From Roseibacillus persicicus (GTDB lineage Bacteria > Verrucomicrobiota > Verrucomicrobiia > Verrucomicrobiales > Akkermansiaceae): a DNA stretch of 64,000 nucleotides. The DNA lies in the NCBI RefSeq assembly GCF_014651675.1, contig NZ_BMXI01000003.1:257604-321603 (forward strand), in the 5' to 3' direction. Shown piece by piece: positions 1 to 64,000 of the stretch. Both the position numbers and the translations under genes were made by a program. Below the pieces are notes generated by a model. It was not told where the DNA came from. It searched no databases and was given only the letters and a program-made list of their open reading frames with translations. Every line of letters begins with the position of its first letter. The first letter of the stretch is position 1.

Positions 1-123
1 AGGAGCAGAGCCCGAAATCGTGACTGTCCCTCCCCAGGCCGTCGTCATGGAAGCGGCCAGAACGGCAAACAAGGAGCTCAGTTCGAATCGGCTCAGTTCG
101 AATCGGAATGGGGGACGGGTCAT
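1..123 (-). CDS. Secreted protein, N-terminal fragment (runs off left edge)
   Basis: A minus-strand frame opens at an ATG (complement of 121-123) and stays open for 41 codons to the window edge. The translation starts MTRPPFRFEL, then has a hydrophobic stretch (SSLFAVLAASMTTAW) ending in small residues, followed by GGTVTISGSAP. This looks like a Sec signal peptide of an exported protein. The n-region contains a duplicated RFELS, caused by a 15-bp tandem repeat at 76-105. Only the signal region is inside the window, so the mature function cannot be judged. It is divergent from the AsmA-like gene. The real start could lie further upstream because no clear ribosome-binding site precedes this ATG. 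Confidence 0.5.
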   Translation of the reverse strand, partial: MTRPPFRFELSRFELSSLFAVLAASMTTAWGGTVTISGSAP

Positions 124-361
124 GGCTATAGTTGGGCTTCAGCGAGAGCTCACCTCCATCCTCGACATCAGGCCGCGACGGAAGGTCAGAAATCATCTCA
201 AAATACACTTTCTCTCCTAGACGCTAATCGACTCGTCAGCGCACCAAAAGAAAACGCCGGCAGCCACCTAACCCCTCTTTGGGCTCAAAGCTCCCAGTCG
301 CGAGCGGCTCCAGGCTTCACCTACCCTTTCTTTTCCCCGCGAAAGTGGTAGAATTGGCATT

Positions 362-2854
362 ATGCGCTGCCCGTGGTTTCGTCATTGCCAGTCCTGCTTT
401 GTCGGGATGGTTTTGCTGACGCTGGTGGTCGGCGGCACGATCCTGTGGAAAGTCAATCAGCGCGGCTTCTCCGGAGAATGGGGCGAACGCCTGCAGGAGC
501 AGCTGGATGCCTATGGCCTGCATGCGGAGTTTTCCTCGGTGCGACTCTCCTTTTCGCGCGGCCTGGTGGCCAAGGATCTGTCTATCTTCGCGGACGAGGA
601 TCGGACCACTCTCCTCGCCTCCGCGGACCTTCTTTATCTCGATATTGATCGGGCCATCGCGCTGCGCGGACAGTGGCAAGTCCGTTCCGCCGAGTTCGAA
701 AATGCCTACCTCCGGCTTCCCGATTCCTGTGCCCCGCATCACCTCAGCCAGCTCACGGGAAAGGCCAGCCTCAGCCGCGAAAATGGCTTTGCCATCACCG
801 AGACAACCGGACGTCTCGGCCAACTGGACATCTCCCTCGATGCCAATTTGTTGGATTTTCAACTGCCCGGGGTTTCGGACGGGGGCGAAGAGGACAGCCT
901 GCCGCTGGATGACTTCCTCGCCATGCTTCATCAGGAAATTGAGCACTGGAAGACCTCGGAAACCCTGCCCGCGCACTTGGCCTTGAAGGTGGAGGGCAGC
1001 CTGGCCAAGCCCAGCACCCTCGATGGCAGCTTCCGTTTCACTGCTCCCGTCATCTCCCGGCTGAACTACGAGATGCGCGACCTGAACCTCGCCGGACGCA
1101 TCAACCGCTCTTCCCTGCTCTTGGAGGAAGCCAACTTCAATGACGGCTCCGGCTCTTTCGCAGGAAACGGATTTTATAATTTCCTCAAGCGTCAGGCCAA
1201 CTTCGAGGTCGCCTCCAGTGCCAGCCTGAAGCGTCTGATGCGCACGGGTCTGGGCATCGACAAGTTGTCGCAACTGGAGTTCACCCAGCCCCCCTCAATC
1301 TCCGCCCGAGGTGAACTCTTGTTGCCCCCGGACTCCAGTCCAGAGCTCAGTCTAACAGGAGAAATCAATCTCAAAAAATTCCGTTTTCTCGACGGCGCGT
1401 GGGAGTCACTCACCTCCGACTTTTCCTTACAAAAGAACAACCTCTACCTGCGGGACCTCGTGCTCCAACACCCGGAAGGAAGTCTAACAGGGCAACTCTT
1501 GTTTCAAAACGAGAACGTCCGCTATCAGGCCCATTCCACTCTCCCTCCCCACCTCTTCGACCCCTTCATCGAACCGGATGGGGACATCCGAAAGACCTTG
1601 GATCGCGTCAAATTCGGAGACGACTCCGAAGTGGTGCTCGACTTGGCCGGCAGCATTCGACCCTCCAACCTCACCGACTGGTCGGCCTCGGGTCAGATTC
1701 GGCTCAAAAACTTTTCCTACAACGGAGTCCCCGCCAACTATGCGTCCTCCTCGTTCAACCTCACTCCTCTGCAGGCAATCTACACCCGGCCGGAGATCGA
1801 GTTCGACCTCACCTCCGACCGATCCTACCGCGCCTACGGCGGCCCCGAGCAAGCGGTGGTCCGGGCGGATTCGGTGAGCTATGACGACACGGAAAAGCTG
1901 ACCCGCATCGAGCACCTGCACGGCGTCTGTTGGGTGCCTCCCGTGCTGCGGCTTTTCATCCCCTCGGTTGCCGATTACCTGGAGCGCACTTACCGCACAT
2001 CCGCGCCTCCCGCCTTTTCCTCCTCGGGCGCGATCGACCATCGCCCCGAGCGTAGCCGGACTTCCTTCCACACCCACATCCAGGCTCCCGCTCCTCTCTA
2101 CTACACCTTCCTCGGCAAAGCGGTGGAGCTAAGGGAGACCTCGGCCAAGATTCATACCCACCATCGTCAGGTGGACGTGAGCGAACTCTCTTCCTACGCA
2201 TTCTCCGGGCCCATCAACGGCCAGCTCACCGTTTTGCTCCCCAGCATCCCCGGACGCTCCCCGGACTTTCGTGGAGAACTGCGCTGGACCCGCCTGCGGC
2301 TTTCCGACATTGGCGAAACCTATGGCTTCGAGAAAATCGAGAGCGGCCTTCTGACCGGTCGGATGGACTTTCTGGGAACGGCGGGAAAGATCGAAACCCT
2401 GAACGGAAGCGGGAACTTCGGGCTCGAGCAAGGTGAGCTTTTCAAGGCTCCGGTCTTTGGCCCCCTTTCCCCCCTCATCGCGGGGATACAAGGCCATGAC
2501 CGCGCCTCCCACGAGACCGCCCGCGATGCGTCCGCCAACTTTCTCATTCGTTCCGGCATCCTCCTCACCGACGACTTCATCACCTCCACCGATTCCCTCA
2601 CGGTCAAGGCCGAGGGCTCCATCGACCTCGCCCGCAAGACGCTCGACATGACCGCGCGGGCCGACACCGAGGGCTTGCTCAAGCTCGTCACCCTGCCCCT
2701 CAATCTGACCGGCTTCAGCGGACTCTTTCAGTTCCGCGGCACGGGTTCAGTGGCCGATCCCAAGTGGGAGAACACTCCCTTCACCCGACCCCAGCAAACC
2801 AACAAGCCGCCCCTCTTTGCCGATCCTCCCAAAGGACGGGTGGTTCCCGAGTAA
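362..2854 (+). CDS. AsmA-like inner-membrane-anchored protein
   Basis: An 830-residue protein with one N-terminal membrane segment (about residues 13-29, FVGMVLLTLVVGGTILW) followed by a long periplasmic region rich in alternating beta-strand patterns. The last 150 residues (SGILLTDDFITSTDSLTVKA onwards, with SIDLARKTLDMTARADTEG and FQFRGTGSVADPKW) match the AsmA C-terminal pattern. Known relatives (AsmA, TamB, YhdP) bridge the periplasm and help lipid or outer-membrane-protein transport; that role here is inferred from family. ATG start at 362 has only a weak ribosome site. The next gene, queA, begins 35 bases after the stop on the same strand, so the two may be cotranscribed. Confidence 0.8.
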   Translation: MRCPWFRHCQSCFVGMVLLTLVVGGTILWKVNQRGFSGEWGERLQEQLDAYGLHAEFSSVRLSFSRGLVAKDLSIFADEDRTTLLASADLLYLDIDRAIALRGQWQVRSAEFENAYLRLPDSCAPHHLSQLTGKASLSRENGFAITETTGRLGQLDISLDANLLDFQLPGVSDGGEEDSLPLDDFLAMLHQEIEHWKTSETLPAHLALKVEGSLAKPSTLDGSFRFTAPVISRLNYEMRDLNLAGRINRSSLLLEEANFNDGSGSFAGNGFYNFLKRQANFEVASSASLKRLMRTGLGIDKLSQLEFTQPPSISARGELLLPPDSSPELSLTGEINLKKFRFLDGAWESLTSDFSLQKNNLYLRDLVLQHPEGSLTGQLLFQNENVRYQAHSTLPPHLFDPFIEPDGDIRKTLDRVKFGDDSEVVLDLAGSIRPSNLTDWSASGQIRLKNFSYNGVPANYASSSFNLTPLQAIYTRPEIEFDLTSDRSYRAYGGPEQAVVRADSVSYDDTEKLTRIEHLHGVCWVPPVLRLFIPSVADYLERTYRTSAPPAFSSSGAIDHRPERSRTSFHTHIQAPAPLYYTFLGKAVELRETSAKIHTHHRQVDVSELSSYAFSGPINGQLTVLLPSIPGRSPDFRGELRWTRLRLSDIGETYGFEKIESGLLTGRMDFLGTAGKIETLNGSGNFGLEQGELFKAPVFGPLSPLIAGIQGHDRASHETARDASANFLIRSGILLTDDFITSTDSLTVKAEGSIDLARKTLDMTARADTEGLLKLVTLPLNLTGFSGLFQFRGTGSVADPKWENTPFTRPQQTNKPPLFADPPKGRVVPE

Positions 2855-2889
2855 GTCGCTCTCGGGAGAGACTTTCGCCCTTGGCGGAG

Positions 2890-3897
2890 ATGTCAAATCA
2901 CTCTACCAGTCCTCCCATGCTGCGCACGGCCGACTTTCACTACGACCTCCCTCCCGAGTTGATCGCCTCCCATCCTTTGGAGGAGCGCACGGCCTCGCGC
3001 ATGCTCGTCATCCATCGCGAGAGCGGGCTCATCGAGCACAGGAATTTCGCCGATTTCCCCGACTACATCACGCCGGATGACCTACTTGTCCTGAATGATA
3101 CCAAGGTCGTCCCCGCCCGCTTCTTTTCCAATGATGGCAAGATTGAGCTCCTGCGGGTGGAAGAGATTTCCCATACCCGATGGCGCTCCATGGTGAGGCC
3201 TGGCAAAAAGATGAAGCCCGGCCGCACCGTCGAGATTGGCGAGGCCACCGGAACCGTGGTGGAAGTCGATGAGGACGGAAACCGCATCATCGAGTGGGAC
3301 CAAATGCCCGACCCCGCGCGCGGTGCCCTGGCCCTACCCCACTACATGGAGCGCGACCCCGAGAAGCTGGACGACAATCGCTACCAGACCACGTTCGCGA
3401 AAGAAGAGGGAGCCATCGCCGCGCCCACCGCGGGACTGCACTTCACCCCCGAACTGTTAGAAAAACTCCCGCACAGCTTTCTCACCCTCCACGTTGGCAT
3501 CGGCACCTTTCGTCCCGTCAAAAGCGAGCTCGTCACCGACCATCACATGCATTCGGAGAACTTCCGCCTCTCCCCCGAGACCGCCAGCCGCTTGCGCGAA
3601 AAGTCCGGACGCACCGTCGCAGTTGGCACCACCGTCACCCGCGTGCTCGAGCACTTGGCCGAGGTCCAGCCCGACTACCCCCAGGCCACCAGCGGCGCGA
3701 CCGACATCTTCATCTATCCTCCGCGAAAGCTCAAAGCGGTGGACGCCCTCCTCACCAACTTCCACCTTCCCGAATCCACCCTCCTGATGCTGGTCTCCGC
3801 GATGGCGGGCAAAGACCTCATCATGGAGGCCTATCGCCAGGCGGTGGCCGAGCGTTACCGCTTCTTTTCCTACGGGGATTGCATGCTCATTCTGTAG
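2890..3897 (+). CDS. queA: S-adenosylmethionine:tRNA ribosyltransferase-isomerase QueA
   Basis: QueA transfers the ribosyl group of SAM to preQ1-modified tRNA, giving epoxyqueuosine in the queuosine pathway; it is cytosolic. The sequence shows the family hallmarks: DLLVLNDTKVVPARFF, IAAPTAGLHFTPELLEKL, TLHVGIGTFRPVKSE, DHHMHSENF, FIYPPRKLKAVDALLTNFHL and a C-terminal YRFFSYGDCMLIL. Length (335 residues) fits the family. I place the start at ATG 2890 (MSNHSTSPPMLRTADF); ATG 2917 (MLRTADF) aligns better with the usual family N-terminus and is an alternative. A longer open frame upstream overlaps the AsmA-like gene and is not credible. The motif CTGTTAG lies at 3454. Confidence 0.96.
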   Translation: MSNHSTSPPMLRTADFHYDLPPELIASHPLEERTASRMLVIHRESGLIEHRNFADFPDYITPDDLLVLNDTKVVPARFFSNDGKIELLRVEEISHTRWRSMVRPGKKMKPGRTVEIGEATGTVVEVDEDGNRIIEWDQMPDPARGALALPHYMERDPEKLDDNRYQTTFAKEEGAIAAPTAGLHFTPELLEKLPHSFLTLHVGIGTFRPVKSELVTDHHMHSENFRLSPETASRLREKSGRTVAVGTTVTRVLEHLAEVQPDYPQATSGATDIFIYPPRKLKAVDALLTNFHLPESTLLMLVSAMAGKDLIMEAYRQAVAERYRFFSYGDCMLIL

Positions 3898-3958
3898 CCC
3901 GCGCAGACTCCGGCAGTGACTTTGGGGGCGGAGTTGTAGCACACTCTTGCCACCAGCC

Positions 3959-4972
3959 ATGATCTCGCGCCGCAAGACCCTCTACCCCCTGTCGTCTTCC
4001 CTCCGACAGTATCTCTATCACTTCGGGCGCCAGTCTGAGATTCCTCTCGTCTACGAAGAACTCCATCGCTTCACCGGCTCCGCGCCCTACATCAACCCCT
4101 CGGGCGAAGAGACCCTCTGGCTGACCGTGATGTATCCTCCCGAGGTGATGGCGGAGCTCATTCCGCAGCTCACCGGTATCTATGCCACTTTGAAGATCGG
4201 CGGCGACCTCACCCTGACCGAACACCTCACCGTCGACCGCATCGACTTCGGCTCCTTCGGCAACTCGCGACCCTTCCGCGTCTGCATCCGCAACCTCTTC
4301 AACGGCAACTCGGACTACTATTATGTCAAGACCGCCGATGCTTCCCGACTCTATGGACTGGAGCTGGAACACCTTCTTTCCCCCAACCGGCTCAACTATC
4401 TCGTCAATGGCAACACCCTCATCGAAGAGCACATCGCAGGGGTGCCCGGCGATGTCTTTTTGCGAGATTACCTCAAGCGAAAAGACCTAAACAAAGTGCG
4501 GATCGCGAAGGAGTTCACCAAGTTCAACGAGCGTTGCTTCATCCGCTTGTTAGGCGACATGCGTTCGGTCAACTACGTGGTCGATATCACCCCGGACTTT
4601 GAGGAGATTCAGTATCGCGTGCGGCCCATCGACTTTGACCAACAGTGCTACGAGGGTCGCAGCAAGACCTACCTTTCCTATCACTTCGATTCCAACAAAG
4701 CGATCACCCGGGTCGCCTTCCGCGCCCTCAACCGCAAGACCATCGCGCAATACGTGGAGGAGGAACGCGCGCAGATGGCACGACGCGCCAAGGTCGAACG
4801 CATTCGTCTGAGCTCCCTGCTCTCGGTAATGAAAAAGGACACTCTTTCCCCCGAAATCAACGTGGAAACCCTACGCAACGACCTCGCCTCCTACTACCCC
4901 GGCGAAGACCTCTCCGATTGCAAAACAATGGGCCAACTCACTGCACGCCACCTTGAGATCATGCTGAGCTGA
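3959..4972 (+). CDS. Conserved protein of unknown function
   Basis: A 337-residue soluble protein starting MISRRKTLYPLSSSL, with no signal peptide or membrane segment. I do not recognise a characterised domain. Visible features are a compact N-terminal half with many Tyr/Phe/Arg residues, a central acidic-basic stretch (FLRDYLKRKDLNKVRIAKEF) and a C-terminal Arg-rich helix (EEERAQMARRAKVERIR) followed by a predicted helical tail. It sits 61 bases after queA and is followed by a stem-loop, suggesting it may end that transcription unit. An in-frame TTG twelve bases upstream is an alternative start. Base composition and codon use resemble the neighbours, so it looks native. Confidence 0.75.
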   Translation: MISRRKTLYPLSSSLRQYLYHFGRQSEIPLVYEELHRFTGSAPYINPSGEETLWLTVMYPPEVMAELIPQLTGIYATLKIGGDLTLTEHLTVDRIDFGSFGNSRPFRVCIRNLFNGNSDYYYVKTADASRLYGLELEHLLSPNRLNYLVNGNTLIEEHIAGVPGDVFLRDYLKRKDLNKVRIAKEFTKFNERCFIRLLGDMRSVNYVVDITPDFEEIQYRVRPIDFDQQCYEGRSKTYLSYHFDSNKAITRVAFRALNRKTIAQYVEEERAQMARRAKVERIRLSSLLSVMKKDTLSPEINVETLRNDLASYYPGEDLSDCKTMGQLTARHLEIMLS

Positions 4973-4980
4973 ATGCGATA

Positions 4981-5016
4981 GCGAAGAGTCCCGCGCAGTG
5001 CGACCCGGGACTTCGC
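4981..5016 (+). terminator. Stem-loop after the unknown protein, probable terminator
   Basis: GCGAA (4981-4985) and GTCCCG (4988-4993) pair with CGGGAC (5006-5011) and TTCGC (5012-5016), giving an 11-bp stem with a two-base bulge and a 12-base loop, eight bases after the stop codon at 4972. No T-run follows, so it may be Rho-assisted or only protect an mRNA end. Confidence 0.4.
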
Positions 5017-5050
5017 TGGCAGAGCCCCGCCTTTCGTCAGGACCGAAGTT

Positions 5051-5929
5051 GTGGCAGACTTCATCCGCATCATGAGTCCTCCGGAAGCCCTCAACCTCCT
5101 CAACGCCAAGTTGACCGAACATGGTCTCACCGCGCGGGGTTGGACCGGTCGTCTCGACAATGCCGAGCGCCGCTTTGGGCTTTGCAGTCCGGCAAAAAAG
5201 GAAATCTCCATCAGCCGAACCCTGGCCGCGCTCAATCCGGAAGAGGAAGTCCTCGATACCATTCTGCACGAAATCGCCCACGCCCTGGCCGCCATCGAGA
5301 CCGGAGAGAACTGCGGACACGACGAACGCTGGAAGGCCATTTGCCGCCGGATCGGAGCGCGTCCCGAGCGCTGTTACGACAGTGACGAAGTCGCCGCTCC
5401 CGAGTCCCCCTGGGTGCTCGCTCACTCGGAAACCGGAGAAATCTTTTCCCACTATCACCGCAAGCCGGACAAGGACCTCTCGCAAACCTTCATCAGAGGC
5501 CGCAAGAAGGAAACCTTGGGAAAGCTCGAGGTCCTTCCCAATCCCAAGTTCTCGCAAGGCCCCATCGAGTATCTCGACCGCACCACGGTCCTGAACCTTC
5601 AAGAACGCATCCTCGCGCAGCTGGGACCGCTTGCGGAAGAATGCGGGCTGACCCTATCGGCGGGAAAGAGCCAATACTCCTCCACCGAAGCGACCGTGGG
5701 CATCTGCGTTTCCCTCGAACCCGCCGACGGCCTCGACCCCGAGGAACGGCTCTTCCGCGAATATGCCCCCCTTTTTGGACTCACCGAGCACGACTATCGC
5801 CGCAACTTCCACTCCAACGGCGAACCCTTTCAACTCGTTGGACTCAAACCCCGCAATCGCAAGTATCCCCTCATCGGCGAAAACGCGAAGGGCACCCGCT
5901 ACAAGTTCCCCCTCGAGGTCCTTCGTTAG
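5051..5929 (+). CDS. SprT-like zinc metallopeptidase-domain protein
   Basis: A 292-residue protein with the zinc signature HEIAHAL (about residues 73-79) followed by NCGHDERWKAICRRIGA, which supplies the third His ligand as in SprT/SPRTN-type domains. The second half (from about residue 125) has no motif I can name. SPRTN relatives cleave DNA-protein crosslinks, but bacterial SprT proteins are poorly characterised, so the substrate is unknown. The start is GTG at 5051, supported by AGGA about nine bases upstream; ATG 5072 (MSPPEALNLL) is an alternative. It converges on the small membrane-protein gene, with only five bases between the stops. Confidence 0.78.
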   Translation: MADFIRIMSPPEALNLLNAKLTEHGLTARGWTGRLDNAERRFGLCSPAKKEISISRTLAALNPEEEVLDTILHEIAHALAAIETGENCGHDERWKAICRRIGARPERCYDSDEVAAPESPWVLAHSETGEIFSHYHRKPDKDLSQTFIRGRKKETLGKLEVLPNPKFSQGPIEYLDRTTVLNLQERILAQLGPLAEECGLTLSAGKSQYSSTEATVGICVSLEPADGLDPEERLFREYAPLFGLTEHDYRRNFHSNGEPFQLVGLKPRNRKYPLIGENAKGTRYKFPLEVLR

Positions 5930-5934
5930 TCGGC

Positions 5935-6303
5935 TCACACCCCGGCCAGGGCGCAAACCGAGGCCCCAAAGTAGCCCCCGATAAAAAACAAACAGGCCAC
6001 ACCCATGAGGGTATGATGGGCCTGCTCATAACCTTTCCCTCCCCACCACCAACGGGCGTGAACGAAGAGCGCGATGCCCAGGTAAAAAGCTGCCATCCAG
6101 CGCGCGGAATCTCCATAGAGTTCGACAATTCCCCGGCTCGACAAATAGAAGGATTCGCGCAGGAGAAAACTTTTGCCGGCATAGGCAAAAATGAGCAAAG
6201 GCAAAACCAGTCCCAGCCCATAGATCGACCAAGCCTGTGACCCGCCTGGAGCCATCAGTCCACTCGCATCGTCCAGAATCGAACCCTTGTCCCTGCGCCT
6301 CAT
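5935..6303 (-). CDS. Small three-helix membrane protein of the metal-uptake operon
   Basis: A 122-residue protein starting MRRRDKGSILDDASG with three hydrophobic segments: SIYGLGLVLPLLIFAYAG, WMAAFYLGIALFVHAR and LMGVACLFFIGGYFGA. It is most likely in the inner membrane. It starts 30 bases after the stop of the metal ABC permease on the same strand and is probably the last gene of that operon. I do not recognise its family; a metal-related accessory role is inferred only from position. GTG at 6306, one codon upstream of the chosen ATG, is an alternative start. It ends almost touching the convergent SprT-like gene. Confidence 0.65.
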   Translation of the reverse strand: MRRRDKGSILDDASGLMAPGGSQAWSIYGLGLVLPLLIFAYAGKSFLLRESFYLSSRGIVELYGDSARWMAAFYLGIALFVHARWWWGGKGYEQAHHTLMGVACLFFIGGYFGASVCALAGV

Positions 6304-6333
6304 CACTGAGGATAAGTTTTTCCAGTCGCGACC

Positions 6334-7173
6334 TCAATGCTGATGTCGGCGGGAAGCATACCCATCGCGCAGCCGCCGAATCAAGACCGCCAGCAGAAAC
6401 ATCGAGGTGATCACCACGACCATGAAGGCACCGATTGGCTGATTGAAAATCGTGGCCCCCAGAAATCCCAGACCGGCCCCCAGCGCCCCAGTCACTCCGC
6501 TCCAGAAAAAGAGGCCCCGCACCGAGCCCACCAACTGGCGCACCGTCGCGGCGGGAGTGACGATGAAACCAAGCGCGAGAATCGCCCCCACCGCTTGCAA
6601 AGTCGTCACCAGCACCAGAATGAGAAGCGCGAAGAGACCATAGTTCAGCACCGAGGTGCGCACTCCCAAGGTCGCCGCCACATCAGGCTCGAAAAGAGTC
6701 GCGAGAATGGGTCGACGCAGAAACGCCAGCACCGTAACCGCCAACACTCCCACGCCATAGCTCATCCAAAGGTCCGCGTCGGACATGCCGACGATGTTGC
6801 CTAACAGCCAGTCTTCCAATCCCCCCGCGCCCTCGTAACGAGTCAGCATCATGACCCCAGTGGCAAAGGCCCCGGTCATAAGCACCGCAAGCACAGTCTC
6901 CTCGCCGACCATGGACTTGCGCGCGAAAAACACCGCCCCCAATCCCACCAAGGCTGCAGCGGCCAAAGCCCCCAGATAAACGCCTACTGTCGAAAGACCG
7001 GCTAACAAGACGACGGCGGCAATCCCGGGAAAGACCGAGTGACTGAGCGCACCCAACTTGAGCGGACTGCGATGGAGCACCACGAAGGCACTCACGAAAC
7101 CATTGGTAAAACCAATCATCACCGCAGCCAGAAGCGCCCGCCGCATGAGCCCCAATTCAAAGACTTCAAACAT
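6334..7173 (-). CDS. Metal ABC transporter permease (ZnuB/TroC family)
   Basis: A 279-residue ABC-3 family permease with about eight hydrophobic helices. It forms the inner-membrane channel for Zn2+ or Mn2+ import with the ATPase and binding protein encoded next to it. Typical family segments are AVMIGFTNGFVSAFVVLHRSPLKLGA near the N-terminus and LQAVGAILALGFIVTPAATVRQL near residue 210. The start is ATG 7173 (MFEVFELGLMRRAL), supported by AAGGAG about eight bases upstream, one of the few good ribosome sites here. It overlaps the end of the ATPase gene by eight bases, indicating translational coupling. Zinc is favoured over manganese because of the His-rich partners. Confidence 0.92.
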   Translation of the reverse strand: MFEVFELGLMRRALLAAVMIGFTNGFVSAFVVLHRSPLKLGALSHSVFPGIAAVVLLAGLSTVGVYLGALAAAALVGLGAVFFARKSMVGEETVLAVLMTGAFATGVMMLTRYEGAGGLEDWLLGNIVGMSDADLWMSYGVGVLAVTVLAFLRRPILATLFEPDVAATLGVRTSVLNYGLFALLILVLVTTLQAVGAILALGFIVTPAATVRQLVGSVRGLFFWSGVTGALGAGLGFLGATIFNQPIGAFMVVVITSMFLLAVLIRRLRDGYASRRHQH

Positions 7174-7933
7174 GGAGCTCTCCTTTCTGCAGACCGAGAA
7201 CCTCGCGAACCTCAACCCGCGCCATCACCTCGCTGACTTCTCCGAAGGCGACCTGTCGCTTCTTCATCACCAGCGCTTGATCAAAAATCGCTTCCACCGT
7301 GGCCAGATTGTGATGGGAGGCAATGACGAGGTGCCCGCGCGTGCCGAGGTCTTTCAAGGTCTCCGCCAACTCCGCGCCACTTTCCACATCCAGACCAGTG
7401 AAGGGCTCGTCCAGCATCACGATGTGTGCTTCCTGCGCCAACGCCCGCGCGAGAAAGGCCCGCTGCCGTTGACCGCCACTGAGAGCATCGATTTGGCGAT
7501 GGGCCAGATCTTCGAGCCGCATCACCGCAATGGCCTCCTCGACCTTTTCCTCATCAATCTTGCGGGAGGCTTTCCAAAAGCCCACATGCGGCAGCCGCCC
7601 CATCGCCACCACTTCGCGCACGGTGACTGGAAAGCCTTCGCGATGACGGTCCAATTGAGGCAAGTAGGCAATCTCGCGCGTCGATCCCGTTAAAGCCTGA
7701 CCCCGCCAGAGAATCGACCCGTGCTCCGCCTTCAAGAGTCCCGCCAAGGTCCGAATGAGCGTGCTCTTGCCCGCGCCATTGGGCCCCAACAGCGCCAGAC
7801 GATTGCCACAGGTGGTGGCAAAGTCCACTTCGCAAAGAGCGGTCACCGACCCGTAAGTCACGCACAGCCCCTCGACTTCCAGCCGATGCGGAGAATGGCC
7901 CGGCTCATAGTGATGGTCGCAGCACTCACTCAT
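7166..7933 (-). CDS. Metal ABC transporter ATP-binding protein (ZnuC-like)
   Basis: A 255-residue ATPase that powers metal import. Visible motifs are Walker A GPNGAGKST (about residues 50-58), Q-loop AYLPQLDRH, signature LSGGQRQR, Walker B HIVMLDEPFTGLD and the switch His in VIASHHN. The N-terminus carries an extra metal-binding-looking cluster, SECCDHHYEPGHSPH, before the ATPase core; such an extension is not usual and may sense or buffer the metal. It overlaps the small secreted-protein gene upstream by eight bases and the permease gene downstream by eight bases, so all three are probably translated from one message. Confidence 0.93.
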   Translation of the reverse strand: MSECCDHHYEPGHSPHRLEVEGLCVTYGSVTALCEVDFATTCGNRLALLGPNGAGKSTLIRTLAGLLKAEHGSILWRGQALTGSTREIAYLPQLDRHREGFPVTVREVVAMGRLPHVGFWKASRKIDEEKVEEAIAVMRLEDLAHRQIDALSGGQRQRAFLARALAQEAHIVMLDEPFTGLDVESGAELAETLKDLGTRGHLVIASHHNLATVEAIFDQALVMKKRQVAFGEVSEVMARVEVREVLGLQKGELHV

Positions 7934-8348
7934 GAAACTTCACCTCCACCTCTTCCAACAACTCTCCTTCACCCCAGATATTCAGCACAATCTCGGGCAT
8001 CGCCCCCGCCCAGAGAGTGACCTTCATCGCGGTCTCCGGGGTGCCTTCGACAAACTCCGCCGCCACCACGAGAACCTCACCGTGCTTTTCTAACAGACAC
8101 TCAAATTCCCCCTCCCGCTCCGGGCCCTCGATGCGGCCCAAGACCTCGTCGCCACGGCGAAGCTCCATCCAGACAAACTCGTGGACCGCGACCACGCTCA
8201 CATCCGTGACCCAGCCCTCCGCGGACTCCAGGGCCACTACCTCGTCGGAAGATACGCTCGCCTGTCCCGTCACCAACGACAAAGGCCAGGCCAGCAAAGC
8301 TAACCCAGCCAATAGTAAAAAACCTTCCCTCAGTGGCGCATCTCTCAT
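7926..8348 (-). CDS. Small exported protein coupled to the metal ABC genes
   Basis: A 140-residue protein with an N-terminal hydrophobic segment (FLLLAGLALLAWPLSLVTG) that reads as a signal peptide or anchor, followed by a mostly beta-type acidic domain with no cysteine pair or obvious metal site. I do not recognise the family. Its start codon overlaps the stop of the binding-protein gene (ATGA overlap) and its end overlaps the ATPase start by eight bases, so it sits inside the core transporter operon rather than beside it. A periplasmic accessory or regulatory role in metal uptake is inferred from this coupling only. Confidence 0.7.
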   Translation of the reverse strand: MRDAPLREGFLLLAGLALLAWPLSLVTGQASVSSDEVVALESAEGWVTDVSVVAVHEFVWMELRRGDEVLGRIEGPEREGEFECLLEKHGEVLVVAAEFVEGTPETAMKVTLWAGAMPEIVLNIWGEGELLEEVEVKFHE

Positions 8349-9223
8349 TTACCCAAGGCCTGCACAATGGCCGCTACATTCTCCTGAATCATCAGGTCAT
8401 AGCTAGCTGTTGCGCCATCAGCGGTCAAGGCCGGGCCGATCTTGGCTCCCGCCTGCTTGGCCACTTGGGTCAAGACTTTGGGATTGGAACGCTTTTCAGG
8501 AAAGACCGCCTTGATGCCTTCCTCCTTCAGCTTGGAAACTTCCTTCGCCAGCTCCTGGGCAGGCACCTCGTGGTCCCCGGAAATCCCGAGCACGAAGATG
8601 GGCTCCATTTTGTAAGCCTTGCAAAAATACCCGAAGGCAGCGTGCGCGGTGACCAGCTTGCGCTGTCCCTTGGGGATGCTCGCTATCTGAGCCTTGACCC
8701 ACCGATCGAGCGTCTGATAGCGCGCCCGCACCTGTTTGCTACGCGCCTGGTAATAATCCTTACCCGCGGGATCCATCTTGATGAGCTGCTTCTCCACCAC
8801 CTTGGCCGCCCGCTCCATATTGCTGACATCATGCCACCAGTGGGGGTCAACCGTGCCCTTCGAGTGCTCGGGGCAACAGGCATAGAGTGCCTCGCCTCCC
8901 GAAATGGTGCGCGAGGGAATGGAACGGCCAACCTCCAGAACCGGAACTCCTCCCACGGCATCCTTCATCGCAGTTAAATAGCGCTCGATGCCTTTTCCCG
9001 ACGCCACAATCAACTGGGTCCGCCCCATTGATTGCAAGTCTTTGGCGGTGGGGGAAAAGGTGTGAACATTGAAGCCCGGCTTGCCGATATCGGTCACCGA
9101 TACTCGCTCGCCTCCCACCTGCCGGGTCAGATCACCCATGAGGGGATGGAGACTGGAGACCTTGATTTGCCCGGATGCCAAGCTGGCAACCGCGGTGAAG
9201 AGGAGAATGAGTAGTTTTTTCAT
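8345..9223 (-). CDS. Periplasmic metal-binding protein (ZnuA/TroA family)
   Basis: A 292-residue solute-binding protein of the cluster A-I family with signal peptide MKKLLILLFTAVASLASG. Expected metal ligands are His54 (FNVHTFSP), His128/His131 in DPHWWHD and His194 in TAHAAFGYF, with an acidic ligand near the C-terminal LTADGATASYD region. It would capture Zn2+ (or Mn2+) in the periplasm and deliver it to the permease. The His-rich loop between ligands one and two seen in many ZnuA proteins is replaced here by a short segment with a CC pair (YACCPEHSKG). It lies 24 bases after the outer-membrane protein gene in the same operon. Confidence 0.92.
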   Translation of the reverse strand: MKKLLILLFTAVASLASGQIKVSSLHPLMGDLTRQVGGERVSVTDIGKPGFNVHTFSPTAKDLQSMGRTQLIVASGKGIERYLTAMKDAVGGVPVLEVGRSIPSRTISGGEALYACCPEHSKGTVDPHWWHDVSNMERAAKVVEKQLIKMDPAGKDYYQARSKQVRARYQTLDRWVKAQIASIPKGQRKLVTAHAAFGYFCKAYKMEPIFVLGISGDHEVPAQELAKEVSKLKEEGIKAVFPEKRSNPKVLTQVAKQAGAKIGPALTADGATASYDLMIQENVAAIVQALGK

Positions 9224-9247
9224 AAGGAGTAGTTTGTTGATGTTATT

Positions 9248-10435
9248 CTAGCGGATTTCAGGCCCGCCCCAATCAAATCCAATTTGCAGGAAAACGCTTT
9301 GTTCGTTCCCCTCGGGAAGGTCGTCGAAATTTGCCTGCACGCGAGCGAAAGCACTCTGTTCTTCTGCAATTCGAAAACGCTTGGTCAAAGCCGCTGACAC
9401 CCGGTGGCGCTCTTCGACTTCGAAAATCACTTCATCAGGCTCTGGCCCAGAGGACTCTCCTTGAATCCAGCCATAACGCAAACTGGTTTCCCAGTCCTCG
9501 GCGAATCCATAGGTAGCAGACACCACCGCACCCCAATGCTCGCCCGAGCCATCGATGCCCTCGTCCTCATCATGCCACTCCACCTCGCGGTAGTAGAGCT
9601 CCCCACCCACGCGGAGGAACTTACCACCAGGCTCCAAGCCATTGCTCCGATAGGTGTAGTAGTAGTCACCGGAATAAAGGGTGGTGTCGCGCCCATATCC
9701 GTTCTCCCCGAGACCAAAATTCAGGCCCCACTCGTGACGGTGAAAATCATTCTGGTCCCAACGCACCAACCAGCGCCCGGTGAGCAACTCGTCGGAGAAA
9801 AAGGCATCCTCGGCACCACCGTGGCCATGATCATGGTCGTGGTCGTCCTCTTCTTCCTCGTCCTCATGCTCTTCCTCTTCGTGCTCCCCGTGATGGTCGT
9901 GCTCGAGAGCGCTACCGAAAGCCAAGCTAAAGGCCGAGGTCACGGGACCATCCCAAATCCATGTCACTTCTCCCCCCTCGGTCACCAATCCCTCGTCACC
10001 GAGGAAATTCGCGGTCACCAGATTGGCATCGACAAAATCCCAACTGTGAAGGTGCTTGGAATTCTGCCCGCCAAAGCGATTGAGATAGCGTCCCCCACGG
10101 AGCTCGAAACCACCGGGCAATTCAACGAGCTTTAAAAAACCCTCTTCCCACTCCGCATCGAGCTCATCCTCAAAATTCTGAAACACATTCACGGTCGCAA
10201 AGCCCTGAATATGGTCGTTCAAACGCAAATTCGCTCCCACCTCCAGACCCTGCAAGACAACATCTTGATTGGGATCGTGCGCATGCGCCGCCAATTCCTC
10301 AAAGTCACCCGAAGTCACTCCTCCCACAATGCGGGCATGGGCCGAAAGAGAGACCCAATCCTTCGCATCATTCAACGCCCAATCCGCATGCACCGACGCC
10401 GTCGTTGCCACCAAAACTCCTATCGCAATTCGCAT
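9248..10435 (-). CDS. Outer-membrane beta-barrel protein with a His/Asp/Glu-rich loop, first gene of metal operon
   Basis: A 395-residue exported protein (signal MRIAIGVLVATTASVHA) with alternating beta-barrel-like segments and many aromatic residues at strand ends. Residues about 178-207 are almost entirely His, Asp and Glu (ending DDHDHDHGHGG), the composition of a zinc-collecting loop. The C-terminus (SVFLQIGFDWGGPEIR) resembles the final barrel strand plus a short tail. Position as first gene of the ZnuABC-like operon suggests it passes zinc through the outer membrane. The exact family is not certain. The upstream 60 bases are AT-rich and could hold a Zur-type site (10471-10500), but I cannot fit a known consensus. 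Confidence 0.78.
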   Translation of the reverse strand: MRIAIGVLVATTASVHADWALNDAKDWVSLSAHARIVGGVTSGDFEELAAHAHDPNQDVVLQGLEVGANLRLNDHIQGFATVNVFQNFEDELDAEWEEGFLKLVELPGGFELRGGRYLNRFGGQNSKHLHSWDFVDANLVTANFLGDEGLVTEGGEVTWIWDGPVTSAFSLAFGSALEHDHHGEHEEEEHEDEEEEDDHDHDHGHGGAEDAFFSDELLTGRWLVRWDQNDFHRHEWGLNFGLGENGYGRDTTLYSGDYYYTYRSNGLEPGGKFLRVGGELYYREVEWHDEDEGIDGSGEHWGAVVSATYGFAEDWETSLRYGWIQGESSGPEPDEVIFEVEERHRVSAALTKRFRIAEEQSAFARVQANFDDLPEGNEQSVFLQIGFDWGGPEIR

Positions 10436-10497
10436 AACGCGATTAAGCTGCGTTAAGAATTCGACCCGCGCAAGACCTTAATGCAACAAAATAGCGT

Positions 10498-10953
10498 TTA
10501 ATTCACTCCAAGGGCCATTCCCTCCGCCACGGCTAGCGCTTGCTGCCTTTTATCAAAGGAAAGAAAGGTCTCCGCCCCGAGATGAATGGCGGTCGCCAAG
10601 TGCAGGATATCCGCAAGGCGATTCCCGCTCACCGCAGTATGCTTGGAACTGATGGTTTCGGCAATGTAGTGAATCGCAGCCCAATCCGGACTCACCATCT
10701 TCCAGAGCCCACTTGCCAGGTCGGACTGAAAGTCGCGCAACATGGCATCGGTCTCGAACATCGAGAATCCCTGACTCGGGTTTCGCTCATGGATCCATCC
10801 CTGCAGCCGAACAGACTGGCGAAACTCCAGAGCGAGCAGACCAGCGATCGAGATGGGCTCCGTATTCTGGGCCATCCATGCATCTGCCTGCTTGGAGTGG
10901 ACCTGTTCGCGGTAAACGGCACACAGAAAGGAAGTGTCGGGATAGCATTTCAT
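10498..10953 (-). CDS. PIN-domain toxin (VapC-like)
   Basis: A 151-residue PIN-domain protein starting MKCYPDTSFLCAVYREQ, where Asp6 is the first conserved acidic residue; others are Glu43 in LALEFRQ, Asp114 in NRLADILHLATA and Asp132 near FLSFDKRQ. PIN toxins are Mg2+-dependent RNases, often cutting tRNA or rRNA. Its ATG overlaps the TAA of the antitoxin by one base (TAATG), the usual coupled arrangement with antitoxin first. It lies immediately upstream of the metal-uptake operon on the same strand but is probably an independent unit. Confidence 0.88.
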   Translation of the reverse strand: MKCYPDTSFLCAVYREQVHSKQADAWMAQNTEPISIAGLLALEFRQSVRLQGWIHERNPSQGFSMFETDAMLRDFQSDLASGLWKMVSPDWAAIHYIAETISSKHTAVSGNRLADILHLATAIHLGAETFLSFDKRQQALAVAEGMALGVN

Positions 10954-11222
10954 TAAAACAAGTGGCGTTCTTCGGCCTCCCGCATCGCTTCCACCTCTTC
11001 CTCAGAAAAGACCCGGTCTCCCCAGATCCGCTTTCGCCGCGCTTCGAAGTCCGGCATCACGAACTCTCGCTTCGGCTCCTCCCCTTTCGACTCAGACGAC
11101 TTTGCCGAGAGGTAGGCCACGGGGACCCCCCGCTTCTCGATCTGAATCTCCTCCCCTTCCGCCAGCCAAGCTTCGGCCTTGGAAAAGTTGTTACGCAGGT
11201 CGCGCACAGTCATCGTTTTCAT
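10953..11222 (-). CDS. Phd/YefM-type antitoxin (VapB-like)
   Basis: An 89-residue protein starting MKTMTVRDLRNNFSKAEAWL, the classic Phd/YefM fold opening, followed by EIQIEKRGVPVAYLSAKS. The C-terminal half (FEARRKRIWGDRVFSEEEVEAMREAEERH) is charged and helical and would wrap the PIN toxin. It binds DNA to repress its own operon. I choose ATG 11222 rather than ATG 11243, because the upstream ATG lies inside a perfect inverted repeat (11221-11243) that is the obvious operator, and because the family normally starts directly with the M-x-V-x-x-L-R motif. A longer start would add seven residues. Confidence 0.87.
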   Translation of the reverse strand: MKTMTVRDLRNNFSKAEAWLAEGEEIQIEKRGVPVAYLSAKSSESKGEEPKREFVMPDFEARRKRIWGDRVFSEEEVEAMREAEERHLF

Positions 11223-11243
11223 GTGGACATTATTTGTCCACAT
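11221..11243 (-). promoter_or_regulatory. Palindromic operator of the toxin-antitoxin pair
   Basis: ATGTGGACA (11221-11229) and TGTCCACAT (11235-11243) are perfect inverted 9-base arms around a 5-base TTATT spacer, abutting the chosen antitoxin start. The position fits autorepression by the antitoxin or the toxin-antitoxin complex. Confidence 0.75.
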
Positions 11244-11273
11244 GCGGCAGAAGTCAAGCTGGCTCAGGCTCGA

Positions 11274-12296
11274 CTAGGCTTCCTTGCTGGCCGCACGGCG
11301 CAGGCGATCCATCATCGCGACCCCGACTCCGGTTTCGGTAAGCGGCTCGACGAGAATGATGTCGGGCTTGGCGTCATCGAGCTTTCGCAGGAGGTGGAAA
11401 AGTCTCACTCCGGCCTCCGCCAGCTTGCCACTGCCCGGGCTCAGCGCCTCTTGCGCAATCCACTCGTGGGCTTCCTCCCACTTGCTATCGCCGCGATAGC
11501 TCAAGAGAGCATAGCTCTTGCCTTCCTCGGGGGTGAACTCCTGATCTTTCTCCAAAATCACCACTTGGGCATTGGGCGCATAGTGACTGGCGGTTTGCCC
11601 CGGCACCTCGACGGTCTCTCCCTTCTTGGCCGGGCGGGCCTTTTTGACCGTTCCAAACTTACGCAACTCTTCGCGCGTAATCGGACCAGGTCGCAAAATG
11701 GTAATGAGCGGCTGCTTCTCCCCGGGCTCGATTTTAATGATCGTGCTTTCCAGGCCTTCGCGACAAGCCCCGCCGTCGATCACGAGGGGAATCTTGCCAT
11801 CCAATTCGGCCAAAACAGCCGCCACACTGGTCGGGCTGATACGGCCAAAAAGATTCGCGCTGGGTGCCGCGATGGGACCGACTTGCTTGGCCACCTCGCG
11901 CATCACCTCGTGGGCACTGACCCGAACCGCAACGGTGGGCAAACCCGCGGTGACCGAATCCGGAACCTCAGGCTTTTTCGGCAGCACCAGGGTCAACGGC
12001 CCCGGCCAAAATTCCTGGGTGAGGGCCCGCACCGCGTCTTCGATTTCGGCAGGAACTTCCGCCACCTTCTTGATATCGCGCCAGCCGTGGAGATGAACGA
12101 TCAGGGGGTCGAAGGAAGGACGCCCTTTCACGGAAAAGACTTTGGCCACTGCCGCTTCATTGAGGGCATCGGCAGCCAGTCCATAGACCGTCTCCGTGGG
12201 CAAAGCGACCACCTCGCCAGCGCGCAAAAGGTCCACTGCTTCGCCCGCCAAATCGCGCCAATCTTCGAAGTCCGCTATCTCGACCCGTGTTTCCAT
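11274..12296 (-). CDS. L-threonylcarbamoyladenylate synthase (Sua5/YwlC type)
   Basis: A 340-residue enzyme that makes threonylcarbamoyl-AMP from Thr, bicarbonate and ATP for the t6A37 tRNA modification. The N-terminal YrdC domain shows VVALPTETVYGLAADA, KVFSVKGRPSFDPLIVH, FWPGPLTLVL, VAVRVSAHEVMREV and APSANLFGRISPTS. The extra C-terminal domain (about residues 230-340, after GQTASHYAPNA) is the Sua5 domain, so this is the long Sua5 form rather than short TsaC. ATG start at 12296 is unambiguous from family alignment. It is transcribed divergently from the shikimate kinase gene, with 107 bases between. Confidence 0.95.
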   Translation of the reverse strand: METRVEIADFEDWRDLAGEAVDLLRAGEVVALPTETVYGLAADALNEAAVAKVFSVKGRPSFDPLIVHLHGWRDIKKVAEVPAEIEDAVRALTQEFWPGPLTLVLPKKPEVPDSVTAGLPTVAVRVSAHEVMREVAKQVGPIAAPSANLFGRISPTSVAAVLAELDGKIPLVIDGGACREGLESTIIKIEPGEKQPLITILRPGPITREELRKFGTVKKARPAKKGETVEVPGQTASHYAPNAQVVILEKDQEFTPEEGKSYALLSYRGDSKWEEAHEWIAQEALSPGSGKLAEAGVRLFHLLRKLDDAKPDIILVEPLTETGVGVAMMDRLRRAASKEA

Positions 12297-12403
12297 GGCT
12301 TCCGTTACAAGGGTGCGATTACTTTTTCAATGTTCGATTGATAAGCCCCTTCCGTCGTTTTTGGTTTTTTCTGACAGGGGCCTTGGTTAGGCTGCGCCAG
12401 CGA

Positions 12404-12934
12404 ATGCTAAAGAACCTGGTGTTAGTCGGATTTATGGGCACAGGAAAGTCGACGATTGGACGTCAACTTTCCAAGGCTCTCGGCTACCCGCTCATCGACA
12501 CCGATGCCCGCATCATCGCCCAGCAGAAGCGGCCCATCGCCGATATCTTTGCCAAGGAAGGGGAAGAATTCTTTCGCGACCTCGAGACCCAGGTCCTCCA
12601 CAGCCTGACCGAAGACAAGTGCCACAAGCGCATCATTGCCACCGGGGGCGGCATCATTCTTCGCGAGGAAAACCGCAAGCTTTTGCGCGAATTGGGATTC
12701 GTCGTTTGGTTGGTCGCTCAGCCGGAGACCATTCTCGAGCGCACCTCCCGCAACAAGGAACGCCCTCTCCTCGATATCGAAGACCCCGCCGAGCGCATCC
12801 GGACCATGCTCGAGGCCCGCAACCCGCTCTACGACGAAACCTCCCACCTCATTCTGGAGACCACCAGCCTCAGCTTTTCCGAGATCACCACCGGCATCAT
12901 CGAATCCGCCCGCTATCACTACGGCAGCCAGTGA
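12404..12934 (+). CDS. aroK: Shikimate kinase
   Basis: A 176-residue P-loop kinase that phosphorylates shikimate at the 3-OH in aromatic amino acid biosynthesis. Motifs are Walker A GFMGTGKST, shikimate-binding DTDARI, FRDLET, the TGGG loop in IATGGGIIL, and the lid region RTSRNKERPLL. ATG 12404 (MLKNLVLVGF) gives the normal family start; the open frame continues upstream without support. No clear ribosome site precedes it. The SMUG1-like gene starts seven bases after its stop, so both are probably in one unit. Confidence 0.95.
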   Translation: MLKNLVLVGFMGTGKSTIGRQLSKALGYPLIDTDARIIAQQKRPIADIFAKEGEEFFRDLETQVLHSLTEDKCHKRIIATGGGIILREENRKLLRELGFVVWLVAQPETILERTSRNKERPLLDIEDPAERIRTMLEARNPLYDETSHLILETTSLSFSEITTGIIESARYHYGSQ

Positions 12935-12941
12935 CCCACCC

Positions 12942-13661
12942 ATGAACGCCCTCATCTCCGCAGCCGACACCCTGCGCCAGGAACTGCGCGGACTCACCTT
13001 TCCCGCCCCCGTCACCCACACCTACAACCCACTGGAATACGCGTGGGAACGGCATTGCGACTATTTGGAAAAGTATGGCAACGGCACCAAGCGCGTCCTC
13101 TTCCTCGGCATGAACCCCGGCCCCTACGGCATGGCCCAGACCGGAGTGCCCTTCGGTGAAATCGAACACGTGCGCGACTGGCTGGGCATCGATGGCCCGG
13201 TAGGAAAGCCCGACCCCGAGCACCCCAAGCGTCCCATCACCGGCTTCGACTGCACCCGCTCCGAAGTCTCGGGCAAACGGCTCTGGGGACTCTTTCGCGA
13301 AACCTACCCCGACCCCCAGGACTTCTTCGCCGGACACTTTATCGCCAACTACTGCCCCCTCGTGTGGATGAAAGACACCGGCGCGAACCTCACCCCCGAC
13401 AAACTTCCCGCCGCCTCCCTCGTTCCCGTGGAGGAAGCCTGCCTCGCCCACCTTCAGACCCTCATCCAGACCCTCCAGCCCGAATTCCTCATCGGGGTCG
13501 GAGCCTATGCCGAGACCAAGCTGAAGCAAGCCGCCGGCACCATCGACTACCCCGCCACCCTCGGCCGCATCCTCCACCCCTCCCCCGCCAGCCCCGCCGC
13601 CAACCGAGGCTGGGCCGAAGCCGCCACCAAGCAATTGCTGGAGCAAGACATTTGGGATTAG
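12942..13661 (+). CDS. SMUG1-type single-strand-selective uracil-DNA glycosylase
   Basis: A 239-residue glycosylase that removes uracil from DNA. The diagnostic motif FLGMNPGPYGMAQTGVPFGE lies at about residues 54-73; the second active-site region is near GRILHPSPASPAANRGW, where the conserved HPSP is visible. SMUG1 was first described in animals and is also known in some bacteria. The protein starts MNALISAADTLRQEL; an upstream frame overlapping shikimate kinase is a shadow. Very high GC at third positions matches shikimate kinase upstream. A stem-loop follows the stop. Confidence 0.92.
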   Translation: MNALISAADTLRQELRGLTFPAPVTHTYNPLEYAWERHCDYLEKYGNGTKRVLFLGMNPGPYGMAQTGVPFGEIEHVRDWLGIDGPVGKPDPEHPKRPITGFDCTRSEVSGKRLWGLFRETYPDPQDFFAGHFIANYCPLVWMKDTGANLTPDKLPAASLVPVEEACLAHLQTLIQTLQPEFLIGVGAYAETKLKQAAGTIDYPATLGRILHPSPASPAANRGWAEAATKQLLEQDIWD

Positions 13662-13682
13662 GAAAACTAGCAGGAAGCGAAA

Positions 13683-13753
13683 AGGTCTCCGCGCAAAGAA
13701 GACGGTTGTCGTGCAGCCTCGGAGTCGTCTTCGCAGAAGGATTGAAGAGACCT
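13683..13753. terminator. Interrupted stem-loop between convergent genes
   Basis: AGGTCTC (13683-13689) pairs with GAGACCT (13747-13753), and inside it GAAGACG (13698-13704) pairs with CGTCTTC (13726-13732). It lies between the convergent SMUG1-like gene and the gene ending at 13755, so a bidirectional termination role is plausible. No T-run is present. Confidence 0.4.
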
Positions 13754-13754
13754 G

Positions 13755-14159
13755 TTAGATTTCGTAGCGGGGATTCTTGTCGATCTTCAAGGAGAGTTCA
13801 TAACCCCAGTTCTCATGATAGCGCTTCATCAGCGAAAGGTCTTGGAGATGGGTGAGCTTGACCGGACGAAGCTCGAGTCGCGGAGCGTGGCCCCCATAGT
13901 TGAGGTTCCAGAGATAGATGCGACCAGTGGCAAGGCTTTGCCTCAGGCTAAAGTGTTCCATCTCACACTCCGCCGCCAACTCCCGATAAGGACTGAAGGC
14001 GAGTTGATAACAGGGCATCTCATCCAAGAGCCTCAGATTCCCATAAACAGATGCGGTGTAAGACCCCTTGAAACTTTGATACGCCGACTTGTTCTCCTCA
14101 AATAATTTCTCTAACTGAGCGCTATTGGAAAGAATGATGAGCTGGGGACTTTTTGACAT
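13755..14159 (-). CDS. Small protein of unknown function
   Basis: A 134-residue protein starting MSKSPQLIILSNSAQLEKL, with no signal peptide, membrane helix or motif that I recognise. It has a mixed helix/strand composition, several Tyr and Leu, and a basic C-terminus (KIDKNPRYEI). Its GC content appears somewhat lower than that of the shikimate kinase and SMUG1 genes next to it, which may point to acquisition, though this is judged by eye only. The ATG start is clear but the ribosome site is weak. Confidence 0.55.
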   Translation of the reverse strand: MSKSPQLIILSNSAQLEKLFEENKSAYQSFKGSYTASVYGNLRLLDEMPCYQLAFSPYRELAAECEMEHFSLRQSLATGRIYLWNLNYGGHAPRLELRPVKLTHLQDLSLMKRYHENWGYELSLKIDKNPRYEI

Positions 14160-14495
14160 GGATTCGGTTTCCGCATTGAAGAAATAAAAGGAGACCCCGT
14201 CAACCCGTCACGCTCGAAGCTCACTTGCTCCTCTTCCCCTCTCTCCAAACAAAAGTCAGACAAGACCGAATCCCACTCGTTCCACCGACAACATCAAATT
14301 TTTCAGTCAAGTCGTTGGGTCCAACGAAGCCAACAGATAGAGAACCATACTCTGGAAAAGAAACCCCATCACCCAACTTAGACAGATACCCAAGGCTTTT
14401 CAGTCAAAGCATTCTTAGACTAAGGGATTTCCGTCCGTTTTGTCGTGCAAAGACGAAAGCTTTCACGTTCCTAATCGTATCAGGTGAAAACCTCC
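14160..14495. other. Non-coding stretch upstream of the GH16 gene
   Basis: About 336 bases, more AT-rich than the surroundings. An open plus-strand frame (14225-14701) overlaps the GH16 gene and has no protein-like features. I see AGGTGA at 14482-14487, the ribosome site of the GH16 gene. The stretch probably holds divergent promoters, but no repeat, terminator or RNA structure stands out. Confidence 0.5.
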
Positions 14496-15386
14496 ATGAG
14501 ACTACTCCCCCTCCTCACCTCCCTAAGCTATCTCTTGCTTTCGCTCGTCCCCGCTACCGCCCAAAAGGTCGTGCCCCACGGCGTCCCCGGAAACTGGCAA
14601 CTCGTCAACGCCTTCTCCGACGAATTCAACGGCCCGAAAATCGATACCCAAAAATGGGAGACCCACACCCGTCCCTGGGGCGAGCGGTCTTGGGACCCTG
14701 ATAATTTGGTGCAAAAGAACGGCAAACTCTTCATCACCGCCCGCTACGAACCCCACACCCTTGGGGGCACGGAATACTTTTACAAACTCGGCATCCTTCA
14801 GTCCCACAAGAAAACGACCTATGGCTATTTCGAAGCCCGCATCAAGGGTTGCAGCCGCTTCCCTGGTCTTTGCCCCGCCTTCTGGCTCTACAGCAACGGT
14901 CGCGAACGGAATCCGGACTATCCCCGCGTCACCTACAGCGAGGTCGATATCGTCGAAATGCTTCAAGGCCTTTACCATCCCGAACTCCACAAGTTCACCG
15001 GCCCCAACTTCATCGACTGCAACCTCCACACCCGCATCCTCGATGAAAACGGAAAGGAGATCTGGCAACGTCCCAACAGCCTCCCCGAGCTCTGCCGGAA
15101 TCACTACATCGCCCCTTGGGACCCGCGAGACGACTTCCATATCTATGGTGCCGAGATCAGTCCTGAGAAAATCGTCTGGTATATTGATGGAAAGAAAGTC
15201 GCTGAGTCTGAAAACCGCTATTGGCACCTTCCAATGACTCTCGCTCTCACCATGGAACTCCGCCCACCCTTCATCGACTGGGCTGGCGAAGCCACGCGCG
15301 TCCCCGTGCCCGAAGCGACCACTCCTGATGGTTTCCCCACCACCATGACCATCGACTACGTTCGTTCTTGGGTCCGCAAACCCTAG
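14496..15386 (+). CDS. Secreted GH16 family glycoside hydrolase (agarase/carrageenase-like)
   Basis: A 296-residue exported enzyme (signal MRLLPLLTSLSYLLLSLVPATA) of the laminarinase/agarase fold. The catalytic motif is SEVDIVEM (E-x-D-x-x-E form, about residues 148-155), the variant with a beta-bulge found in beta-agarases, porphyranases and kappa-carrageenases rather than plain laminarinases. Other family signs are the opening FSDEFNGPKIDTQKWETH, the aromatic LGILQSHKKTTYGYFEARIKG and the final TMTIDYVRSWVRKP. With two sulfatases next door the substrate is probably a sulfated red-algal type galactan. ATG 14496 is chosen because AGGTGA lies nine bases upstream; an in-frame GTG at 14484 is the alternative. 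Confidence 0.9.
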   Translation: MRLLPLLTSLSYLLLSLVPATAQKVVPHGVPGNWQLVNAFSDEFNGPKIDTQKWETHTRPWGERSWDPDNLVQKNGKLFITARYEPHTLGGTEYFYKLGILQSHKKTTYGYFEARIKGCSRFPGLCPAFWLYSNGRERNPDYPRVTYSEVDIVEMLQGLYHPELHKFTGPNFIDCNLHTRILDENGKEIWQRPNSLPELCRNHYIAPWDPRDDFHIYGAEISPEKIVWYIDGKKVAESENRYWHLPMTLALTMELRPPFIDWAGEATRVPVPEATTPDGFPTTMTIDYVRSWVRKP

Positions 15387-15410
15387 AGCCCGCCCGAAAC
15401 TCCCAATCGT

Positions 15411-17162
15411 TCAGCGCACTCGGATCTCGATCGCACTCTGAATTCCGTCCCTCCTCATTTCCGGAAGCGTCGGATCCGCCAGCGGGATGGCGTCATCCCA
15501 GGAGTATGCGGTGATAGTAACCCCGCCTTCCTGGTGCGCGGTCACCACCCCGAACTTGTCCACCGACGCCACCGCCGGGTCACTGGATTCCCATACCACG
15601 CCCTGCCGCGTCGCATTCGCCGGCGCCACCGTCCACGCCAGCTGCACCGACTCCCCCTTCGCCAAGTCCTTCCCAACATTCTCCACCGACAAGCCCGTCA
15701 TCGCCACATACGCTTCCGCCTCCAAAATCCCGCCCAATTGCTCGTAAGCCTTCTTCTGCTCCGCCGTCAATTCGTCCACTTTCAAACCACTCCGGCGCCA
15801 CTTGTTCCAACGCTTTGGCACCTTCTTGACCTCCTCTCCAACTTCTTCAAAAAGGTCCGTTCGCAAATCAAAGAAACGTCCTTCGGGATAAAGCGAGCTC
15901 GGCGCGTAGCGCTTGAATTCCTTCGTGAAGACATACTCAATCTTCTGACTCAGATCAGACGAATCGTGATTTCCATTATACCATGTGTAGATGTAGTCCC
16001 GATGCCCCTTCTCAGACTTGCCGGTCACCTGCTTCCAAAAACTCCTACCGTCTAATACAAAGTTCTTTGGCAGCGGGATATCCGCCGCCTCACACAGCGT
16101 CGGCAGAATATCGGTCACATCGACCAACCCCTCATAGGTCTGCCCCGGCACAATCTCTCCCGGCGATCGCACCAGCAGGGGCACATGCAAGCCCCCCTCC
16201 TTGTTCGCTCCCTTGTTACCCTTGAAAACCGTCCCGTCGGGCAGAATATGACTGTGGATTTCCTTCGTCCCATTGTCACCCATCAGCACCACCAGTGTCT
16301 CATCCTCCAGCTCAAGAGCCTTCAATTGATCGAGCACTTGACCCACCATCTTATCGGTATAGGCGACCATATCGGGGAAATACTTCGGGTCATTTCCCCT
16401 CATCGCCTTCGGACTCGTCTGCTTCAGGTGGTCCCAGTCATCATAGACACTCTCCGGCTTCGTATCCGGAGTCGGCGTATGCTCATCGTGCACTAGCACC
16501 ATGGAGTAGTAGAGGAAGAACGGCTTCTCCTTCTTCCTCTTCATGAAGTCGAGCGCATAGCGGTTGAACACATCCGGCCCATAGAATCGCCGCCCCGTCT
16601 CAGGGTCGACGCCATCCGTCTTCAACGGCTTCCCGTTCTGAACAATCTTCGGGTGCAACATCCGGTGCCCTTCCGTGGTCACGTCAAAGCAACAAAACTC
16701 ATCCCACCCGAACTCATATATGTAATCCTTGCCCGGAATCTCCTTCGTCCCCCGCGTTTGCTTCCACTTTCCTACCAGACAGGTCTCGTATCCCTCCCGC
16801 TGGAACAGGTCCCCGAAGGTAATGTCCGAGGCATGCTGCGACTTCGGCTTATGGTAGTTGCGGTTGTTATTTTTCCCGCTCATCAGCGCAATCCGCGTCG
16901 GCTCACACAGCGGATAAGCATACGCAAAGTCACACCGCAATCCGTCCACCGCCAAACTATCCATCCGTGGCGTCTCAAAGGCAACATCCTCATAATGCCC
17001 CTGCAAGGAACCCAACTTCTCCGCCCCATACGCCGAAACGCCATAATGACTCAGATCATCAATCAGGATCAGCACCACATTCGGCTGCCGCTCCTCCCCC
17101 TGCCCAAAGACCACCCCCGACAAGGCCACCACTCCTGTTAAAATCCTCCTCATCATCTTCAT
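15411..17162 (-). CDS. Secreted sulfatase with C-terminal bacterial Ig-like (BIG2) domain
   Basis: A 583-residue exported sulfatase. After a signal peptide ([18 protein letters not shown]) come [12 protein letters not shown] with metal-binding acidic residues and the formylglycine motif [13 protein letters not shown], with Cys86 as the residue to be converted. [10 protein letters not shown] supplies the second metal site. After about residue 490 an extra domain ([19 protein letters not shown], then [18 protein letters not shown] and VTITAYS) matches BIG2 repeats, likely binding glycan or cell surface. The start is ATG 17162, fourteen bases after the stop of the partner sulfatase gene, so both form an operon. 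Substrate is probably a sulfate ester on an algal glycan. Confidence 0.93.
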
Positions 17163-17176
17163 CGTATCTTTGCAAT

Positions 17177-18616
17177 TCAGCCTTCCTTGTCGTTCCACAC
17201 CGCCTTCGCTATCTCCTTCTTAAACTCCTTCACCTTCTCCGCATACTCTGGCCTTCCCGCCAGATTCACCCACTCATCCGGATCCGCCTCCAGATCATAC
17301 AACTCGTCTTCACCCCAACGAAACTCAGTGAAACGATACCGCTCGCTAATCACCCCCTTGCGCCCGCCAACACAAGAGACATGCGCCACCCGTTCCCACT
17401 CGCGATTCGGATTCTCTAACAAAGGCTTCAAATCCCGCCCGTGTAGTACCACTTCCTCCGGTTTCTCGATCCCCGCCAATGACAAGAGAGTCGGATAAAT
17501 ATCGATATTCTGCACCACCCGCTCACACACCTGCCCGCCTTTTACCCCGGGCGCCTTAATCATCAACGGACACCTCATGCTCACGCGGTAATCTTTATTC
17601 TTCTGCCAAAGACCGTGCTCCGACAAGTGATACCCGTGGTCCCCCCACATCACGATGATGGTGTTCTCATACTCGCCCGTTTCTTTGAGCGCCTCAATGA
17701 TTTTTCCCATCTGCGCATCCGCATAGGTCGTGCATGCCAGATAGGCCCGCTTCAACCTCCTCGCCTCCTCATCGTCCACTCCCTCATTCCAAATATTCGA
17801 GCTTAGTGGCCGCTGATCCTTCTTGTGGACCACCCGCTCCACCCCTTCCGGAACCGGTGCCAGTTCACCCGCATCCTCCGGATACATGTCGAAGTATTTC
17901 TTCGGCGCGATCCAAGGCAAGTGAGGCAAAGTGAACCCCGCGCTGATCAGAAATGGCTTCTTGCGGTCACGCTCCTTCGCCAGAAACTCCACCACCGCCT
18001 CCGCCATCTCCCCGTCATGCAGTTCATTGTCCGCACAATCAATTGCCAGATACGCCAGGGCTGCTGGACCCGACTCCATCGCTAACAGGATGTCCAAGTC
18101 TTTGAGCACTCCGCCTTGTTCGACGACCTTATCCTGATGATGCTCCATCAGACGATACACCTCTGGCTGCCCATAAAAACGCCCCGGAACATCCCACGCC
18201 TTTCGCTCGGACTTCGGCACGTGCCCATGGTATAACTTACCCCGCGTCGCGGTCCAATACCCCGCCTCATGAAACACCGCCGGCCACGTCGACTGCATGG
18301 TGAGCATTGTTTCATAAAGCACTTTCGAATCCCCCTCCGTGAAGTTCCGGTTATCAAAGCGAATCCCCGACAGCATGGAAGACCGTGAAGGCATGCACAG
18401 AGGATAGTTCACATACGCGTTTTCAAACCGCGTCGATTCCGCCGCCAGCTTGTCCAAATTTGGCGTGATGACCTCTTTCGCCCCATAGGCCCCCATCTCC
18501 GGTCGCAGATCGTCGTAAGCGACAAAGAGAATATTCGGTCTCCTTCCATCCTCCGCTAACGCGGCAGAAATCGTTGAAACGAACCCGACAACTAAACTAA
18601 TGTAATACTTCCTCAT
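17177..18616 (-). CDS. Secreted sulfatase (iduronate-2-sulfatase-like)
   Basis: A 479-residue exported sulfatase with signal [21 protein letters not shown]. Motifs are [20 protein letters not shown] (metal aspartates), the C-x-P-S-R site [14 protein letters not shown] with Cys74 for formylglycine, GFTLPHLPW, and [18 protein letters not shown]. This order and the GDHGYHLGEH-type motif are typical of the iduronate-2-sulfatase branch, which also includes enzymes acting on marine polysaccharides. It needs an anaerobic or aerobic sulfatase-maturing enzyme, and none is visible in this window. First gene of the minus-strand pair. An AGCGTGAG stretch before the ATG is only a weak ribosome site. Confidence 0.94.
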
Positions 18617-18872
18617 CTCACGCTAAGCAATTTTCGCTCTTCAGCCACGCTGGGAACGCCTCTTCGCCACCGATTTCTGCAACAAAGATCGAAAAGGATT
18701 TGGTTTTTCATTCTCGGGCTGCGAGCTCCTCCAAGCAAGACCCACAAATCTTCGGAATCACGAGTCTTTGCCGGAACCCCAGCCAGACCGAGAATCCTCC
18801 CAAGCTACTTCTTGAGGAAATCAGGTGAAACGGGTAGAAAATAGCAATGAACGAATCCGTAAGAAAAGCCCG

Positions 18873-19736
18873 ATGAGCCAGGACAAGCTCATTGGTGGGT
18901 TGGAGCTGGGAGGCACCAAAACTGTCGTCGCGATTGGAACGGAAGCGGGGGTGGTCTTGGAGGAAGAGCGTTTTGCGACGACCACTCCTGCGGAGACCTT
19001 GGACCGGGCGGTGACTTGGTTGGAGGAACGGGGCCAACCCTCCGCAATCGGGATTGGCGCTTTTGGGCCTCTTGGGGTTGTTCGTGGTCAGGACCAGTAT
19101 GGTTGCCTTCTCTCTACCCCCAAGGAGGGCTGGTCGGATATTTCGATTCTGGCTCCCTTCGCGAAAGCCTTTCCTCATGCCCGCTTGAATATCGAGACCG
19201 ATGTCAATGCGGCCACTTTGGCGGAAGCTCGTCTGGGGGCGGCCAAGGGATTGGATGACGTGGCCTACATCACCATCGGCACCGGCATCGGCGCGGGAAT
19301 CTTGGCGGGTGGCCATCTGATTCACGGGTCGCTTCACCCGGAGTTCGGCCACCTGAAAGTCCCCCGGCATCCCGACGATCGGTTCGACGGGGTTTGTCAA
19401 TTTCATCACGACTGCCTCGAAGGTCTCGCCTGCGGACCGGCGATCGCGGCGCGCTGGGGCACGGCGGCGGTCGACCTACCGGCCGACCACCCCGCGTGGG
19501 AGATGGAGGCGTGGTATCTGGCCCACGGGGCGCTCTCGCTCCTCAGCATCGTCGCCCCCGCCCGCATCATCATCGGCGGCGGGGTTTCGCAGGCCGAGAG
19601 TTTTCACGAGAAGGTGGAAAACATTCTGCGCGAGATCGCCGCAGGCTACTTTCACCCTCTCGGCGAGGGGCCCTACATCGTACCTCCCGCGCTCGGCCAA
19701 CAGGCTGGAATCGCGGGAGCTCTCCTGCTGGCCTAA
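18873..19736 (+). CDS. ROK-family sugar kinase (fructokinase-like)
   Basis: A 287-residue ROK kinase. The phosphate-binding loop is ELGGTKTVVAIG, and the ROK zinc motif is intact: a His in EFGHLKVPRH, then CQFHHDCLEGLACGPA. That spacing is the pattern of fructokinase/mannokinase-type ROK enzymes, which phosphorylate a hexose imported or released from glycans; the actual sugar is not determined. ATG 18873 (MSQDKLIGGLEL) fits the family start, but a GTG at 18825 has a better ribosome site (GAGGAAA) and would add 16 mostly polar residues. The gene ends with a 4-base overlap with the convergent oxidoreductase gene. Confidence 0.9.
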   Translation: MSQDKLIGGLELGGTKTVVAIGTEAGVVLEEERFATTTPAETLDRAVTWLEERGQPSAIGIGAFGPLGVVRGQDQYGCLLSTPKEGWSDISILAPFAKAFPHARLNIETDVNAATLAEARLGAAKGLDDVAYITIGTGIGAGILAGGHLIHGSLHPEFGHLKVPRHPDDRFDGVCQFHHDCLEGLACGPAIAARWGTAAVDLPADHPAWEMEAWYLAHGALSLLSIVAPARIIIGGGVSQAESFHEKVENILREIAAGYFHPLGEGPYIVPPALGQQAGIAGALLLA

Positions 19737-20830
19737 CCAGCCACCGCAACCAGCTCGCCCCCTTGTTCGGCCGAGGCCAAACAGGCATCAAGGATCAATT
19801 GGGTCTTGAGAGAAATGGCGGGCCAATCTTCGTTTAAAGTCCCCGAGAACACCGCCTTGGCGAAATTCTGAAACATTCGCGTGTCCTGCCCCCAGGGTTG
19901 ACCAGTTTCGCCGAGAACATGGGGATTGGCAGGCACCTTCACCTCTGGACCAGCGGTGACCCGGTGTTCAATACGGTTGATCTCGAAGGCGGGCTCGTAG
20001 CTGTTCCAAGGATGGATGAAGTCCTTCATCGAAACCGTCCCCTTCTGTCCACAGATATTGGCCCATTGCTGCAATTCCGCATCGAACGAACAATAGAATG
20101 AACCCGAAACGCCGTTGGAATAAAAGAGCTCGCCCGAGAAGGCAGTCGGGGTCTTGCCATCATCGGCTACGGCGAGGGTATGGGCCGAAACTTTCGAAGG
20201 AAGCTGCCACTGCATGGCAAAAAGAATCACACGCAGATTATACCATCCCAAGTCACCCAAACAACCCGCTGGCTCCAAATCAGCATTGACCCGAATATTT
20301 TCATCAAAATCATCTCCCGCCAGAAAGGTGAACTCCGAGCTGATTCTCCGAATGGGACCAATCCGTTGCTCATCTTCTAACAGCTTTCGCAAAACTTCGA
20401 GCCGCGGACTGTGCATGAACATGACCCCGTCCATAAACTGCACCTGGTTCTCCCGACAGGCTTCAATCATTTCCCGCAGGTCCTTTGCAGTAACCGCACA
20501 GGGCTTCTCGCAGATCACATGCTTACCAGCTTGCGCGGCCTTGATCACCCACTCTTTCCTTAAGGCGGTGGGCAAGGGAACATAAACCGCATCGATTTCC
20601 GGTGAGTCTAACAGCTCGCTATAATCGCCATAGGCGGTGGGCGCCTCCTCAAAAGAGAATTCAGCCTGATGGGTCTCGATGAAATTTCCCGCCTTGCTCT
20701 TATCCCTCGCGGCAACGGCTTTGACCACACAGGTGCCAGAGTGGTAAATCGCCTTCCAGTTCTTCCCCGCGATGCGCGCGGCGCCGATGAATCCGATTCG
20801 CAATGGTTGTTTCGGTTGGTTCGTGCTCAC
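19733..20830 (-). CDS. GFO/IDH/MocA-family oxidoreductase
   Basis: A 365-residue NAD(P)-dependent oxidoreductase with the Rossmann opening LRIGFIGAARIAGKN and the family motif HVICEKPCAVTAKDL containing the catalytic Lys. The C-terminal domain is the usual beta-sheet substrate domain. Likely substrates are sugars or cyclitols, and location beside the polysaccharide locus fits. Start choice: GTG 20830 has GAGGG seven bases upstream; TTG 20803 would start directly at LRIGF and leave a 5' leader closely matching one found at 45389-45405. The longer frame to 20971 has no support. Confidence 0.88.
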   Translation of the reverse strand: MSTNQPKQPLRIGFIGAARIAGKNWKAIYHSGTCVVKAVAARDKSKAGNFIETHQAEFSFEEAPTAYGDYSELLDSPEIDAVYVPLPTALRKEWVIKAAQAGKHVICEKPCAVTAKDLREMIEACRENQVQFMDGVMFMHSPRLEVLRKLLEDEQRIGPIRRISSEFTFLAGDDFDENIRVNADLEPAGCLGDLGWYNLRVILFAMQWQLPSKVSAHTLAVADDGKTPTAFSGELFYSNGVSGSFYCSFDAELQQWANICGQKGTVSMKDFIHPWNSYEPAFEINRIEHRVTAGPEVKVPANPHVLGETGQPWGQDTRMFQNFAKAVFSGTLNEDWPAISLKTQLILDACLASAEQGGELVAVAG

Positions 20831-21189
20831 CTCCCCACCCTCGCTTTCCTCGCCCTGAAGGCAAACCCAAGTTGCCACCAATTTTGGAAAAGGTACCGCA
20901 AGGAACTCAATGCTGAACGAGAAAGTGACCCCCATTGCTGGACTGGGGTGGTTCTGGTTTTTTCGCCGCAAAAGGGCTCAAAAGGCTCAAAGAGGAAGAG
21001 GCCTTGGCTTAGCAAAGTGATGAAGTCCCTTGAGAGCCTCCCAACCTTTCATTTTTGCGATCTTTTCGCGCCTCTTTGCGGCTCGATATTCGTGCAGCAT
21101 CCAGAACGAGCGCCCCGAGCGATCCCCGTGCGGTTTTTCTAGCTGAATTCTCCAAGAGTGGCATGATATAGCTGGCGCCGCCGCTGACG
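20831..21189. repeat. Non-coding region with degenerate opposed repeat arms
   Basis: About 360 bases between the oxidoreductase and TonB-like genes. Two Arg/Lys-free, purine-tract arms face each other: TTCGCCGCAAAAGGGCTC with AAAGAGGAAGAGG near 20960-21005, and TTTTTGCGATCTTTTCGCG with CTCTTTGCGGCTC near 21053-21085. Such degenerate CGCAAAG-type words commonly occur as dispersed intergenic repeats. I see no gene here; short open frames on both strands look random. Confidence 0.45.
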
Positions 21190-22407
21190 ATGAACACCTA
21201 CTCGATGCGCAAACCCCGCTCCTTTGACTGGGCCAAGGCTTTCTTGGTCTCCGTCGCGGTGCATCTGTTTCTCGTCTTGCTGTGGGTCGGGGCCATGGTG
21301 CTGGAACTCTTTGTGATTGAAGCGCGTGAATTCGTGGAAGAAATCGTGCCAGAGGAGTCGATCGTCACTCTGCAAGCCGAGATGGTGGAGGTTTTGCAAG
21401 AGGCCCAAATGGAGACCACCCCGGACCTGGCCGAGGTCGAACCCAAGCCCGCCGAAAAGGAATTCGTCCCCACCCGACCGAGTCAAGAAACGAGCGAGGA
21501 GGTCAAATCCGAGCGCTACTTTGGCGAAAGAAGCACCGCCGCCGCCAGCGAGGGAGAAGCCGCCGAGTCCGGGCTGGAAGTCCCAACCCAAGACGGACGC
21601 GAGGCCCGCACCCCTAATGACATGGAGTTGGCGAACTCGGACTTTTCCGACGGCGATCGCGAGGGAGCACCCGGCCAGCCTGGCGAACCCCTTCCGCTCT
21701 CCGAGACCGCCCTCATCCAGGAATCCATCCCCGAACCGGAGATGGCGGAGCAAAGCAACGAGTTCCCCGAACTCGCCGAACCGCTGGAGACCCCGCCCTT
21801 CGAAGCTCCCGAGCCGACGGAACCCACCGCCCAGGAACGATTGGAGCAGGCTCAGGCCAAGGCGGCGGAGCTCCTTGCGCTCGATGAGAGCATCCCCGTC
21901 CCCAAAGAAGAGGAAAAGCCCGAACCCAAAGAGGAAACCGCCCCGGAGGAAAAAATCCCCGAGCCCAAGCCTGCGGCCCAGTCAGCACAAATGGCGGGCG
22001 GAGTCTCGGGCAATCGGGGCCTCGACGGAGGCTTCGACCGCGAGGCGACCAAGACCCGTTTGAGCGGCACCATCCGCCGACGAGGCGAAAGCTCCCTGGA
22101 GGTGGAGGATAGCGTGAAAGGACGCTTTCTCGCCGAGGTGAATCGCGAGATTGAGAAGGCCTGGCAACGGGAGTGCATCCTGCGACGCGAACACATTTTG
22201 CCCGGAGTGCTCGCAGTGAGCTTCGTGGTCAATGACACTGGGAAGGTCACCGGCTTCCGGTTCGATTCCCGAATCGCGGGCGGCACCATTCAGGAAGGCT
22301 TCACCATGCGCGCCATCCAAAAGGCCAAGATTCCCGCCATGCCAGCGGAGATGAAAGAAGAACTCGATGGCACCCAATTGGAGCTCAATCTCACCTTCTT
22401 TTTCTAG
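21190..22407 (+). CDS. TonB/TolA-like energy-transducing protein
   Basis: A 405-residue protein with a cytoplasmic N-terminus, one membrane helix (AFLVSVAVHLFLVLLWVGAMVL, about 16-37), a long Pro/Glu/Lys-rich linker (about 50-275, with repeated PEP, PKP and PKEE units) and a C-terminal TonB-like domain (about 300-405: VNREIEKAWQRE, VLAVSFVVNDTGKVTGFRF, LELNLTFFF). TonB proteins carry the proton-motive force to outer-membrane receptors. The TonB-dependent receptor at 31.7-33.7 kb could be a client, but no ExbBD genes are nearby. The His in the helix (SVAVHLFLV) is in the place of the functional TonB His. Confidence 0.82.
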   Translation: MNTYSMRKPRSFDWAKAFLVSVAVHLFLVLLWVGAMVLELFVIEAREFVEEIVPEESIVTLQAEMVEVLQEAQMETTPDLAEVEPKPAEKEFVPTRPSQETSEEVKSERYFGERSTAAASEGEAAESGLEVPTQDGREARTPNDMELANSDFSDGDREGAPGQPGEPLPLSETALIQESIPEPEMAEQSNEFPELAEPLETPPFEAPEPTEPTAQERLEQAQAKAAELLALDESIPVPKEEEKPEPKEETAPEEKIPEPKPAAQSAQMAGGVSGNRGLDGGFDREATKTRLSGTIRRRGESSLEVEDSVKGRFLAEVNREIEKAWQRECILRREHILPGVLAVSFVVNDTGKVTGFRFDSRIAGGTIQEGFTMRAIQKAKIPAMPAEMKEELDGTQLELNLTFFF

Positions 22408-22495
22408 GCGAGTTCGCCTCCGGTGCTTTCGGGTTCGGCCCCCCGGAGGGTATGTTACTGGTCCATTGGGCTCCGGATCAGATTCTTTGGTAACT

Positions 22496-23872
22496 TCAGT
22501 CGCTATCGGTCTCATCGACTGGCATTGGCACGACAGGAGGCTGCGGAGTAGGTTCGGAACTCCCAATTTTGCTCCACTCATCTGACTGTTCCAACATCCT
22601 ATCGAAATCGTTGGCCAAGATCATCCCGGCAAATTTTCCAGCGTCGCTACGAGGATCAATTTCTGTTCCTCGAATCGTATCCTTTACGAACCCAAAAAAC
22701 TCACGCTGTTCAAGGGTGGGTTCAACCTGGAGGATGGCATGACCAACCACCGCCATCCTCATTGTCACCAAGGCAAGCCCAGCATTGAATTCTCCTCCCT
22801 TGGAGCCAAAAGCGACTTCAACCAACTTTCTATCATAGGACACATAACTGCTGAGATTCAAAAATCCAATTGCCCCTATGACCAACTCCTCGTCGCCAAC
22901 AGCCAACAAATTCTGAAACAGGGGATAAATCGCATCACTCTGATCTTTACGGCTGTAGTAGGACTCGGCCATGTAGCGACAAAACTCGAATTTGTATTGG
23001 TCTTCATCCTCGGATGCCAGCTCCTCAAACCATTTCCTCCCCGGCTCGAAGTCAGCCTTCATCCACCGGTAACCTAACAGGGCCAAGGGCTCTTCGCTTG
23101 TGTATTTTCCTTCAAAATAGGATTCCAAGCGAGCCGCCTGTTCAACCCAATCCACTTGTTCCGACAGACCTGTGATATAGGCGATCGTCAAATAGTTGTA
23201 ATCTGGGACAGTCTCTAAGATATAATTCCAGGCTGCCTCGCCATCTTGCCGCGCCCACAATTCCATGATGAGAACTCCGATCTCGTCGGAGACGTCGCCC
23301 TCGTCATCCCAGAGCGTGCGCCTATCGTTCTCGTATTCTAACAGAGCCTTTTCGGGATCGCCCGCGAGAGCCTGTCCCACCCGAATCTCCCCCCGCAACT
23401 CGCGAAGCCACCACTCCCCGGCTTCCTGATCCAAAAAGACGAGAACTTCATCAGGATCTTCACGCGCCCACGAACAAACCATCGGGTAGATAAAACCGAT
23501 CAATGGATGGGATTCATTGTTGTTCGCCGCGGCCAGGATTTCTAACAGAAGCTCCTTACGTTCACCTGCACTGAGTTCGAGGTCAAACTCTCGGCTCTCC
23601 TCCTTCCAATAGAACTCGTCGAGCTCCTCCTCTTCGATCCCAAGCTTCTCCAGCCACTTCCGACGGAACTCCAAAAGGCGTGAGCTCAATTTCTCGAGCT
23701 CTCTCTCATCCGGCTTTCGCCAATCATCACTTCTATCTACCGCAAGCGCAGCAGACTCGAGGGTAGCCGATTTTGCGGGATGCTTGAGTTCGACCGCCTC
23801 TTCTCTATCACAGCTTGTGAATCCAAGCAGCAATACCAAAACTGCTAGCGAAACAGCCTCCTTTTTCAGCAT
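22496..23872 (-). CDS. Lipoprotein of unknown function
   Basis: A 458-residue protein with a lipobox (LLGFTSC, Cys about 21) after a hydrophobic signal segment, so it is probably anchored in the outer or inner membrane. The rest is acidic and helical, with repeated helix-pair patterns (for example AWNYILETVPDYNYLTIAYITGL and FEELASEDEDQYKFEFCRYMAESYY) reminiscent of TPR-type solenoids, and a Pro-rich end (PTPQPPVVPMPVDE). No enzyme motif is visible. It carries three copies of the CTAACAG word in 500 bases. It converges on the TonB-like gene and is codirectional with glmS. Confidence 0.72.
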   Translation of the reverse strand: MLKKEAVSLAVLVLLLGFTSCDREEAVELKHPAKSATLESAALAVDRSDDWRKPDERELEKLSSRLLEFRRKWLEKLGIEEEELDEFYWKEESREFDLELSAGERKELLLEILAAANNNESHPLIGFIYPMVCSWAREDPDEVLVFLDQEAGEWWLRELRGEIRVGQALAGDPEKALLEYENDRRTLWDDEGDVSDEIGVLIMELWARQDGEAAWNYILETVPDYNYLTIAYITGLSEQVDWVEQAARLESYFEGKYTSEEPLALLGYRWMKADFEPGRKWFEELASEDEDQYKFEFCRYMAESYYSRKDQSDAIYPLFQNLLAVGDEELVIGAIGFLNLSSYVSYDRKLVEVAFGSKGGEFNAGLALVTMRMAVVGHAILQVEPTLEQREFFGFVKDTIRGTEIDPRSDAGKFAGMILANDFDRMLEQSDEWSKIGSSEPTPQPPVVPMPVDETDSD

Positions 23873-23936
23873 TCCCTATCTCTATCTTCAACTCCTTGGA
23901 ACCGAAGAATAAAATGATAGAGTTTATTTTAAAGCC

Positions 23937-25793
23937 TTACTCCACCGTCACACTCTTGGCCAAGTTACGGGGCTGATCGATGGGGCACCCCCGGAGACGG
24001 GCGACATGATAGGCGAACAGTTGCAAAGCCACGGTTGCGGGAATGACTGCGGCATGTAGCGGCGCAGCCGGAATGCGAATGATGTCGTCCCCGTAGTCAT
24101 TCACCTCATCATCCCCTTCGGTGGCAACCAACAGAACCTTGGAACCGCGGGCGCGGCACTCCGCAACGTTGGAGAGGGTCTTGTCTTTGCCGGGGCCATC
24201 GGGCACAAGGGCGATGATGGGGAGTTCTTCGGTGAGGAGAGCGATGGAGCCGTGTTTGAGCTCCGCGGCATGGAAGGCCTCGGCATGAATATAACTGATC
24301 TCCTTGATCTTGAGCGCCCCTTCGAGGGCCACGGGATACATATAACCGCGACCAATATAGAACGCGCTTTCTGCCTTGATGTAGTTCTCGGCAATCTCGG
24401 CGATGTGATCGTTTTGCTTGAGGACCTCGCGCACTTGATCGGGGATGGCCTCGATCTCTTTCACAAAGCGCACGCCGCGCTCACGTGACATGCGGGCGGC
24501 ACGGGCGAACTTGAGCGCAATCATCAGCAGACAACTCACTTGGGAGGTGAAGGCCTTGGTGGAAGCGACAGAAATCTCAGGCCCGGCATGGAGGTAGATT
24601 CCGCGCCCTGTCTCGCGGGCAATGGTGGAACCCACCACGTTGACCAGACCCGCCACGAGGGCGCCTTTATCCACCGCCTCTCTCACCGCCGCGAGAGTGT
24701 CGGCGGTTTCCCCGCTCTGGGAAATGGCGAGCACCAAATCCTTCGAACCCACGATAGGGTTGCGGTAGCGGAACTCGGCAGCTTGCTCGACCTCGGCGGG
24801 AATGCCCGCAAAGTCCTCGATGGCATACTCCCCCACCAAACCGGCATTCAGACTCGTACCGCAGCCAATCAGCAGCACGCGGTGAAGCTCCGCCAGATCA
24901 CGCGGCTGGACATTGAGACCCGACAGCACGGAGTTCCCGCGGTCCGAATCCATGCGACCGCGGATGGTGTTCCAGATGGAGTCCGGTTGCTCGAAAATTT
25001 CCTTCAGCATGTAGTGGGCGTATCCCCCTTTTTCCGCCGCATCATCGGACCAGTCAATCTGGGTCGACTCGCGAGTGACGGGCATGGCATCCAGGCTACA
25101 GATATCGACCTTGGGCCCCTCGATGCGCGCAACGTCATTGTCGTCGAGGTAAATCACTTGGCGCGTGTATCGCAGGATGGCGGCGGCATCACTGGCAACG
25201 AGAGTTTCGTCTTCGCCCAAGCCGATGACGATCGGGCTCCCCCGTCGGGCCACCACCAGCACCCCCGGTTCATCAATCGCCACGCAGGCGATCCCGAATG
25301 TTCCCTCGACCTGATTGAGCGCGGTAGTCACCGCCTTGACCAAATCCCCTTCGTAAAAGGAGTCCACCAAGTGGGCGAGAACCTCGGTATCGGTCTCGGA
25401 CACAAAGACTCGGCCATCGGCTTCGAGCCGGGCTTTGAGGGCCTTATAGTTCTCGATGATTCCATTGTGCACCAGCGTCACCCGGTTCCCCTCTTCCCCC
25501 GCAGGTCTCGCCGCGTGAGGGTGCGCGTTCACCGTGGTGGGAGGTCCGTGGGTTGCCCAGCGGGTGTGCGCAATGCCAGCAGTGGCACCGCCAAGAGAAG
25601 GTATTTTGTCAAACTCTCCCAGCTGATTGACGAGGTTGACGACCTTGCCTTCGCACTTTTCCACCCGAATTCCTTCCGGTGAAACCAAGGCCAATCCAGC
25701 AGAGTCATAGCCACGATACTCGAGCCTCTTGAGGCCGTTTAACAAAATGGGGGCAGCGGACTGGGTGCCACTGTAACCGACGATTCCACACAT
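23937..25793 (-). CDS. glmS: Glutamine-fructose-6-phosphate aminotransferase (isomerizing)
   Basis: A 618-residue enzyme making glucosamine-6-phosphate from fructose-6-phosphate and glutamine, the first step to UDP-GlcNAc and peptidoglycan. The N-terminal Cys nucleophile is in MCGIVGYSG, with ARTRWATHG-type IAHTRWATHGPPT and NGIIEN; the SIS domains carry LIGCGTSLNAG, ISQSGETADTLAA, SVASTKAFTSQ and the C-terminal LRGCPIDQPRNLAKSVTVE. The start is ATG 25793 because Cys2 must become the N-terminus; the upstream frame is not coding. There is no sign of a glmS ribozyme in the short upstream region. Confidence 0.98.
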   Translation of the reverse strand: MCGIVGYSGTQSAAPILLNGLKRLEYRGYDSAGLALVSPEGIRVEKCEGKVVNLVNQLGEFDKIPSLGGATAGIAHTRWATHGPPTTVNAHPHAARPAGEEGNRVTLVHNGIIENYKALKARLEADGRVFVSETDTEVLAHLVDSFYEGDLVKAVTTALNQVEGTFGIACVAIDEPGVLVVARRGSPIVIGLGEDETLVASDAAAILRYTRQVIYLDDNDVARIEGPKVDICSLDAMPVTRESTQIDWSDDAAEKGGYAHYMLKEIFEQPDSIWNTIRGRMDSDRGNSVLSGLNVQPRDLAELHRVLLIGCGTSLNAGLVGEYAIEDFAGIPAEVEQAAEFRYRNPIVGSKDLVLAISQSGETADTLAAVREAVDKGALVAGLVNVVGSTIARETGRGIYLHAGPEISVASTKAFTSQVSCLLMIALKFARAARMSRERGVRFVKEIEAIPDQVREVLKQNDHIAEIAENYIKAESAFYIGRGYMYPVALEGALKIKEISYIHAEAFHAAELKHGSIALLTEELPIIALVPDGPGKDKTLSNVAECRARGSKVLLVATEGDDEVNDYGDDIIRIPAAPLHAAVIPATVALQLFAYHVARLRGCPIDQPRNLAKSVTVE

Positions 25794-25929
25794 ATTTTTC
25801 GGGGCAGACTTTACCAAACTGATCCCGCAAGCCAACCACCAATGACCTTCTGGCAAATTGAACCAAGGCCACCTCTTTTCTCTTTTTTTGATTTCGTTTT
25901 CTCAAAAATCCCTGCATGGATTCAAGCTC

Positions 25930-26865
25930 ATGAGCGAAACCCTTCCCGTAGTAATTGGCGGCACCGTTGCCATCGACAATGTCAAAACCCCCGATGCCGA
26001 GCACAACGACCTCCTGGGTGGTTCGGCTTCCTATGCCTCTTTGGCCGCTTCTTTTTTTGCCAAACCCGTGCACCTCGTGGGTATCGTGGGAAAAGACTTT
26101 CCTGAGAAGCACCTCGAAATGCTTTCTTCGAACGGCGTGCAGCAGGATTCGCTCGAGCACTCCGAGGGTGATTCCTTCACTTGGACCGGCGAGTATTTCA
26201 ACAGCATGAACGACCGCAAGACCCACACCGTGGCTCTGAACGTGTTGGAAAACTGGTCGGTGAAGGTCCCCGGCGATGCCGCCAAATGCCCTATCGTAGT
26301 CGCGGCCAACATGTCGCCCCAGAATCAGATGGAAATGATCGAGGCCTGCACCGACTCCGAGAAATTCGTGCTCATCGACACCATGGATCTATGGATCGAG
26401 ATCGCCAACGACGCCTTGCATGAGGTGCTCAAGAAAGTCGATCTCCTGGTCATCAATGAAAGCGAAGCGCGCGAATTCGCCGGCACCAGTAACCTCATCA
26501 AGGCCGGCAAAATCCTGCGCGGGAAGGGTCCCAAGTATGTGATCATCAAGTTGGGTGAATTTGGCGCGGTGCTCTTTGGCCCCGAGGAGGACCACCACGG
26601 TCTCTTCCGCTGCAACGCCTTCCCCCTCGAAGACGTGGCCGACCCCACGGGTGCGGGCGACACTTTCCTGGGAGGATTGGCCGGTTACCTCGCCTCCCTT
26701 GGCAAAACCGATTTCACCTTCGAAGAACTGCGCGATGGCGTGGTGCGCGGCACGGTTCTCGCCAGTTACACCTGCGAAGACTTCTCCACCCGTCGGCTTG
26801 AAAAACTCGACGAAGGAGAACTCAACGCCCGCCTCAATCTCTTCCGCGAGATGAGCTGCTGGTAG
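25930..26865 (+). CDS. PfkB-family carbohydrate or nucleoside kinase
   Basis: A 311-residue ribokinase-fold kinase with GGTVAIDNVKTP at the N-terminus, LLGGSASYASLAASFF (substrate loop), LLVINESEARE, YVIIKLGEFGAVLF and the catalytic DPTGAGDTFLGG. The acceptor sugar or nucleoside cannot be fixed from sequence. ATG 25930 (MSETLPVVIGG) fits the family. The gene lies divergent from glmS, with 136 bases between, and ends in a nested inverted repeat that probably terminates transcription. Confidence 0.9.
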   Translation: MSETLPVVIGGTVAIDNVKTPDAEHNDLLGGSASYASLAASFFAKPVHLVGIVGKDFPEKHLEMLSSNGVQQDSLEHSEGDSFTWTGEYFNSMNDRKTHTVALNVLENWSVKVPGDAAKCPIVVAANMSPQNQMEMIEACTDSEKFVLIDTMDLWIEIANDALHEVLKKVDLLVINESEAREFAGTSNLIKAGKILRGKGPKYVIIKLGEFGAVLFGPEEDHHGLFRCNAFPLEDVADPTGAGDTFLGGLAGYLASLGKTDFTFEELRDGVVRGTVLASYTCEDFSTRRLEKLDEGELNARLNLFREMSCW

Positions 26866-26871
26866 AAACCC

Positions 26872-26934
26872 TCAAGGAGCTCAGGCGTCTCGCCTGAGCA
26901 TCTCTTTCGCGGGCGAGACACCCACGCTCCTTGA
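26872..26934. repeat. Nested inverted repeat, probable bidirectional terminator or small mobile repeat
   Basis: Outer arms TCAAGGAGC (26872-26880) and GCTCCTTGA (26926-26934) enclose a perfect hairpin, GCTCAGGCG-TCT-CGCCTGAGC (26879-26899), and a third pairing option, GTCTCGCC with GGCGAGAC. It fills the gap between two convergent genes. Such nested elements behave like REP or MITE-type repeats; terminator use is inferred from position. Confidence 0.6.
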
Positions 26935-26938
26935 AGTC

Positions 26939-27274
26939 TCACTGCACTTTCTTCACAAACTGGGCTTTCAGGGCGATGGAAAGCCCATCCATCTTACAAT
27001 CGATCTCGTGATCGCCATCCACGAGGCGAATGCCTTTGGACTTCATGCCGCTTTTGAGGACTTTGGAGGTGCCCTTCAGCTTCAGGTCTTTGACCATAGC
27101 CACGATGTCGCCGTTTTGGAGAACATTGCCATGCGCATCCTTCACGACACGCTCCTCGGGGCCGGTATCTTCCTCTTGCTGAGTCTCTTTCTTCCAATCA
27201 TGCCCGCAGGTCAGGCATTCGTAGGAAGTGGGATGCTCCAAAATATCGTCGAGAGTGCAAAGTGGGCAGGTCAT
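26939..27274 (-). CDS. yjdM: YjdM/PhnA-family zinc-ribbon protein
   Basis: A 111-residue protein with an N-terminal zinc ribbon (CPLC at residues 3-6, then CLTCGHDW) and a C-terminal SH3-like domain (VVKDAHGNVLQNGDIVAMVKDLKLKG, then IRLVDGDHEIDCKMDG). The family was once called phosphonoacetate hydrolase (PhnA) by mistake; its true role is not established. The start is ATG 27274, where the zinc ribbon begins. A much longer open frame upstream on this strand runs antisense through the PEP carboxylase gene and is not coding. It is divergent from that gene. Confidence 0.93.
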   Translation of the reverse strand: MTCPLCTLDDILEHPTSYECLTCGHDWKKETQQEEDTGPEERVVKDAHGNVLQNGDIVAMVKDLKLKGTSKVLKSGMKSKGIRLVDGDHEIDCKMDGLSIALKAQFVKKVQ

Positions 27275-27388
27275 GGTGTGTTGTTTTCCGTAGGGCGGGA
27301 ACTTGCTAGAAATCGCCCCCAAGGTCACGGAGAAAGACTTTGCAAAGCAAAACCTTGCACGACTCCTGCTTTCAGTTGAAGTAGAGTC

Positions 27389-30115
<2,727 letters not shown>

Positions 30116-30191
30116 TTTCTAACAAAAGGAACAACTGGGGGCGGGTTCGGTAAAATCCGGATCACGCCCTGACAGCCGGACACCTTCATTT

Positions 30192-30776
30192 TCACCGGCG
30201 AAAGATCCAGTAATGATGCAGGAAGTAGACTTCCCGCAACAGGAACGGAATCTGCGTCTTGAGGCTGCGGTATCTCGTCGTGGGAGTCGGGGAAGTGACA
30301 ACATTCATCCCCAGCCCCTTGGCCATTGCCGATGCTCTTCTCAAATGCAGTGGGTCGCTCACGATCACGGCTGTCTTCAACCCGTGCCGATTCATCACCC
30401 TTTTCGCTTCCACGAGATTCTCCCTCGTGGTGCGGGACGAGGTTTCTTTGAAAATCATCGCCGGAGCGACTCCTGCCGCTTGAGCATAGGATTCCCCCAC
30501 TTCACTTTCCGCCAGAGCATTCCCCTCACCTACTCCACCTGTTAGAAGAAGAACCGGCGCCCGGCCACTTTGCACCAGAGAGATGCCATGTCGGAGTCTC
30601 TCCTCAAACACCGGGGAAGGACTGGAACCGCTGACGGCAGCTCCCAAAACAATCACGCAGTCAGAATTCCGAGCCTCATCATTGCGCCCTTGCTGCCAGA
30701 TCGAATTGGCCACTCCCGTACACCAAAGAACGAGCAGCAGACCTAGACTCGAAAAGAGAACCCTCTTTCTACGCAT
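30192..30776 (-). CDS. YdcF/SanA-like DUF218 protein
   Basis: A 194-residue protein with one N-terminal membrane segment (VLFSSLGLLLVLWCTGVANSIW) and a DUF218 domain: CVIVLGAAVSGSSPSPVFEERL, VLLLTGGVGEGNALAESEVG and IVSDPLHLRRASAMAKGLG. Relatives (YdcF, SanA, ElyC) act in the cell envelope, some in peptidoglycan or undecaprenyl-phosphate metabolism; the precise activity is unknown. ATG 30776 (MRRKRVLF) is preferred to the in-frame TTG fifteen bases upstream. It lies 68 bases after the last B12-operon gene on the same strand and may be part of that transcript. It converges on ppc. Confidence 0.85.
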   Translation of the reverse strand: MRRKRVLFSSLGLLLVLWCTGVANSIWQQGRNDEARNSDCVIVLGAAVSGSSPSPVFEERLRHGISLVQSGRAPVLLLTGGVGEGNALAESEVGESYAQAAGVAPAMIFKETSSRTTRENLVEAKRVMNRHGLKTAVIVSDPLHLRRASAMAKGLGMNVVTSPTPTTRYRSLKTQIPFLLREVYFLHHYWIFRR

Positions 30777-30844
30777 GGCCGACGCTAGCAAATCTCCCTA
30801 CAGTGACAATGGAAGAGAAAGCGGGCGCCCCCGATCCGATTCAG

Positions 30845-31747
30845 CTACTCGGAAACAACGCGGAAAAACTGCTTCGCCGTGCCTGTTGTGGGGAAACTAA
30901 AGGCCAGCTCTTCCCCCTCTGCGGATAAAATCTCCAATTGCGTCCAGCTCTCGCGCTCCAAGGACTCAGTGGACTCGATCGCATAGCGCTTTCCCGCCTC
31001 ACTTGCCCAGCTCAGGCGAAACTCTCCCTGAGACCACTGGGACTCGGCAATCGGGACCTGCACGGGAGCTAACAAAGCGATTCCATCGCAATCGAAACCC
31101 GCCGATCCCGAGGTGGGATAGGGGTCGTAAACCACCGCGCCACTGCTATCCGTTGACTGCCCTCCCACCACATCAACCAAGCGAACAAACCGAATCCCAT
31201 CGGCATCCAGAAGCGGACTATCCGGCAGATCCGAGAAGTCGAAAGGAGTCCCGAAACCCTGGCGATACTTTCCCGCGAACCCCGTGATATCAGTCGTATC
31301 AATCGCTCCGAAACTCCCCACTGCAGAGGGCGTGAGAGACCGGTTGGGAAAGCGCACAAAGTTGACCCCGTCGGACGACACTTCCACAAAAGACAACTCC
31401 AGAAACAAGTCCGAAAAGCTATTCTCAAACACTGCCAGCTCAGGTCCCAGGCGATTGGGAATCACTTGACCGAACGACACCGTCAGCGTTCCTCCCGGAC
31501 CCAACGAGCAGACGCCGAACGAATTGCCTTCCGCCGGCCCCAAGGCCTGCTCCGAATCCAGCCAAGCTTCACTCACGGATTCATCCGGATGAAAGGACTC
31601 CACCATGGTGGCCCAGCTCACGATTCGCTCATCTCCCAGGGCGATGGCCCCACTCCCTTCCTGACCCGCTGCCGGTGGGTAGGGCCCTCCATACAGCGTC
31701 GCGGTCAGCGACAAAAACAAAGCTGCTCGTTTTCCATTCATATCCAT
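30845..31747 (-). CDS. Secreted surface protein of the cobalamin-riboswitch operon
   Basis: A 300-residue exported protein (signal in KRAALFLSLTATLYG). The core shows GPGGTLTVSFGQVIPNRLGPE, LAVFENSF, FVEVSSDGVNFVRFPN, FAGKYRQGFGTPFDFSDLPD and VVYDPYPTSGSAGFDCDGIAL. I associate this pattern with secreted proteins next to B12 receptors in Bacteroidetes and Verrucomicrobia, where a corrinoid-capturing role is suspected. The last 70 residues (FRLSWASEAGKRYAIEST, FFRVVSE) are a verrucomicrobial C-terminal domain, perhaps for attachment. Start is ATG 31747 or ATG 31741; an overlap with the receptor gene (ATG 31765) is also possible. Confidence 0.75.
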   Translation of the reverse strand: MDMNGKRAALFLSLTATLYGGPYPPAAGQEGSGAIALGDERIVSWATMVESFHPDESVSEAWLDSEQALGPAEGNSFGVCSLGPGGTLTVSFGQVIPNRLGPELAVFENSFSDLFLELSFVEVSSDGVNFVRFPNRSLTPSAVGSFGAIDTTDITGFAGKYRQGFGTPFDFSDLPDSPLLDADGIRFVRLVDVVGGQSTDSSGAVVYDPYPTSGSAGFDCDGIALLAPVQVPIAESQWSQGEFRLSWASEAGKRYAIESTESLERESWTQLEILSAEGEELAFSFPTTGTAKQFFRVVSE

Positions 31748-31752
31748 TTTCT

Positions 31753-33732
31753 CTAAAATTCCCATCGTGCCCCGACCAAAGCTTGCCGGCCAGTTCCCGG
31801 GTAGATTGCGTCCGAGTATTGGGTCGATATAAAATCCCGGTCGAAGAGGTTGTTCACGCGACAAAAAACCGTGCAGGCCTCACTCACTTCCCAACTGGCA
31901 GACACATTCCAGACCACATAGCCCGGAATTTCCCGAAAATCCCTCAACTGCCCCATGACTACCCGCTCATTTCCGTCCACCCGCGAACTCGAATAACAAC
32001 CCTCCAGACCTAAATCCACTTGTTCGAACAAATGCCAGGTAAGCGTTCCCGACAACGAGTGTCGAGGCACCAGCGGCACTCTTCTTCCTTCCTCAGCCCC
32101 GCTTTGAAAGCGTGAGAGAGTCGCGGCATAAAAGAGGTTCACATCCCAACAGTCGCCCTCCCAATTGAGCTCGAGCTCCATCCCCAGGCGCTCGGTCTCG
32201 GGCAGGTTGTCGTTCACGTTTGCGACGGCATCATAAAAAATCTCGTCCTCCATCCATTGTCCGAAAAAGGTCGCCTTGGCAGTCCACCCCTCATCCTCCC
32301 AAACCACCCCCAGTTCTCCCCCCTGCCCGTGCTCCGGCCGCAATCCGGTATTGAAGGGCAGGTCCGATTCAAAGCCCTGAAAGAACGCCACCTCATCCAG
32401 AACCGGAAGACGTAGCGAGCGGTCATAGCGCCCCCACAAGCGCGCCTGCTCCGTCAGTTGATACTCGAAGCCAAACTCCAGCGCGTAGTCTCCATCACTG
32501 GTCTCTCCTGAAAAGTTTCGCCTTGGGTTCGCGGCATCGTTCGGACTTTGCGCATCCCCATCCAAGCGGTAGGAATCCCAGCTGGCTCCCGCAGAGAAAG
32601 CCCAGTTGTCCACCGGCTCCCAGCGCATCGTCACAAACCCACCCCAGACCTCGCGGGACAGGTCGGCCAACTGGACATCGACATTCGATCCGAAGGGCTG
32701 GCTTCGCTCGAAGTCCAGCTGACTCCACCGGTAGCGCCCACCCGCCTCGATACTCCACGCCTCGCCTTTGCGGGCGAAAACCGCTTCCCCCTCCCAGCTT
32801 TTCAACACACCATCGCTTACCCGGCCCTGATAATCAGCCACCCGTTCGGTATGGCTCGCCGAACCTTTCAGCTCGAAACTCCAATCCTCTCCAAGCTTCA
32901 ACTCAATCTGTTTACCCAGACTCACGGTCTCATTCTCCAAACTCTGATCAGGGAAAAGCGACTGACGCGGATCCTTTTGATAAGACCTCCAATCGAGAGC
33001 TCCCGGATCCTCAAAGCAGGATCGACTGGCAGAAAATGTCGTGCGGCTCTCCCCCCATCGCGCTTCCGGAGATAAAATCGAGAGGGAAACCGTGGACGAG
33101 TCGTGCCCCGAGTTCGCCCGATAACCATCGGAATCGAAATGCTCCCCCTGCACCGTCCAGCTCCAACCTTCGCTCACCCCTCCCAGACGCAATCGTTGTC
33201 GATAGGTCTCATCGTCGCCAACAGTTCCTTCCACAGAGCCGGTGAACTCTTCAACATTCCTTCGTGTTTCAAGGGCGATGACCCCCGCCGAGGCACCACT
33301 ACCGTAGCGAACAGAGCGGCCACCCCTCAGGAGCGAAACCTTCTCCAAGTTTCCTAACGACACGTTTGACCAAGGAACCAGAGCCATGTCACTTCGATTG
33401 ACGGGAAGGCCATCCACCGTCACCACAGTCCGTAGCTGTCCACCCTCGCCAAAGCCGCGCAGACGGGGAGATACCAGCGAGGAGTTGCCAAAGAAAGAAT
33501 CAAACGACACCCCCGCCCGAACCTCTAACAGCTCGGGAAGCGAGTGACTGGTCGCCTTTCCTAACAGCTCCTCACCCAGCACGATCGCACTGCCCTCCAT
33601 CAAGAACCCCTGGGCCTCCTCTTCGGGCTCCAGCCAACGGTCTGCGGTGACCAGGGTTGGATCGAGCACGAAGGGTTCCGCCCCGAGGGACCCCATGAGA
33701 AGCAACACGCCAATGGTGAGTTCTCTCTTCAC
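31753..33732 (-). CDS. TonB-dependent cobalamin receptor (BtuB-like)
   Basis: A 659-residue outer-membrane receptor with signal peptide MKRELTIGVLLLMGSLGA, a possible TonB box near LDPTLVTADRW, a plug domain (SLPELLEVRAGVSF, LRGFGEGGQLRTVVTVDGLPVN, LEKVSLLRGGRSVRYGSGASAGVI) and a 22-strand-type barrel ending RQALVGARWEF. Corrinoid uptake is inferred from the cobalamin riboswitch upstream of the operon. The start is GTG 33732, six bases after the stop of the PEP-CTERM gene, so the genes are coupled. The TonB-like protein at 21.2 kb could energise it. Two CTAACAG words occur here, in sense as CTG TTA G. Confidence 0.9.
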   Translation of the reverse strand: MKRELTIGVLLLMGSLGAEPFVLDPTLVTADRWLEPEEEAQGFLMEGSAIVLGEELLGKATSHSLPELLEVRAGVSFDSFFGNSSLVSPRLRGFGEGGQLRTVVTVDGLPVNRSDMALVPWSNVSLGNLEKVSLLRGGRSVRYGSGASAGVIALETRRNVEEFTGSVEGTVGDDETYRQRLRLGGVSEGWSWTVQGEHFDSDGYRANSGHDSSTVSLSILSPEARWGESRTTFSASRSCFEDPGALDWRSYQKDPRQSLFPDQSLENETVSLGKQIELKLGEDWSFELKGSASHTERVADYQGRVSDGVLKSWEGEAVFARKGEAWSIEAGGRYRWSQLDFERSQPFGSNVDVQLADLSREVWGGFVTMRWEPVDNWAFSAGASWDSYRLDGDAQSPNDAANPRRNFSGETSDGDYALEFGFEYQLTEQARLWGRYDRSLRLPVLDEVAFFQGFESDLPFNTGLRPEHGQGGELGVVWEDEGWTAKATFFGQWMEDEIFYDAVANVNDNLPETERLGMELELNWEGDCWDVNLFYAATLSRFQSGAEEGRRVPLVPRHSLSGTLTWHLFEQVDLGLEGCYSSSRVDGNERVVMGQLRDFREIPGYVVWNVSASWEVSEACTVFCRVNNLFDRDFISTQYSDAIYPGTGRQALVGARWEF

Positions 33733-33738
33733 GAGCGA

Positions 33739-34422
33739 CTATCTTTTCCGTCGTAGACTCCAGCAGAGCAGGAAAAAAGCAAACAACCCGGTGGACGCAG
33801 GCTCGGGCACGCTGGCTGCGGCAGGGGCCTCCGACCCGGGTGGCTCTTCATGGGCATAGGTCCCCGGATTATAGGGCCCAAAGCTCCAGACATCCCAGGA
33901 TCCATCGGCTAGAAGTCTCCCGGAATCACCAAAACTGTTCGCTGATGCCCCCGTAGGTGAGATCGTGAAGGTCGTTGGATAAGTGACTCCACCTCCCAAA
34001 ATAGACGCTGGTGTGTCCACATTGCCATTGTTCATGGAATCATCCCCGGCAAATCCTCCCGCCAGATAATAGCCCCACGAAACGGCCCCCGCACCAAAGT
34101 CGGAAGCTGCGCTATGGAGAGTGGCGCCGTCAAAGTAGCTCACATTTCCCACGAAGCTGGAGGAATCGAGGGTTAAGTTTGCGTCCGCTCCAGCCACCGC
34201 CGCGAGCATGTCTTCTCCCGAGGCGCTCCCATCCCAGCGATAACCCCAGGCGAAACTGCTTTGCGAACTTCCATCGTTGAAGTCAAAGACCAGCACCGAA
34301 AGGTTCGCCCCGGCACCCACGACGAATTCCAATTGATCGGACGTCGTCACTACGGCTCCAGACACCAAAGATCCCGACCCCACAACTAAAGCGACCATCC
34401 AGGCCGCAGCATTTAATTTCAT
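33739..34422 (-). CDS. PEP-CTERM-sorted surface protein, first gene of the cobalamin operon
   Basis: A 227-residue exported protein (signal MKLNAAAWMVALVVGSGSLVSG) with a beta-rich domain (VLVFDFNDGSSQSSFAWGYRWDG and GEDMLAAVAGADANLTLDSSS) and a complete PEP-CTERM tail: VPEPAS, a hydrophobic stretch FAFFLLCW, then RRKR. PEP-CTERM proteins are processed by exosortase and displayed in the envelope. Its position directly under the cobalamin riboswitch and before the receptor suggests it binds corrinoids at the cell surface; the domain's function is not known to me. ATG start lies 133 bases downstream of the aptamer. Confidence 0.82.
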   Translation of the reverse strand: MKLNAAAWMVALVVGSGSLVSGAVVTTSDQLEFVVGAGANLSVLVFDFNDGSSQSSFAWGYRWDGSASGEDMLAAVAGADANLTLDSSSFVGNVSYFDGATLHSAASDFGAGAVSWGYYLAGGFAGDDSMNNGNVDTPASILGGGVTYPTTFTISPTGASANSFGDSGRLLADGSWDVWSFGPYNPGTYAHEEPPGSEAPAAASVPEPASTGLFAFFLLCWSLRRKR

Positions 34423-34554
34423 TGTTCTCTATGTTTAGTTTCCCAAGCGAGAACAGGAGCTCCTCCAGCGGAAGAGACTTTCTGCACCCGTCACTCTCTA
34501 AGAACGCGAGAGAGCCTTAAAACCGACCCTTGGTCATATCGATTTCAGACGGAG

Positions 34555-34735
34555 ACCTGCGGAGGGAAGTATTCGGACTCCTGGCTCAAACCTCATTCCC
34601 TCCTTCACCCCTGCTTGCGCAAAAATTGGATATTGGAAACTCGTCACCAGTTACCGCAGCGCGTCTGTTCTGGATTTTCACCAGATTCCATACCCACCTG
34701 CATCAACGTCGGGCTGGGTTTGCTTAAATTCTCAA
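34555..34735 (-). promoter_or_regulatory. Cobalamin (AdoCbl/MeCbl) riboswitch controlling the B12-uptake operon
   Basis: Read on the minus strand, the conserved core is clear: GGAATCTGGTGAAAATCCAG, then GCGCTGCGGTAACTGG, matching the cobalamin element core (GGGAA-x-GGTGAAA-x-TCC and GC-x-x-CTGT-type segments), and the downstream B12-box-like GAGCCAGGAGTCCGAATAC. The aptamer limits are approximate. Between it and the ATG at 34422 lie a CTCTCT/AGAGAG stem (34494-34514) and the palindrome AGGAGCTCCT (34455-34464), which may form the expression platform. The rest of the 593-base gap, 34736-35015, holds the promoter region of both neighbours, and I see nothing more in it. Confidence 0.9.
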
Positions 34736-35015
34736 CTGGAAGCAAGGGAAAACTCGGCCAAGGGCTCAGCCCGTAGACCAACCGCTATCCACCCCGCACA
34801 GTTGCTTCCCTTTGCAAACCCCTCGCCCTCAGACGCCAACCCCAATTTCCTCCGCAGACCAAGGACTCACTCCCGCCCTGCTTCTCGAGCCCCTTTTACC
34901 CGCATCGGGGAATCTCATCGCAGCCGCCATTTGCAGCGTTCGTGTAAAGTTTCTCCTGATTTATGTGTTTTCGTTTGAAAGGATGTTCCTCGCTTGAGGG
35001 TCTTCTTCTCCAGAA

Positions 35016-36413
35016 ATGAAAACACAATTCCTAATCCTCTTCCTCTCCCTGATCACCTCGCTCGCAAATGGAGCCGAGAAACCCAATATCGTCTACCTGA
35101 TGCTCGATGAGTGGGGCTACTACGAGTGGTCGGGGGCCGGACATCCCATTCTCGAGACCCCCAACTTCGACCGCGTGGCCAGCGAGGGAATGCACTTCAC
35201 CCAGATGCTGGCAGGCGGCAATGTGTGCGCTCCAACCCGCTGCTCACTCATGACCGGCAAGCACAACGGACACGCCACCGTGCGTTCCAATGGCGGAGGT
35301 TCGGCCTTATGCGAAGGAGAGGTCACCATCGCCAGCCTTTTGAAAGACCAAGGCTATGTCACCGGTGGTTTCGGCAAATGGGGATTGGGCGATGTCGGCA
35401 CTACCGGCGTGCCCGAGAAGCATGGTTTCGACACCTTTTACGGTTACTATCATCAGGTCCACGCCCACACCTACTACCCCCGCTATCTGGTGCGCAATAG
35501 TGAGAAGATCCCTCTTGAGGGAAATACAGGCAGCTACTTCGAGGGGGAAACCTTCGCCCAGGACCTCATCTATGAGGAGAGCATCAAGTTCATCCGCGAG
35601 CACAAGGATGAGCCCTTCTTCGCCTACCTCGCCTGGACTCCTCCCCACGGAATCTGGGGCATGCCCGAGGATGAACCCGCCTTTCAAAAGTATAAGGACG
35701 CAGACTGGGGTGCCACCCATCAGCGGGGGGAAAAAGACTCCCAAATGTATGCCGCCATGGTGGAGATGGTCGACCGCCAGCTGGGCGACATCCTCGCTCT
35801 GCTCGAGAAACTCGGGCTGGATGACAACACCCTCGTCGTCGTCTCGGGCGACAATGGTGGGCAACCCTATTTCAAAAATGAGAAGCTCCCCTTCGGAGCC
35901 TTCGGTCCCAACCTTTCCCCAAAGACCAAGGAGTATTTCCGTGGCGGCAAGGGCAACTTCTACGAGGGCGGTCTCCGCGTTCCATTCTTCATCCGCTGGC
36001 CAGGTCAAATCGAACCGGGTTCGGTCACCGACTACCTCGGCTACTTCCCCGACATGATGCCCACTTTGGCCGAAATCGCCGGGACCAAGGCTCCTGAAGA
36101 TAGCGATGGCATCTCGATTGTTCCCACCCTGTTAGGCAAAGGCGAACAAGCCCAACACAAGTATCTCTACTGGGAGGACAACCGCAGCCGCGCGGTCCGT
36201 TATGGCAACTGGAAAGCGATCAAGCCTGCCAAGAACAAGCCCTACGAACTCTATGACCTCAGCAAGGATATCTCGGAGAAAAACGATGTCGCCGACAAGC
36301 ACCCCGAAATCCTCGCAACCATGACCCAGTTCGCCGAGGAAGCCAGTGGCCCAAAGCGCGCGGGAAAAGTCCTCGACCCCAAAGTCGGTTTCAAGGGCCA
36401 CAAGGCGGACTGA
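35016..36413 (+). CDS. Secreted arylsulfatase-type sulfatase
   Basis: A 465-residue exported sulfatase with signal MKTQFLILFLSLITSLANG. Motifs are KPNIVYLMLDEWGYYEWSG (metal site), the C-x-P-x-R formylglycine site NVCAPTRCSLMTGK with Cys71, FGKWGLGDVG, and VVVSGDNGG. Note that the usual DD pair of the opening motif is DE here. Substrate unknown, but probably a sulfated glycan. It is followed 24 bases later by an SGNH hydrolase, which could remove acetyl groups from the same polymer. It begins divergently from the B12 operon. Confidence 0.93.
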   Translation: MKTQFLILFLSLITSLANGAEKPNIVYLMLDEWGYYEWSGAGHPILETPNFDRVASEGMHFTQMLAGGNVCAPTRCSLMTGKHNGHATVRSNGGGSALCEGEVTIASLLKDQGYVTGGFGKWGLGDVGTTGVPEKHGFDTFYGYYHQVHAHTYYPRYLVRNSEKIPLEGNTGSYFEGETFAQDLIYEESIKFIREHKDEPFFAYLAWTPPHGIWGMPEDEPAFQKYKDADWGATHQRGEKDSQMYAAMVEMVDRQLGDILALLEKLGLDDNTLVVVSGDNGGQPYFKNEKLPFGAFGPNLSPKTKEYFRGGKGNFYEGGLRVPFFIRWPGQIEPGSVTDYLGYFPDMMPTLAEIAGTKAPEDSDGISIVPTLLGKGEQAQHKYLYWEDNRSRAVRYGNWKAIKPAKNKPYELYDLSKDISEKNDVADKHPEILATMTQFAEEASGPKRAGKVLDPKVGFKGHKAD

Positions 36414-36437
36414 TAACAAGTCAGTTCACCCAAGAAC

Positions 36438-37088
36438 ATGAAAGCCCTTCTCATCCTCCTTCTCGCCAGTTGCGCCGCAGTCAGCGCAGCGACCAAAGTC
36501 GTTTGCCTGGGGGATAGCATTACCAAGCGGGGCTACCCCGAAGAACTCGCCACCCTCCTCAACCTCGAGGTCATCAACTCGGGGGTGGCGGGGCACAACA
36601 GTGGGCAAGGTCTTCGCAGGATGGAGAAGGATGTCCTCGCCCACCAACCGGACTTCGTGGTCATTTTCTTCGGAACCAATGACCTGCGGGTCGATAGCGA
36701 GAGAGCTCATGTGCCGGTGGCAAAGTATACCGAGAACCTGGCCAGAATCATCGCCGAGAGTCGCGAAGCCGGGGCCAAGGTGCTGCTCTGCACCCCGCCC
36801 CCAATCGCAGCGGAGACTTACTTCACCCGACATGAAAAGGCGGACTACGAAGAACACGGCGGTCTCCCCGCCCTCCTTGCCAGTTATCGGCAAGCCGCAA
36901 TGAAACTGGCAAAAGACGAAGAAATTCCCCTTGTCGATCTCAACCAACTACTCCTCGACAAGCCAAACTGGCTCAGCCGTGACGGGGTCCATCCCAGTCC
37001 GGAGGGAAATACCATCATTGCGCGTCTGGTAGCCAAGGAGTTGCGCCCCCTTCTCCCGGCGGAACACCAAGTGCCCTCAAAGGATTAG
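36438..37088 (+). CDS. Secreted SGNH/GDSL-family hydrolase
   Basis: A 216-residue exported esterase (signal MKALLILLLASCAAVSA). The SGNH blocks are all visible: GDSITKRG (Ser), GVAGHNSGQ (Gly block), FFGTNDLRVD (Asn block) and DGVHPSPEGN (Asp-His). It probably deacylates or deacetylates a glycan, in line with the sulfatase gene 24 bases upstream on the same strand. Whether the lone Cys in the signal (ASCAAV) marks lipidation is unclear, since the lipobox is not ideal. Codon use resembles the neighbours. Confidence 0.9.
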   Translation: MKALLILLLASCAAVSAATKVVCLGDSITKRGYPEELATLLNLEVINSGVAGHNSGQGLRRMEKDVLAHQPDFVVIFFGTNDLRVDSERAHVPVAKYTENLARIIAESREAGAKVLLCTPPPIAAETYFTRHEKADYEEHGGLPALLASYRQAAMKLAKDEEIPLVDLNQLLLDKPNWLSRDGVHPSPEGNTIIARLVAKELRPLLPAEHQVPSKD

Positions 37089-37185
37089 AGAAACCCAAGC
37101 CACACCATCCCACCGAAGATCCCGCCCGCCCGGATTCCAGTGTTTTGGAATTTGAGTCTCGGGCACAATCTGATAGCCCTTGTCC

Positions 37186-37836
37186 ATGGCAGATCGGTCT
37201 AAAAGCTTTCAATCAGCGGTTCTTCTTTTCGCGCTGATACTCCTCATCTTTCTTTTCACGGCCATCACCCTCTCCTTTCTGCCCCAGGATCTGAGTGATG
37301 TCGACGGACGGAACGCGGACGGAAGCTCCACCCCTCCCACCCGCAACCTGGAGCGCGTCTTGGAGAATGCCGCCAGCCAGGGCATCAAGGTCACTCTCAC
37401 CGAAGAGGAAATCAATCAGTGGCTCTCCAATCAAATTCAGGGGACCCAAGATGGCCTCCTTAAAAACCGAGTACAATACCGCGGCGCCTGGGTTCGCCTC
37501 AAGGAAGGCTCCGTGGACTTGATCTTCGAACGGGAGGCCTTCAACCGCACCCACACCATCGCGATGAATGTCCAGATCGAGCAGCTCATCGAGGGGAACA
37601 ACCAAATGAGCAGCAACATCAACTGGGCAGGCGGACGGCTGGGCCAAATGCCAGTCATGCAAGGCTATCTGGCGCTAGTGATGAGCTCCTATGAAGAATT
37701 GGCCGAGGTCATGAAGCCCGAGGTCAAGTCCCTGCGCACCCTTTTGGAAGGAAAAGCCCTCGTTAAATTTGAAGAAGGCAAAGTCACCTTTGAGCCTCGC
37801 TCCTCCAGCGAAGACCTGGGGATGCCTGTCTTCTAA
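37186..37836 (+). CDS. Single-pass membrane protein of unknown function
   Basis: A 216-residue protein with one N-terminal membrane helix (AVLLFALILLIFLFTAITLSFL) and a periplasmic alpha/beta domain containing VLENAASQGIKVTLTEEEINQWLS and later FNRTHTIAMNVQIEQLIEG. I do not recognise the family. The following gene encodes another envelope protein 16 bases downstream, so the two may act together. ATG 37186 (MADRSKSFQS) has no strong ribosome site; the in-frame TTG two codons upstream is less likely. Confidence 0.7.
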   Translation: MADRSKSFQSAVLLFALILLIFLFTAITLSFLPQDLSDVDGRNADGSSTPPTRNLERVLENAASQGIKVTLTEEEINQWLSNQIQGTQDGLLKNRVQYRGAWVRLKEGSVDLIFEREAFNRTHTIAMNVQIEQLIEGNNQMSSNINWAGGRLGQMPVMQGYLALVMSSYEELAEVMKPEVKSLRTLLEGKALVKFEEGKVTFEPRSSSEDLGMPVF

Positions 37837-37852
37837 CCCCCTTTCCCTCCTC

Positions 37853-39196
37853 ATGAACCTCCGGCTTTTCTTCCTCACCTGTCTCCTCGCCTGCCAGTCC
37901 CTAGTTGCGGAGGAAGCTGCGGAAAGAGCCCCCATGAGCCGGGTGGTCTCCTCCGATGAACGGCTGCAAGTCTTCGGGCACGATAACAAGTCCATCTCGG
38001 CAGTGCTCTCCCAAGTCACGGAGTTACGCCAGGAACTCAACTTTGTAGTCAAGGACCCCGACGCCAAATCCGGCAACACGGTGTTCCCCCTCCAGAACGA
38101 CCTCATCATCACACTCTATGGCGAAGTCGGCGATCCTGTTCCGGAGAAGCTCTTCGCAATCCAGCCCCGCAAAGTGGACGGCACTTCCCGCTTCCGTATC
38201 GACCTCGCAGTTCATTTGGCCAAAGGACTCAACCGCCAACGTCTCCGCGAGACCGCCCTCGAAGCCCTCCTCATGGACCGCTGCTTGAACAACTCCATTC
38301 GCGACGATCAACCCGTGCAGGTCGCTCCCTGGCTGATCACAGGATTGCTGGAACGAATGAACTGGCGGAATGGGGAGGCGGACCGGGGGCTCTACAAGGC
38401 GCTCTTCAAAAACGGAATGATGATGGACATCGAGGAGATGGTCACCCTCACCGAGCCGGACAAACTGGATGCCGCGGAACGAACCACCTTCCGGGTCTCC
38501 GCCGGAGCATTCCTCATGGCCATGCTCAATCAGGAAGGCGGCGAGCGCACCTTCTTCGATTATCTTTCCGTGGCGCCATCCTACGAGGGAGAGCCCTTTT
38601 TGCTCTTCCGAAACACCTTTTTCACCGCAGGCCTTTCGGAGGAAGGACTCGCCAAATGGTGGGCCCTGCAATTGGCCAACTTGACCCAGGAATTCGTCAC
38701 CGAGACCCTCTCGCCATTGGAAACCGAAACCGCGCTCGCCGAGATACTGCGCGGCGATTTGGAAGGTGAGAACGGACTCGTCCGCACCTACCGCCTCATG
38801 GCCTTTCAAGACATCCTCGCCCTGCCCGAGGAGGATCGCAAAATGCTGCTCGGCCCGATGTCGGAACGCATCAAGCTGCTTTCTTTCCGCGCCTTCCCCT
38901 CCTACCGCCCACTCCTCGCCGGCTACGAACGGATCACCGCCCAACTGATCGAAGGAGAGGAAGAGGACGTCGCCGATCTGTTGATGATATTGGAGGAGAA
39001 GCGGAATGCTCTTCACGAGGTCGGCATCCGCACTCGCGATTATCTCGACTGGTATCAGATCACCAACGCCTCCCGGTTGACCGGCGAGTTCAAGGACTAC
39101 CAGCGCTTGAAACAAGATCTGGAATCGAAAAATCCACCCCACCCCGGTCCCGTGGATCGTTACCTCAACGCGGTGCAAAACCTCTACGACAACTAG
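37853..39196 (+). CDS. Secreted protein of unknown function
   Basis: A 447-residue exported protein with signal MNLRLFFLTCLLACQSLVA. The Cys in LACQ could form a lipobox, but a Sec site after VAEE is as likely. The mature part is helical with an aspartate/glutamate-rich composition, includes a repeat of RDDQPVQVAPWLITGLLERM-type helices, and has no catalytic motif that I recognise. It follows the single-pass membrane protein by 16 bases and precedes the phosphatase by six bases. I know of no characterised homologue. ATG 37853 is preferred because it creates a proper signal peptide; the open frame upstream does not. Confidence 0.7.
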   Translation: MNLRLFFLTCLLACQSLVAEEAAERAPMSRVVSSDERLQVFGHDNKSISAVLSQVTELRQELNFVVKDPDAKSGNTVFPLQNDLIITLYGEVGDPVPEKLFAIQPRKVDGTSRFRIDLAVHLAKGLNRQRLRETALEALLMDRCLNNSIRDDQPVQVAPWLITGLLERMNWRNGEADRGLYKALFKNGMMMDIEEMVTLTEPDKLDAAERTTFRVSAGAFLMAMLNQEGGERTFFDYLSVAPSYEGEPFLLFRNTFFTAGLSEEGLAKWWALQLANLTQEFVTETLSPLETETALAEILRGDLEGENGLVRTYRLMAFQDILALPEEDRKMLLGPMSERIKLLSFRAFPSYRPLLAGYERITAQLIEGEEEDVADLLMILEEKRNALHEVGIRTRDYLDWYQITNASRLTGEFKDYQRLKQDLESKNPPHPGPVDRYLNAVQNLYDN

Positions 39197-39202
39197 CAGA
39201 AC

Positions 39203-39865
39203 ATGCGATTGGCAATTGGCGATATCCACGGCTGCCTCACTTCCCTCACCACTCTGTTAGAGACGGTGCAGCCGGACAAAGACGACTTGGTCGTGACCCT
39301 TGGCGACTACGTTGACCGCGGCCCGAACTCCAAGGGCGTAATTGATTTCTTGTTAGAATTTCGAAAGGAACATCAGCTCGTGCACCTAATGGGCAATCAC
39401 GAAATCCAGATGTTGCGCGCGTTGGAAGGGAAGGTCCACCGCGACCGCTTCCTGAGCGACCTCTGCGGAGGAAAAGACACTTTGCGCTCCTACGGTGGCA
39501 GCTTCGTCGATGTGCCGGAGAGCCACTGGGAGTTCATGCGCTCGGCGGAGCTCTATCACGAACTCGACGATCACATCCTCGTCCACGCCGGGCTCCAAGC
39601 CAACCTTTCCATCGACCAACAGGATCAGGAAACTTTCTATTATCAGCGCTTCTACGAGCAAGAGCCTCACTGTTCGGGGAAGACCATCGTGTGCGGCCAC
39701 ACCATTCAAGGCGACCTCCCCACCAATCTCGGCCACGCCATCTGTCTGGACACATGCGCCTACGGCGGAGGATGGTTAAGCGCTCTGGACCTCGATACCG
39801 GCCGGATTTGGCAAAGCAACGAGCGCGGCCAAACCCGCAAGATGAGTCTTTCTGACCTCGGCTGA
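39203..39865 (+). CDS. PPP-family serine/threonine protein phosphatase
   Basis: A 220-residue metallophosphatase with all three PPP signatures: GDIHG (residues 6-10), GDYVDRG (about 33-39) and GNHE (about 63-66), plus the downstream ILVHAGL and VCGHTIQGD His ligands. It would dephosphorylate protein Ser/Thr or, as in ApaH-like enzymes, small phosphates; the target is not known. It starts six bases after the secreted-protein gene and may be cotranscribed, although it appears cytosolic. It contains the CTGTTAG word and a TTGTTAG variant near the start. Confidence 0.92.
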   Translation: MRLAIGDIHGCLTSLTTLLETVQPDKDDLVVTLGDYVDRGPNSKGVIDFLLEFRKEHQLVHLMGNHEIQMLRALEGKVHRDRFLSDLCGGKDTLRSYGGSFVDVPESHWEFMRSAELYHELDDHILVHAGLQANLSIDQQDQETFYYQRFYEQEPHCSGKTIVCGHTIQGDLPTNLGHAICLDTCAYGGGWLSALDLDTGRIWQSNERGQTRKMSLSDLG

Positions 39866-40038
39866 GCTCTTGCCTACCGCCGCCTGCGTCGAGCCAACTC
39901 CATTCGTTCGACCGCCAACAGCCCCGCCACGGGGGACTCAAGCGTTCCGGATTTCTTCACCAGGTTTCAATTCCCAAAAGTGCTCAGACTTGAGAAAGTC
40001 TTGCCTCTCCCCGATCTGCGATCATCGTTGCTTTCCTG

Positions 40039-40836
40039 ATGGCCGCCTCCTCACCCGCTTCCAAAGCCACCCCTCCCCTGAAGTGGGCGGGCGGAAAGCG
40101 CTGGCTGGTGCCTACCTTGTCCGAGCTTTGGAAAGAGCAAGCTCATCGCCGGTTGGTGGAACCCTTTTGCGGAGGTTTGGCCGTTGCCTTGGGCCTGCGA
40201 CCTCAGCGCGCTTTGCTCAACGACGTCAATCCGCACCTGGTCAACTTTTACCGCCAGTTGCAACGAGGCTTGTCGGTCGACCTAGCGATGGAAAACGACT
40301 CCGAGCAATTCTACGCGCATCGCGAACGGTTCAACGCCCTCATTGCCGAGGGCAAAGCTGAAACTCCGGAAGCAGCGCAACTCTTCTATTACCTCAATCG
40401 CACGGGATTCAACGGACTCTGTCGCTTCAACAAGTCGGGCTTCTTCAACGTCCCCTTCGGCCGCTACGCCAACATCAATTATCCTTCCGACTTCCTCTCA
40501 TTCCAAGCGGTGTTCGCGGAGTGGGACTTTCAACTGGGAGACTTCGACCAGTTGGATTTGAAGCCGGAGGACTTTCTCTATGCCGATCCTCCCTACGACG
40601 TGGAGTTCACCCAATACTCGTCGGGTGGATTCGATTGGGACGATCAGGTGAGACTCGCCCATTGGCTGGCTCAACATCCGGGACCGGTCGCGCTTTCCAA
40701 TCAACTGACGCCCCGGATCGAAGAGCTTTATCGCGACCTTGGTTTCGACCTCCTCGCCTTGGACGCACCTCGCCGCATCTCCTGCAATGGCGACCGTAGC
40801 CCGGCGAAAGAGGTGCTCGCTACACGGAATCTTTAA
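40039..40836 (+). CDS. Dam-family DNA adenine-N6 methyltransferase, orphan
   Basis: A 265-residue adenine methylase with motif X/I order typical of Dam/DpnM: LKWAGGKRWL (residues 14-23), LVEPFCGGLAVALGL (SAM binding), YYLNRTGFNGLCRFNKSGFFNVPFG and catalytic ADPPYDVEF (D-P-P-Y). It would methylate adenine, probably in GATC, though specificity cannot be read directly. No restriction endonuclease gene lies next to it, so it is likely an orphan regulator or mismatch-repair type methylase. The 173 bases before it show no other feature. A stem-loop follows the stop. Confidence 0.9.
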   Translation: MAASSPASKATPPLKWAGGKRWLVPTLSELWKEQAHRRLVEPFCGGLAVALGLRPQRALLNDVNPHLVNFYRQLQRGLSVDLAMENDSEQFYAHRERFNALIAEGKAETPEAAQLFYYLNRTGFNGLCRFNKSGFFNVPFGRYANINYPSDFLSFQAVFAEWDFQLGDFDQLDLKPEDFLYADPPYDVEFTQYSSGGFDWDDQVRLAHWLAQHPGPVALSNQLTPRIEELYRDLGFDLLALDAPRRISCNGDRSPAKEVLATRNL

Positions 40837-40837
40837 A

Positions 40838-40867
40838 CGAGAAAAAGGGAGGTCCCACCCCTTCTCG
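40838..40867. terminator. Weak stem-loop between convergent genes
   Basis: CGAGAA (40838-40843) pairs with TTCTCG (40862-40867), with GGG and CCC able to extend inside the loop. It lies between the ends of the Dam-type gene and the ArsR gene. Confidence 0.35.
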
Positions 40868-40873
40868 AAGCCA

Positions 40874-41236
40874 TCAGATTACATACTCGATGGCCTTCAT
40901 CGCTTCCTGCTCGCGGACCAGCTTGCCGCACACCAGATCACAGAGCTCGTAGACCATTGGATCGCTGACCGCGTAATAAACCTTGGTCCCGTCTTTACGG
41001 CGGCTGAGGATCCCCGCGTCGAACATCATCTTCAGATGCTTGGAAACCCCCGCTTGTCCGATGCCGGCGGAATCAACCAATTCCCCGACCGTCATCTCGC
41101 GATTCTTCAATTCCTGCAAGAGCGCAAGACGACCCGCTTCCGAGAAGACCCGGAAGACTGATGCCAGCTTCTCGAGACCTTCTGGAGTGATTTGCCCTCC
41201 GGCTTTCTTCTTCGCGCTCATGACTTTCTCTATCAT
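40874..41236 (-). CDS. ArsR/SmtB-family transcriptional regulator
   Basis: A 120-residue winged-helix repressor with LFKALSEAGR-like FRVFSEAGRLALLQEL, the HTH VGELVDSAGIGQAGVSKHLKMM and wing SRRKDGTKVYYAVSD. The last helix has two cysteines spaced four apart (ELCDLVCGKL), which could sense metal or sulfane sulfur; the other Cys positions of BigR/SqrR-type persulfide sensors are not obvious. Divergent from the rhodanese gene, so regulation of the sulfide cluster is likely. ATG 41236 is chosen; ATG 41221 (MSAKKKAGG) is also possible. Divergent promoter region 41237-41385 contains TAGGAATATT, shared with the region at 45470. Confidence 0.88.
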   Translation of the reverse strand: MIEKVMSAKKKAGGQITPEGLEKLASVFRVFSEAGRLALLQELKNREMTVGELVDSAGIGQAGVSKHLKMMFDAGILSRRKDGTKVYYAVSDPMVYELCDLVCGKLVREQEAMKAIEYVI

Positions 41237-41385
41237 TCTATTCTGATATCGCGATTTTTCCAATCAAGACCTTTCTGGGACTACGTCCAGATGAGGCAAC
41301 CTCCACAGAGTATGCGGGTAACGAGAGACTTTTCAATTGCATCAATCTCTTTTTCGCTGTATAGGAATATTTACAAATTAAACCG

Positions 41386-41934
41386 ATGAAGACACTCCAC
41401 CCCCACGACATCCAGAAACTCCTGACCGAATCGAACGCGGAAGCCCTCGATGTGCGCACGCCGGTCGAATTCGAAGAAAAACACATCGATGGAGCCAAAC
41501 ACATTCCAGTCGACGAGCTGCCCGCCCAGTGTGGTCAGTTGGATCCTTCGAAAAAGTATTATCTCGTCTGCCAATCCGGCAAGCGCGCGGAGAAGGCCCA
41601 CCAGATCCTTGCGGAAAAGGGCTTTGGCGATTTGACGATTCTCGCAGGAGGAGTCGGGGCCTGGGAACAAGCCGGACTCCCTCTCAACCGCTCGGATCGC
41701 AAAGTCCTTCCCCTCATGCGCCAGGTGCAACTCGCCATCGGCTTGGGAGTTCTCACCTTCTCGCTGCTCGCTTACTTCGTTCACCCCGCCTTCGTCTTCG
41801 GGGCCGCCTTCTTCGGGGCCGGACTCACCATGGCCGGCGCGACTGGCTGGTGTGGCTTGGCGCTCCTCTTGGCCAAGATGCCTTGGAACAAGACCGACGC
41901 CCCCGCGAAAGCGTCCTGCTGCGTCGCGAACTAA
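41386..41934 (+). CDS. Membrane-anchored rhodanese with DUF2892 tail (YgaP-like)
   Basis: A 182-residue protein with a rhodanese domain (about residues 1-100; active loop VCQSGKRAEKA with the nucleophilic Cys) and a C-terminal membrane tail with two hydrophobic helices (LAIGLGVLTFSLLAYFVHPAFVFGAAFFGAGLTMAG, about 115-150) ending in a CC pair (ASCCVAN). It moves sulfane sulfur between persulfides at the inner membrane. First gene of the plus-strand side of the sulfide cluster, divergent from the ArsR gene. A strong stem-loop terminator follows, so the gene is probably transcribed alone. Confidence 0.93.
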   Translation: MKTLHPHDIQKLLTESNAEALDVRTPVEFEEKHIDGAKHIPVDELPAQCGQLDPSKKYYLVCQSGKRAEKAHQILAEKGFGDLTILAGGVGAWEQAGLPLNRSDRKVLPLMRQVQLAIGLGVLTFSLLAYFVHPAFVFGAAFFGAGLTMAGATGWCGLALLLAKMPWNKTDAPAKASCCVAN

Positions 41935-41968
41935 GGCAGCCCGTTATTCGAGAATCAAAATAGAAAAA

Positions 41969-42000
41969 GCACCCCCGCGAACTCGGTATCGCGGGGGTGC
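41969..42000. terminator. Strong 12-bp stem-loop terminator, bidirectional
   Basis: GCACCCCCGCGA (41969-41980) and TCGCGGGGGTGC (41989-42000) are perfect arms around an 8-base loop. A-rich sequence precedes the left arm and T-rich sequence (CTCTGGTTT) follows, so it can stop both the rhodanese transcript and the convergent TauE/SafE transcript. Confidence 0.85.
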
Positions 42001-42020
42001 CTCTGGTTTCAACAACAACA

Positions 42021-42761
42021 CTAACTACCGAGATTTTTCCAAAGAACGAAGCCACCGGTGATGACCACCATGGTCGCAAAGCCCCGTCGCAAGACCCGCG
42101 CGGGCAGCTTGGTCGAAAAGTGTGTTCCTAACAGCACCCCAATCACAGCCAATCCGGCATAGGTCCCGGAGAGCGTCCAGTTCAAGCTGGTCTGCCCGAG
42201 GTGGGAGAGAAACCCCGCGATGCAATTGAAGAAAATGATCGCCAACGACGACCCGACGGCCTCCTTCATCTTCAAGCCCCCGAACTTCAACAAAGCAGGC
42301 ACCAGGAGAAAGCCACCGCCCACGCCGATGAAGCCGGTGAGCACTCCGACCCCGAGACCCGCAGCCGCCTTGGACTGCCAGGACTTCTCCGTCCTTTCCG
42401 AGGCTTCGGACTTGGGGCGAAACATTTGAATGGCGACGAACAACATCAAGGCCGCAAAAATAAGCATGAGAACCTGCGGCGAAACCAAGGGTGTCAAACG
42501 CGCCCCTCCCACCGCGCCCACCATTCCCGAAACCGCAAAGACTCCCGCAGTCGGCAGGCAGATCTCTTTGTTAGAAAGTCGCTGCAGAGCCCCCGTGAGA
42601 GCAGCCGCCCCCACGATCAAAAGGCTCATCGGCACCGCCTCCAGGGGCGAAATTTTCGCAAGATAGACCAGCACTGGCAAGGTGATGATGCTGCCTCCAG
42701 CCCCCGTCAGGCCCAGCGTCAAGCCGATGACAAGAGCTCCCACTATGGCGTAGATCGTCAT
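42021..42761 (-). CDS. TauE/SafE (UPF0721) family membrane permease
   Basis: A 246-residue permease with about seven to eight hydrophobic helices. The repeat feature of TauE/SafE, two similar halves each with a GxGGG-type turn, is visible (GLTGAGGSIITLPVLVYL and GFIGVGGGFLLVPALL). The family includes exporters of sulfite and sulfonates, and this gene, last in the sulfide operon, probably exports sulfite or thiosulfate. ATG 42761 (MTIYAIVG), eight bases after the SQR stop, is chosen because the upstream residues lack hydrophobic character. Confidence 0.9.
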   Translation of the reverse strand: MTIYAIVGALVIGLTLGLTGAGGSIITLPVLVYLAKISPLEAVPMSLLIVGAAALTGALQRLSNKEICLPTAGVFAVSGMVGAVGGARLTPLVSPQVLMLIFAALMLFVAIQMFRPKSEASERTEKSWQSKAAAGLGVGVLTGFIGVGGGFLLVPALLKFGGLKMKEAVGSSLAIIFFNCIAGFLSHLGQTSLNWTLSGTYAGLAVIGVLLGTHFSTKLPARVLRRGFATMVVITGGFVLWKNLGS

Positions 42762-42769
42762 TCCGGTGG

Positions 42770-43951
42770 TTACATTTTCCCTTTCAACATCCCATGCCAG
42801 TAGAAGGCCGGCAGAGCCCACTTCTTCAGTAGATACATGCTGTAGCGCGGCTTGGCCTGGTCGAAGGGAAAGGTCTCCTTGGGCGTCTTGTCGTAATCGA
42901 ATTCCGCCAGCACGAGCCGACCCCGGGCGGTGACAATGGGGCAGGAGGTGTAGCCATCATACTTTGCCGTCGGCTCACGACCATTCATCACGGATTCCAG
43001 GTTCGCCACCACCACTGGGGCTTGCTTGCGAATCGCGGCCCCCGTCTTCGAGGTGGGTAAACTCGAGACATCGCCGAGCGCAAAGACCTCGCTGTAGGTG
43101 CCATGACGCAAGGTGGATGGATCGACCGCAACCCAGCCCTCCTCATTCACCAGTCCCGAGTCTTTCAGAAAGGGAGGCGGACCCATCGGGGGAGTGACGT
43201 GAATCATATCGTAACTCACCCGCTCTTCGTCCCCGCCCTTGAGGTCGGCAAAGACCGCCTCTTTCTTGTCGGCATCAATGGAGATGAGGTTCTTTTCAAA
43301 GGAGCAATGAATCTCCCGGCGGGCCACTTCGTCCTCCAAGGTCTTGCGATACTTTTCCACCGCAAAGAGTTTGGGAAGGGCGAGATAGAAATGAACGTCC
43401 ATCTTCGCGCGCGTTCCTTCGCGGCTCCACCAATCCTCGGCCAGCCACATGATCTTTTGCGGCGCTCCCCCGCACTTCACCGCTCCACTGGGATGGGTGA
43501 AGATCGCCTTCCCTCCCTTAAAATTCTGAATCGTGTCCCAGGTGTAGTCGACGTGCTGATAGGAATAGTTGGAGCACACTTGCTTCGTGCCCAGCGACTC
43601 CGCAAGGCCCGGAATGGCGGACCAATTGCAGACTAGGCCAGTCGCAACCACAAGATAGTCGTATCCAATGGTATCGCCCTTTTGCGTGGAGACCGATTTG
43701 GTTACAGGATCAATCTTTTGCGCGGCGTCCTTTTTCCAAATAACGCCATCTGGAATCACCGAGGCTTCATCCCGCATGGAACGCTCCTTCGGGAAAATCC
43801 CTCCTCCCACCAGAGTCCACATCGGCTGATAGAAGTGTTTCTCGGAAGGCTCCAACAGCGTGACCTCGACCTCCGGCATCCCCCGGCGCACCCGTGCCGC
43901 CACGCTGATACCCGCCGTTCCTCCGCCGATAATGAGAAGCCGCTTTTTCAT
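42770..43951 (-). CDS. Sulfide:quinone oxidoreductase-like FAD protein
   Basis: A 393-residue FAD-dependent oxidoreductase with KKRLLIIGGGTAGISVAARV, the FAD-binding GDVSSLPTSKTG near the C-terminus and cysteines in VCSNYSYQH and VKCGGAPQK plus SCPIVT as candidates for the redox-active set. Sulfide:quinone oxidoreductases oxidise sulfide to sulfane sulfur at the membrane, and the amphipathic C-terminus (LLKKWALPAFYWHGMLKGKM) fits membrane docking. Start ATG 43951 overlaps the stop of the dioxygenase gene by four bases. The SQR subtype cannot be fixed by eye. Confidence 0.87.
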   Translation of the reverse strand: MKKRLLIIGGGTAGISVAARVRRGMPEVEVTLLEPSEKHFYQPMWTLVGGGIFPKERSMRDEASVIPDGVIWKKDAAQKIDPVTKSVSTQKGDTIGYDYLVVATGLVCNWSAIPGLAESLGTKQVCSNYSYQHVDYTWDTIQNFKGGKAIFTHPSGAVKCGGAPQKIMWLAEDWWSREGTRAKMDVHFYLALPKLFAVEKYRKTLEDEVARREIHCSFEKNLISIDADKKEAVFADLKGGDEERVSYDMIHVTPPMGPPPFLKDSGLVNEEGWVAVDPSTLRHGTYSEVFALGDVSSLPTSKTGAAIRKQAPVVVANLESVMNGREPTAKYDGYTSCPIVTARGRLVLAEFDYDKTPKETFPFDQAKPRYSMYLLKKWALPAFYWHGMLKGKM

Positions 43952-45387
43952 GAGCACATCGAGCAAGAGGTTCCTAACAGGGCGTCGGACGACCCGTCGA
44001 CGTGAACGATATCGAAGCCTTCGCGCGCCAACAATGCTGCAGACTTCGCCGCCCGCATTCCGCTGCGACAATGCACATAAATGGTTTCCTCACGCGGCAA
44101 TTCGTCGAGGTGCTTCGCCAGCCGGGTATGCGCAATCTGCTTCGCGCCCTCCATATGGCCTTCCTGAAATTCACTCGCCTTCCGAACGTCCAGCACGAAG
44201 CCGGGCTTTTGTTCGAGGGTCGCGGGAAGGTCACTGGTTACGATTGTTGCGAAGGCCTCAGTCGGGGCCGCAGATGCGAGTGCTTCCGCCACCGGCATCC
44301 AACCCGCGATGGAGTCGTAGCCAATTCGCACCAATTCCCGAACCGCCTGCTCCACCTCATCCGCTTTATTTACTAACAGAAGGATGGGGGTCTTCTCATC
44401 TTCGACGAAAGAACCCACCACCTCCAGGAACTCGGTTCCTCTCAAAGGAGCATAGAGAGAACCCTTGAGGTGATTCGCAATAAAGTCCTGCTTATCAAAG
44501 CGGAGATCCAAAACCACGCCCTGGCCCCCGTTGATGAATTCCACCAAATCGCCTTCGCCATAGCGGGCGGGCGCTGGCAATTTTCCATCGGGCAAAAGAG
44601 CCTGTCCCGCCCGGTTGTCCCGCTTCATGCGGGCAAAGTAAACCGGGGGCTCGGGTTGACCTGTTAGAATGCTTTCCACAAACTCCTCGCGAGAAGCAGT
44701 GAGGGCTTCATGAAACGCGCCATTGAATTTGCGCTCATATCCCATCACGCTGGTAGGAATCGCGCCCAAGGCTTTGCCACAGGCACTTCCCGCCCCGTGA
44801 GCTGGTAGAACCTGAAGAAAGTCAGGCAGTCCTTCGGTCTCCCTCAGGCTATCGTAGAGCACCTTTGCCGATTCTTCCATCGCCCCCACCTGTCCGGCCG
44901 CACTTTCTAACAAGTCCGGCCGCCCCACATCCCCGACAAAGATGAAGTCGCCACTCAACAGCGCAATGGGCTCGCTCGCTCCCCCACCGTAGTCAGTGAG
45001 AAGATAACTCACGTGCTCCGGGGTATGCCCCGGAGTGAGAAGAACTTTGAGCTCAACCTTGCCAATCGCAATGGTGTCGCCGTGCCGAATCTCCTGCGCG
45101 CGCGGATCACCCTTCGCCCATTCCATCTGCCAATCGGGTCCCCCCTCGGCAGTAACGTAGGCCTTCGCTCCGTGATGCTCCACCAGTTCCCGAACTCCGC
45201 TGAGATAGTCGGCATGAATGTGCGTGTCGGCCACCGCGACAATCTTGAGACCCTCTTCCTTCGCGAGGTTGAGGTAGCGATCCACATCGCGCTCGGGATC
45301 GATCACAATCGCTTCCCCCGTGCGCTGACACCCAATCAAGTAGGCGTTCTGAGCCAAAGAGGGGTCGGTAATTTGCTTCAAATACAT
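43948..45387 (-). CDS. Persulfide dioxygenase-like metallo-beta-lactamase fused to rhodanese domains
   Basis: A 479-residue protein. The N-terminal metallo-beta-lactamase domain has THIHADYLSG (metal-binding motif T-H-x-H-x-D), LLTPGHTPEH, SGDFIFVGDVGRPD and LPAHGAGSACG. Two rhodanese domains follow: the first (about residues 280-375) lacks the catalytic Cys, the second has VHCRSGMRAAKSA with the nucleophilic Cys and ends in a CSMCS tail. It converts glutathione or low-molecular-weight persulfide to sulfite and moves sulfane sulfur. ATG 45387 (MYLKQITDP) matches the family start; ATG 45438 would add 17 residues. Divergent from the DUF3365 gene. Confidence 0.92.
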   Translation of the reverse strand: MYLKQITDPSLAQNAYLIGCQRTGEAIVIDPERDVDRYLNLAKEEGLKIVAVADTHIHADYLSGVRELVEHHGAKAYVTAEGGPDWQMEWAKGDPRAQEIRHGDTIAIGKVELKVLLTPGHTPEHVSYLLTDYGGGASEPIALLSGDFIFVGDVGRPDLLESAAGQVGAMEESAKVLYDSLRETEGLPDFLQVLPAHGAGSACGKALGAIPTSVMGYERKFNGAFHEALTASREEFVESILTGQPEPPVYFARMKRDNRAGQALLPDGKLPAPARYGEGDLVEFINGGQGVVLDLRFDKQDFIANHLKGSLYAPLRGTEFLEVVGSFVEDEKTPILLLVNKADEVEQAVRELVRIGYDSIAGWMPVAEALASAAPTEAFATIVTSDLPATLEQKPGFVLDVRKASEFQEGHMEGAKQIAHTRLAKHLDELPREETIYVHCRSGMRAAKSAALLAREGFDIVHVDGSSDALLGTSCSMCS

Positions 45388-45476
45388 GGTTTCGGTTGGT
45401 TCGTGTTTTTCGAAATTTGTCGATGAGTCGTCCTCCATCGACCGCTTACCTTTCTTATTTATTCCTTTTTAGGAAT

Positions 45477-45500
45477 ATTGCAATAGATATTTATTGCAAT
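45477..45500. promoter_or_regulatory. Perfect inverted repeat between divergent sulfide genes, candidate operator
   Basis: ATTGCAATA (45477-45485) and TATTGCAAT (45492-45500) are perfect 9-base arms around a 6-base spacer. It lies 31 to 54 bases upstream of the DUF3365 ATG and 90 bases from the dioxygenase start. An ArsR-type repressor is the likely binder, but this is inferred. The TAGGAATATT just before it also occurs before the rhodanese gene. Confidence 0.65.
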
Positions 45501-45530
45501 TTATATCGAGTTGGTTTTTGCTCTTTCGCA

Positions 45531-46184
45531 ATGAGAGCTCGCCCCACTGCAAAGCCTCCTTTCCAGAAGATACCGCTTCTGTTAGGACTCGCCTGTCTCA
45601 GCCTTTTTTCCTGTCGCAAAGAAGAGCCCACGATCGTGGCAACCAGTCTCTCTCCCGCGCAAGAACAAGCCGTTGTCCAGCAGGGAACCGCCGCTTCCCA
45701 AGCCTTGATGAAAACTCTTGGCGGGCAGCTCAAGGCCGCATTGCAAAGCGGTGGACCCGAAAACGCCCTTCAGGTCTGCCAAAGCGTGGCCCAACCTCTC
45801 ACCGCCCAGACCAGCGAGACCCAAGCACGAGCGACCGTGACCCGCACGGCCTCCCGCTTTCGCAATCCTCTCAACCAACCCGATGCCACTGACAAAATGG
45901 TTCTCGCCGAGTGGGAAAAGATGATCTCGCAAGGCAAAGAGCTGCCACCCCATCGCATCTTCCCAATCGATGAGCATCAGGCTCTCTTTTACAAACCCAT
46001 TCCAACCGAAGCCATTTGCCTGAAGTGCCACGGCGACCCCGCAACCTTCTCGCCAGCCCTCGCGGCCAAAATCAAAGAGGCCTACCCGCAAGACCAAGCC
46101 ACGGGTTTTCAGGAAGGCGACCTCCGGGGCGTCTTCCGCGTCCTCGTCAACTTGGAGCCCTCTCTCCCTTCTGCTAACAACTAA
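45531..46184 (+). CDS. DUF3365 haem-binding lipoprotein
   Basis: A 217-residue lipoprotein (lipobox LSLFSC, Cys about 25) with a DUF3365 (Tll0287-like) domain. It has a single c-type haem motif, CLKCHGDP (CxxCH), near residue 165, and the family pattern AVTRTASRFRNPLNQPD-like region before it. It would sit in the periplasm as a redox carrier or sensor. Its place in the sulfide cluster suggests it takes electrons from, or senses, sulfur chemistry, but this is inference. It has a divergent promoter region shared with the dioxygenase gene, and the truncated reductase follows 13 bases later. Confidence 0.85.
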   Translation: MRARPTAKPPFQKIPLLLGLACLSLFSCRKEEPTIVATSLSPAQEQAVVQQGTAASQALMKTLGGQLKAALQSGGPENALQVCQSVAQPLTAQTSETQARATVTRTASRFRNPLNQPDATDKMVLAEWEKMISQGKELPPHRIFPIDEHQALFYKPIPTEAICLKCHGDPATFSPALAAKIKEAYPQDQATGFQEGDLRGVFRVLVNLEPSLPSANN

Positions 46185-46197
46185 CCCTCCCTCAACT

Positions 46198-46470
46198 GTG
46201 AACATCGTTATCATCGGCGGCGTCGCCGGAGGAGCTTCCGCTGCCGCCCGTGCTCGCCGTCATTCCGAATCCGCCACCATCACCGTCATCGAGCGCGGCT
46301 ACGACGTCTCGTTCGCCAATTGCGGTCTCCCCTATCACCTCGGTGGGGAGATCCCGGACCGGGACGACCTTGCCGTCCAGACGCCCGAGTCCTTGACCGC
46401 TCTCCTCATCCTCCAAAACAACGGCTTCGAAGCTCACTCCATCATCGAAGGAGCGCACTTGCAGTTGTGA
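46198..46470 (+). pseudogene. Truncated CoA-disulfide-reductase-type FAD oxidoreductase
   Basis: The first 65 residues are a perfect N-terminus of a pyridine-nucleotide disulfide oxidoreductase of the CoA-disulfide-reductase/persulfide reductase type: NIVIIGGVAGGASAAARARR, ERGYDVSFANCGLPYH (active-site Cys) and DRDDLAVQTPESL. The remaining 480 or so residues are missing. After TPESL the frame turns into unrelated sequence and stops at 46470. It lay in the sulfide operon 13 bases after the DUF3365 gene. The break coincides with the left edge of the restriction island, so this is a gene remnant, not a functional enzyme. Confidence 0.85.
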
Positions 46471-46494
46471 TTTGAAGGCTTCTCAATGGATGCT

Positions 46495-47007
46495 TCAGTT
46501 TTGCGATACTGCTCGCAACTCCTCAGCCAACTCCTTAGCCTTCTCAAAATTGGCTTTAAGATGAGGCTTCAATCCTTCAAAGCGAGACTGGAGATCCGCT
46601 TCCGAAACTCCTGAAGATCGAAGTAAAAATATCGTGCTCGTGGCCTCCAAATCTCGGGTCGATTTCTCGTTCAGTTTAGTTGCGAGCGACAGCCAAGATG
46701 GCGAGCCCCCGACTTCGAATAGCTCAAAAATTTGTTGCCCTCTTGCGCTAGGCTTAAAAACACTGGTCGGAAAACCGGCGTAAGGAGTTCGTTCCGAATT
46801 CTCGTCGATGTATTCCTCATCAACAAAGCGCTCCAACACCGTCTGCAACTCCGAAGAATACGCCCCATAGAGAGCTAGCTTGAAATCGAAACCAAAGTCG
46901 TGTCCACATTCTTGAAGAATGTGAATCATCTTTTGGCACTTCTTCCGGCCGGTAACCTCTTCGAGAGTGACGAAAAATTGTAGGAGCGGGATAAACGAGT
47001 CGGACAT
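46495..47007 (-). CDS. YwgA-like protein, partner of the HD-domain gene
   Basis: A 170-residue protein starting MSDSFIPLLQFFVTLEEVTG. The region EEVTGRKKCQKMIHILQECG with LALYGAYSSELQTVLERF strongly resembles the YwgA family, whose typical text is EVTGRKKLQK followed by YGPYSEEL. Function of YwgA is unknown; in Bacillus, as I recall, ywgA lies next to ywfO, which encodes an HD-domain protein. Here the HD-domain gene ends 31 bases upstream on the same strand, the same pairing. Last gene of the restriction island. The ATG start has no clear ribosome site. A role in nucleotide or nucleic-acid-triggered defense is inference. Confidence 0.75.
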   Translation of the reverse strand: MSDSFIPLLQFFVTLEEVTGRKKCQKMIHILQECGHDFGFDFKLALYGAYSSELQTVLERFVDEEYIDENSERTPYAGFPTSVFKPSARGQQIFELFEVGGSPSWLSLATKLNEKSTRDLEATSTIFLLRSSGVSEADLQSRFEGLKPHLKANFEKAKELAEELRAVSQN

Positions 47008-47038
47008 GGCAAGAGCGGGGTAAGAGTTTGTTCAGAAT

Positions 47039-48409
47039 TCAGGCTAAATGACGGTCAATTTGTGTGGCAACCTCAGGCATAAAAAAGATTCGCGAAATTG
47101 GAAAACTCGCAGTTCCCAGACTCTGGAAAAGGACTGAGTCGCGCTCAATCGCTATCGCTGGACGCGAGTAGTCTCCATCGGAAAGGAGGATTGCTTTCCT
47201 CGATACCGTTTCCCAATAGGTCTCGGCATCCCTTTCCTTCATGGCCTCCGCCGGGGCCTTGTATGCGGAGAAATCGGAGTGATCGATTAGCCAAGAGCCT
47301 CCTTCAGGACCACTCTCTGCTGTCAGCTTCAATCTCAGTACACTCTGAAAGGCGAGAGTCGTCTGCTTCCCCTTCAGCTCCCGGGATTCGAGCGTCTTCT
47401 TCCGGTTAAGAAAGTTGGCAGCAAGCTTGCGCAGGAGGTCGGATGAATCCTCGGCCTGGCCCCACAAGACCATCGCTGCGATGAATGACGGCTCGTCCAT
47501 CAAAAGAAATTCGCGATGGGAGACCTTCCCCTTTTCCTTGAGAAAATGCTGCACGTGGGCGGGAGTTGCGTCAGGCAATTTTCCGTCTTCCGCCAACCGT
47601 GCCGCTTCCGCAAAAAGCATCAGGAGATGGGCTTCCCACAGTCTGGTCGTTTGGTGGAAGTAGACCTGCATCGACATGTGGGCCCGGGCGATGATCAGTT
47701 GCTCGGCAGCGTGTCGCCCACGCTTCTCATCGAGACACAAACGAACCTGCGTATTAGGAACATCAGGTGACGGATCCAGCCCCAGACAAAAGCTATTGAT
47801 GACCCACTCCACATCATAACTCCCATAGGCCACGCCGGTGAATAAAGAATCACGGAGCAAGTAGTCCATCCGATCTGCGTCGAGACTGCTACTGATGATG
47901 TCGTGCAGGAAAGGAATCTCATGAAAATCGAGAAGGTTCCGAATCTCCTCAATCTCATTCGCGGTCAGGTTGTGGGCGACTAGGACCTTGTTAATCCCCG
48001 ACTCGGGATCCGTAAGCATGGACTTGCTGCGCTCCTCGTGGTCCTTCCCGCTCTCGAAGGCCCGCTCCATCATGTGCGAAAACGGGCCGTGGCCGAGATC
48101 GTGGAGAAGAGCTGCGATACGGACGAAGCGCGACTTGTGGAGCCAATGTGCCACCTTCTCATCACCCTGATAGCGACGCTCAAGAACCGCCAGGATGCGA
48201 TTGGTGAGGTGCAAAACACCCAGACTGTGAACAAAGCGGGTGTGCTCGGCATTGGGATAGGTGATGTTGCTCACCCCCAGTTGGCGAACCCTCCGCAAAC
48301 GCTGGAACTCCGGCGTATCAATCAGGTCCAAGAGAAGGTCCCGGTCCTGATCCAGCTGGATCAAGCCATGAACGGCATCTCGAAAGACTTTGCTACGCTG
48401 ATTGGTCAC
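47039..48409 (-). CDS. HD-superfamily phosphohydrolase (YwfO/SAMHD1-like dNTPase family)
   Basis: A 456-residue protein with the HD-type active site: NAEHTRFVHSLGVLHL (first His), ALLHDLGHGPFSH (HD pair) and ISSSLDADRMDYLLRD (Asp). The opening FRDAVHGLIQLDQDRDLLLDLIDTPEFQRLRRVRQLG is characteristic of the SAMHD1/YwfO branch, whose members cleave dNTPs or other nucleotides. Start is GTG 48409, 73 bases after the restriction enzyme gene, same strand. The C-terminal third (after about 310) is unrecognised. The adjacent YwgA-like gene suggests a conserved module. Confidence 0.88.
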   Translation of the reverse strand: MTNQRSKVFRDAVHGLIQLDQDRDLLLDLIDTPEFQRLRRVRQLGVSNITYPNAEHTRFVHSLGVLHLTNRILAVLERRYQGDEKVAHWLHKSRFVRIAALLHDLGHGPFSHMMERAFESGKDHEERSKSMLTDPESGINKVLVAHNLTANEIEEIRNLLDFHEIPFLHDIISSSLDADRMDYLLRDSLFTGVAYGSYDVEWVINSFCLGLDPSPDVPNTQVRLCLDEKRGRHAAEQLIIARAHMSMQVYFHQTTRLWEAHLLMLFAEAARLAEDGKLPDATPAHVQHFLKEKGKVSHREFLLMDEPSFIAAMVLWGQAEDSSDLLRKLAANFLNRKKTLESRELKGKQTTLAFQSVLRLKLTAESGPEGGSWLIDHSDFSAYKAPAEAMKERDAETYWETVSRKAILLSDGDYSRPAIAIERDSVLFQSLGTASFPISRIFFMPEVATQIDRHLA

Positions 48410-48482
48410 GAATCATTAGTGTTCAAAAGAACGTAAAAAGTCAATTTCAAAACTTCCACCAAAGGACAGCGGGAGAACGCTC

Positions 48483-51400
48483 CTACTGACTCGCCTCCAC
48501 AATGGCGATCTCCTCGGGGGTGAGATCGTAGAGCTGATAGACGAGCCGATCAATTTGACGGTCAGTGTTGGCGATATCGCTTTCGATGCGGCGGAGGATC
48601 TGGGGATTTTGCTCCTCCTGTAACTTTTTATGGAGACCAAGCATTGATTCAACATGTGAAACCAGCTTGTCGTGAAGGACGACGTCGGAGGGGTTGGAGA
48701 AATCGATGGGGCGGATGGGAAAATGCTGAATATACCGCTTTTCGTAGCTGGCCCAATTCCCCCGAAAAACCGTTGAAGTAATATAGATAAACCAAGACAT
48801 CACCTTCGAGTTAAGGACTCCAAGAAAGTATAAAGGATCTACATCCTTCTTAAAAATTAGACCATACCCCCCTGATGCTCCGCCAAGATAGGCAAAACTT
48901 CCATCCAAGTCGCAACCAAAATGAGGCTTTGGAGCAATATCGGGTACTAATAATTTTTTTGAATAGGACTGGGTTAGGCACTGAGAGCGACTGTATTGAT
49001 AAAACTGTTTCCCTGCAAATCTTCCACGTTCTCTTGCTTCAAGCTTCGCCTTACATTCCTCCAAATACGCCCAAAGCTTTGGCCGTCCAACCATGCTTGA
49101 TTCTGCTAGTAAACTACCTGACTTATCGTATGGGAAAATCATCGAACGCACTGGCTCCGGGGTGCGGAACCGCCTCATGTCGCCCGACTTTGCCACGGAG
49201 AGGCAACACGACTCTTCAATCTCCACATCTTTTTTCAAATGCTTGGAATAACCGGTTAAAAATCCTGACTTTCTCGTGGTGTTGTGCAAGAGAAACACAG
49301 TATCCGCTCCTGTCTTTAACCCTTGAGTTATACTTGTGGTAAAGTCAGTAAGCGCCGGTTTTCCAGAAACTACTTTATCGAAAAATTTTCTCTCGGAATC
49401 GTTCAGAAGATACCATGAACCTTGACTAAGAAAATTTGTATCCATTGAATCCTGCGAAGGCATGAATTCGTAACGCCAATGCTCCAAATTATAAGCTCTC
49501 TGAAACAAGGTTCTTTGGTTTTTAGTCTCTGAAGTAAAGCAAAGGCAAGTATAAGTAGTCGCTTGCGCAAAGACTTGTTCAGCTCCAAAGCTAATTATTT
49601 CACAAAGACTCTTGGATTTCCCTAAAAGGCTTCTCAAATTCTTTCCATACTCTGCATTGAGAAACTTGTGCGGAACAATTTGACCAGAAAATCCTCTACT
49701 GCTTAGAAGGCTGGTCACTTTTTCGATAAAGCAGACATAGATATCAAAATTTCCAACAGAGGCGGATTGATAATTTTTCACATAAAAATCAGCTTCCTCA
49801 GGTGCAAATTCGCGCAATGACTGTATCCTAATATACGGAGGATTCCCAATCACCGCATCGAATCCCCCTTGCTCGAACACCTGCGGAAACGAGCATTCCC
49901 AATCGAAGACGTTGATGCGCTCTTTGGTTTCACCATCTAGTTCGGGTAACTCCGGCTGGTCATAAAAATCGGGACCGATGAGAGAGTTGCCGCACTGAAT
50001 ATTTGCCGCCAAGTCAGGGAGGATGCGCTGGCGCTCGGTCAAGAAGTCGCGCTGGAGTTGTTGCTGGGTCTCGCCTTCGAGCACTTTCAACAGAAGGGAC
50101 AGCTTGGTCACTTCCACCGCTTGGTGGTCGATATCGACGCCGTGAATATTATTGAGCAGGATGCGTTTGCGCTCGGGGGTGGTGAGACGATATTCCCCCG
50201 CATCGTTCCGATAGATGGTGGGGGTCTTACCACCAGCGTGCTTCTTGATGCGTGCGGGGTCGGGCTGACGGGTGCTCGGGTCGAGGGTGTATTGATCCCG
50301 GTGCCAATCGAGAAGGTATTGATAGGCCACAATCAGGAAGGAACCGGAGCCACAAGCGGGGTCGAGAACCTTGAGCTTGGCGGCCTTGGCGAGGGAGAGA
50401 GGCTTGGGAGCGTCCTTCTCACCATTGAGCAAACGGCCCACGGTATTCTCCACAATGTAATCAACGATATACTTGGGGGTGTAGTAGACGCCGCCGGCCT
50501 TGCGGACTTCGGGCTTTTCCTCAATACGAACGGTGCGCCGCTTCTCCCCTCCGCCGAGTTGGATCGTTTTGCCGAGGAACTGCTCGTAAACTTGACCGAG
50601 AATATCGGCGGGAAGAACCGAAAACTCGTAGGCCGACTTGGGCGGGTAAGTCGAGAGGATGATGTCCTTGAGGGGCTGATCATCGATGGTCAGGCTAGGG
50701 GTGAGTCCATCGTGGAAGGAGGGACGCCCTTTCTCCAACTGGAAGTGGAATAAGCCTGAATTGTAGCGATCATCCGCCGCTTGGAAGAGCTTGAGGAGGC
50801 GCGCAAAGACCCCTTTACCAGTGGCTGCCTTTTGGAGGCGCCCGTGGTCCTCGGTCCCGCGATCCTCGGCCATGCGCAGGAAAATGATGCGATCAATGGT
50901 GATCTGAACAACATAGTTGAAGTCGCGGACGTTGGTCAGCTGCGGATTGCGAAGGACGACATTGGTAGCGAGGATTTGACGCCAATGCTCGATCTCCCTG
51001 AGAAAGGCGTCGTCGACTTCCTCAGTGCCTTTCTTGCGCTTGGTCGCGGCGAACTTATCAAAGGACCCTTTCAGCACCGCCTCGCGGGAAAAGGTAGGGG
51101 CGATGAAGCTGTCCCACTGATCGGCGTATTGCTCGAAGGTGAGATACTTGGTCCGCGCCACCGTTGGCTTGTCGTTCACAGCCGGACGAATGCGGGTATC
51201 GTAAACGGCTAACTCCTCGAAGTCGGAAAGGACGCAAAGCGGGAGCTTGGCCGACCAACCGTAGCGTCGCACTTGGCGGGCAGGCTCGGGATTGTCGTGA
51301 ATATTGACGGCAGGCTTCTTGGCCTCGAGGAAGAACTTCCAAGCAGAGGGATTGGGGCCTCCGTTGATCGAAAAGGCGTAGTCTGGAGCCTTGGTGCCAC

Positions 51401-51608
51401 CCCGAATTTTGATCGAGGCCTCATGGATAACATCAGTATAGGCGGGGGCGTGGCCAGACTTATTGTTGATGTCCCAGCCAAGGGCTTCCCAAAATGGGTC
51501 GAGAAACTCGCGACGGAGTTGAGTCTCGTTATAGCCGGGAGATTTATAGAACTCGAAATTGTTAGCGAAGGTTTCGCAAAGGCGTTCGACTTCAGGTGGC
51601 ATTGGCAT
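48483..51608 (-). CDS. Single-chain type IIG-like restriction-modification enzyme
   Basis: A 1041-residue protein combining nuclease, methylase and specificity domains. The N-terminus has a PD-(D/E)xK nuclease: APDYAF, then FLEAKKP about residue 90-110. The central adenine methylase has VLDPACGSGSFLIVAY (motif I) and GNPPYIRIQSL (motif IV). The last 350 residues form a TaqI-like target-recognition region. The methylase runs from about residue 400 to 720, and the specificity part (48780-49800) is visibly more AT-rich. ATG 51608 (MPMPPEVERL) or the ATG at 51602 is the start. It probably cuts and methylates foreign and host DNA respectively. Confidence 0.93.
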   Translation of the reverse strand: MPMPPEVERLCETFANNFEFYKSPGYNETQLRREFLDPFWEALGWDINNKSGHAPAYTDVIHEASIKIRGGTKAPDYAFSINGGPNPSAWKFFLEAKKPAVNIHDNPEPARQVRRYGWSAKLPLCVLSDFEELAVYDTRIRPAVNDKPTVARTKYLTFEQYADQWDSFIAPTFSREAVLKGSFDKFAATKRKKGTEEVDDAFLREIEHWRQILATNVVLRNPQLTNVRDFNYVVQITIDRIIFLRMAEDRGTEDHGRLQKAATGKGVFARLLKLFQAADDRYNSGLFHFQLEKGRPSFHDGLTPSLTIDDQPLKDIILSTYPPKSAYEFSVLPADILGQVYEQFLGKTIQLGGGEKRRTVRIEEKPEVRKAGGVYYTPKYIVDYIVENTVGRLLNGEKDAPKPLSLAKAAKLKVLDPACGSGSFLIVAYQYLLDWHRDQYTLDPSTRQPDPARIKKHAGGKTPTIYRNDAGEYRLTTPERKRILLNNIHGVDIDHQAVEVTKLSLLLKVLEGETQQQLQRDFLTERQRILPDLAANIQCGNSLIGPDFYDQPELPELDGETKERINVFDWECSFPQVFEQGGFDAVIGNPPYIRIQSLREFAPEEADFYVKNYQSASVGNFDIYVCFIEKVTSLLSSRGFSGQIVPHKFLNAEYGKNLRSLLGKSKSLCEIISFGAEQVFAQATTYTCLCFTSETKNQRTLFQRAYNLEHWRYEFMPSQDSMDTNFLSQGSWYLLNDSERKFFDKVVSGKPALTDFTTSITQGLKTGADTVFLLHNTTRKSGFLTGYSKHLKKDVEIEESCCLSVAKSGDMRRFRTPEPVRSMIFPYDKSGSLLAESSMVGRPKLWAYLEECKAKLEARERGRFAGKQFYQYSRSQCLTQSYSKKLLVPDIAPKPHFGCDLDGSFAYLGGASGGYGLIFKKDVDPLYFLGVLNSKVMSWFIYITSTVFRGNWASYEKRYIQHFPIRPIDFSNPSDVVLHDKLVSHVESMLGLHKKLQEEQNPQILRRIESDIANTDRQIDRLVYQLYDLTPEEIAIVEASQ

Positions 51609-51734
51609 AGGAGAACTCTGTAGATATCTTTCAAAACTTCCAACTCCAGAATGCGCGGACTTGGAAACCATCTCACCCCAAAATCTGGGTCGAAACTTCC
51701 CAATACTTCCGAGCTTCGGCGAATTCACAATCGA

Positions 51735-51839
51735 CCTCATCCCGTCGTGGCAGCCTTTCTCATGCTCGCCTCCTCCATGACCGTCCTGGCCCTGGTCAAT
51801 CGCAAGATCACTCCCCAACTCCCGGGCAGCTCAGCCTGA
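51735..51839 (+). pseudogene. C-terminal remnant, probably of a heavy-metal P-type ATPase
   Basis: In the 323 bases between the restriction enzyme start and the GNAT gene, a plus-strand frame encodes PHPVVAAFLMLASSMTVLAL followed by NRKITPQLPGSS and a stop at 51839. This looks like the last transmembrane helix and tail of a copper/heavy-metal P1B-type ATPase, where PVIAGAAMALSS-type text ends the protein. The match begins abruptly at 51735, at the right border of the island. The rest of the gap (51609-51734, 51840-51931) shows nothing else. The identity is a pattern match on about 20 residues, so moderate. Confidence 0.45.
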
Positions 51840-51931
51840 GAACGTTAAAGTCCTCCTACGCCTGACTGAGGGCGCGGCTTCGACTGCGGGTTGAGGTTGG
51901 TACGGTCATAACGGAATGAACTGGCGACGGG

Positions 51932-52447
51932 TTAGGCCTTAGGAGCGACGCCTTGTTCTGTCTTTAGATTCTTGAACATGATGTGAGCGTCTACATAGCC
52001 CATTTCTGGGTGGCAAAATGCTCCGGGGACTGTTCCGACGATCTTAAAGCCAAGTCGCTCCCACAGGCGGATAGCACCCTTATTCGTGGACACGACCAAA
52101 TTGAACTGCATCCCTCGAAACCCTTTTGATACAGCTTCCGCTTGTGAATGCTCGCACATGGAGGATGCAACGCCTCGCGCACGCGCGTTCTCGGAAACAA
52201 TGTAACCGCAATTGCAGATATGCGCTCCAAGTCCAGGCTGATTGGCCTTGAGGTAATAAGTCCCGAGAAGCTCGCCACCGTCCTCAACCACGTAGGTTGC
52301 TCGCGGCTCGTCAACCCAGACGCCGCGGGCCTCCTGCTCCGTGATTTCGGGTGAGTAAACGTAAGTCTGTCCCGCGCGGAAAACAGGTTCGAGCATCCCC
52401 CATACTGCTTGCCAGTCACCTTCTTGAAACAATCGAATCATGGGCAT
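51932..52447 (-). CDS. GNAT-family N-acetyltransferase
   Basis: A 171-residue acetyltransferase starting MPMIRLFQEGDWQAVWGML. The acetyl-CoA motif appears as ARARGVASSMCEHSQAEAVSKG (R/Q-x-x-G-x-G/A-like, about residues 88-109), followed by FNLVVSTNKGAIRLWERLGFKIVGTVPGAF, the usual motif B with NxxxxxLYxxxGF variation. Substrate is unknown; the family includes antibiotic and metabolite N-acetylases. It lies just outside the restriction island and is transcribed toward it. Composition looks like that of the chromosome, so it is probably native rather than imported. Confidence 0.85.
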   Translation of the reverse strand: MPMIRLFQEGDWQAVWGMLEPVFRAGQTYVYSPEITEQEARGVWVDEPRATYVVEDGGELLGTYYLKANQPGLGAHICNCGYIVSENARARGVASSMCEHSQAEAVSKGFRGMQFNLVVSTNKGAIRLWERLGFKIVGTVPGAFCHPEMGYVDAHIMFKNLKTEQGVAPKA

Positions 52448-52481
52448 GTCGTGGGGATCATATTTGGCAGAACCAAAGGAA

Positions 52482-52784
52482 CTATTCCTCCTCGCTCTGA
52501 ATTCCCAGCTCTTTCAAGAGTAAGAGGTCGAGGTCGGTGGTGCTGGGGGTCAGGCTTTCGCTGTTGCCGAACTTGATGATCTGAATTTTCTTCTCAGTCT
52601 CACCCACGACAAGAAACAGCATCCGATCATCCGGCAATCCGGAGTAACGGGTCGCATAGACCTTGCCGAAAAAACGCCCGTCTCCCCCCTCGCTCGTCAT
52701 CATCTCGCCTGACTCGGTCACGTAGTTTTGGAAATTGGAACTGATGGCGGACTCGATGTATTGCTGGATTTCCTCGGTAGTCAT
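52482..52784 (-). CDS. Small protein of unknown function
   Basis: A 100-residue protein starting MTTEEIQQYIESAISSNFQN with an amphipathic N-terminal helix, a Gly/Ser-containing central part (EGGDGRFFGKVYATRYSGL) and an acidic tail (LGIQSEEE). No family recognised; no signal peptide or membrane helix. The start is ATG 52784, since upstream sequence in frame lacks coding character. It lies between the GNAT and esterase genes on the same strand. Support is codon use and lack of overlap only. Confidence 0.6.
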   Translation of the reverse strand: MTTEEIQQYIESAISSNFQNYVTESGEMMTSEGGDGRFFGKVYATRYSGLPDDRMLFLVVGETEKKIQIIKFGNSESLTPSTTDLDLLLLKELGIQSEEE

Positions 52785-52874
52785 GGGAGATATTCGGTCT
52801 TGGAGTGCCTCCACCATCACCGAACTTCCCACCGATGGCGAGCGCCGATCACGATTTGCGTGCTTCCCGCTTGC

Positions 52875-53849
52875 TCACTCCTTTTCCTCCAACTGGCGGG
52901 TGAAAAACTGAACTGTTTGCTCCACGATCTGTTCCGTTGTGGGCTTAATTGGTGCGTTGACTCTACGCCAGTTGTGCCCTGCGTTTTCGATGATCAAGAC
53001 TTCAACCGGTGCCTGCACTTCATCCGCCTTCTCCTTCATATAACGGGCATGTTTGACAGGAATGGTGGTATCTTGATCCCCTTGGATCATCAGCAAGGGA
53101 GCGCTGTCCTTCTCAAGATACCGCACTGGACTCATCTCGCGATAAAGTCTGAGCTTGTCAGCTGGGTCGGTCTGCGATCCGAGAATTCGGGGCCCGAAGC
53201 GGTCTCGAAAGTCCGGCCTATCATCGTGATTGAAAAGTTCCTCTTTCTCAAAATCGCAAGGCCCGTAGAAGGAAACACCCGCCACCATTCGGTAAGTCGC
53301 CTCCACCAGTTGAGGATCCCCCGGCAAGGCCCCGGAGTCTGTCAGAAGAATCATCTGCGCGATTTGCCCACCCGCCGAGTCACCGAAAGCGAAAAAACGT
53401 TGGGGATCCAAGCCTAGCGATTCAGCATGATTCGCCAGATAACGCACGGCATCTTTGGAGTCGATTACGCAATCGCGCATCATGACTCCGGTCCCCTTTT
53501 TGCAAAGACGGTAGTCCACCGATGCGACACAAAACCCAGCTTCCAGAAGCTTCAAGGCCACTTTGGAATGCACACCGCGGGAAATGTTCAACTTGCTCCC
53601 CGCAGCCCAACCTCCGCCGTGGGTATAGATGACGACCGGGCTGGAACTCTCGCGATTTGCGATGGGGTAATAGAGGTCGAGAGCCAGCTGCTTTTGCAGA
53701 ACTTTCTTATAGACCAAATCCAACTTTCGCTCACCACCAGTCTCCAGATATCTCCGCGGTTTTGACTCGGCGCGGGAGACGGGTTCGCCTTGCGCCAAGA
53801 GAAAGCAGCTCGCTACGAACACTGCAAGGATTCGGGTAAGATACTTCAT
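52875..53849 (-). CDS. Secreted alpha/beta-hydrolase, acetyl-esterase (BD-FAE) type
   Basis: A 324-residue exported hydrolase (signal [21 protein letters not shown]). Visible are the oxyanion motif [10 protein letters not shown], nucleophile elbow [11 protein letters not shown], catalytic Asp in [11 protein letters not shown] and His in ENAGHNWRR. It removes acyl groups from sugars or other secreted substrates; the exact substrate is open. The N-terminal cysteine in the signal may be incidental. ATG 53849 gives a normal signal peptide; the frame continues upstream without support. It is downstream of the putative glycosidase gene by 28 bases, same strand, and may form an operon with it. Confidence 0.9.
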
Positions 53850-53877
53850 GTTAGAAAAATGAGGTGGATTGGATTTC

Positions 53878-55062
53878 TCACTTCCCGGCAGGCTGCTTCC
53901 AGATGATTTTGGCCTCTTCACTTTCAACATCAAGACGAACGGAAGCATGGGCAAAGTCACGACTGAAACGATAACCATCACGCGTCGCGGGACCTTGAGG
54001 CGGGCCAAGGGGGCGCTCGAATTCAGGTCGCCGCTTTAGCCAAAGCTTACTCGTCTTGGCGTCGTATCCATCGTGCAAACAGAAGTAACTGTGTTCCTCG
54101 GCACAGACCAAGAACATCGCCAAGAGGTAATTGGCGCGGTGATTTTCATCCACCAACTTGTTCGCTCCCCCTGCCATCTCGGGTGCCTCGTCCGCATCCT
54201 GCAGATTCTCACCCAATCGGCAGGTAAAGGCAATCAGCGAACCCTCTCGGGCCGCCTTTTGAAAAGCTTCCATGCCCTTGGCGACATAATCCTCGCGAGA
54301 CATCTTTCCCACCGACCCCTCGAATCCTTCAATATAGGAACCGTCCAACATCCGCAAATAACTCGCCCCTGAATCCGGGAAGCGAGCCCGCAGAATATTT
54401 GCCACCATCATCTTGTTCGGCCCCAACATCTCGCGGGTCTCCTTGACCAATCGGGTATAGCCAGAGAGAAGCCTTAGCTTTTTCTCAGGTCCGATTTCGC
54501 GGCGCAGATAGCCCTGTTCCACCACCTTGACCACTCCATCGAGAAACAGCCCATCAATGGAAGAGTCCGCACAGACTCCTTCTGCCGAATCGACCCACCA
54601 ATCGCGCACCGCTTTGTTAGAAAGATCGTAGGCTGGCAGGCGATTGCGAATCAGATTCTTTTTTCCATTCTCCCCGACTAAAAACGGTTTGGAAATTCCC
54701 TTCAGCGACTGACTAGCGGCATAGCCTCCATATTCCACGATGACGTTCCGATAGTAGAGAATACGGGTCTCAGGATTCACCGCCTTGACCGCCCGCGCTG
54801 CTTTCAAAGTGCCCTCCTCAGTCGAACCCGAGTCGCGATGACCATTGCTTTTCTCGAAGGTCAAAAGCGGAAAAGTGGCGAGGTAGTCGATCTCATCCTG
54901 GGTGTAGGCCGTGTCCTTTCGCACATGCATGTAGAGTGGCACCGTATCCCAGGAGAAAGCCGGCCAGTTGAGCGGAACGTCTTCCCCCAGCGAAGATTCT
55001 GCTGTTAGAAGCCCATTTGTGAGGCCCCAGAACAATGCGGCCAAGAGTGTAGTGATTCTCAT
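53878..55062 (-). CDS. Secreted putative glycoside hydrolase (GHL15-like)
   Basis: A 394-residue exported protein (signal [21 protein letters not shown]). Its core has [68 protein letters not shown] and [11 protein letters not shown], the pattern of hypothetical glycosyl hydrolases of the GHL15 type (TIM-barrel with acidic catalytic residues, likely Asp in DGLFLDG and Glu in IEGFEG). No activity is established for the family, so substrate is unknown. Forms a probable pair with the esterase gene downstream. ATG 55062 is preferred; the open frame upstream is not protein-like. Confidence 0.78.
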
Positions 55063-55265
55063 AAGTCGGTTCCCAACCCCAGTCCAAGGGGATTGCTGAC
55101 TATTCGTTATCCGCCCTCGCCTTGAAAGGTCATTCGCTCCAGTTCCGGTTTCAGCTAAAGAAAAGGCGAATTTCGCAGGAAGTATTGAAGCCGAAATTTG
55201 AGAAAGGCCCCAGACCAACCCCGTTCCCACTTGCCTGCAAACGGGAAATTTCGTCCTCTCTCATC

Positions 55266-56009
55266 ATGATCTATCGCAACGATGAGCACGTTGACCTCGC
55301 CACTCCACGTGGCCCCATGCGCAGCCACCTCTTTCGCCCCGTGGCGGAGGGCCGGTATCCTGCCATCATCCTTTACTCGGAGATCTATCAGGTCACGGCT
55401 CCCATCCGCCGGGCGGCAGAATACCTGGCGGGGCACGGCTTTCTGATTGTTGCGCCGGAGGTCTACCACGAGTTCGAAGAGGCGGGCACGGTCTTCGAAT
55501 ACGACAAGCCGGGCACCGATCGGGGGAACGAGTTGAAGGTCACCAAGGAGGTCGCTTCCTTCGACGACGATGCCGCCACCCTGGTTAACTTTCTCCAAAG
55601 CCACGAGGCCTGCAGCGGCAAAATCGGAGCGCTCGGCATCTGTCTGGGCGGTCACCTCAGCTTCCGCGCCTGCGTCACCCAACCGGAGATTACAGCAGGA
55701 GCCTGTTTCTATGGCACCGACCTCCATCAACGCTCCTTGGGCAAAGGCGGTAACGACGGGACCCTCGATCGGGCGGAGGAAATCGAAGCCGAGATGCTCA
55801 TGATCTGGGGCCGACAGGATCCCCATATCTCCCGCGAAGGCCGACGCGAAATCTACGACGCGATGACCGATGCCGAGGTCTCTCTCTCGTGGCACGAGTT
55901 CAATGGTCAGCACGCCTTCATGAGGGATATCGGTCATCGCCACGACCCCGAAATCGCGGCCCAAGTCTGGTCCCTTACCCTCGCTTTCTTCACCCGAATC
56001 CTCAAATAG
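55266..56009 (+). CDS. Dienelactone hydrolase family protein
   Basis: A 247-residue alpha/beta hydrolase with PAIILYSEIYQVTAPIRR (oxyanion), AEYLAGHGFLIVAPEVYHE, nucleophile elbow ALGICLGGHLSF with Cys as nucleophile, the acid in MIWGRQDPHIS and the catalytic His in FNGQHAFMRD. Family enzymes open lactones such as dienelactone in chloroaromatic degradation, but many members have other cytosolic esterase roles; the substrate here is unassigned. ATG 55266 (MIYRNDEHVDLATPRG) fits. The next gene starts nine bases downstream, forming an operon. Confidence 0.9.
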   Translation: MIYRNDEHVDLATPRGPMRSHLFRPVAEGRYPAIILYSEIYQVTAPIRRAAEYLAGHGFLIVAPEVYHEFEEAGTVFEYDKPGTDRGNELKVTKEVASFDDDAATLVNFLQSHEACSGKIGALGICLGGHLSFRACVTQPEITAGACFYGTDLHQRSLGKGGNDGTLDRAEEIEAEMLMIWGRQDPHISREGRREIYDAMTDAEVSLSWHEFNGQHAFMRDIGHRHDPEIAAQVWSLTLAFFTRILK

Positions 56010-56018
56010 CTCCCATCC

Positions 56019-56372
56019 ATGAACGACGAAGCCAAAAGCGAGATCGCGCTCCTCGCCGAGAAACAACTCACCGCCTACAACAACCACGACCTCGATGCCT
56101 TTGTGGCCTGTTATCACCAGGAGGTCATGGTGCTCGATACCGATGGAAAGGTCACCACCAAGGGGCTGGAAGCCTTTCGCAAGAACTACGAGGAGATGTT
56201 CGCCAAGGGCAACTTCGGAGCCACCGTCGAGACCCGCATCCAGTTCAAGGACCACTGCGTCGACCTCGAGCACTGGCACCGCTTCCGCGATGGAGAGGAA
56301 AAGCGCGGAACCGTGCTGGTGCGCTATCGCCTGCGCGACGGGCTCATCGGGACGGTGCAGTTTCTACGCTAG
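56019..56372 (+). CDS. NTF2-like (SnoaL/DUF4440-type) small protein
   Basis: A 117-residue protein with the cystatin-like NTF2 fold pattern: an N-terminal helix KQLTAYNNHDLDAFVACYHQEVMVLD, a strand-loop EAFRKNYEEMFAKG and a beta-sheet ending LLVRYRLRDGLIGTVQFLR. Many members are isomerases or ketosteroid isomerase-like, or bind small ligands; no catalytic site can be assigned by eye. It is nine bases after the dienelactone-hydrolase gene and may act on the same compound. ATG start clear. Confidence 0.83.
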   Translation: MNDEAKSEIALLAEKQLTAYNNHDLDAFVACYHQEVMVLDTDGKVTTKGLEAFRKNYEEMFAKGNFGATVETRIQFKDHCVDLEHWHRFRDGEEKRGTVLVRYRLRDGLIGTVQFLR

Positions 56373-56479
56373 AGAGTGTTGCTCGCGATTGCGGGGAAGC
56401 TCTCTAACAGCTTATCGGGTTGAGCTCGATTGCCAGGTTGCCTTCGTGGGAAAAAAGAGGGAATAAAGGAGTGCTCAGG

Positions 56480-57154
56480 ATGTCCTACCACCCAATGCCA
56501 ACCAAGCTTGCCGCATCCATGAACCCGTTCAGAAAACCGAACTTCGCCACCGCCATCCTCGCCTTGGGCTCCAGCCTTTTGCTCGCCTCCACCAGCTTCG
56601 CCGCTCCCGCAGAATCAGCCGAACAGGCCAAACCACTTGGCAAAGGCGAAGCCGTCCCTGCCGTCACTCTCAAGACTGACGACGGAAAAGATTTTCTCCT
56701 GAAAGAAGAAACTGCCAAGCAGCCCACCGTGCTCATCTTTTATCGCGGTGGCTGGTGCCCCTTCTGCACCCGGCAGATGGCCGAGCTCGCCCAATCCCAG
56801 CAAAAGCTCACCGATATGGGCTACCAAATCCTCGCCATCGGCGCGGACGCGGCGGGGGACCTGCCTGCCACTGCTGAGAAATTCGACCTCGGCTACACTC
56901 TTCTCTCCGACGCCGAGATGAAGGCCTCCGATGCCTTTGGTCTCGCCTTCTACCTCGATGAAGCCACCAGCAAGCGCTACGAAGGTCGCTTCAAGCTCCC
57001 AAGTAAGCACGAGGGCCGCTATTGGCTACCCGTCCCTGCGGTCTATATCATTGGCAAAGACGGGAAAGTGGCCTTCGTCCACACCGATCCCAACTACCGC
57101 GAACGCCTGCCCATCGAGGACCTCCTCCAGGCGGCGAAGGACGCCAACCAGTAA
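56480..57154 (+). CDS. Exported AhpC/TSA-family peroxiredoxin-like protein
   Basis: A 224-residue thioredoxin-fold protein. After a signal-like segment (ATAILALGSSLLLASTSFA) the domain has GEAVPAVTLKTDDGKDFLL, TVLIFYRGGWCPFCTRQMAEL (C-x-x-C active site), ILAIGADAAGD and VPAVYIIGKDGKVAFVHTDPNYRERL. It is probably periplasmic and reduces peroxides or acts as a disulfide reductase. The start ATG 56480 has AAGGAG eight bases upstream, giving a 28-residue n-region; ATG 56519 (MNPFRKPNFA) would give a more typical signal peptide, so either could be right. A stem-loop follows the stop. Confidence 0.88.
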   Translation: MSYHPMPTKLAASMNPFRKPNFATAILALGSSLLLASTSFAAPAESAEQAKPLGKGEAVPAVTLKTDDGKDFLLKEETAKQPTVLIFYRGGWCPFCTRQMAELAQSQQKLTDMGYQILAIGADAAGDLPATAEKFDLGYTLLSDAEMKASDAFGLAFYLDEATSKRYEGRFKLPSKHEGRYWLPVPAVYIIGKDGKVAFVHTDPNYRERLPIEDLLQAAKDANQ

Positions 57155-57181
57155 AGAAACGACTCTCTAACAAGCACGACC

Positions 57182-57207
57182 GGAGGGGGTTGCCCGCAAT
57201 CCCCTCC
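57182..57207 (+). terminator. Stem-loop after the peroxiredoxin gene
   Basis: An 11-bp GC-rich stem (57182-57192 with 57197-57207, one G-T wobble) around a CCCG loop, 28 bases after the stop at 57154. No T-run follows, so it may be a Rho-assisted end or a structure in the leader of tex. Confidence 0.5.
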
Positions 57208-57359
57208 CTCCGTCAAATCAACGGCGACCTCCCGCAAACCCTTCCCCGCCAAGCCCTCACGCCTTCCGGGCCAGCGCACCCGCCCATTGGGTGAGGAAAG
57301 ACCCGTTCGTTTCTTGCTCAATTCGCGAAAAATGCTCTCCTTCGCACCCCGCATTTTTC

Positions 57360-59663
57360 ATGAGTTCGCACATCGAGATCATCGCCCAAGAGACTGGCCT
57401 CAAGCTCAGTTCTGTCGCCGCCACCGCCAAGCTTCTCGAAGAAGGAGGCACCGTCCCCTTCATCTCCCGCTATCGCAAAGAACAAACCGGCTCCCTCGAT
57501 GAAGTCCAGATCACGACCATCCGTGATCGTCTGAACCAGTTGGCCGAGCTCGACAAGCGACGCGAGGCCATCCTCAAGTCCCTCGAGGAGCGCAAGTTGC
57601 TCACCGAAGACCTCAAAAAAAAGGTCCTCGCCGCCAAGACTCTCAGTGCCTTGGAGGACGTCTTTGCCCCCTTCCGTCCCAAACGCCAAACCCGCGCCAC
57701 CAAGGCCATCGACCGCGGATTGGAGCCCCTCGCCGACTGGTTGTTAGAAAATCAAGACGCAGAAGTCACCGAAGAAGCCGGCAAGTTTGTCTCGGAAGAA
57801 AAAGACGTCGCCACCCTCGACAACGCCCTCGCCGGGGCCCGCGACATCATCGCCGAACGCGTCGCAGACGACGCCGAGCTGCGTGGTCGCGCGCGCAAGG
57901 TCTACGAGAACGACGCCATCCTCGCTTCCAAGGTTCTTTACGGAAAAGAGGAAGAGACCGACGCGCAGAAGTTCCGCGACTACTTCGACTGGAGCGAGCC
58001 TTTGGCCAAAATCCCCTCCCACCGCCTCCTCGCCATTCGTCGGGGCGAAAAAGAAGGCTTCCTCTTCATGCGCGTGACCGTGCCGGCCGAACAAATCGCC
58101 GACCTCGCCGTCCCCTACTGGGTCACGGGCAAAGGCCCTGCCAGCGAGGAAGTGCAAAAGGCCGTTGAGGACGGATGCAAGCGCCTCCTGATGTCTTCCA
58201 TGGAAACCGAGGCCCGCCTGCAGTCCAAGCGCCGCGCCGACGAAACCGCGATCACCGTCTTTGCCGACAACTTGCGCGAGCTCCTGCTGGCTTCCCCGCT
58301 GGGCGAAAAGCGCCTCCTCGCCATCGACCCCGGGTTCCGCACCGGTTGCAAGACCGTCGTCCTCGACGCCTCCGGCAAGCTCCTGCACCACACCGTGCTC
58401 CACTGCACCGCAGGCTCACACGGACAGGTGCTGGCAGCCGCGGAAGAGGTGACCCAGCTTCTTAAGAAATACCAAATCGAAGCCATCGCCATCGGCAACG
58501 GAACCGCCTCGCGCGAGACCGAAACCTTTATCCGCAAGCTCAAGGTCACCATCCCCATCGTGATGGTCAACGAGAGCGGGGCTTCCATTTACTCCGCCTC
58601 GGAGGTCGCGCGGGAAGAATTCCCCAACGAGGACGTCACCGTGCGCGGCGCCGTCTCCATCGGTCGTCGCCTGATGGACCCCTTGGCCGAGTTGGTCAAA
58701 ATCGATCCCAAGTCCATTGGGGTTGGGCAATACCAACACGACGTCGACGAACGCGCCTTGAAAAAGAGCCTCGATGACACCGTGATCTCCAGCGTGAACG
58801 CGGTGGGGGTGGAAGTGAACACCGCTTCCAAGCAACTCCTCTCCTACGTTTCCGGACTCAACAGCAGCCTGGCGCAAAACATCGTCGCCTATCGCGACAG
58901 CAACGGACCTTTCCAATCCCGAAGCGAGCTCAACAAAGTGCCCCGCCTGGGACCCAAAGCCTTCGAACAAGCGGCCGGTTTCCTGCGAGTCCGTGGCGGT
59001 GCACATCCTCTCGACTCCTCCGCCGTTCACCCCGAGCGCTACCAGCTGGTTGAGCAAATGGCCAAAGATGTCGGCTGCGAGCTCAAGGATATCCTGAACA
59101 ATCCCGCTGCACGCAAAAAAATCGACCTGCGTAAATACGTCAGCGAAGCAGTCGGCCTCCCCACTCTGGAAGACATCGTTGCGGAACTCGCCAAGCCCGG
59201 CCGCGACCCGCGCAAGCAGTTCGAGATTTTCTCTTTCACCGAAGGAGTCGAAAAGCCCTCCGACCTGATCGCAGGAATGAAGCTTCCCGGCATCGTCACC
59301 AACGTCACCGCCTTTGGAGCTTTCGTGGATGTCGGTGTTCACCAGGACGGACTGGTTCACGTCAGTCAACTCGCTGACAAGTTCGTGAGCGACCCGGCCG
59401 AGATTGTCAAAGTCGGGCAAAAGGTTCACGTCACCGTCACCGAGGTCGACCTCAATCGCAACCGCATCTCCCTATCCATGAAGGCCCAGCCCGAGATTGG
59501 TTCCGAGCGTCGCGATTCTAACAAGCGCACCAGCCCCGGCCCCCGCAACTCCGATGGCGGACGCAACCAGCGCGGAGACCGCAATCGTCGCGGCAACAAC
59601 GCCCCCCCGCAGAGCAGCGACGACTGGTTCTCCATGGCCATGAAAAACGCCAAAAAGAAGTAG
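57360..59663 (+). CDS. tex: Tex-family RNA-binding transcription accessory protein
   Basis: A 767-residue protein with the Tex domain order: N-terminal HTH-like region (SSVAATAKLLEEGGTVPFISRYRKEQTGSLDE), YqgF-like RNase H fold (RLLAIDPGFRTGCKTVVLDASGK and IAIGNGTASRETETFI), the HhH region (NIVAYRDSNGPFQSRSELNKVPRLGPKAFEQAAGFLRV) and a C-terminal S1 domain (LPGIVTNVTAFGAFVDVGVHQDGLVHVSQLAD). Tex binds RNA and affects transcription. The Arg/Asn/Gly-rich tail after the S1 domain is typical in this phylum. ATG 57360 (MSSHIEIIAQ) fits the family; the upstream frame is a shadow. Confidence 0.96.
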   Translation: MSSHIEIIAQETGLKLSSVAATAKLLEEGGTVPFISRYRKEQTGSLDEVQITTIRDRLNQLAELDKRREAILKSLEERKLLTEDLKKKVLAAKTLSALEDVFAPFRPKRQTRATKAIDRGLEPLADWLLENQDAEVTEEAGKFVSEEKDVATLDNALAGARDIIAERVADDAELRGRARKVYENDAILASKVLYGKEEETDAQKFRDYFDWSEPLAKIPSHRLLAIRRGEKEGFLFMRVTVPAEQIADLAVPYWVTGKGPASEEVQKAVEDGCKRLLMSSMETEARLQSKRRADETAITVFADNLRELLLASPLGEKRLLAIDPGFRTGCKTVVLDASGKLLHHTVLHCTAGSHGQVLAAAEEVTQLLKKYQIEAIAIGNGTASRETETFIRKLKVTIPIVMVNESGASIYSASEVAREEFPNEDVTVRGAVSIGRRLMDPLAELVKIDPKSIGVGQYQHDVDERALKKSLDDTVISSVNAVGVEVNTASKQLLSYVSGLNSSLAQNIVAYRDSNGPFQSRSELNKVPRLGPKAFEQAAGFLRVRGGAHPLDSSAVHPERYQLVEQMAKDVGCELKDILNNPAARKKIDLRKYVSEAVGLPTLEDIVAELAKPGRDPRKQFEIFSFTEGVEKPSDLIAGMKLPGIVTNVTAFGAFVDVGVHQDGLVHVSQLADKFVSDPAEIVKVGQKVHVTVTEVDLNRNRISLSMKAQPEIGSERRDSNKRTSPGPRNSDGGRNQRGDRNRRGNNAPPQSSDDWFSMAMKNAKKK

Positions 59664-59670
59664 GCCACAC

Positions 59671-60740
59671 GGACCGCGAGTGCCCCCACTCGCCCCACCA
59701 TTCCGTCCCCTCACAGCCCCGTCCCTAGGCGGCCCAAGGCCGACCTGTGCCCTCATCACAGCCTCCCGCGCCACCATCACCCACCATCAAGAACAGCGGG
59801 TCCCCCCAATCGACCATCCTCACTCCCTAATTCGCAGTGCCCCCATCGTCAAGCAAGCAAGCTTTGCTCCTCCCACGAACACCAAAGAACAAACCCATCC
59901 ACCCCAAAGCGGCGGCAAGCCGCACGCACTCCAAAAGGTCTCCCGTCGGACCGCGAGTGCCCTCACTCGCCCCACCATTCCGTCCCCTCAAAGCCCCGTC
60001 CCTCGACGGCCCAAGGTCGACCTGCGCCCTCATCACACCCTCCCGTGCCACCATTACCCACCAACAAGAGAAGCATGCCACCCATCCAATCGACCATCCT
60101 CACTCCCTAATTCGCAGTGCCCCCATCGTCGAGCAAGCAAGCTTTGCTCCTCCCACGAACGCCAAAGAACAAACCCATCCACCCCAAAGCGGCGGCAAGC
60201 CGCACACACTCCAAAAAGCCACCCCGCCCTTCCCAACATAAAAACAAATTCCCAGTCCCACTCACTCGTCAAAATTCTGTCCAATTCCGTTCATTCTGTC
60301 CAAGTCCCACAGAACCCCCGTCAATCCTGTCCCATCCTGTTCAACCCACCATTCGGTCCCCTCACAGCCCCGTCCCTCGGCAGACCAAGGCCGACCTGCG
60401 CCCTCATCACAGCCTCCCGCTCCATCCTCACCCACCAACAAGAAAAGCGGGTCCCCCCCCCATTCGACCATCCTCACTCCCTAGTTCGCTGCGCCCCCAT
60501 CGTCGAGCAAGCAAGCTTTGCTCCTCCAACGAACGCCAAAGAACAAACCCATCCACCCCAAAGCGGCGGCAAGCCGCACGCACTCCAAAAAGCCACCCCC
60601 CTCTTCCCAACATAAAAACAAATTCCCAGTCCCACTCACTCGTCAAAATTCTGTCCGATTCCGTTCATTCTGTCCAAATTTCCCAAAACCCCGTCAATCC
60701 TGTCCCATCCTGTTCATCCTGTCCAAAAATCCCCCATCCA
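59671..60740. repeat. Array of three imperfect direct repeats with internal hairpins
   Basis: Between tex and the aminotransferase gene three copies of a roughly 270-base unit occur. The landmark CCACCATTC.G lies at 59695, 59972 and 60346, so spacing is 277 and 374 bases. Shared parts include GCAAGCAAGCTTTGCTCCTCC and AAAGCGGCGGCAAGCCGC. Copies one and two begin with a hairpin GCGAGTG-CACTCGC, absent from copy three. Copies two and three are followed by about 100 bases ending in CCTGTCC/CCTGTTC nine-base tandem words, a dispersed-repeat type. Long frames crossing the array are proline-rich artefacts. Confidence 0.85.
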
Positions 60741-60783
60741 TCGAGTGAGTGACCCGTGGCACCCAGTCTGCTATCCATCCAGC

Positions 60784-61947
60784 ATGGACAAAGTAACCCA
60801 CACAGAACGAACCCCTCCCTCAAGCGACACCCGCCGAAACTGGCTCAAAAAAACCGGTGCCATCCTCGGCGCAAGCATTTGTAGCACCCGGGCAACAGCA
60901 GAAGTCACCACCCCTGCCCTCGTCAAACCATCATCCCAACAGCCCGTTCGGATGATGTATAACGAAAATCCCCTGCCCGCCTCCCCCAAGGTCAAAGCCG
61001 CGATGACCGCCGCGCTCGAAGAAGCCAACACGTATTCCTACTTCGAGTTGTTAGCCGACTTCAAAAAAATCCTGGCCGAAAAAGAAGGAGTCTCTCCGGA
61101 AGAAATCGTCGTCGGCGCGGGTTCCACCGAGATCCTCCGCGTCACCGCCCTGCAACTCATTCGCAACTCATCCTCGGGCCCCGGCCGGGTCATTGCCAAC
61201 AGCCCGGGCTATGAGTCCATGAACACCTACGCCGAAAACCTCGGGGCCGAAATCGTGCGGGTCCCCGTTCTCGACGATCTGTCCCCCGACCTCGCCGGTC
61301 TCGCCAAGGAGGTCAAAAAGGGAGCCACTTTCCTCAACCTCTGCAACCCGAACAACCCCACCGCAGTCATCGTCCCCGAGAAGACCCTCACCCCTTTCTG
61401 CCGGGAGATGGCCCAGGAGACCTTCGTCTTCGTCGACGAAGCCTATCACGAGTTCGTCACCGACCCGAACTACCGCACCATGCTCCCTCTGGTTAAAGAA
61501 GGCCATCAGGTGATGGTCACCCGCACCTTTTCCAAACTCTTTGCCCTCGCCGGACTCCGCATCGGCTACGGAATCGCAAACCCCAAACTCGTCGCCCAAC
61601 TGGAGGCCTCACTCACCGGCACCGTCAACATCGTCGCCCTCCGCGCAGCCATGGCCGGGCTAGCCGATCAAGAATTCCAAGCAGCCAGCCTGAAAAACAA
61701 TGTGCAGGCGAAAGAGATCTTTCTCCGCAAGCTCGCCGACCTCGGTCTCAAGGCCGCGCCCTCGGAAGGCAACTTCGTCTTCTTCCACACCGGAATGCCC
61801 ATCCAGGAGTTTCAGCAAAAGATGCTGCAAAAGGGTTTCCGTGTGGGCCGCCCTTTCCCTCCCTATCTCGACTGGTGCCGCCTCAGCATGTCCACCCCGG
61901 ACCAAATGGAACTCTTCTGTTCTGCATTGGAAGAAGTCGTCTCCTAA
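60784..61947 (+). CDS. Tat-exported class I/II PLP aminotransferase (histidinol-phosphate-type fold)
   Basis: A 387-residue aminotransferase that starts with a twin-arginine-like signal: TRRNWLKKTGAILGASICSTRATA. The enzyme domain has YNENPLPASPKVKAAM, VGAGSTEILRVTALQL (cofactor loop), NLCNPNNPTAVIVPE, FVDEAYHEFV (Asp) and the PLP lysine in TRTFSKLFALAGLRIGYGI. The sequence resembles HisC-type enzymes, but an exported location makes histidine biosynthesis unlikely. Start ATG 60784 (MDKVTHTERTPPSS); upstream frame lacks support. It is preceded by the repeat array. Confidence 0.85.
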   Translation: MDKVTHTERTPPSSDTRRNWLKKTGAILGASICSTRATAEVTTPALVKPSSQQPVRMMYNENPLPASPKVKAAMTAALEEANTYSYFELLADFKKILAEKEGVSPEEIVVGAGSTEILRVTALQLIRNSSSGPGRVIANSPGYESMNTYAENLGAEIVRVPVLDDLSPDLAGLAKEVKKGATFLNLCNPNNPTAVIVPEKTLTPFCREMAQETFVFVDEAYHEFVTDPNYRTMLPLVKEGHQVMVTRTFSKLFALAGLRIGYGIANPKLVAQLEASLTGTVNIVALRAAMAGLADQEFQAASLKNNVQAKEIFLRKLADLGLKAAPSEGNFVFFHTGMPIQEFQQKMLQKGFRVGRPFPPYLDWCRLSMSTPDQMELFCSALEEVVS

Positions 61948-62073
61948 TATCCCCGCGCCGTTCGGGCCCCTTCCCCTCGAACACCGCAGCCGCTCGAAAA
62001 GCGCAATCTCAGGCGAGCCCAAAAACTAACAGGCTTAACCAGATAATCAATTGCTCTAAATAAAAAACAGGGT

Positions 62074-62928
62074 ATGATATCCCTGCCCCCGCTCGTGTTT
62101 CCCTTGTTGCTACGATATTCCTACTTGTCGGTCTTCCTGTCACTCGCGCCCGCCCTCCAAGCGGCCGTAGTTTTCATGGAAGACTATGAATCTTTGACCG
62201 CTGGTGAACTCAACGGACAAAGCGGCACTCTTGGGATCTCTGGGAATTGGCAATCGAATGAAGCAATCACCGAAGTCGTTTCCGCACCCGCGAATCTGGA
62301 GGTCACCCTGCCTACCGGAGAAGTCATCTCGGGCGGCAACCAGGCCCTCCAACTGACCGGAAACAGCAACACAGCCATCTCCGCCAGCCTCTCAAGCCCC
62401 CAGAGCGGCACCTTCTTCGTTTCCTTTCTGATTCAGTTGCAAGCCGGTAGTATCCAAACCAACGACTTCGCCACCCTTTGGTTTGGCGAAGGGACCCATA
62501 TCGGAGCGCCTGCCATCGGCATCAAAGCCGAGTTGGGAGTTGGCAATACGGACTTGATGGGTCGCATCTCCGGCAACCAGGAAGCCTACGCTCCGGAACA
62601 ATTGGTGGTGGGAGAAAGCTACTACCTCGTTGCAAAGGTTTCCAAGACGGGCTCTTCCAACACCTACAACCAAGTCGAGTTCTGGGTCAATCCCGGCTCG
62701 GGTGATGAGAGCACCCCGGAAGCCGTCTCCACCGGTTCCATTTCCTTTTCAGAATTTCAAGACATTGGAATCCGGTCAGCCAACCTGGATTCGGACGACG
62801 TGGTCCTCATCGACAATCTCTCAGTCGCAACCGACTGGGATGACCTATTCGTCCCCGAGCCCAGCTCATCAATGCTCTTGGGCCTATCACTTTTAGGCCT
62901 GTTCACCTACCGGCGGCGGCTCCAATAG
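62074..62928 (+). CDS. PEP-CTERM-sorted secreted protein
   Basis: A 284-residue exported protein with an N-terminal signal (LLRYSYLSVFLSLAPALQA), a beta-rich domain resembling lectin/LamG-like folds (FMEDYESLTAGELNGQSG, IQLQAGSIQTNDFATLWFG, SYYLVAKVSKTG, DDVVLIDNLSVA) and a typical PEP-CTERM tail (VPEPSSSMLLGLSLLGLFTYRRRLQ). Such proteins are exosortase substrates and often relate to exopolysaccharide or surface structure. The second PEP-CTERM protein in the window. ATG 62074 has an AGGGT upstream; a stem-loop terminator with T-rich tail follows. Confidence 0.88.
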   Translation: MISLPPLVFPLLLRYSYLSVFLSLAPALQAAVVFMEDYESLTAGELNGQSGTLGISGNWQSNEAITEVVSAPANLEVTLPTGEVISGGNQALQLTGNSNTAISASLSSPQSGTFFVSFLIQLQAGSIQTNDFATLWFGEGTHIGAPAIGIKAELGVGNTDLMGRISGNQEAYAPEQLVVGESYYLVAKVSKTGSSNTYNQVEFWVNPGSGDESTPEAVSTGSISFSEFQDIGIRSANLDSDDVVLIDNLSVATDWDDLFVPEPSSSMLLGLSLLGLFTYRRRLQ

Positions 62929-62948
62929 AGCGTCTTATCCGACAAGGG

Positions 62949-62986
62949 GCTCACTGCCCTTTTGGCGGGCTGGCGACCCAGTGAGC
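62949..62986 (+). terminator. Intrinsic terminator after the PEP-CTERM gene
   Basis: GCTCACTG (62949-62956) pairs with CAGTGAGC (62979-62986) in an 8-bp stem around a loop that can form a second small GC hairpin, followed at once by TTTCTGTTT. It lies 20 bases after the stop at 62928. Confidence 0.7.
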
Positions 62987-63140
62987 TTTCTGTTTCCCGT
63001 TTCGCATCACGAGCTCGAACTCTTGCCCAAGCACAGCGCCCGCCTCCCAGCTGACCCTGCGGAGCCTTACGCGAAAGAGCAACTCGACGCACGATAACAC
63101 TTATCCCGGCAGAAAAAGCCAAGATAAAGGTCTGGAAAAG

Positions 63141-63162
63141 TTAGTTAAACTACATTAACTAA
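63141..63162. promoter_or_regulatory. Palindromic operator-like site upstream of the helicase gene
   Basis: TTAGTTAA (63141-63148) and TTAACTAA (63155-63162) are perfect 8-base arms around ACTACA, ending nine bases before the ATG at 63172. The region is strongly AT-rich. A repressor or the helicase's own regulator could bind; the regulator is unknown. Confidence 0.6.
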
Positions 63163-63171
63163 TATCTTTTC

Positions 63172-64000
63172 ATGACCGCCCCTTCATCATCTAACAGATT
63201 CCTGACCACTCTTCGCGAGGACACGCTGCGCGAGATTGCGGCCAGTAAGGCGGCCTTGGTTGAGATTTGGAGCCTATCCCTGGCCCAGCGGGTGGAGAAG
63301 GGTCATGCCTTGGGACCGTTGAGAGTGGTGTCCCAAAAAGGCGCCATCGTGACCCTGGCCCATGAGACCAGTTTGTCGCAGGAATCTTTTTCGCGTATCC
63401 GGGAGGGAGACCTCCTGCGGATGACTCGCAACGAACCACTCGCAAACGGGCCCTCCTGTTTTTTCCTGCACGACGATGGCGAACTCGTTGTGGTGCAGAT
63501 GCTTTCGGATGCTCCCCTGCCCTTTGACGAGCCTCTCAGCGGCCTCACCCTCGACCCCGATTTCTTCGATCCCACTGATCGCTTTCTTGCCGCACTGGAT
63601 GCCTTGCGAACGACGGTCCATGGCACGGATGTGGTGCTTCCCATTCTGATGGGTGAAGGCGACAGCGGGTCGGATTCAGAAACCTTCGACGAAGTGCTGG
63701 ACCAGTTGGAAGACCTCCCCACAGAGGAAGCCTTTCACCCCGCCCAGAACGATGCCATCGCCCTGAGCCTGGCGGCCTCGCGCTTTCATCTGGTACAAGG
63801 TCCTCCCGGAACGGGGAAGACCCATGTCTTGGCCGAGATTGCCTGCCGTCTGATCGAAAAAGGACATCGCGTCCTTCTAACAGGGCCCACCCATCGCGCC
63901 ATTGATCATGCCCTCCGGTCCTGTCGCAAGCGTCTCCCTGCTGGAGTTCGAGTGGTCAAGATTAGCCGGGCTCGCTTCGATTCCGACTCTCCGGTGGAAC
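63172..64000 (+). CDS. SF1 (Upf1/DNA2-like) helicase or AAA-type ATPase, N-terminal part (cut by right edge)
   Basis: An open frame from ATG 63172 to the window end, 276 residues so far, with no stop. The first 195 residues form an unrecognised domain (TLREDTLREIAASKAALVEIWSL and FLHDDGELVVVQMLSD), then AQNDAIALSLAASRFHLVQGPPGTGKTHVLAEIACRL with a Walker A GPPGTGKT and the Q-motif-like residues before it, then LLTGPTHRAIDHALRSC. This is the pattern of superfamily 1B helicases such as DNA2 and Upf1 (AAA_11/12). No strong ribosome site precedes it, but a palindrome does. The helicase motifs II-VI lie beyond the window. Confidence 0.85.
   Translation, partial: MTAPSSSNRFLTTLREDTLREIAASKAALVEIWSLSLAQRVEKGHALGPLRVVSQKGAIVTLAHETSLSQESFSRIREGDLLRMTRNEPLANGPSCFFLHDDGELVVVQMLSDAPLPFDEPLSGLTLDPDFFDPTDRFLAALDALRTTVHGTDVVLPILMGEGDSGSDSETFDEVLDQLEDLPTEEAFHPAQNDAIALSLAASRFHLVQGPPGTGKTHVLAEIACRLIEKGHRVLLTGPTHRAIDHALRSCRKRLPAGVRVVKISRARFDSDSPVE

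Follow-up and report, generated by a model that had tools for sequence, protein, structure and literature searches.

The window, a 64,000-nucleotide stretch of the Roseibacillus persicicus genome, carries three closely spaced genes on the minus strand. These are a gene for a small YwgA-like protein which resembles the C-terminal domain of DarG (46495..47007, 170 aa, ATG start), a gene for an HD phosphohydrolase of the SAMHD1/2o6i branch (47039..48409, 456 aa, GTG start), and a gene for a single-chain restriction-modification (RM) enzyme of predicted type IIG (48483..51608, 1041 aa from the ATG at 51608). The intergenic gaps, computed from the ORF coordinates, are 31 and 73 bases. The ORF list of the window reproduces all three genes, coordinates and gaps of the original prediction. 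The RM reading frame is open upstream to 51818 on the minus strand (TTG start, 1111 aa), and the ATG at 51608 is in frame with it. A scan for promoters and terminators found signals no commoner than in shuffled sequence.

The RM gene matches the PADLOC type IIG model PDLC03604 (REase_MTase_IIG) at E 3.5e-236, in agreement with the single-chain enzyme first proposed. Counted along the 1111-aa ORF, the alignment begins at residue 76, in keeping with the ATG start. Pfam detects an Eco57I-type methylase (E 1.1e-43) and HSDR_N (E 6.7e-8); a TaqI_C specificity domain is below the cut-off (22.1 versus 26.5 bits). DPACGSG, NPPY and PD..ExK-like motifs can be seen by eye in the translation. Judged by these matches, the enzyme is type IIG, with a nuclease-like N-terminus, an adenine methylase and a putative specificity region.

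The left edge of the island is marked by the start of a CoA-disulfide-reductase gene of about 65 codons (46198..46390, plus strand), which covers positions 2-65 or 2-66 only of TIGR03385. Homology of this fragment ends at 46390; the ORF itself continues to 46470 on the plus strand. A possible right edge is a short open stretch ending at a TGA (51720..51839, plus strand), recognised as a gene fragment by eye only. GC content is 0.47-0.52 between 47 and 51 kb and about 0.53-0.62 elsewhere. An Rfam V_AS7 match at 46217-46385 (E 3e-12, below the gathering score) is taken as coding similarity, since it lies opposite the reductase coding fragment. No syntenic locus with an empty site was found by a right-flank search in the genus or with the left-neighbour protein in the family (five stretches inspected), so the ends of the island are approximate. 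The HD protein of the window clusters with homologues from other families and not with the homologue from its own family (L006).

The HD protein matches Pfam HD (E 5.9e-9) and HD_assoc_2 (E 1.1e-5), both over the cut-off. Its closest solved structure is 2o6i (E 1.4e-51), listed as 'HD domain protein', which we take to be EF1143 of E. faecalis; YwfO and EF1143 are presumably names for members of the SAMHD1 branch of HD phosphohydrolases. PDB 9mr6 ('HD domain-containing protein') is the match of rank 4 (E 7.2e-24). R58, H61, H103, D104, H107, H112, H124 and D177 are all conserved in 21 sequences of an alignment of 22, that of the window among them; in the other one this region is missing, at a contig end. 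E115 is invariant in all nine rows of one HD alignment. The pattern looked for was R..H, the HD motif, an HxxE dyad and a D further downstream. For CloA, PMC12265719 describes what HD, HE, H and D do, and we assume that these roles can be transferred to the SAMHD1/EF1143 branch. On its domains and catalytic positions, the protein is a SAMHD1/EF1143-type phosphohydrolase, which upholds the SAMHD1/YwfO-like assignment made originally, and it is proposed to be a dNTP triphosphohydrolase effector. Judged by its profile scores it is not a dGTPase of the Dgt/CloA kind, as these are far under both curated cut-offs (TIGR01353, 39.5 bits versus 152.35; NF041026, 32.5 versus 400). Dgt-type defence dGTPases (NF041026) share with the window protein the proposed depletion of dNTPs and a weak similarity (PADLOC dGTPase, E 5.4e-11), but differ from it by this distance in score.

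The small protein matches no Pfam family at E 0.001, and in a permissive scan all its matches had E values of 0.025 or worse. A single BLASTP comparison (E 1e-10) shows resemblance to the gene which occupies the YwgA position in Priestia. The PADLOC DarG model matches it at E 7.1e-7, and profile-profile comparison of its family with DarG C-termini gives a probability of 98.6 (E 1.5e-15, 147 columns), whereas none of nine control comparisons exceeds 1.4. On this profile evidence, YwgA-like proteins are homologous to the DarG C-terminal domain over about 147 columns, a relationship which is new in this analysis. This is the DarT-binding domain of DarG (PMC7003065, PMC13368585), and by itself it binds and counteracts DarT (PMC7003065). 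DarTG differs in that the 170-aa protein has no Pfam match to a macrodomain, and its gene adjoins that of an HD phosphohydrolase, not of DarT. We propose that the small protein serves the HD enzyme as a dedicated partner, either as its inhibitor or as a sensor. It should be noted that homology to a DarG domain is by itself no proof of inhibition.

Panacea (DUF4065) was also considered as the YwgA family, an idea which arose from a tblastn match of the Priestia protein (E 5e-4). It was rejected: the profile comparison, with a Panacea profile of 12 rows selected by motif pattern from 13 loci, gave a probability of 0.42, and there is no SocA_Panacea Pfam match. DarG compared with Panacea gives 6.4. 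When four small proteins were aligned and used to search the phylum, 18 of 387 genomes matched, and only the match from the window is of standalone size. Two narrower alignments found no small protein in viral sequences. Structure models of the two proteins, built from three-row alignments of sequences from the window and from related loci, have mean pLDDT values of 45.5 and 61.0, and the small-protein model has no PDB match better than E 2.9; with such models no claim is made about the fold.

The two genes recur together in other genomes, which makes chance adjacency very unlikely. In two surveys of Verrucomicrobiota, the small gene adjoins 13 of 20 HD loci: 8 of 11 in the order and 5 of 9 further loci in the class. 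The seven HD loci which lack it comprise six open frames of 690-985 codons and one locus at a contig end; all three of the long frames that were scanned are fusions, two to a protein kinase and one to PRTase-CE. HD and YwgA constitute a conserved two-gene unit, as was first suggested, and the Bacilli counterpart expected at that time is present in Priestia. No description of the pair was found in the literature searched, which took in open papers and few preprints. Distance matrices of HD and YwgA correlate with r 0.906 for 15 pairs and 0.743 for the 11 closer pairs, and neither value was reached in any of 2000 permutations. Such co-divergence is partly expected from linkage. In plasmid, phage-record and viral collections, a YwgA gene could not be recognised at 20 of the 24 HD loci belonging to the same branch, some of them at contig ends; the HD enzyme therefore does not always need a partner. 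This is also where the window locus departs from EF1143, YwfO and SAMHD1, which it resembles in sequence, catalytic positions and the HD_assoc_2 region.

The pair is found in varied surroundings. It is carried by four IMG/VR contigs (L117, L118, L119 and L138); in L118 a repressor, an integrase, HD and YwgA are all on one strand, and three L118 genes taken by eye as structural have no PHROG match. The pair occurs in temperate-phage-like and integrase surroundings. The outcome named originally as a refutation, a pair confined to housekeeping contexts and missing from defence islands, was not observed. Neither is it confined to defence contexts. In Priestia megaterium it lies between ordinary genes, and in genome G631 directly downstream of dnaN; both look like housekeeping, and some pairs may only tune dNTP pools. 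A dTMP kinase (L067) and a 5'-nucleotidase (L069) are encoded near other pairs. Enrichment near known defence genes, the check proposed originally, is not clear: PADLOC matches are not clearly commoner around pairs than in controls. Neighbours were the 106 genes around 15 pairs up to a distance of 6 kb (frequently a shorter one because of contig ends); controls were 106 genes drawn randomly from 113, from nine stretches of 20 kb in genomes G000, G479, G419, G489 and G437. Neighbour genes matched 154 PADLOC families, the 25 listed including many RM models which match the same few proteins, and control genes matched 9 (mad2, mad3, DpdF, AriA, Csa3, PDC). These counts are by family and not by protein, so enrichment is not claimed.

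What was computed is the order of the genes, their co-occurrence and co-divergence, the intactness of the catalytic positions, the homology to a DarG domain and the presence of the pair on contigs from viral collections. The best reading, which we hold tentatively and at slightly less than even chances, is a mobile two-gene module with an antiviral role, in which a dedicated partner protein restrains a dNTPase effector. HD and the YwgA-like gene would form the module, and the HD protein would starve DNA replication by hydrolysing dNTPs in the manner of SAMHD1/EF1143. The YwgA-like protein would bind its cognate HD partner and restrain it as long as the cell is not infected. On infection, the hold would be lifted by phage DNA, by phage proteins that bind DNA or by a change in the dNTP pool, and destruction of dNTPs would then halt phage replication. 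We infer dNTPase activity, physical binding, inhibition, trigger and defence alike. The restriction enzyme would be a separate defence system of the same island. A more specific version, an undescribed anti-phage system, is possible but rather doubtful: the SAMHD1-type dNTPase would be kept inactive by a protein with the toxin-binding domain of DarG, possibly a DNA mimic, phage replication intermediates would titrate this inhibitor, and temperate phages would carry the system to exclude other phages. In that case the DarG C-terminal domain would be a general leash domain, applied to unrelated effectors.

Among the closest known systems is Clover, which consists of the dGTPase CloA and the nucleotidyltransferase CloB; this dNTPase operon turns toxic when the active site of the partner is mutated (PMC12265719). 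Both systems would combine an HD dNTPase with a dedicated restraining partner, the restraint being shown for Clover and proposed here. The partner here is DarG-domain-like, whereas that of Clover is a nucleotidyltransferase, for which the small protein has no Pfam match; the HD protein here is far under the dGTPase cut-offs and closest to 2o6i. The pair is best read as a Clover analogue in which the regulator differs. If this is true, a DarG-type protein leash would be a second answer, after the one that Clover gives for one family, to how bacterial dNTPases spare their own cell. It would also be the first functional hypothesis for YwgA, and would connect the antiviral enzymes of the SAMHD1 branch with a mobile, regulated bacterial version.

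The same pair could instead maintain dNTP homeostasis, with HD trimming the pools, YwgA acting as a regulatory subunit tied to replication state, and presence in islands or phages being incidental or serving DNA metabolism. The ordinary neighbours in Priestia, the position next to dnaN in G631 and the nearby dTMP kinase and 5'-nucleotidase favour this; however, the HD family is sparse (only 10 of the 189 genomes of the order) and pairs have phage-like and integrase contexts, and we consider homeostasis unlikely, though likelier than the alternatives that follow. The partner might also be an activator or sensor which binds DNA, or single strands from phage replication, and turns HD on. Read from the alignments, the core with its GRxKLQK ... 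YGPYS layout may represent a domain of winged-helix type, and DarG is characterised as a DNA mimic (PMC13368585), so the surface of the domain may relate to DNA recognition; but the sole relative of the domain for which a published test was found inhibits its partner (PMC7003065), and activation seems improbable.

An effector with a small partner near integrases or phage repressors, the partner being related to an antitoxin domain, would also fit a toxin-antitoxin (addiction) module which keeps mobile elements stable and defends against phages only incidentally, if at all. We think this quite improbable: partnerless HD genes of the branch are common elsewhere, the effector gene precedes that of its partner in 14 of 15 Verrucomicrobial pairs, and there is no known toxicity.

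From its linkage to the restriction enzyme, the pair was originally suggested to be a backup defence; in an RM-dependent form of this, failure or inhibition of the type IIG enzyme would set the pair off. Three of the 15 Verrucomicrobial pairs do have RM genes at a distance of up to 6 kb, and the 46.5 kb flanking seven pairs of the order survey contain at least one HSDR_N gene against 0.019 expected (P about 0.02; baseline of 339 matches in 134 of 189 genomes), although a single gene in 46.5 kb is thin evidence; the window, itself selected for its RM gene, does not count in this test. Against the suggestion, the RM genes differ in kind, no other is found near the remaining 12 pairs among the PADLOC families listed (25 of 154), and a common island suffices as explanation. 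The tie to the restriction enzyme is not upheld, and dependence on it is very improbable. The enzyme is a neighbour in the window genome and not a constant partner of the module; type I RM genes occur within about 1 kb of 2 of 14 independent Verrucomicrobial pairs.

The window carries three genes in a row on the minus strand: a YwgA-like gene (46495..47007, 170 aa), an HD phosphohydrolase gene (47039..48409; 456 aa, starting with GTG) and a gene for a restriction enzyme in a single chain (48483..51608; 1041 aa from an in-frame ATG, in a frame which runs on to 51818). They are separated by 31 bases (YwgA-like/HD) and 73 bases (HD/restriction enzyme), so the ORF coordinates bear out the genes, strand and spacing of the original prediction. 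The restriction enzyme is of type IIG (PADLOC E 3.5e-236), and Pfam identifies an Eco57I-type methylase and HSDR_N. The three genes look inserted, because GC content dips (0.47-0.52 in windows between 47 and 51 kb, ~0.53-0.62 elsewhere) and because CoA-disulfide-reductase homology is broken off on the left. The reductase gene starts at 46198 and its homology ends after ~65 codons; in a whole-genome search, positions 2-65 alone are matched at this edge, and other homologues are found elsewhere in the genome. The right edge is approximate. Searches of related genomes with the flanks of the island found no empty insertion site. A stretch of ~100-118 bases at 51840-51958 recurs, at 77-80% identity, in the same genome (L034) and in two others of the genus (L033, L035). 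A match to Rfam V_AS7 at 46217-46385, below the gathering score and on the strand opposite the cut-off reductase gene, is probably coding similarity.

The HD protein exceeds the Pfam cut-offs for both HD and HD_assoc_2. Its closest solved structures are 2o6i (E 1.4e-51), 2q14 and 2hek, followed by 9mr6 and ZK177.8 and then by SAMHD1 chains. It falls far under the curated cut-offs of dGTPase families; the PADLOC dGTPase model matches it weakly (E 5.4e-11). Eight positions which we take to be metal-binding or catalytic (R58, H61, H103, D104, H107, H112, H124, D177) are conserved in 21 of 22 aligned sequences including that of the window; the exception lies at a contig end and lacks the region. 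In an alignment of nine sequences, E115 of the HE dyad does not vary.

HD and YwgA-like genes form a conserved two-gene unit, as originally predicted: they are paired in 13 of the 20 HD loci from two Verrucomicrobial surveys. The order survey found the HD family in 10 of 189 genomes (11 loci), with a YwgA-like gene adjoining in eight, once in reverse gene order (locus L063). The class survey matched 11 of 384 genomes at E 1e-15 in a profile search; nine loci were new and five of these are paired (L091-L095). Six of the seven unpaired loci are open frames of 690-985 codons; the other, L062, is truncated by the start of its contig, and the gene downstream of its HD gene is not YwgA-like. Three of the six long frames were scanned, and in these HD is fused to a protein kinase domain (L065, L096) or a PRTase-CE domain (L061). 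Two further pairs, L005 and L003/L047, bring the Verrucomicrobial total to 15. The HD gene at L047 (1631-3081, genome G022) is read in several pieces, reflecting decay or an assembly error. HD and YwgA distances are correlated both across 15 pairs, with a Priestia pair included and L047 left out (r 0.906), and across the 11 closer pairs (r 0.743); none of 2000 permutations reaches either value. In the tree, the window HD branches with homologues of two other families (local support 0.965) and not with L006, which belongs to its own family; this suggests transfer.

The small protein matches no Pfam family. Single-sequence scans link it weakly to DarG (PADLOC E 7.1e-7; NCBIfam E 2.4e-5), as does a PDB profile search (DarG chain 7yk3_B, E 0.088). 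Profile comparison gives a clearer match: 16 standalone YwgA-like rows, Priestia among them, align with 18 DarG C-terminal rows over 147 columns (probability 98.6, E 1.5e-15), whereas a reversed profile and eight column-shuffled controls reach a probability of at most 1.4. It should be noted that among the DarG rows L004 is backed by a Pfam Macro match, while the other 17, from a phylum search, were assigned by eye from macrodomain-like N-termini, and one is a 250-codon partial. The YwgA profile aligns to the C-terminal part of 16 of the 18 at independent E-values of 1.6e-9 or better; the L027 row matches at E 3.6e-8, and L021 has a first-listed segment at E 11, yet a whole-protein E of 1.2e-11 (all in small search spaces). 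A divergent YwgA alignment in turn matches the close one (probability 98.9, E 2.5e-17). According to PMC7003065, the C-terminal domain of DarG from enteropathogenic E. coli by itself binds DarT and counteracts it; PMC13368585 presents DarG as a DNA mimic.

The simplest account is that HD is a predicted dNTPase effector which would be restrained by a dedicated protein partner. This account is drawn by analogy with DarG holding DarT (PMC7003065) and with Clover (PMC12265719), where a partner restrains the dNTPase and the operon turns toxic once the partner's active site is mutated; here it is the YwgA-like protein which is proposed to restrain HD. Relief upon infection, what would trigger it, and whether the partner acts as a leash or as an activator are matters of inference. 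Regulated anti-phage dNTPases are already known as a kind, and no description of the HD-YwgA pair was found in the literature searched; if the mechanism is true, the pair would add a variant whose regulator is of a new type.

A defence context for the pair is plausible, not proven. The restriction enzyme is not a constant partner: restriction-modification genes lie within 6 kb of at least 3 of the 15 Verrucomicrobial pairs (25 of 154 PADLOC families listed), and they are of differing kinds, namely type IIG in the window, HsdR with an integrase at L063, and HsdS at L069. The window was chosen for its restriction-modification gene, so the independent count is at least 2 of 14. There are 339 HSDR_N matches across the 189 genomes; from this density 0.019 would be expected in the 46.5 kb near the seven order-survey pairs other than that of the window, and at least one occurs there (P ~0.02). 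PADLOC tallies around the pairs (25 of 154 families listed) are not clearly different from those of controls. L064 has a DUF6791-ThiF gene, a DUF6527 gene, a capP-like gene and an integrase; L067 has thymidylate kinase and PemK-like genes. At L069 (9166-13149) the pair lies beside a PF06189 5'-nucleotidase and the HsdS gene, a possible wider nucleotide-depletion cluster. Other settings look more like housekeeping: at L093 (9436-12515) the pair comes immediately after the sliding-clamp gene dnaN, on its strand, and in Priestia it lies close to hemQ, pta and a YwhD-family gene.

Outside the phylum, collections of plasmids, phage records and viral sequences gave 24 loci with an HD gene of the same branch; one contig supplies two of them, one from each end, and some of the HD genes sit at contig ends. 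A YwgA-like gene adjoins HD in 4 of the 24: the Priestia locus L007 and, from the viral collection, contigs L117, L118 and L119. The 20 loci without such a neighbour include Listeria, Staphylococcus, an Enterococcus phage record, Paenibacillus, Aerococcus and Bacteroidota. A search with the divergent YwgA alignment added one more pair, on contig L138. A contig in this viral collection may represent an integrated prophage or an island that was mis-called. On one strand of L118, HD and YwgA are accompanied by a phage repressor (PHROG E 7.8e-29) and an integrase (PHROG E 1.6e-30), and the opposite strand has an excisionase-like gene (PHROG E 1.7e-5); three further genes on the latter strand, structural by eye, have no PHROG match. 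Upstream of the pair on L119 lies a repressor (PHROG E 8.3e-37), and in L138 the pair is flanked by two long genes, each with a weak tail-protein match. L117 has an integrase downstream (PHROG E 5.6e-35); it also carries a helicase gene resembling exonuclease V and could be host DNA.

Two alphaproteobacterial plasmids, L009 (3650-7437) and L010 (3569-7416), carry a four-gene run annotated as radical SAM, 3'-5' exonuclease, AAA family ATPase and HD phosphohydrolase. It lacks YwgA and is a candidate for a defence operon related to nucleotides. The L009 run is near a CD-NTase and a ThiF gene, that of L010 near an N-6 DNA methylase; in L009, Pfam confirms the exonuclease and AAA genes and does not confirm radical SAM. 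On the viral-collection contig L140 (5911-7502), a YwgA-like gene adjoins, in place of HD, a 347-aa protein with no Pfam family, possibly another partner of the YwgA-like protein.
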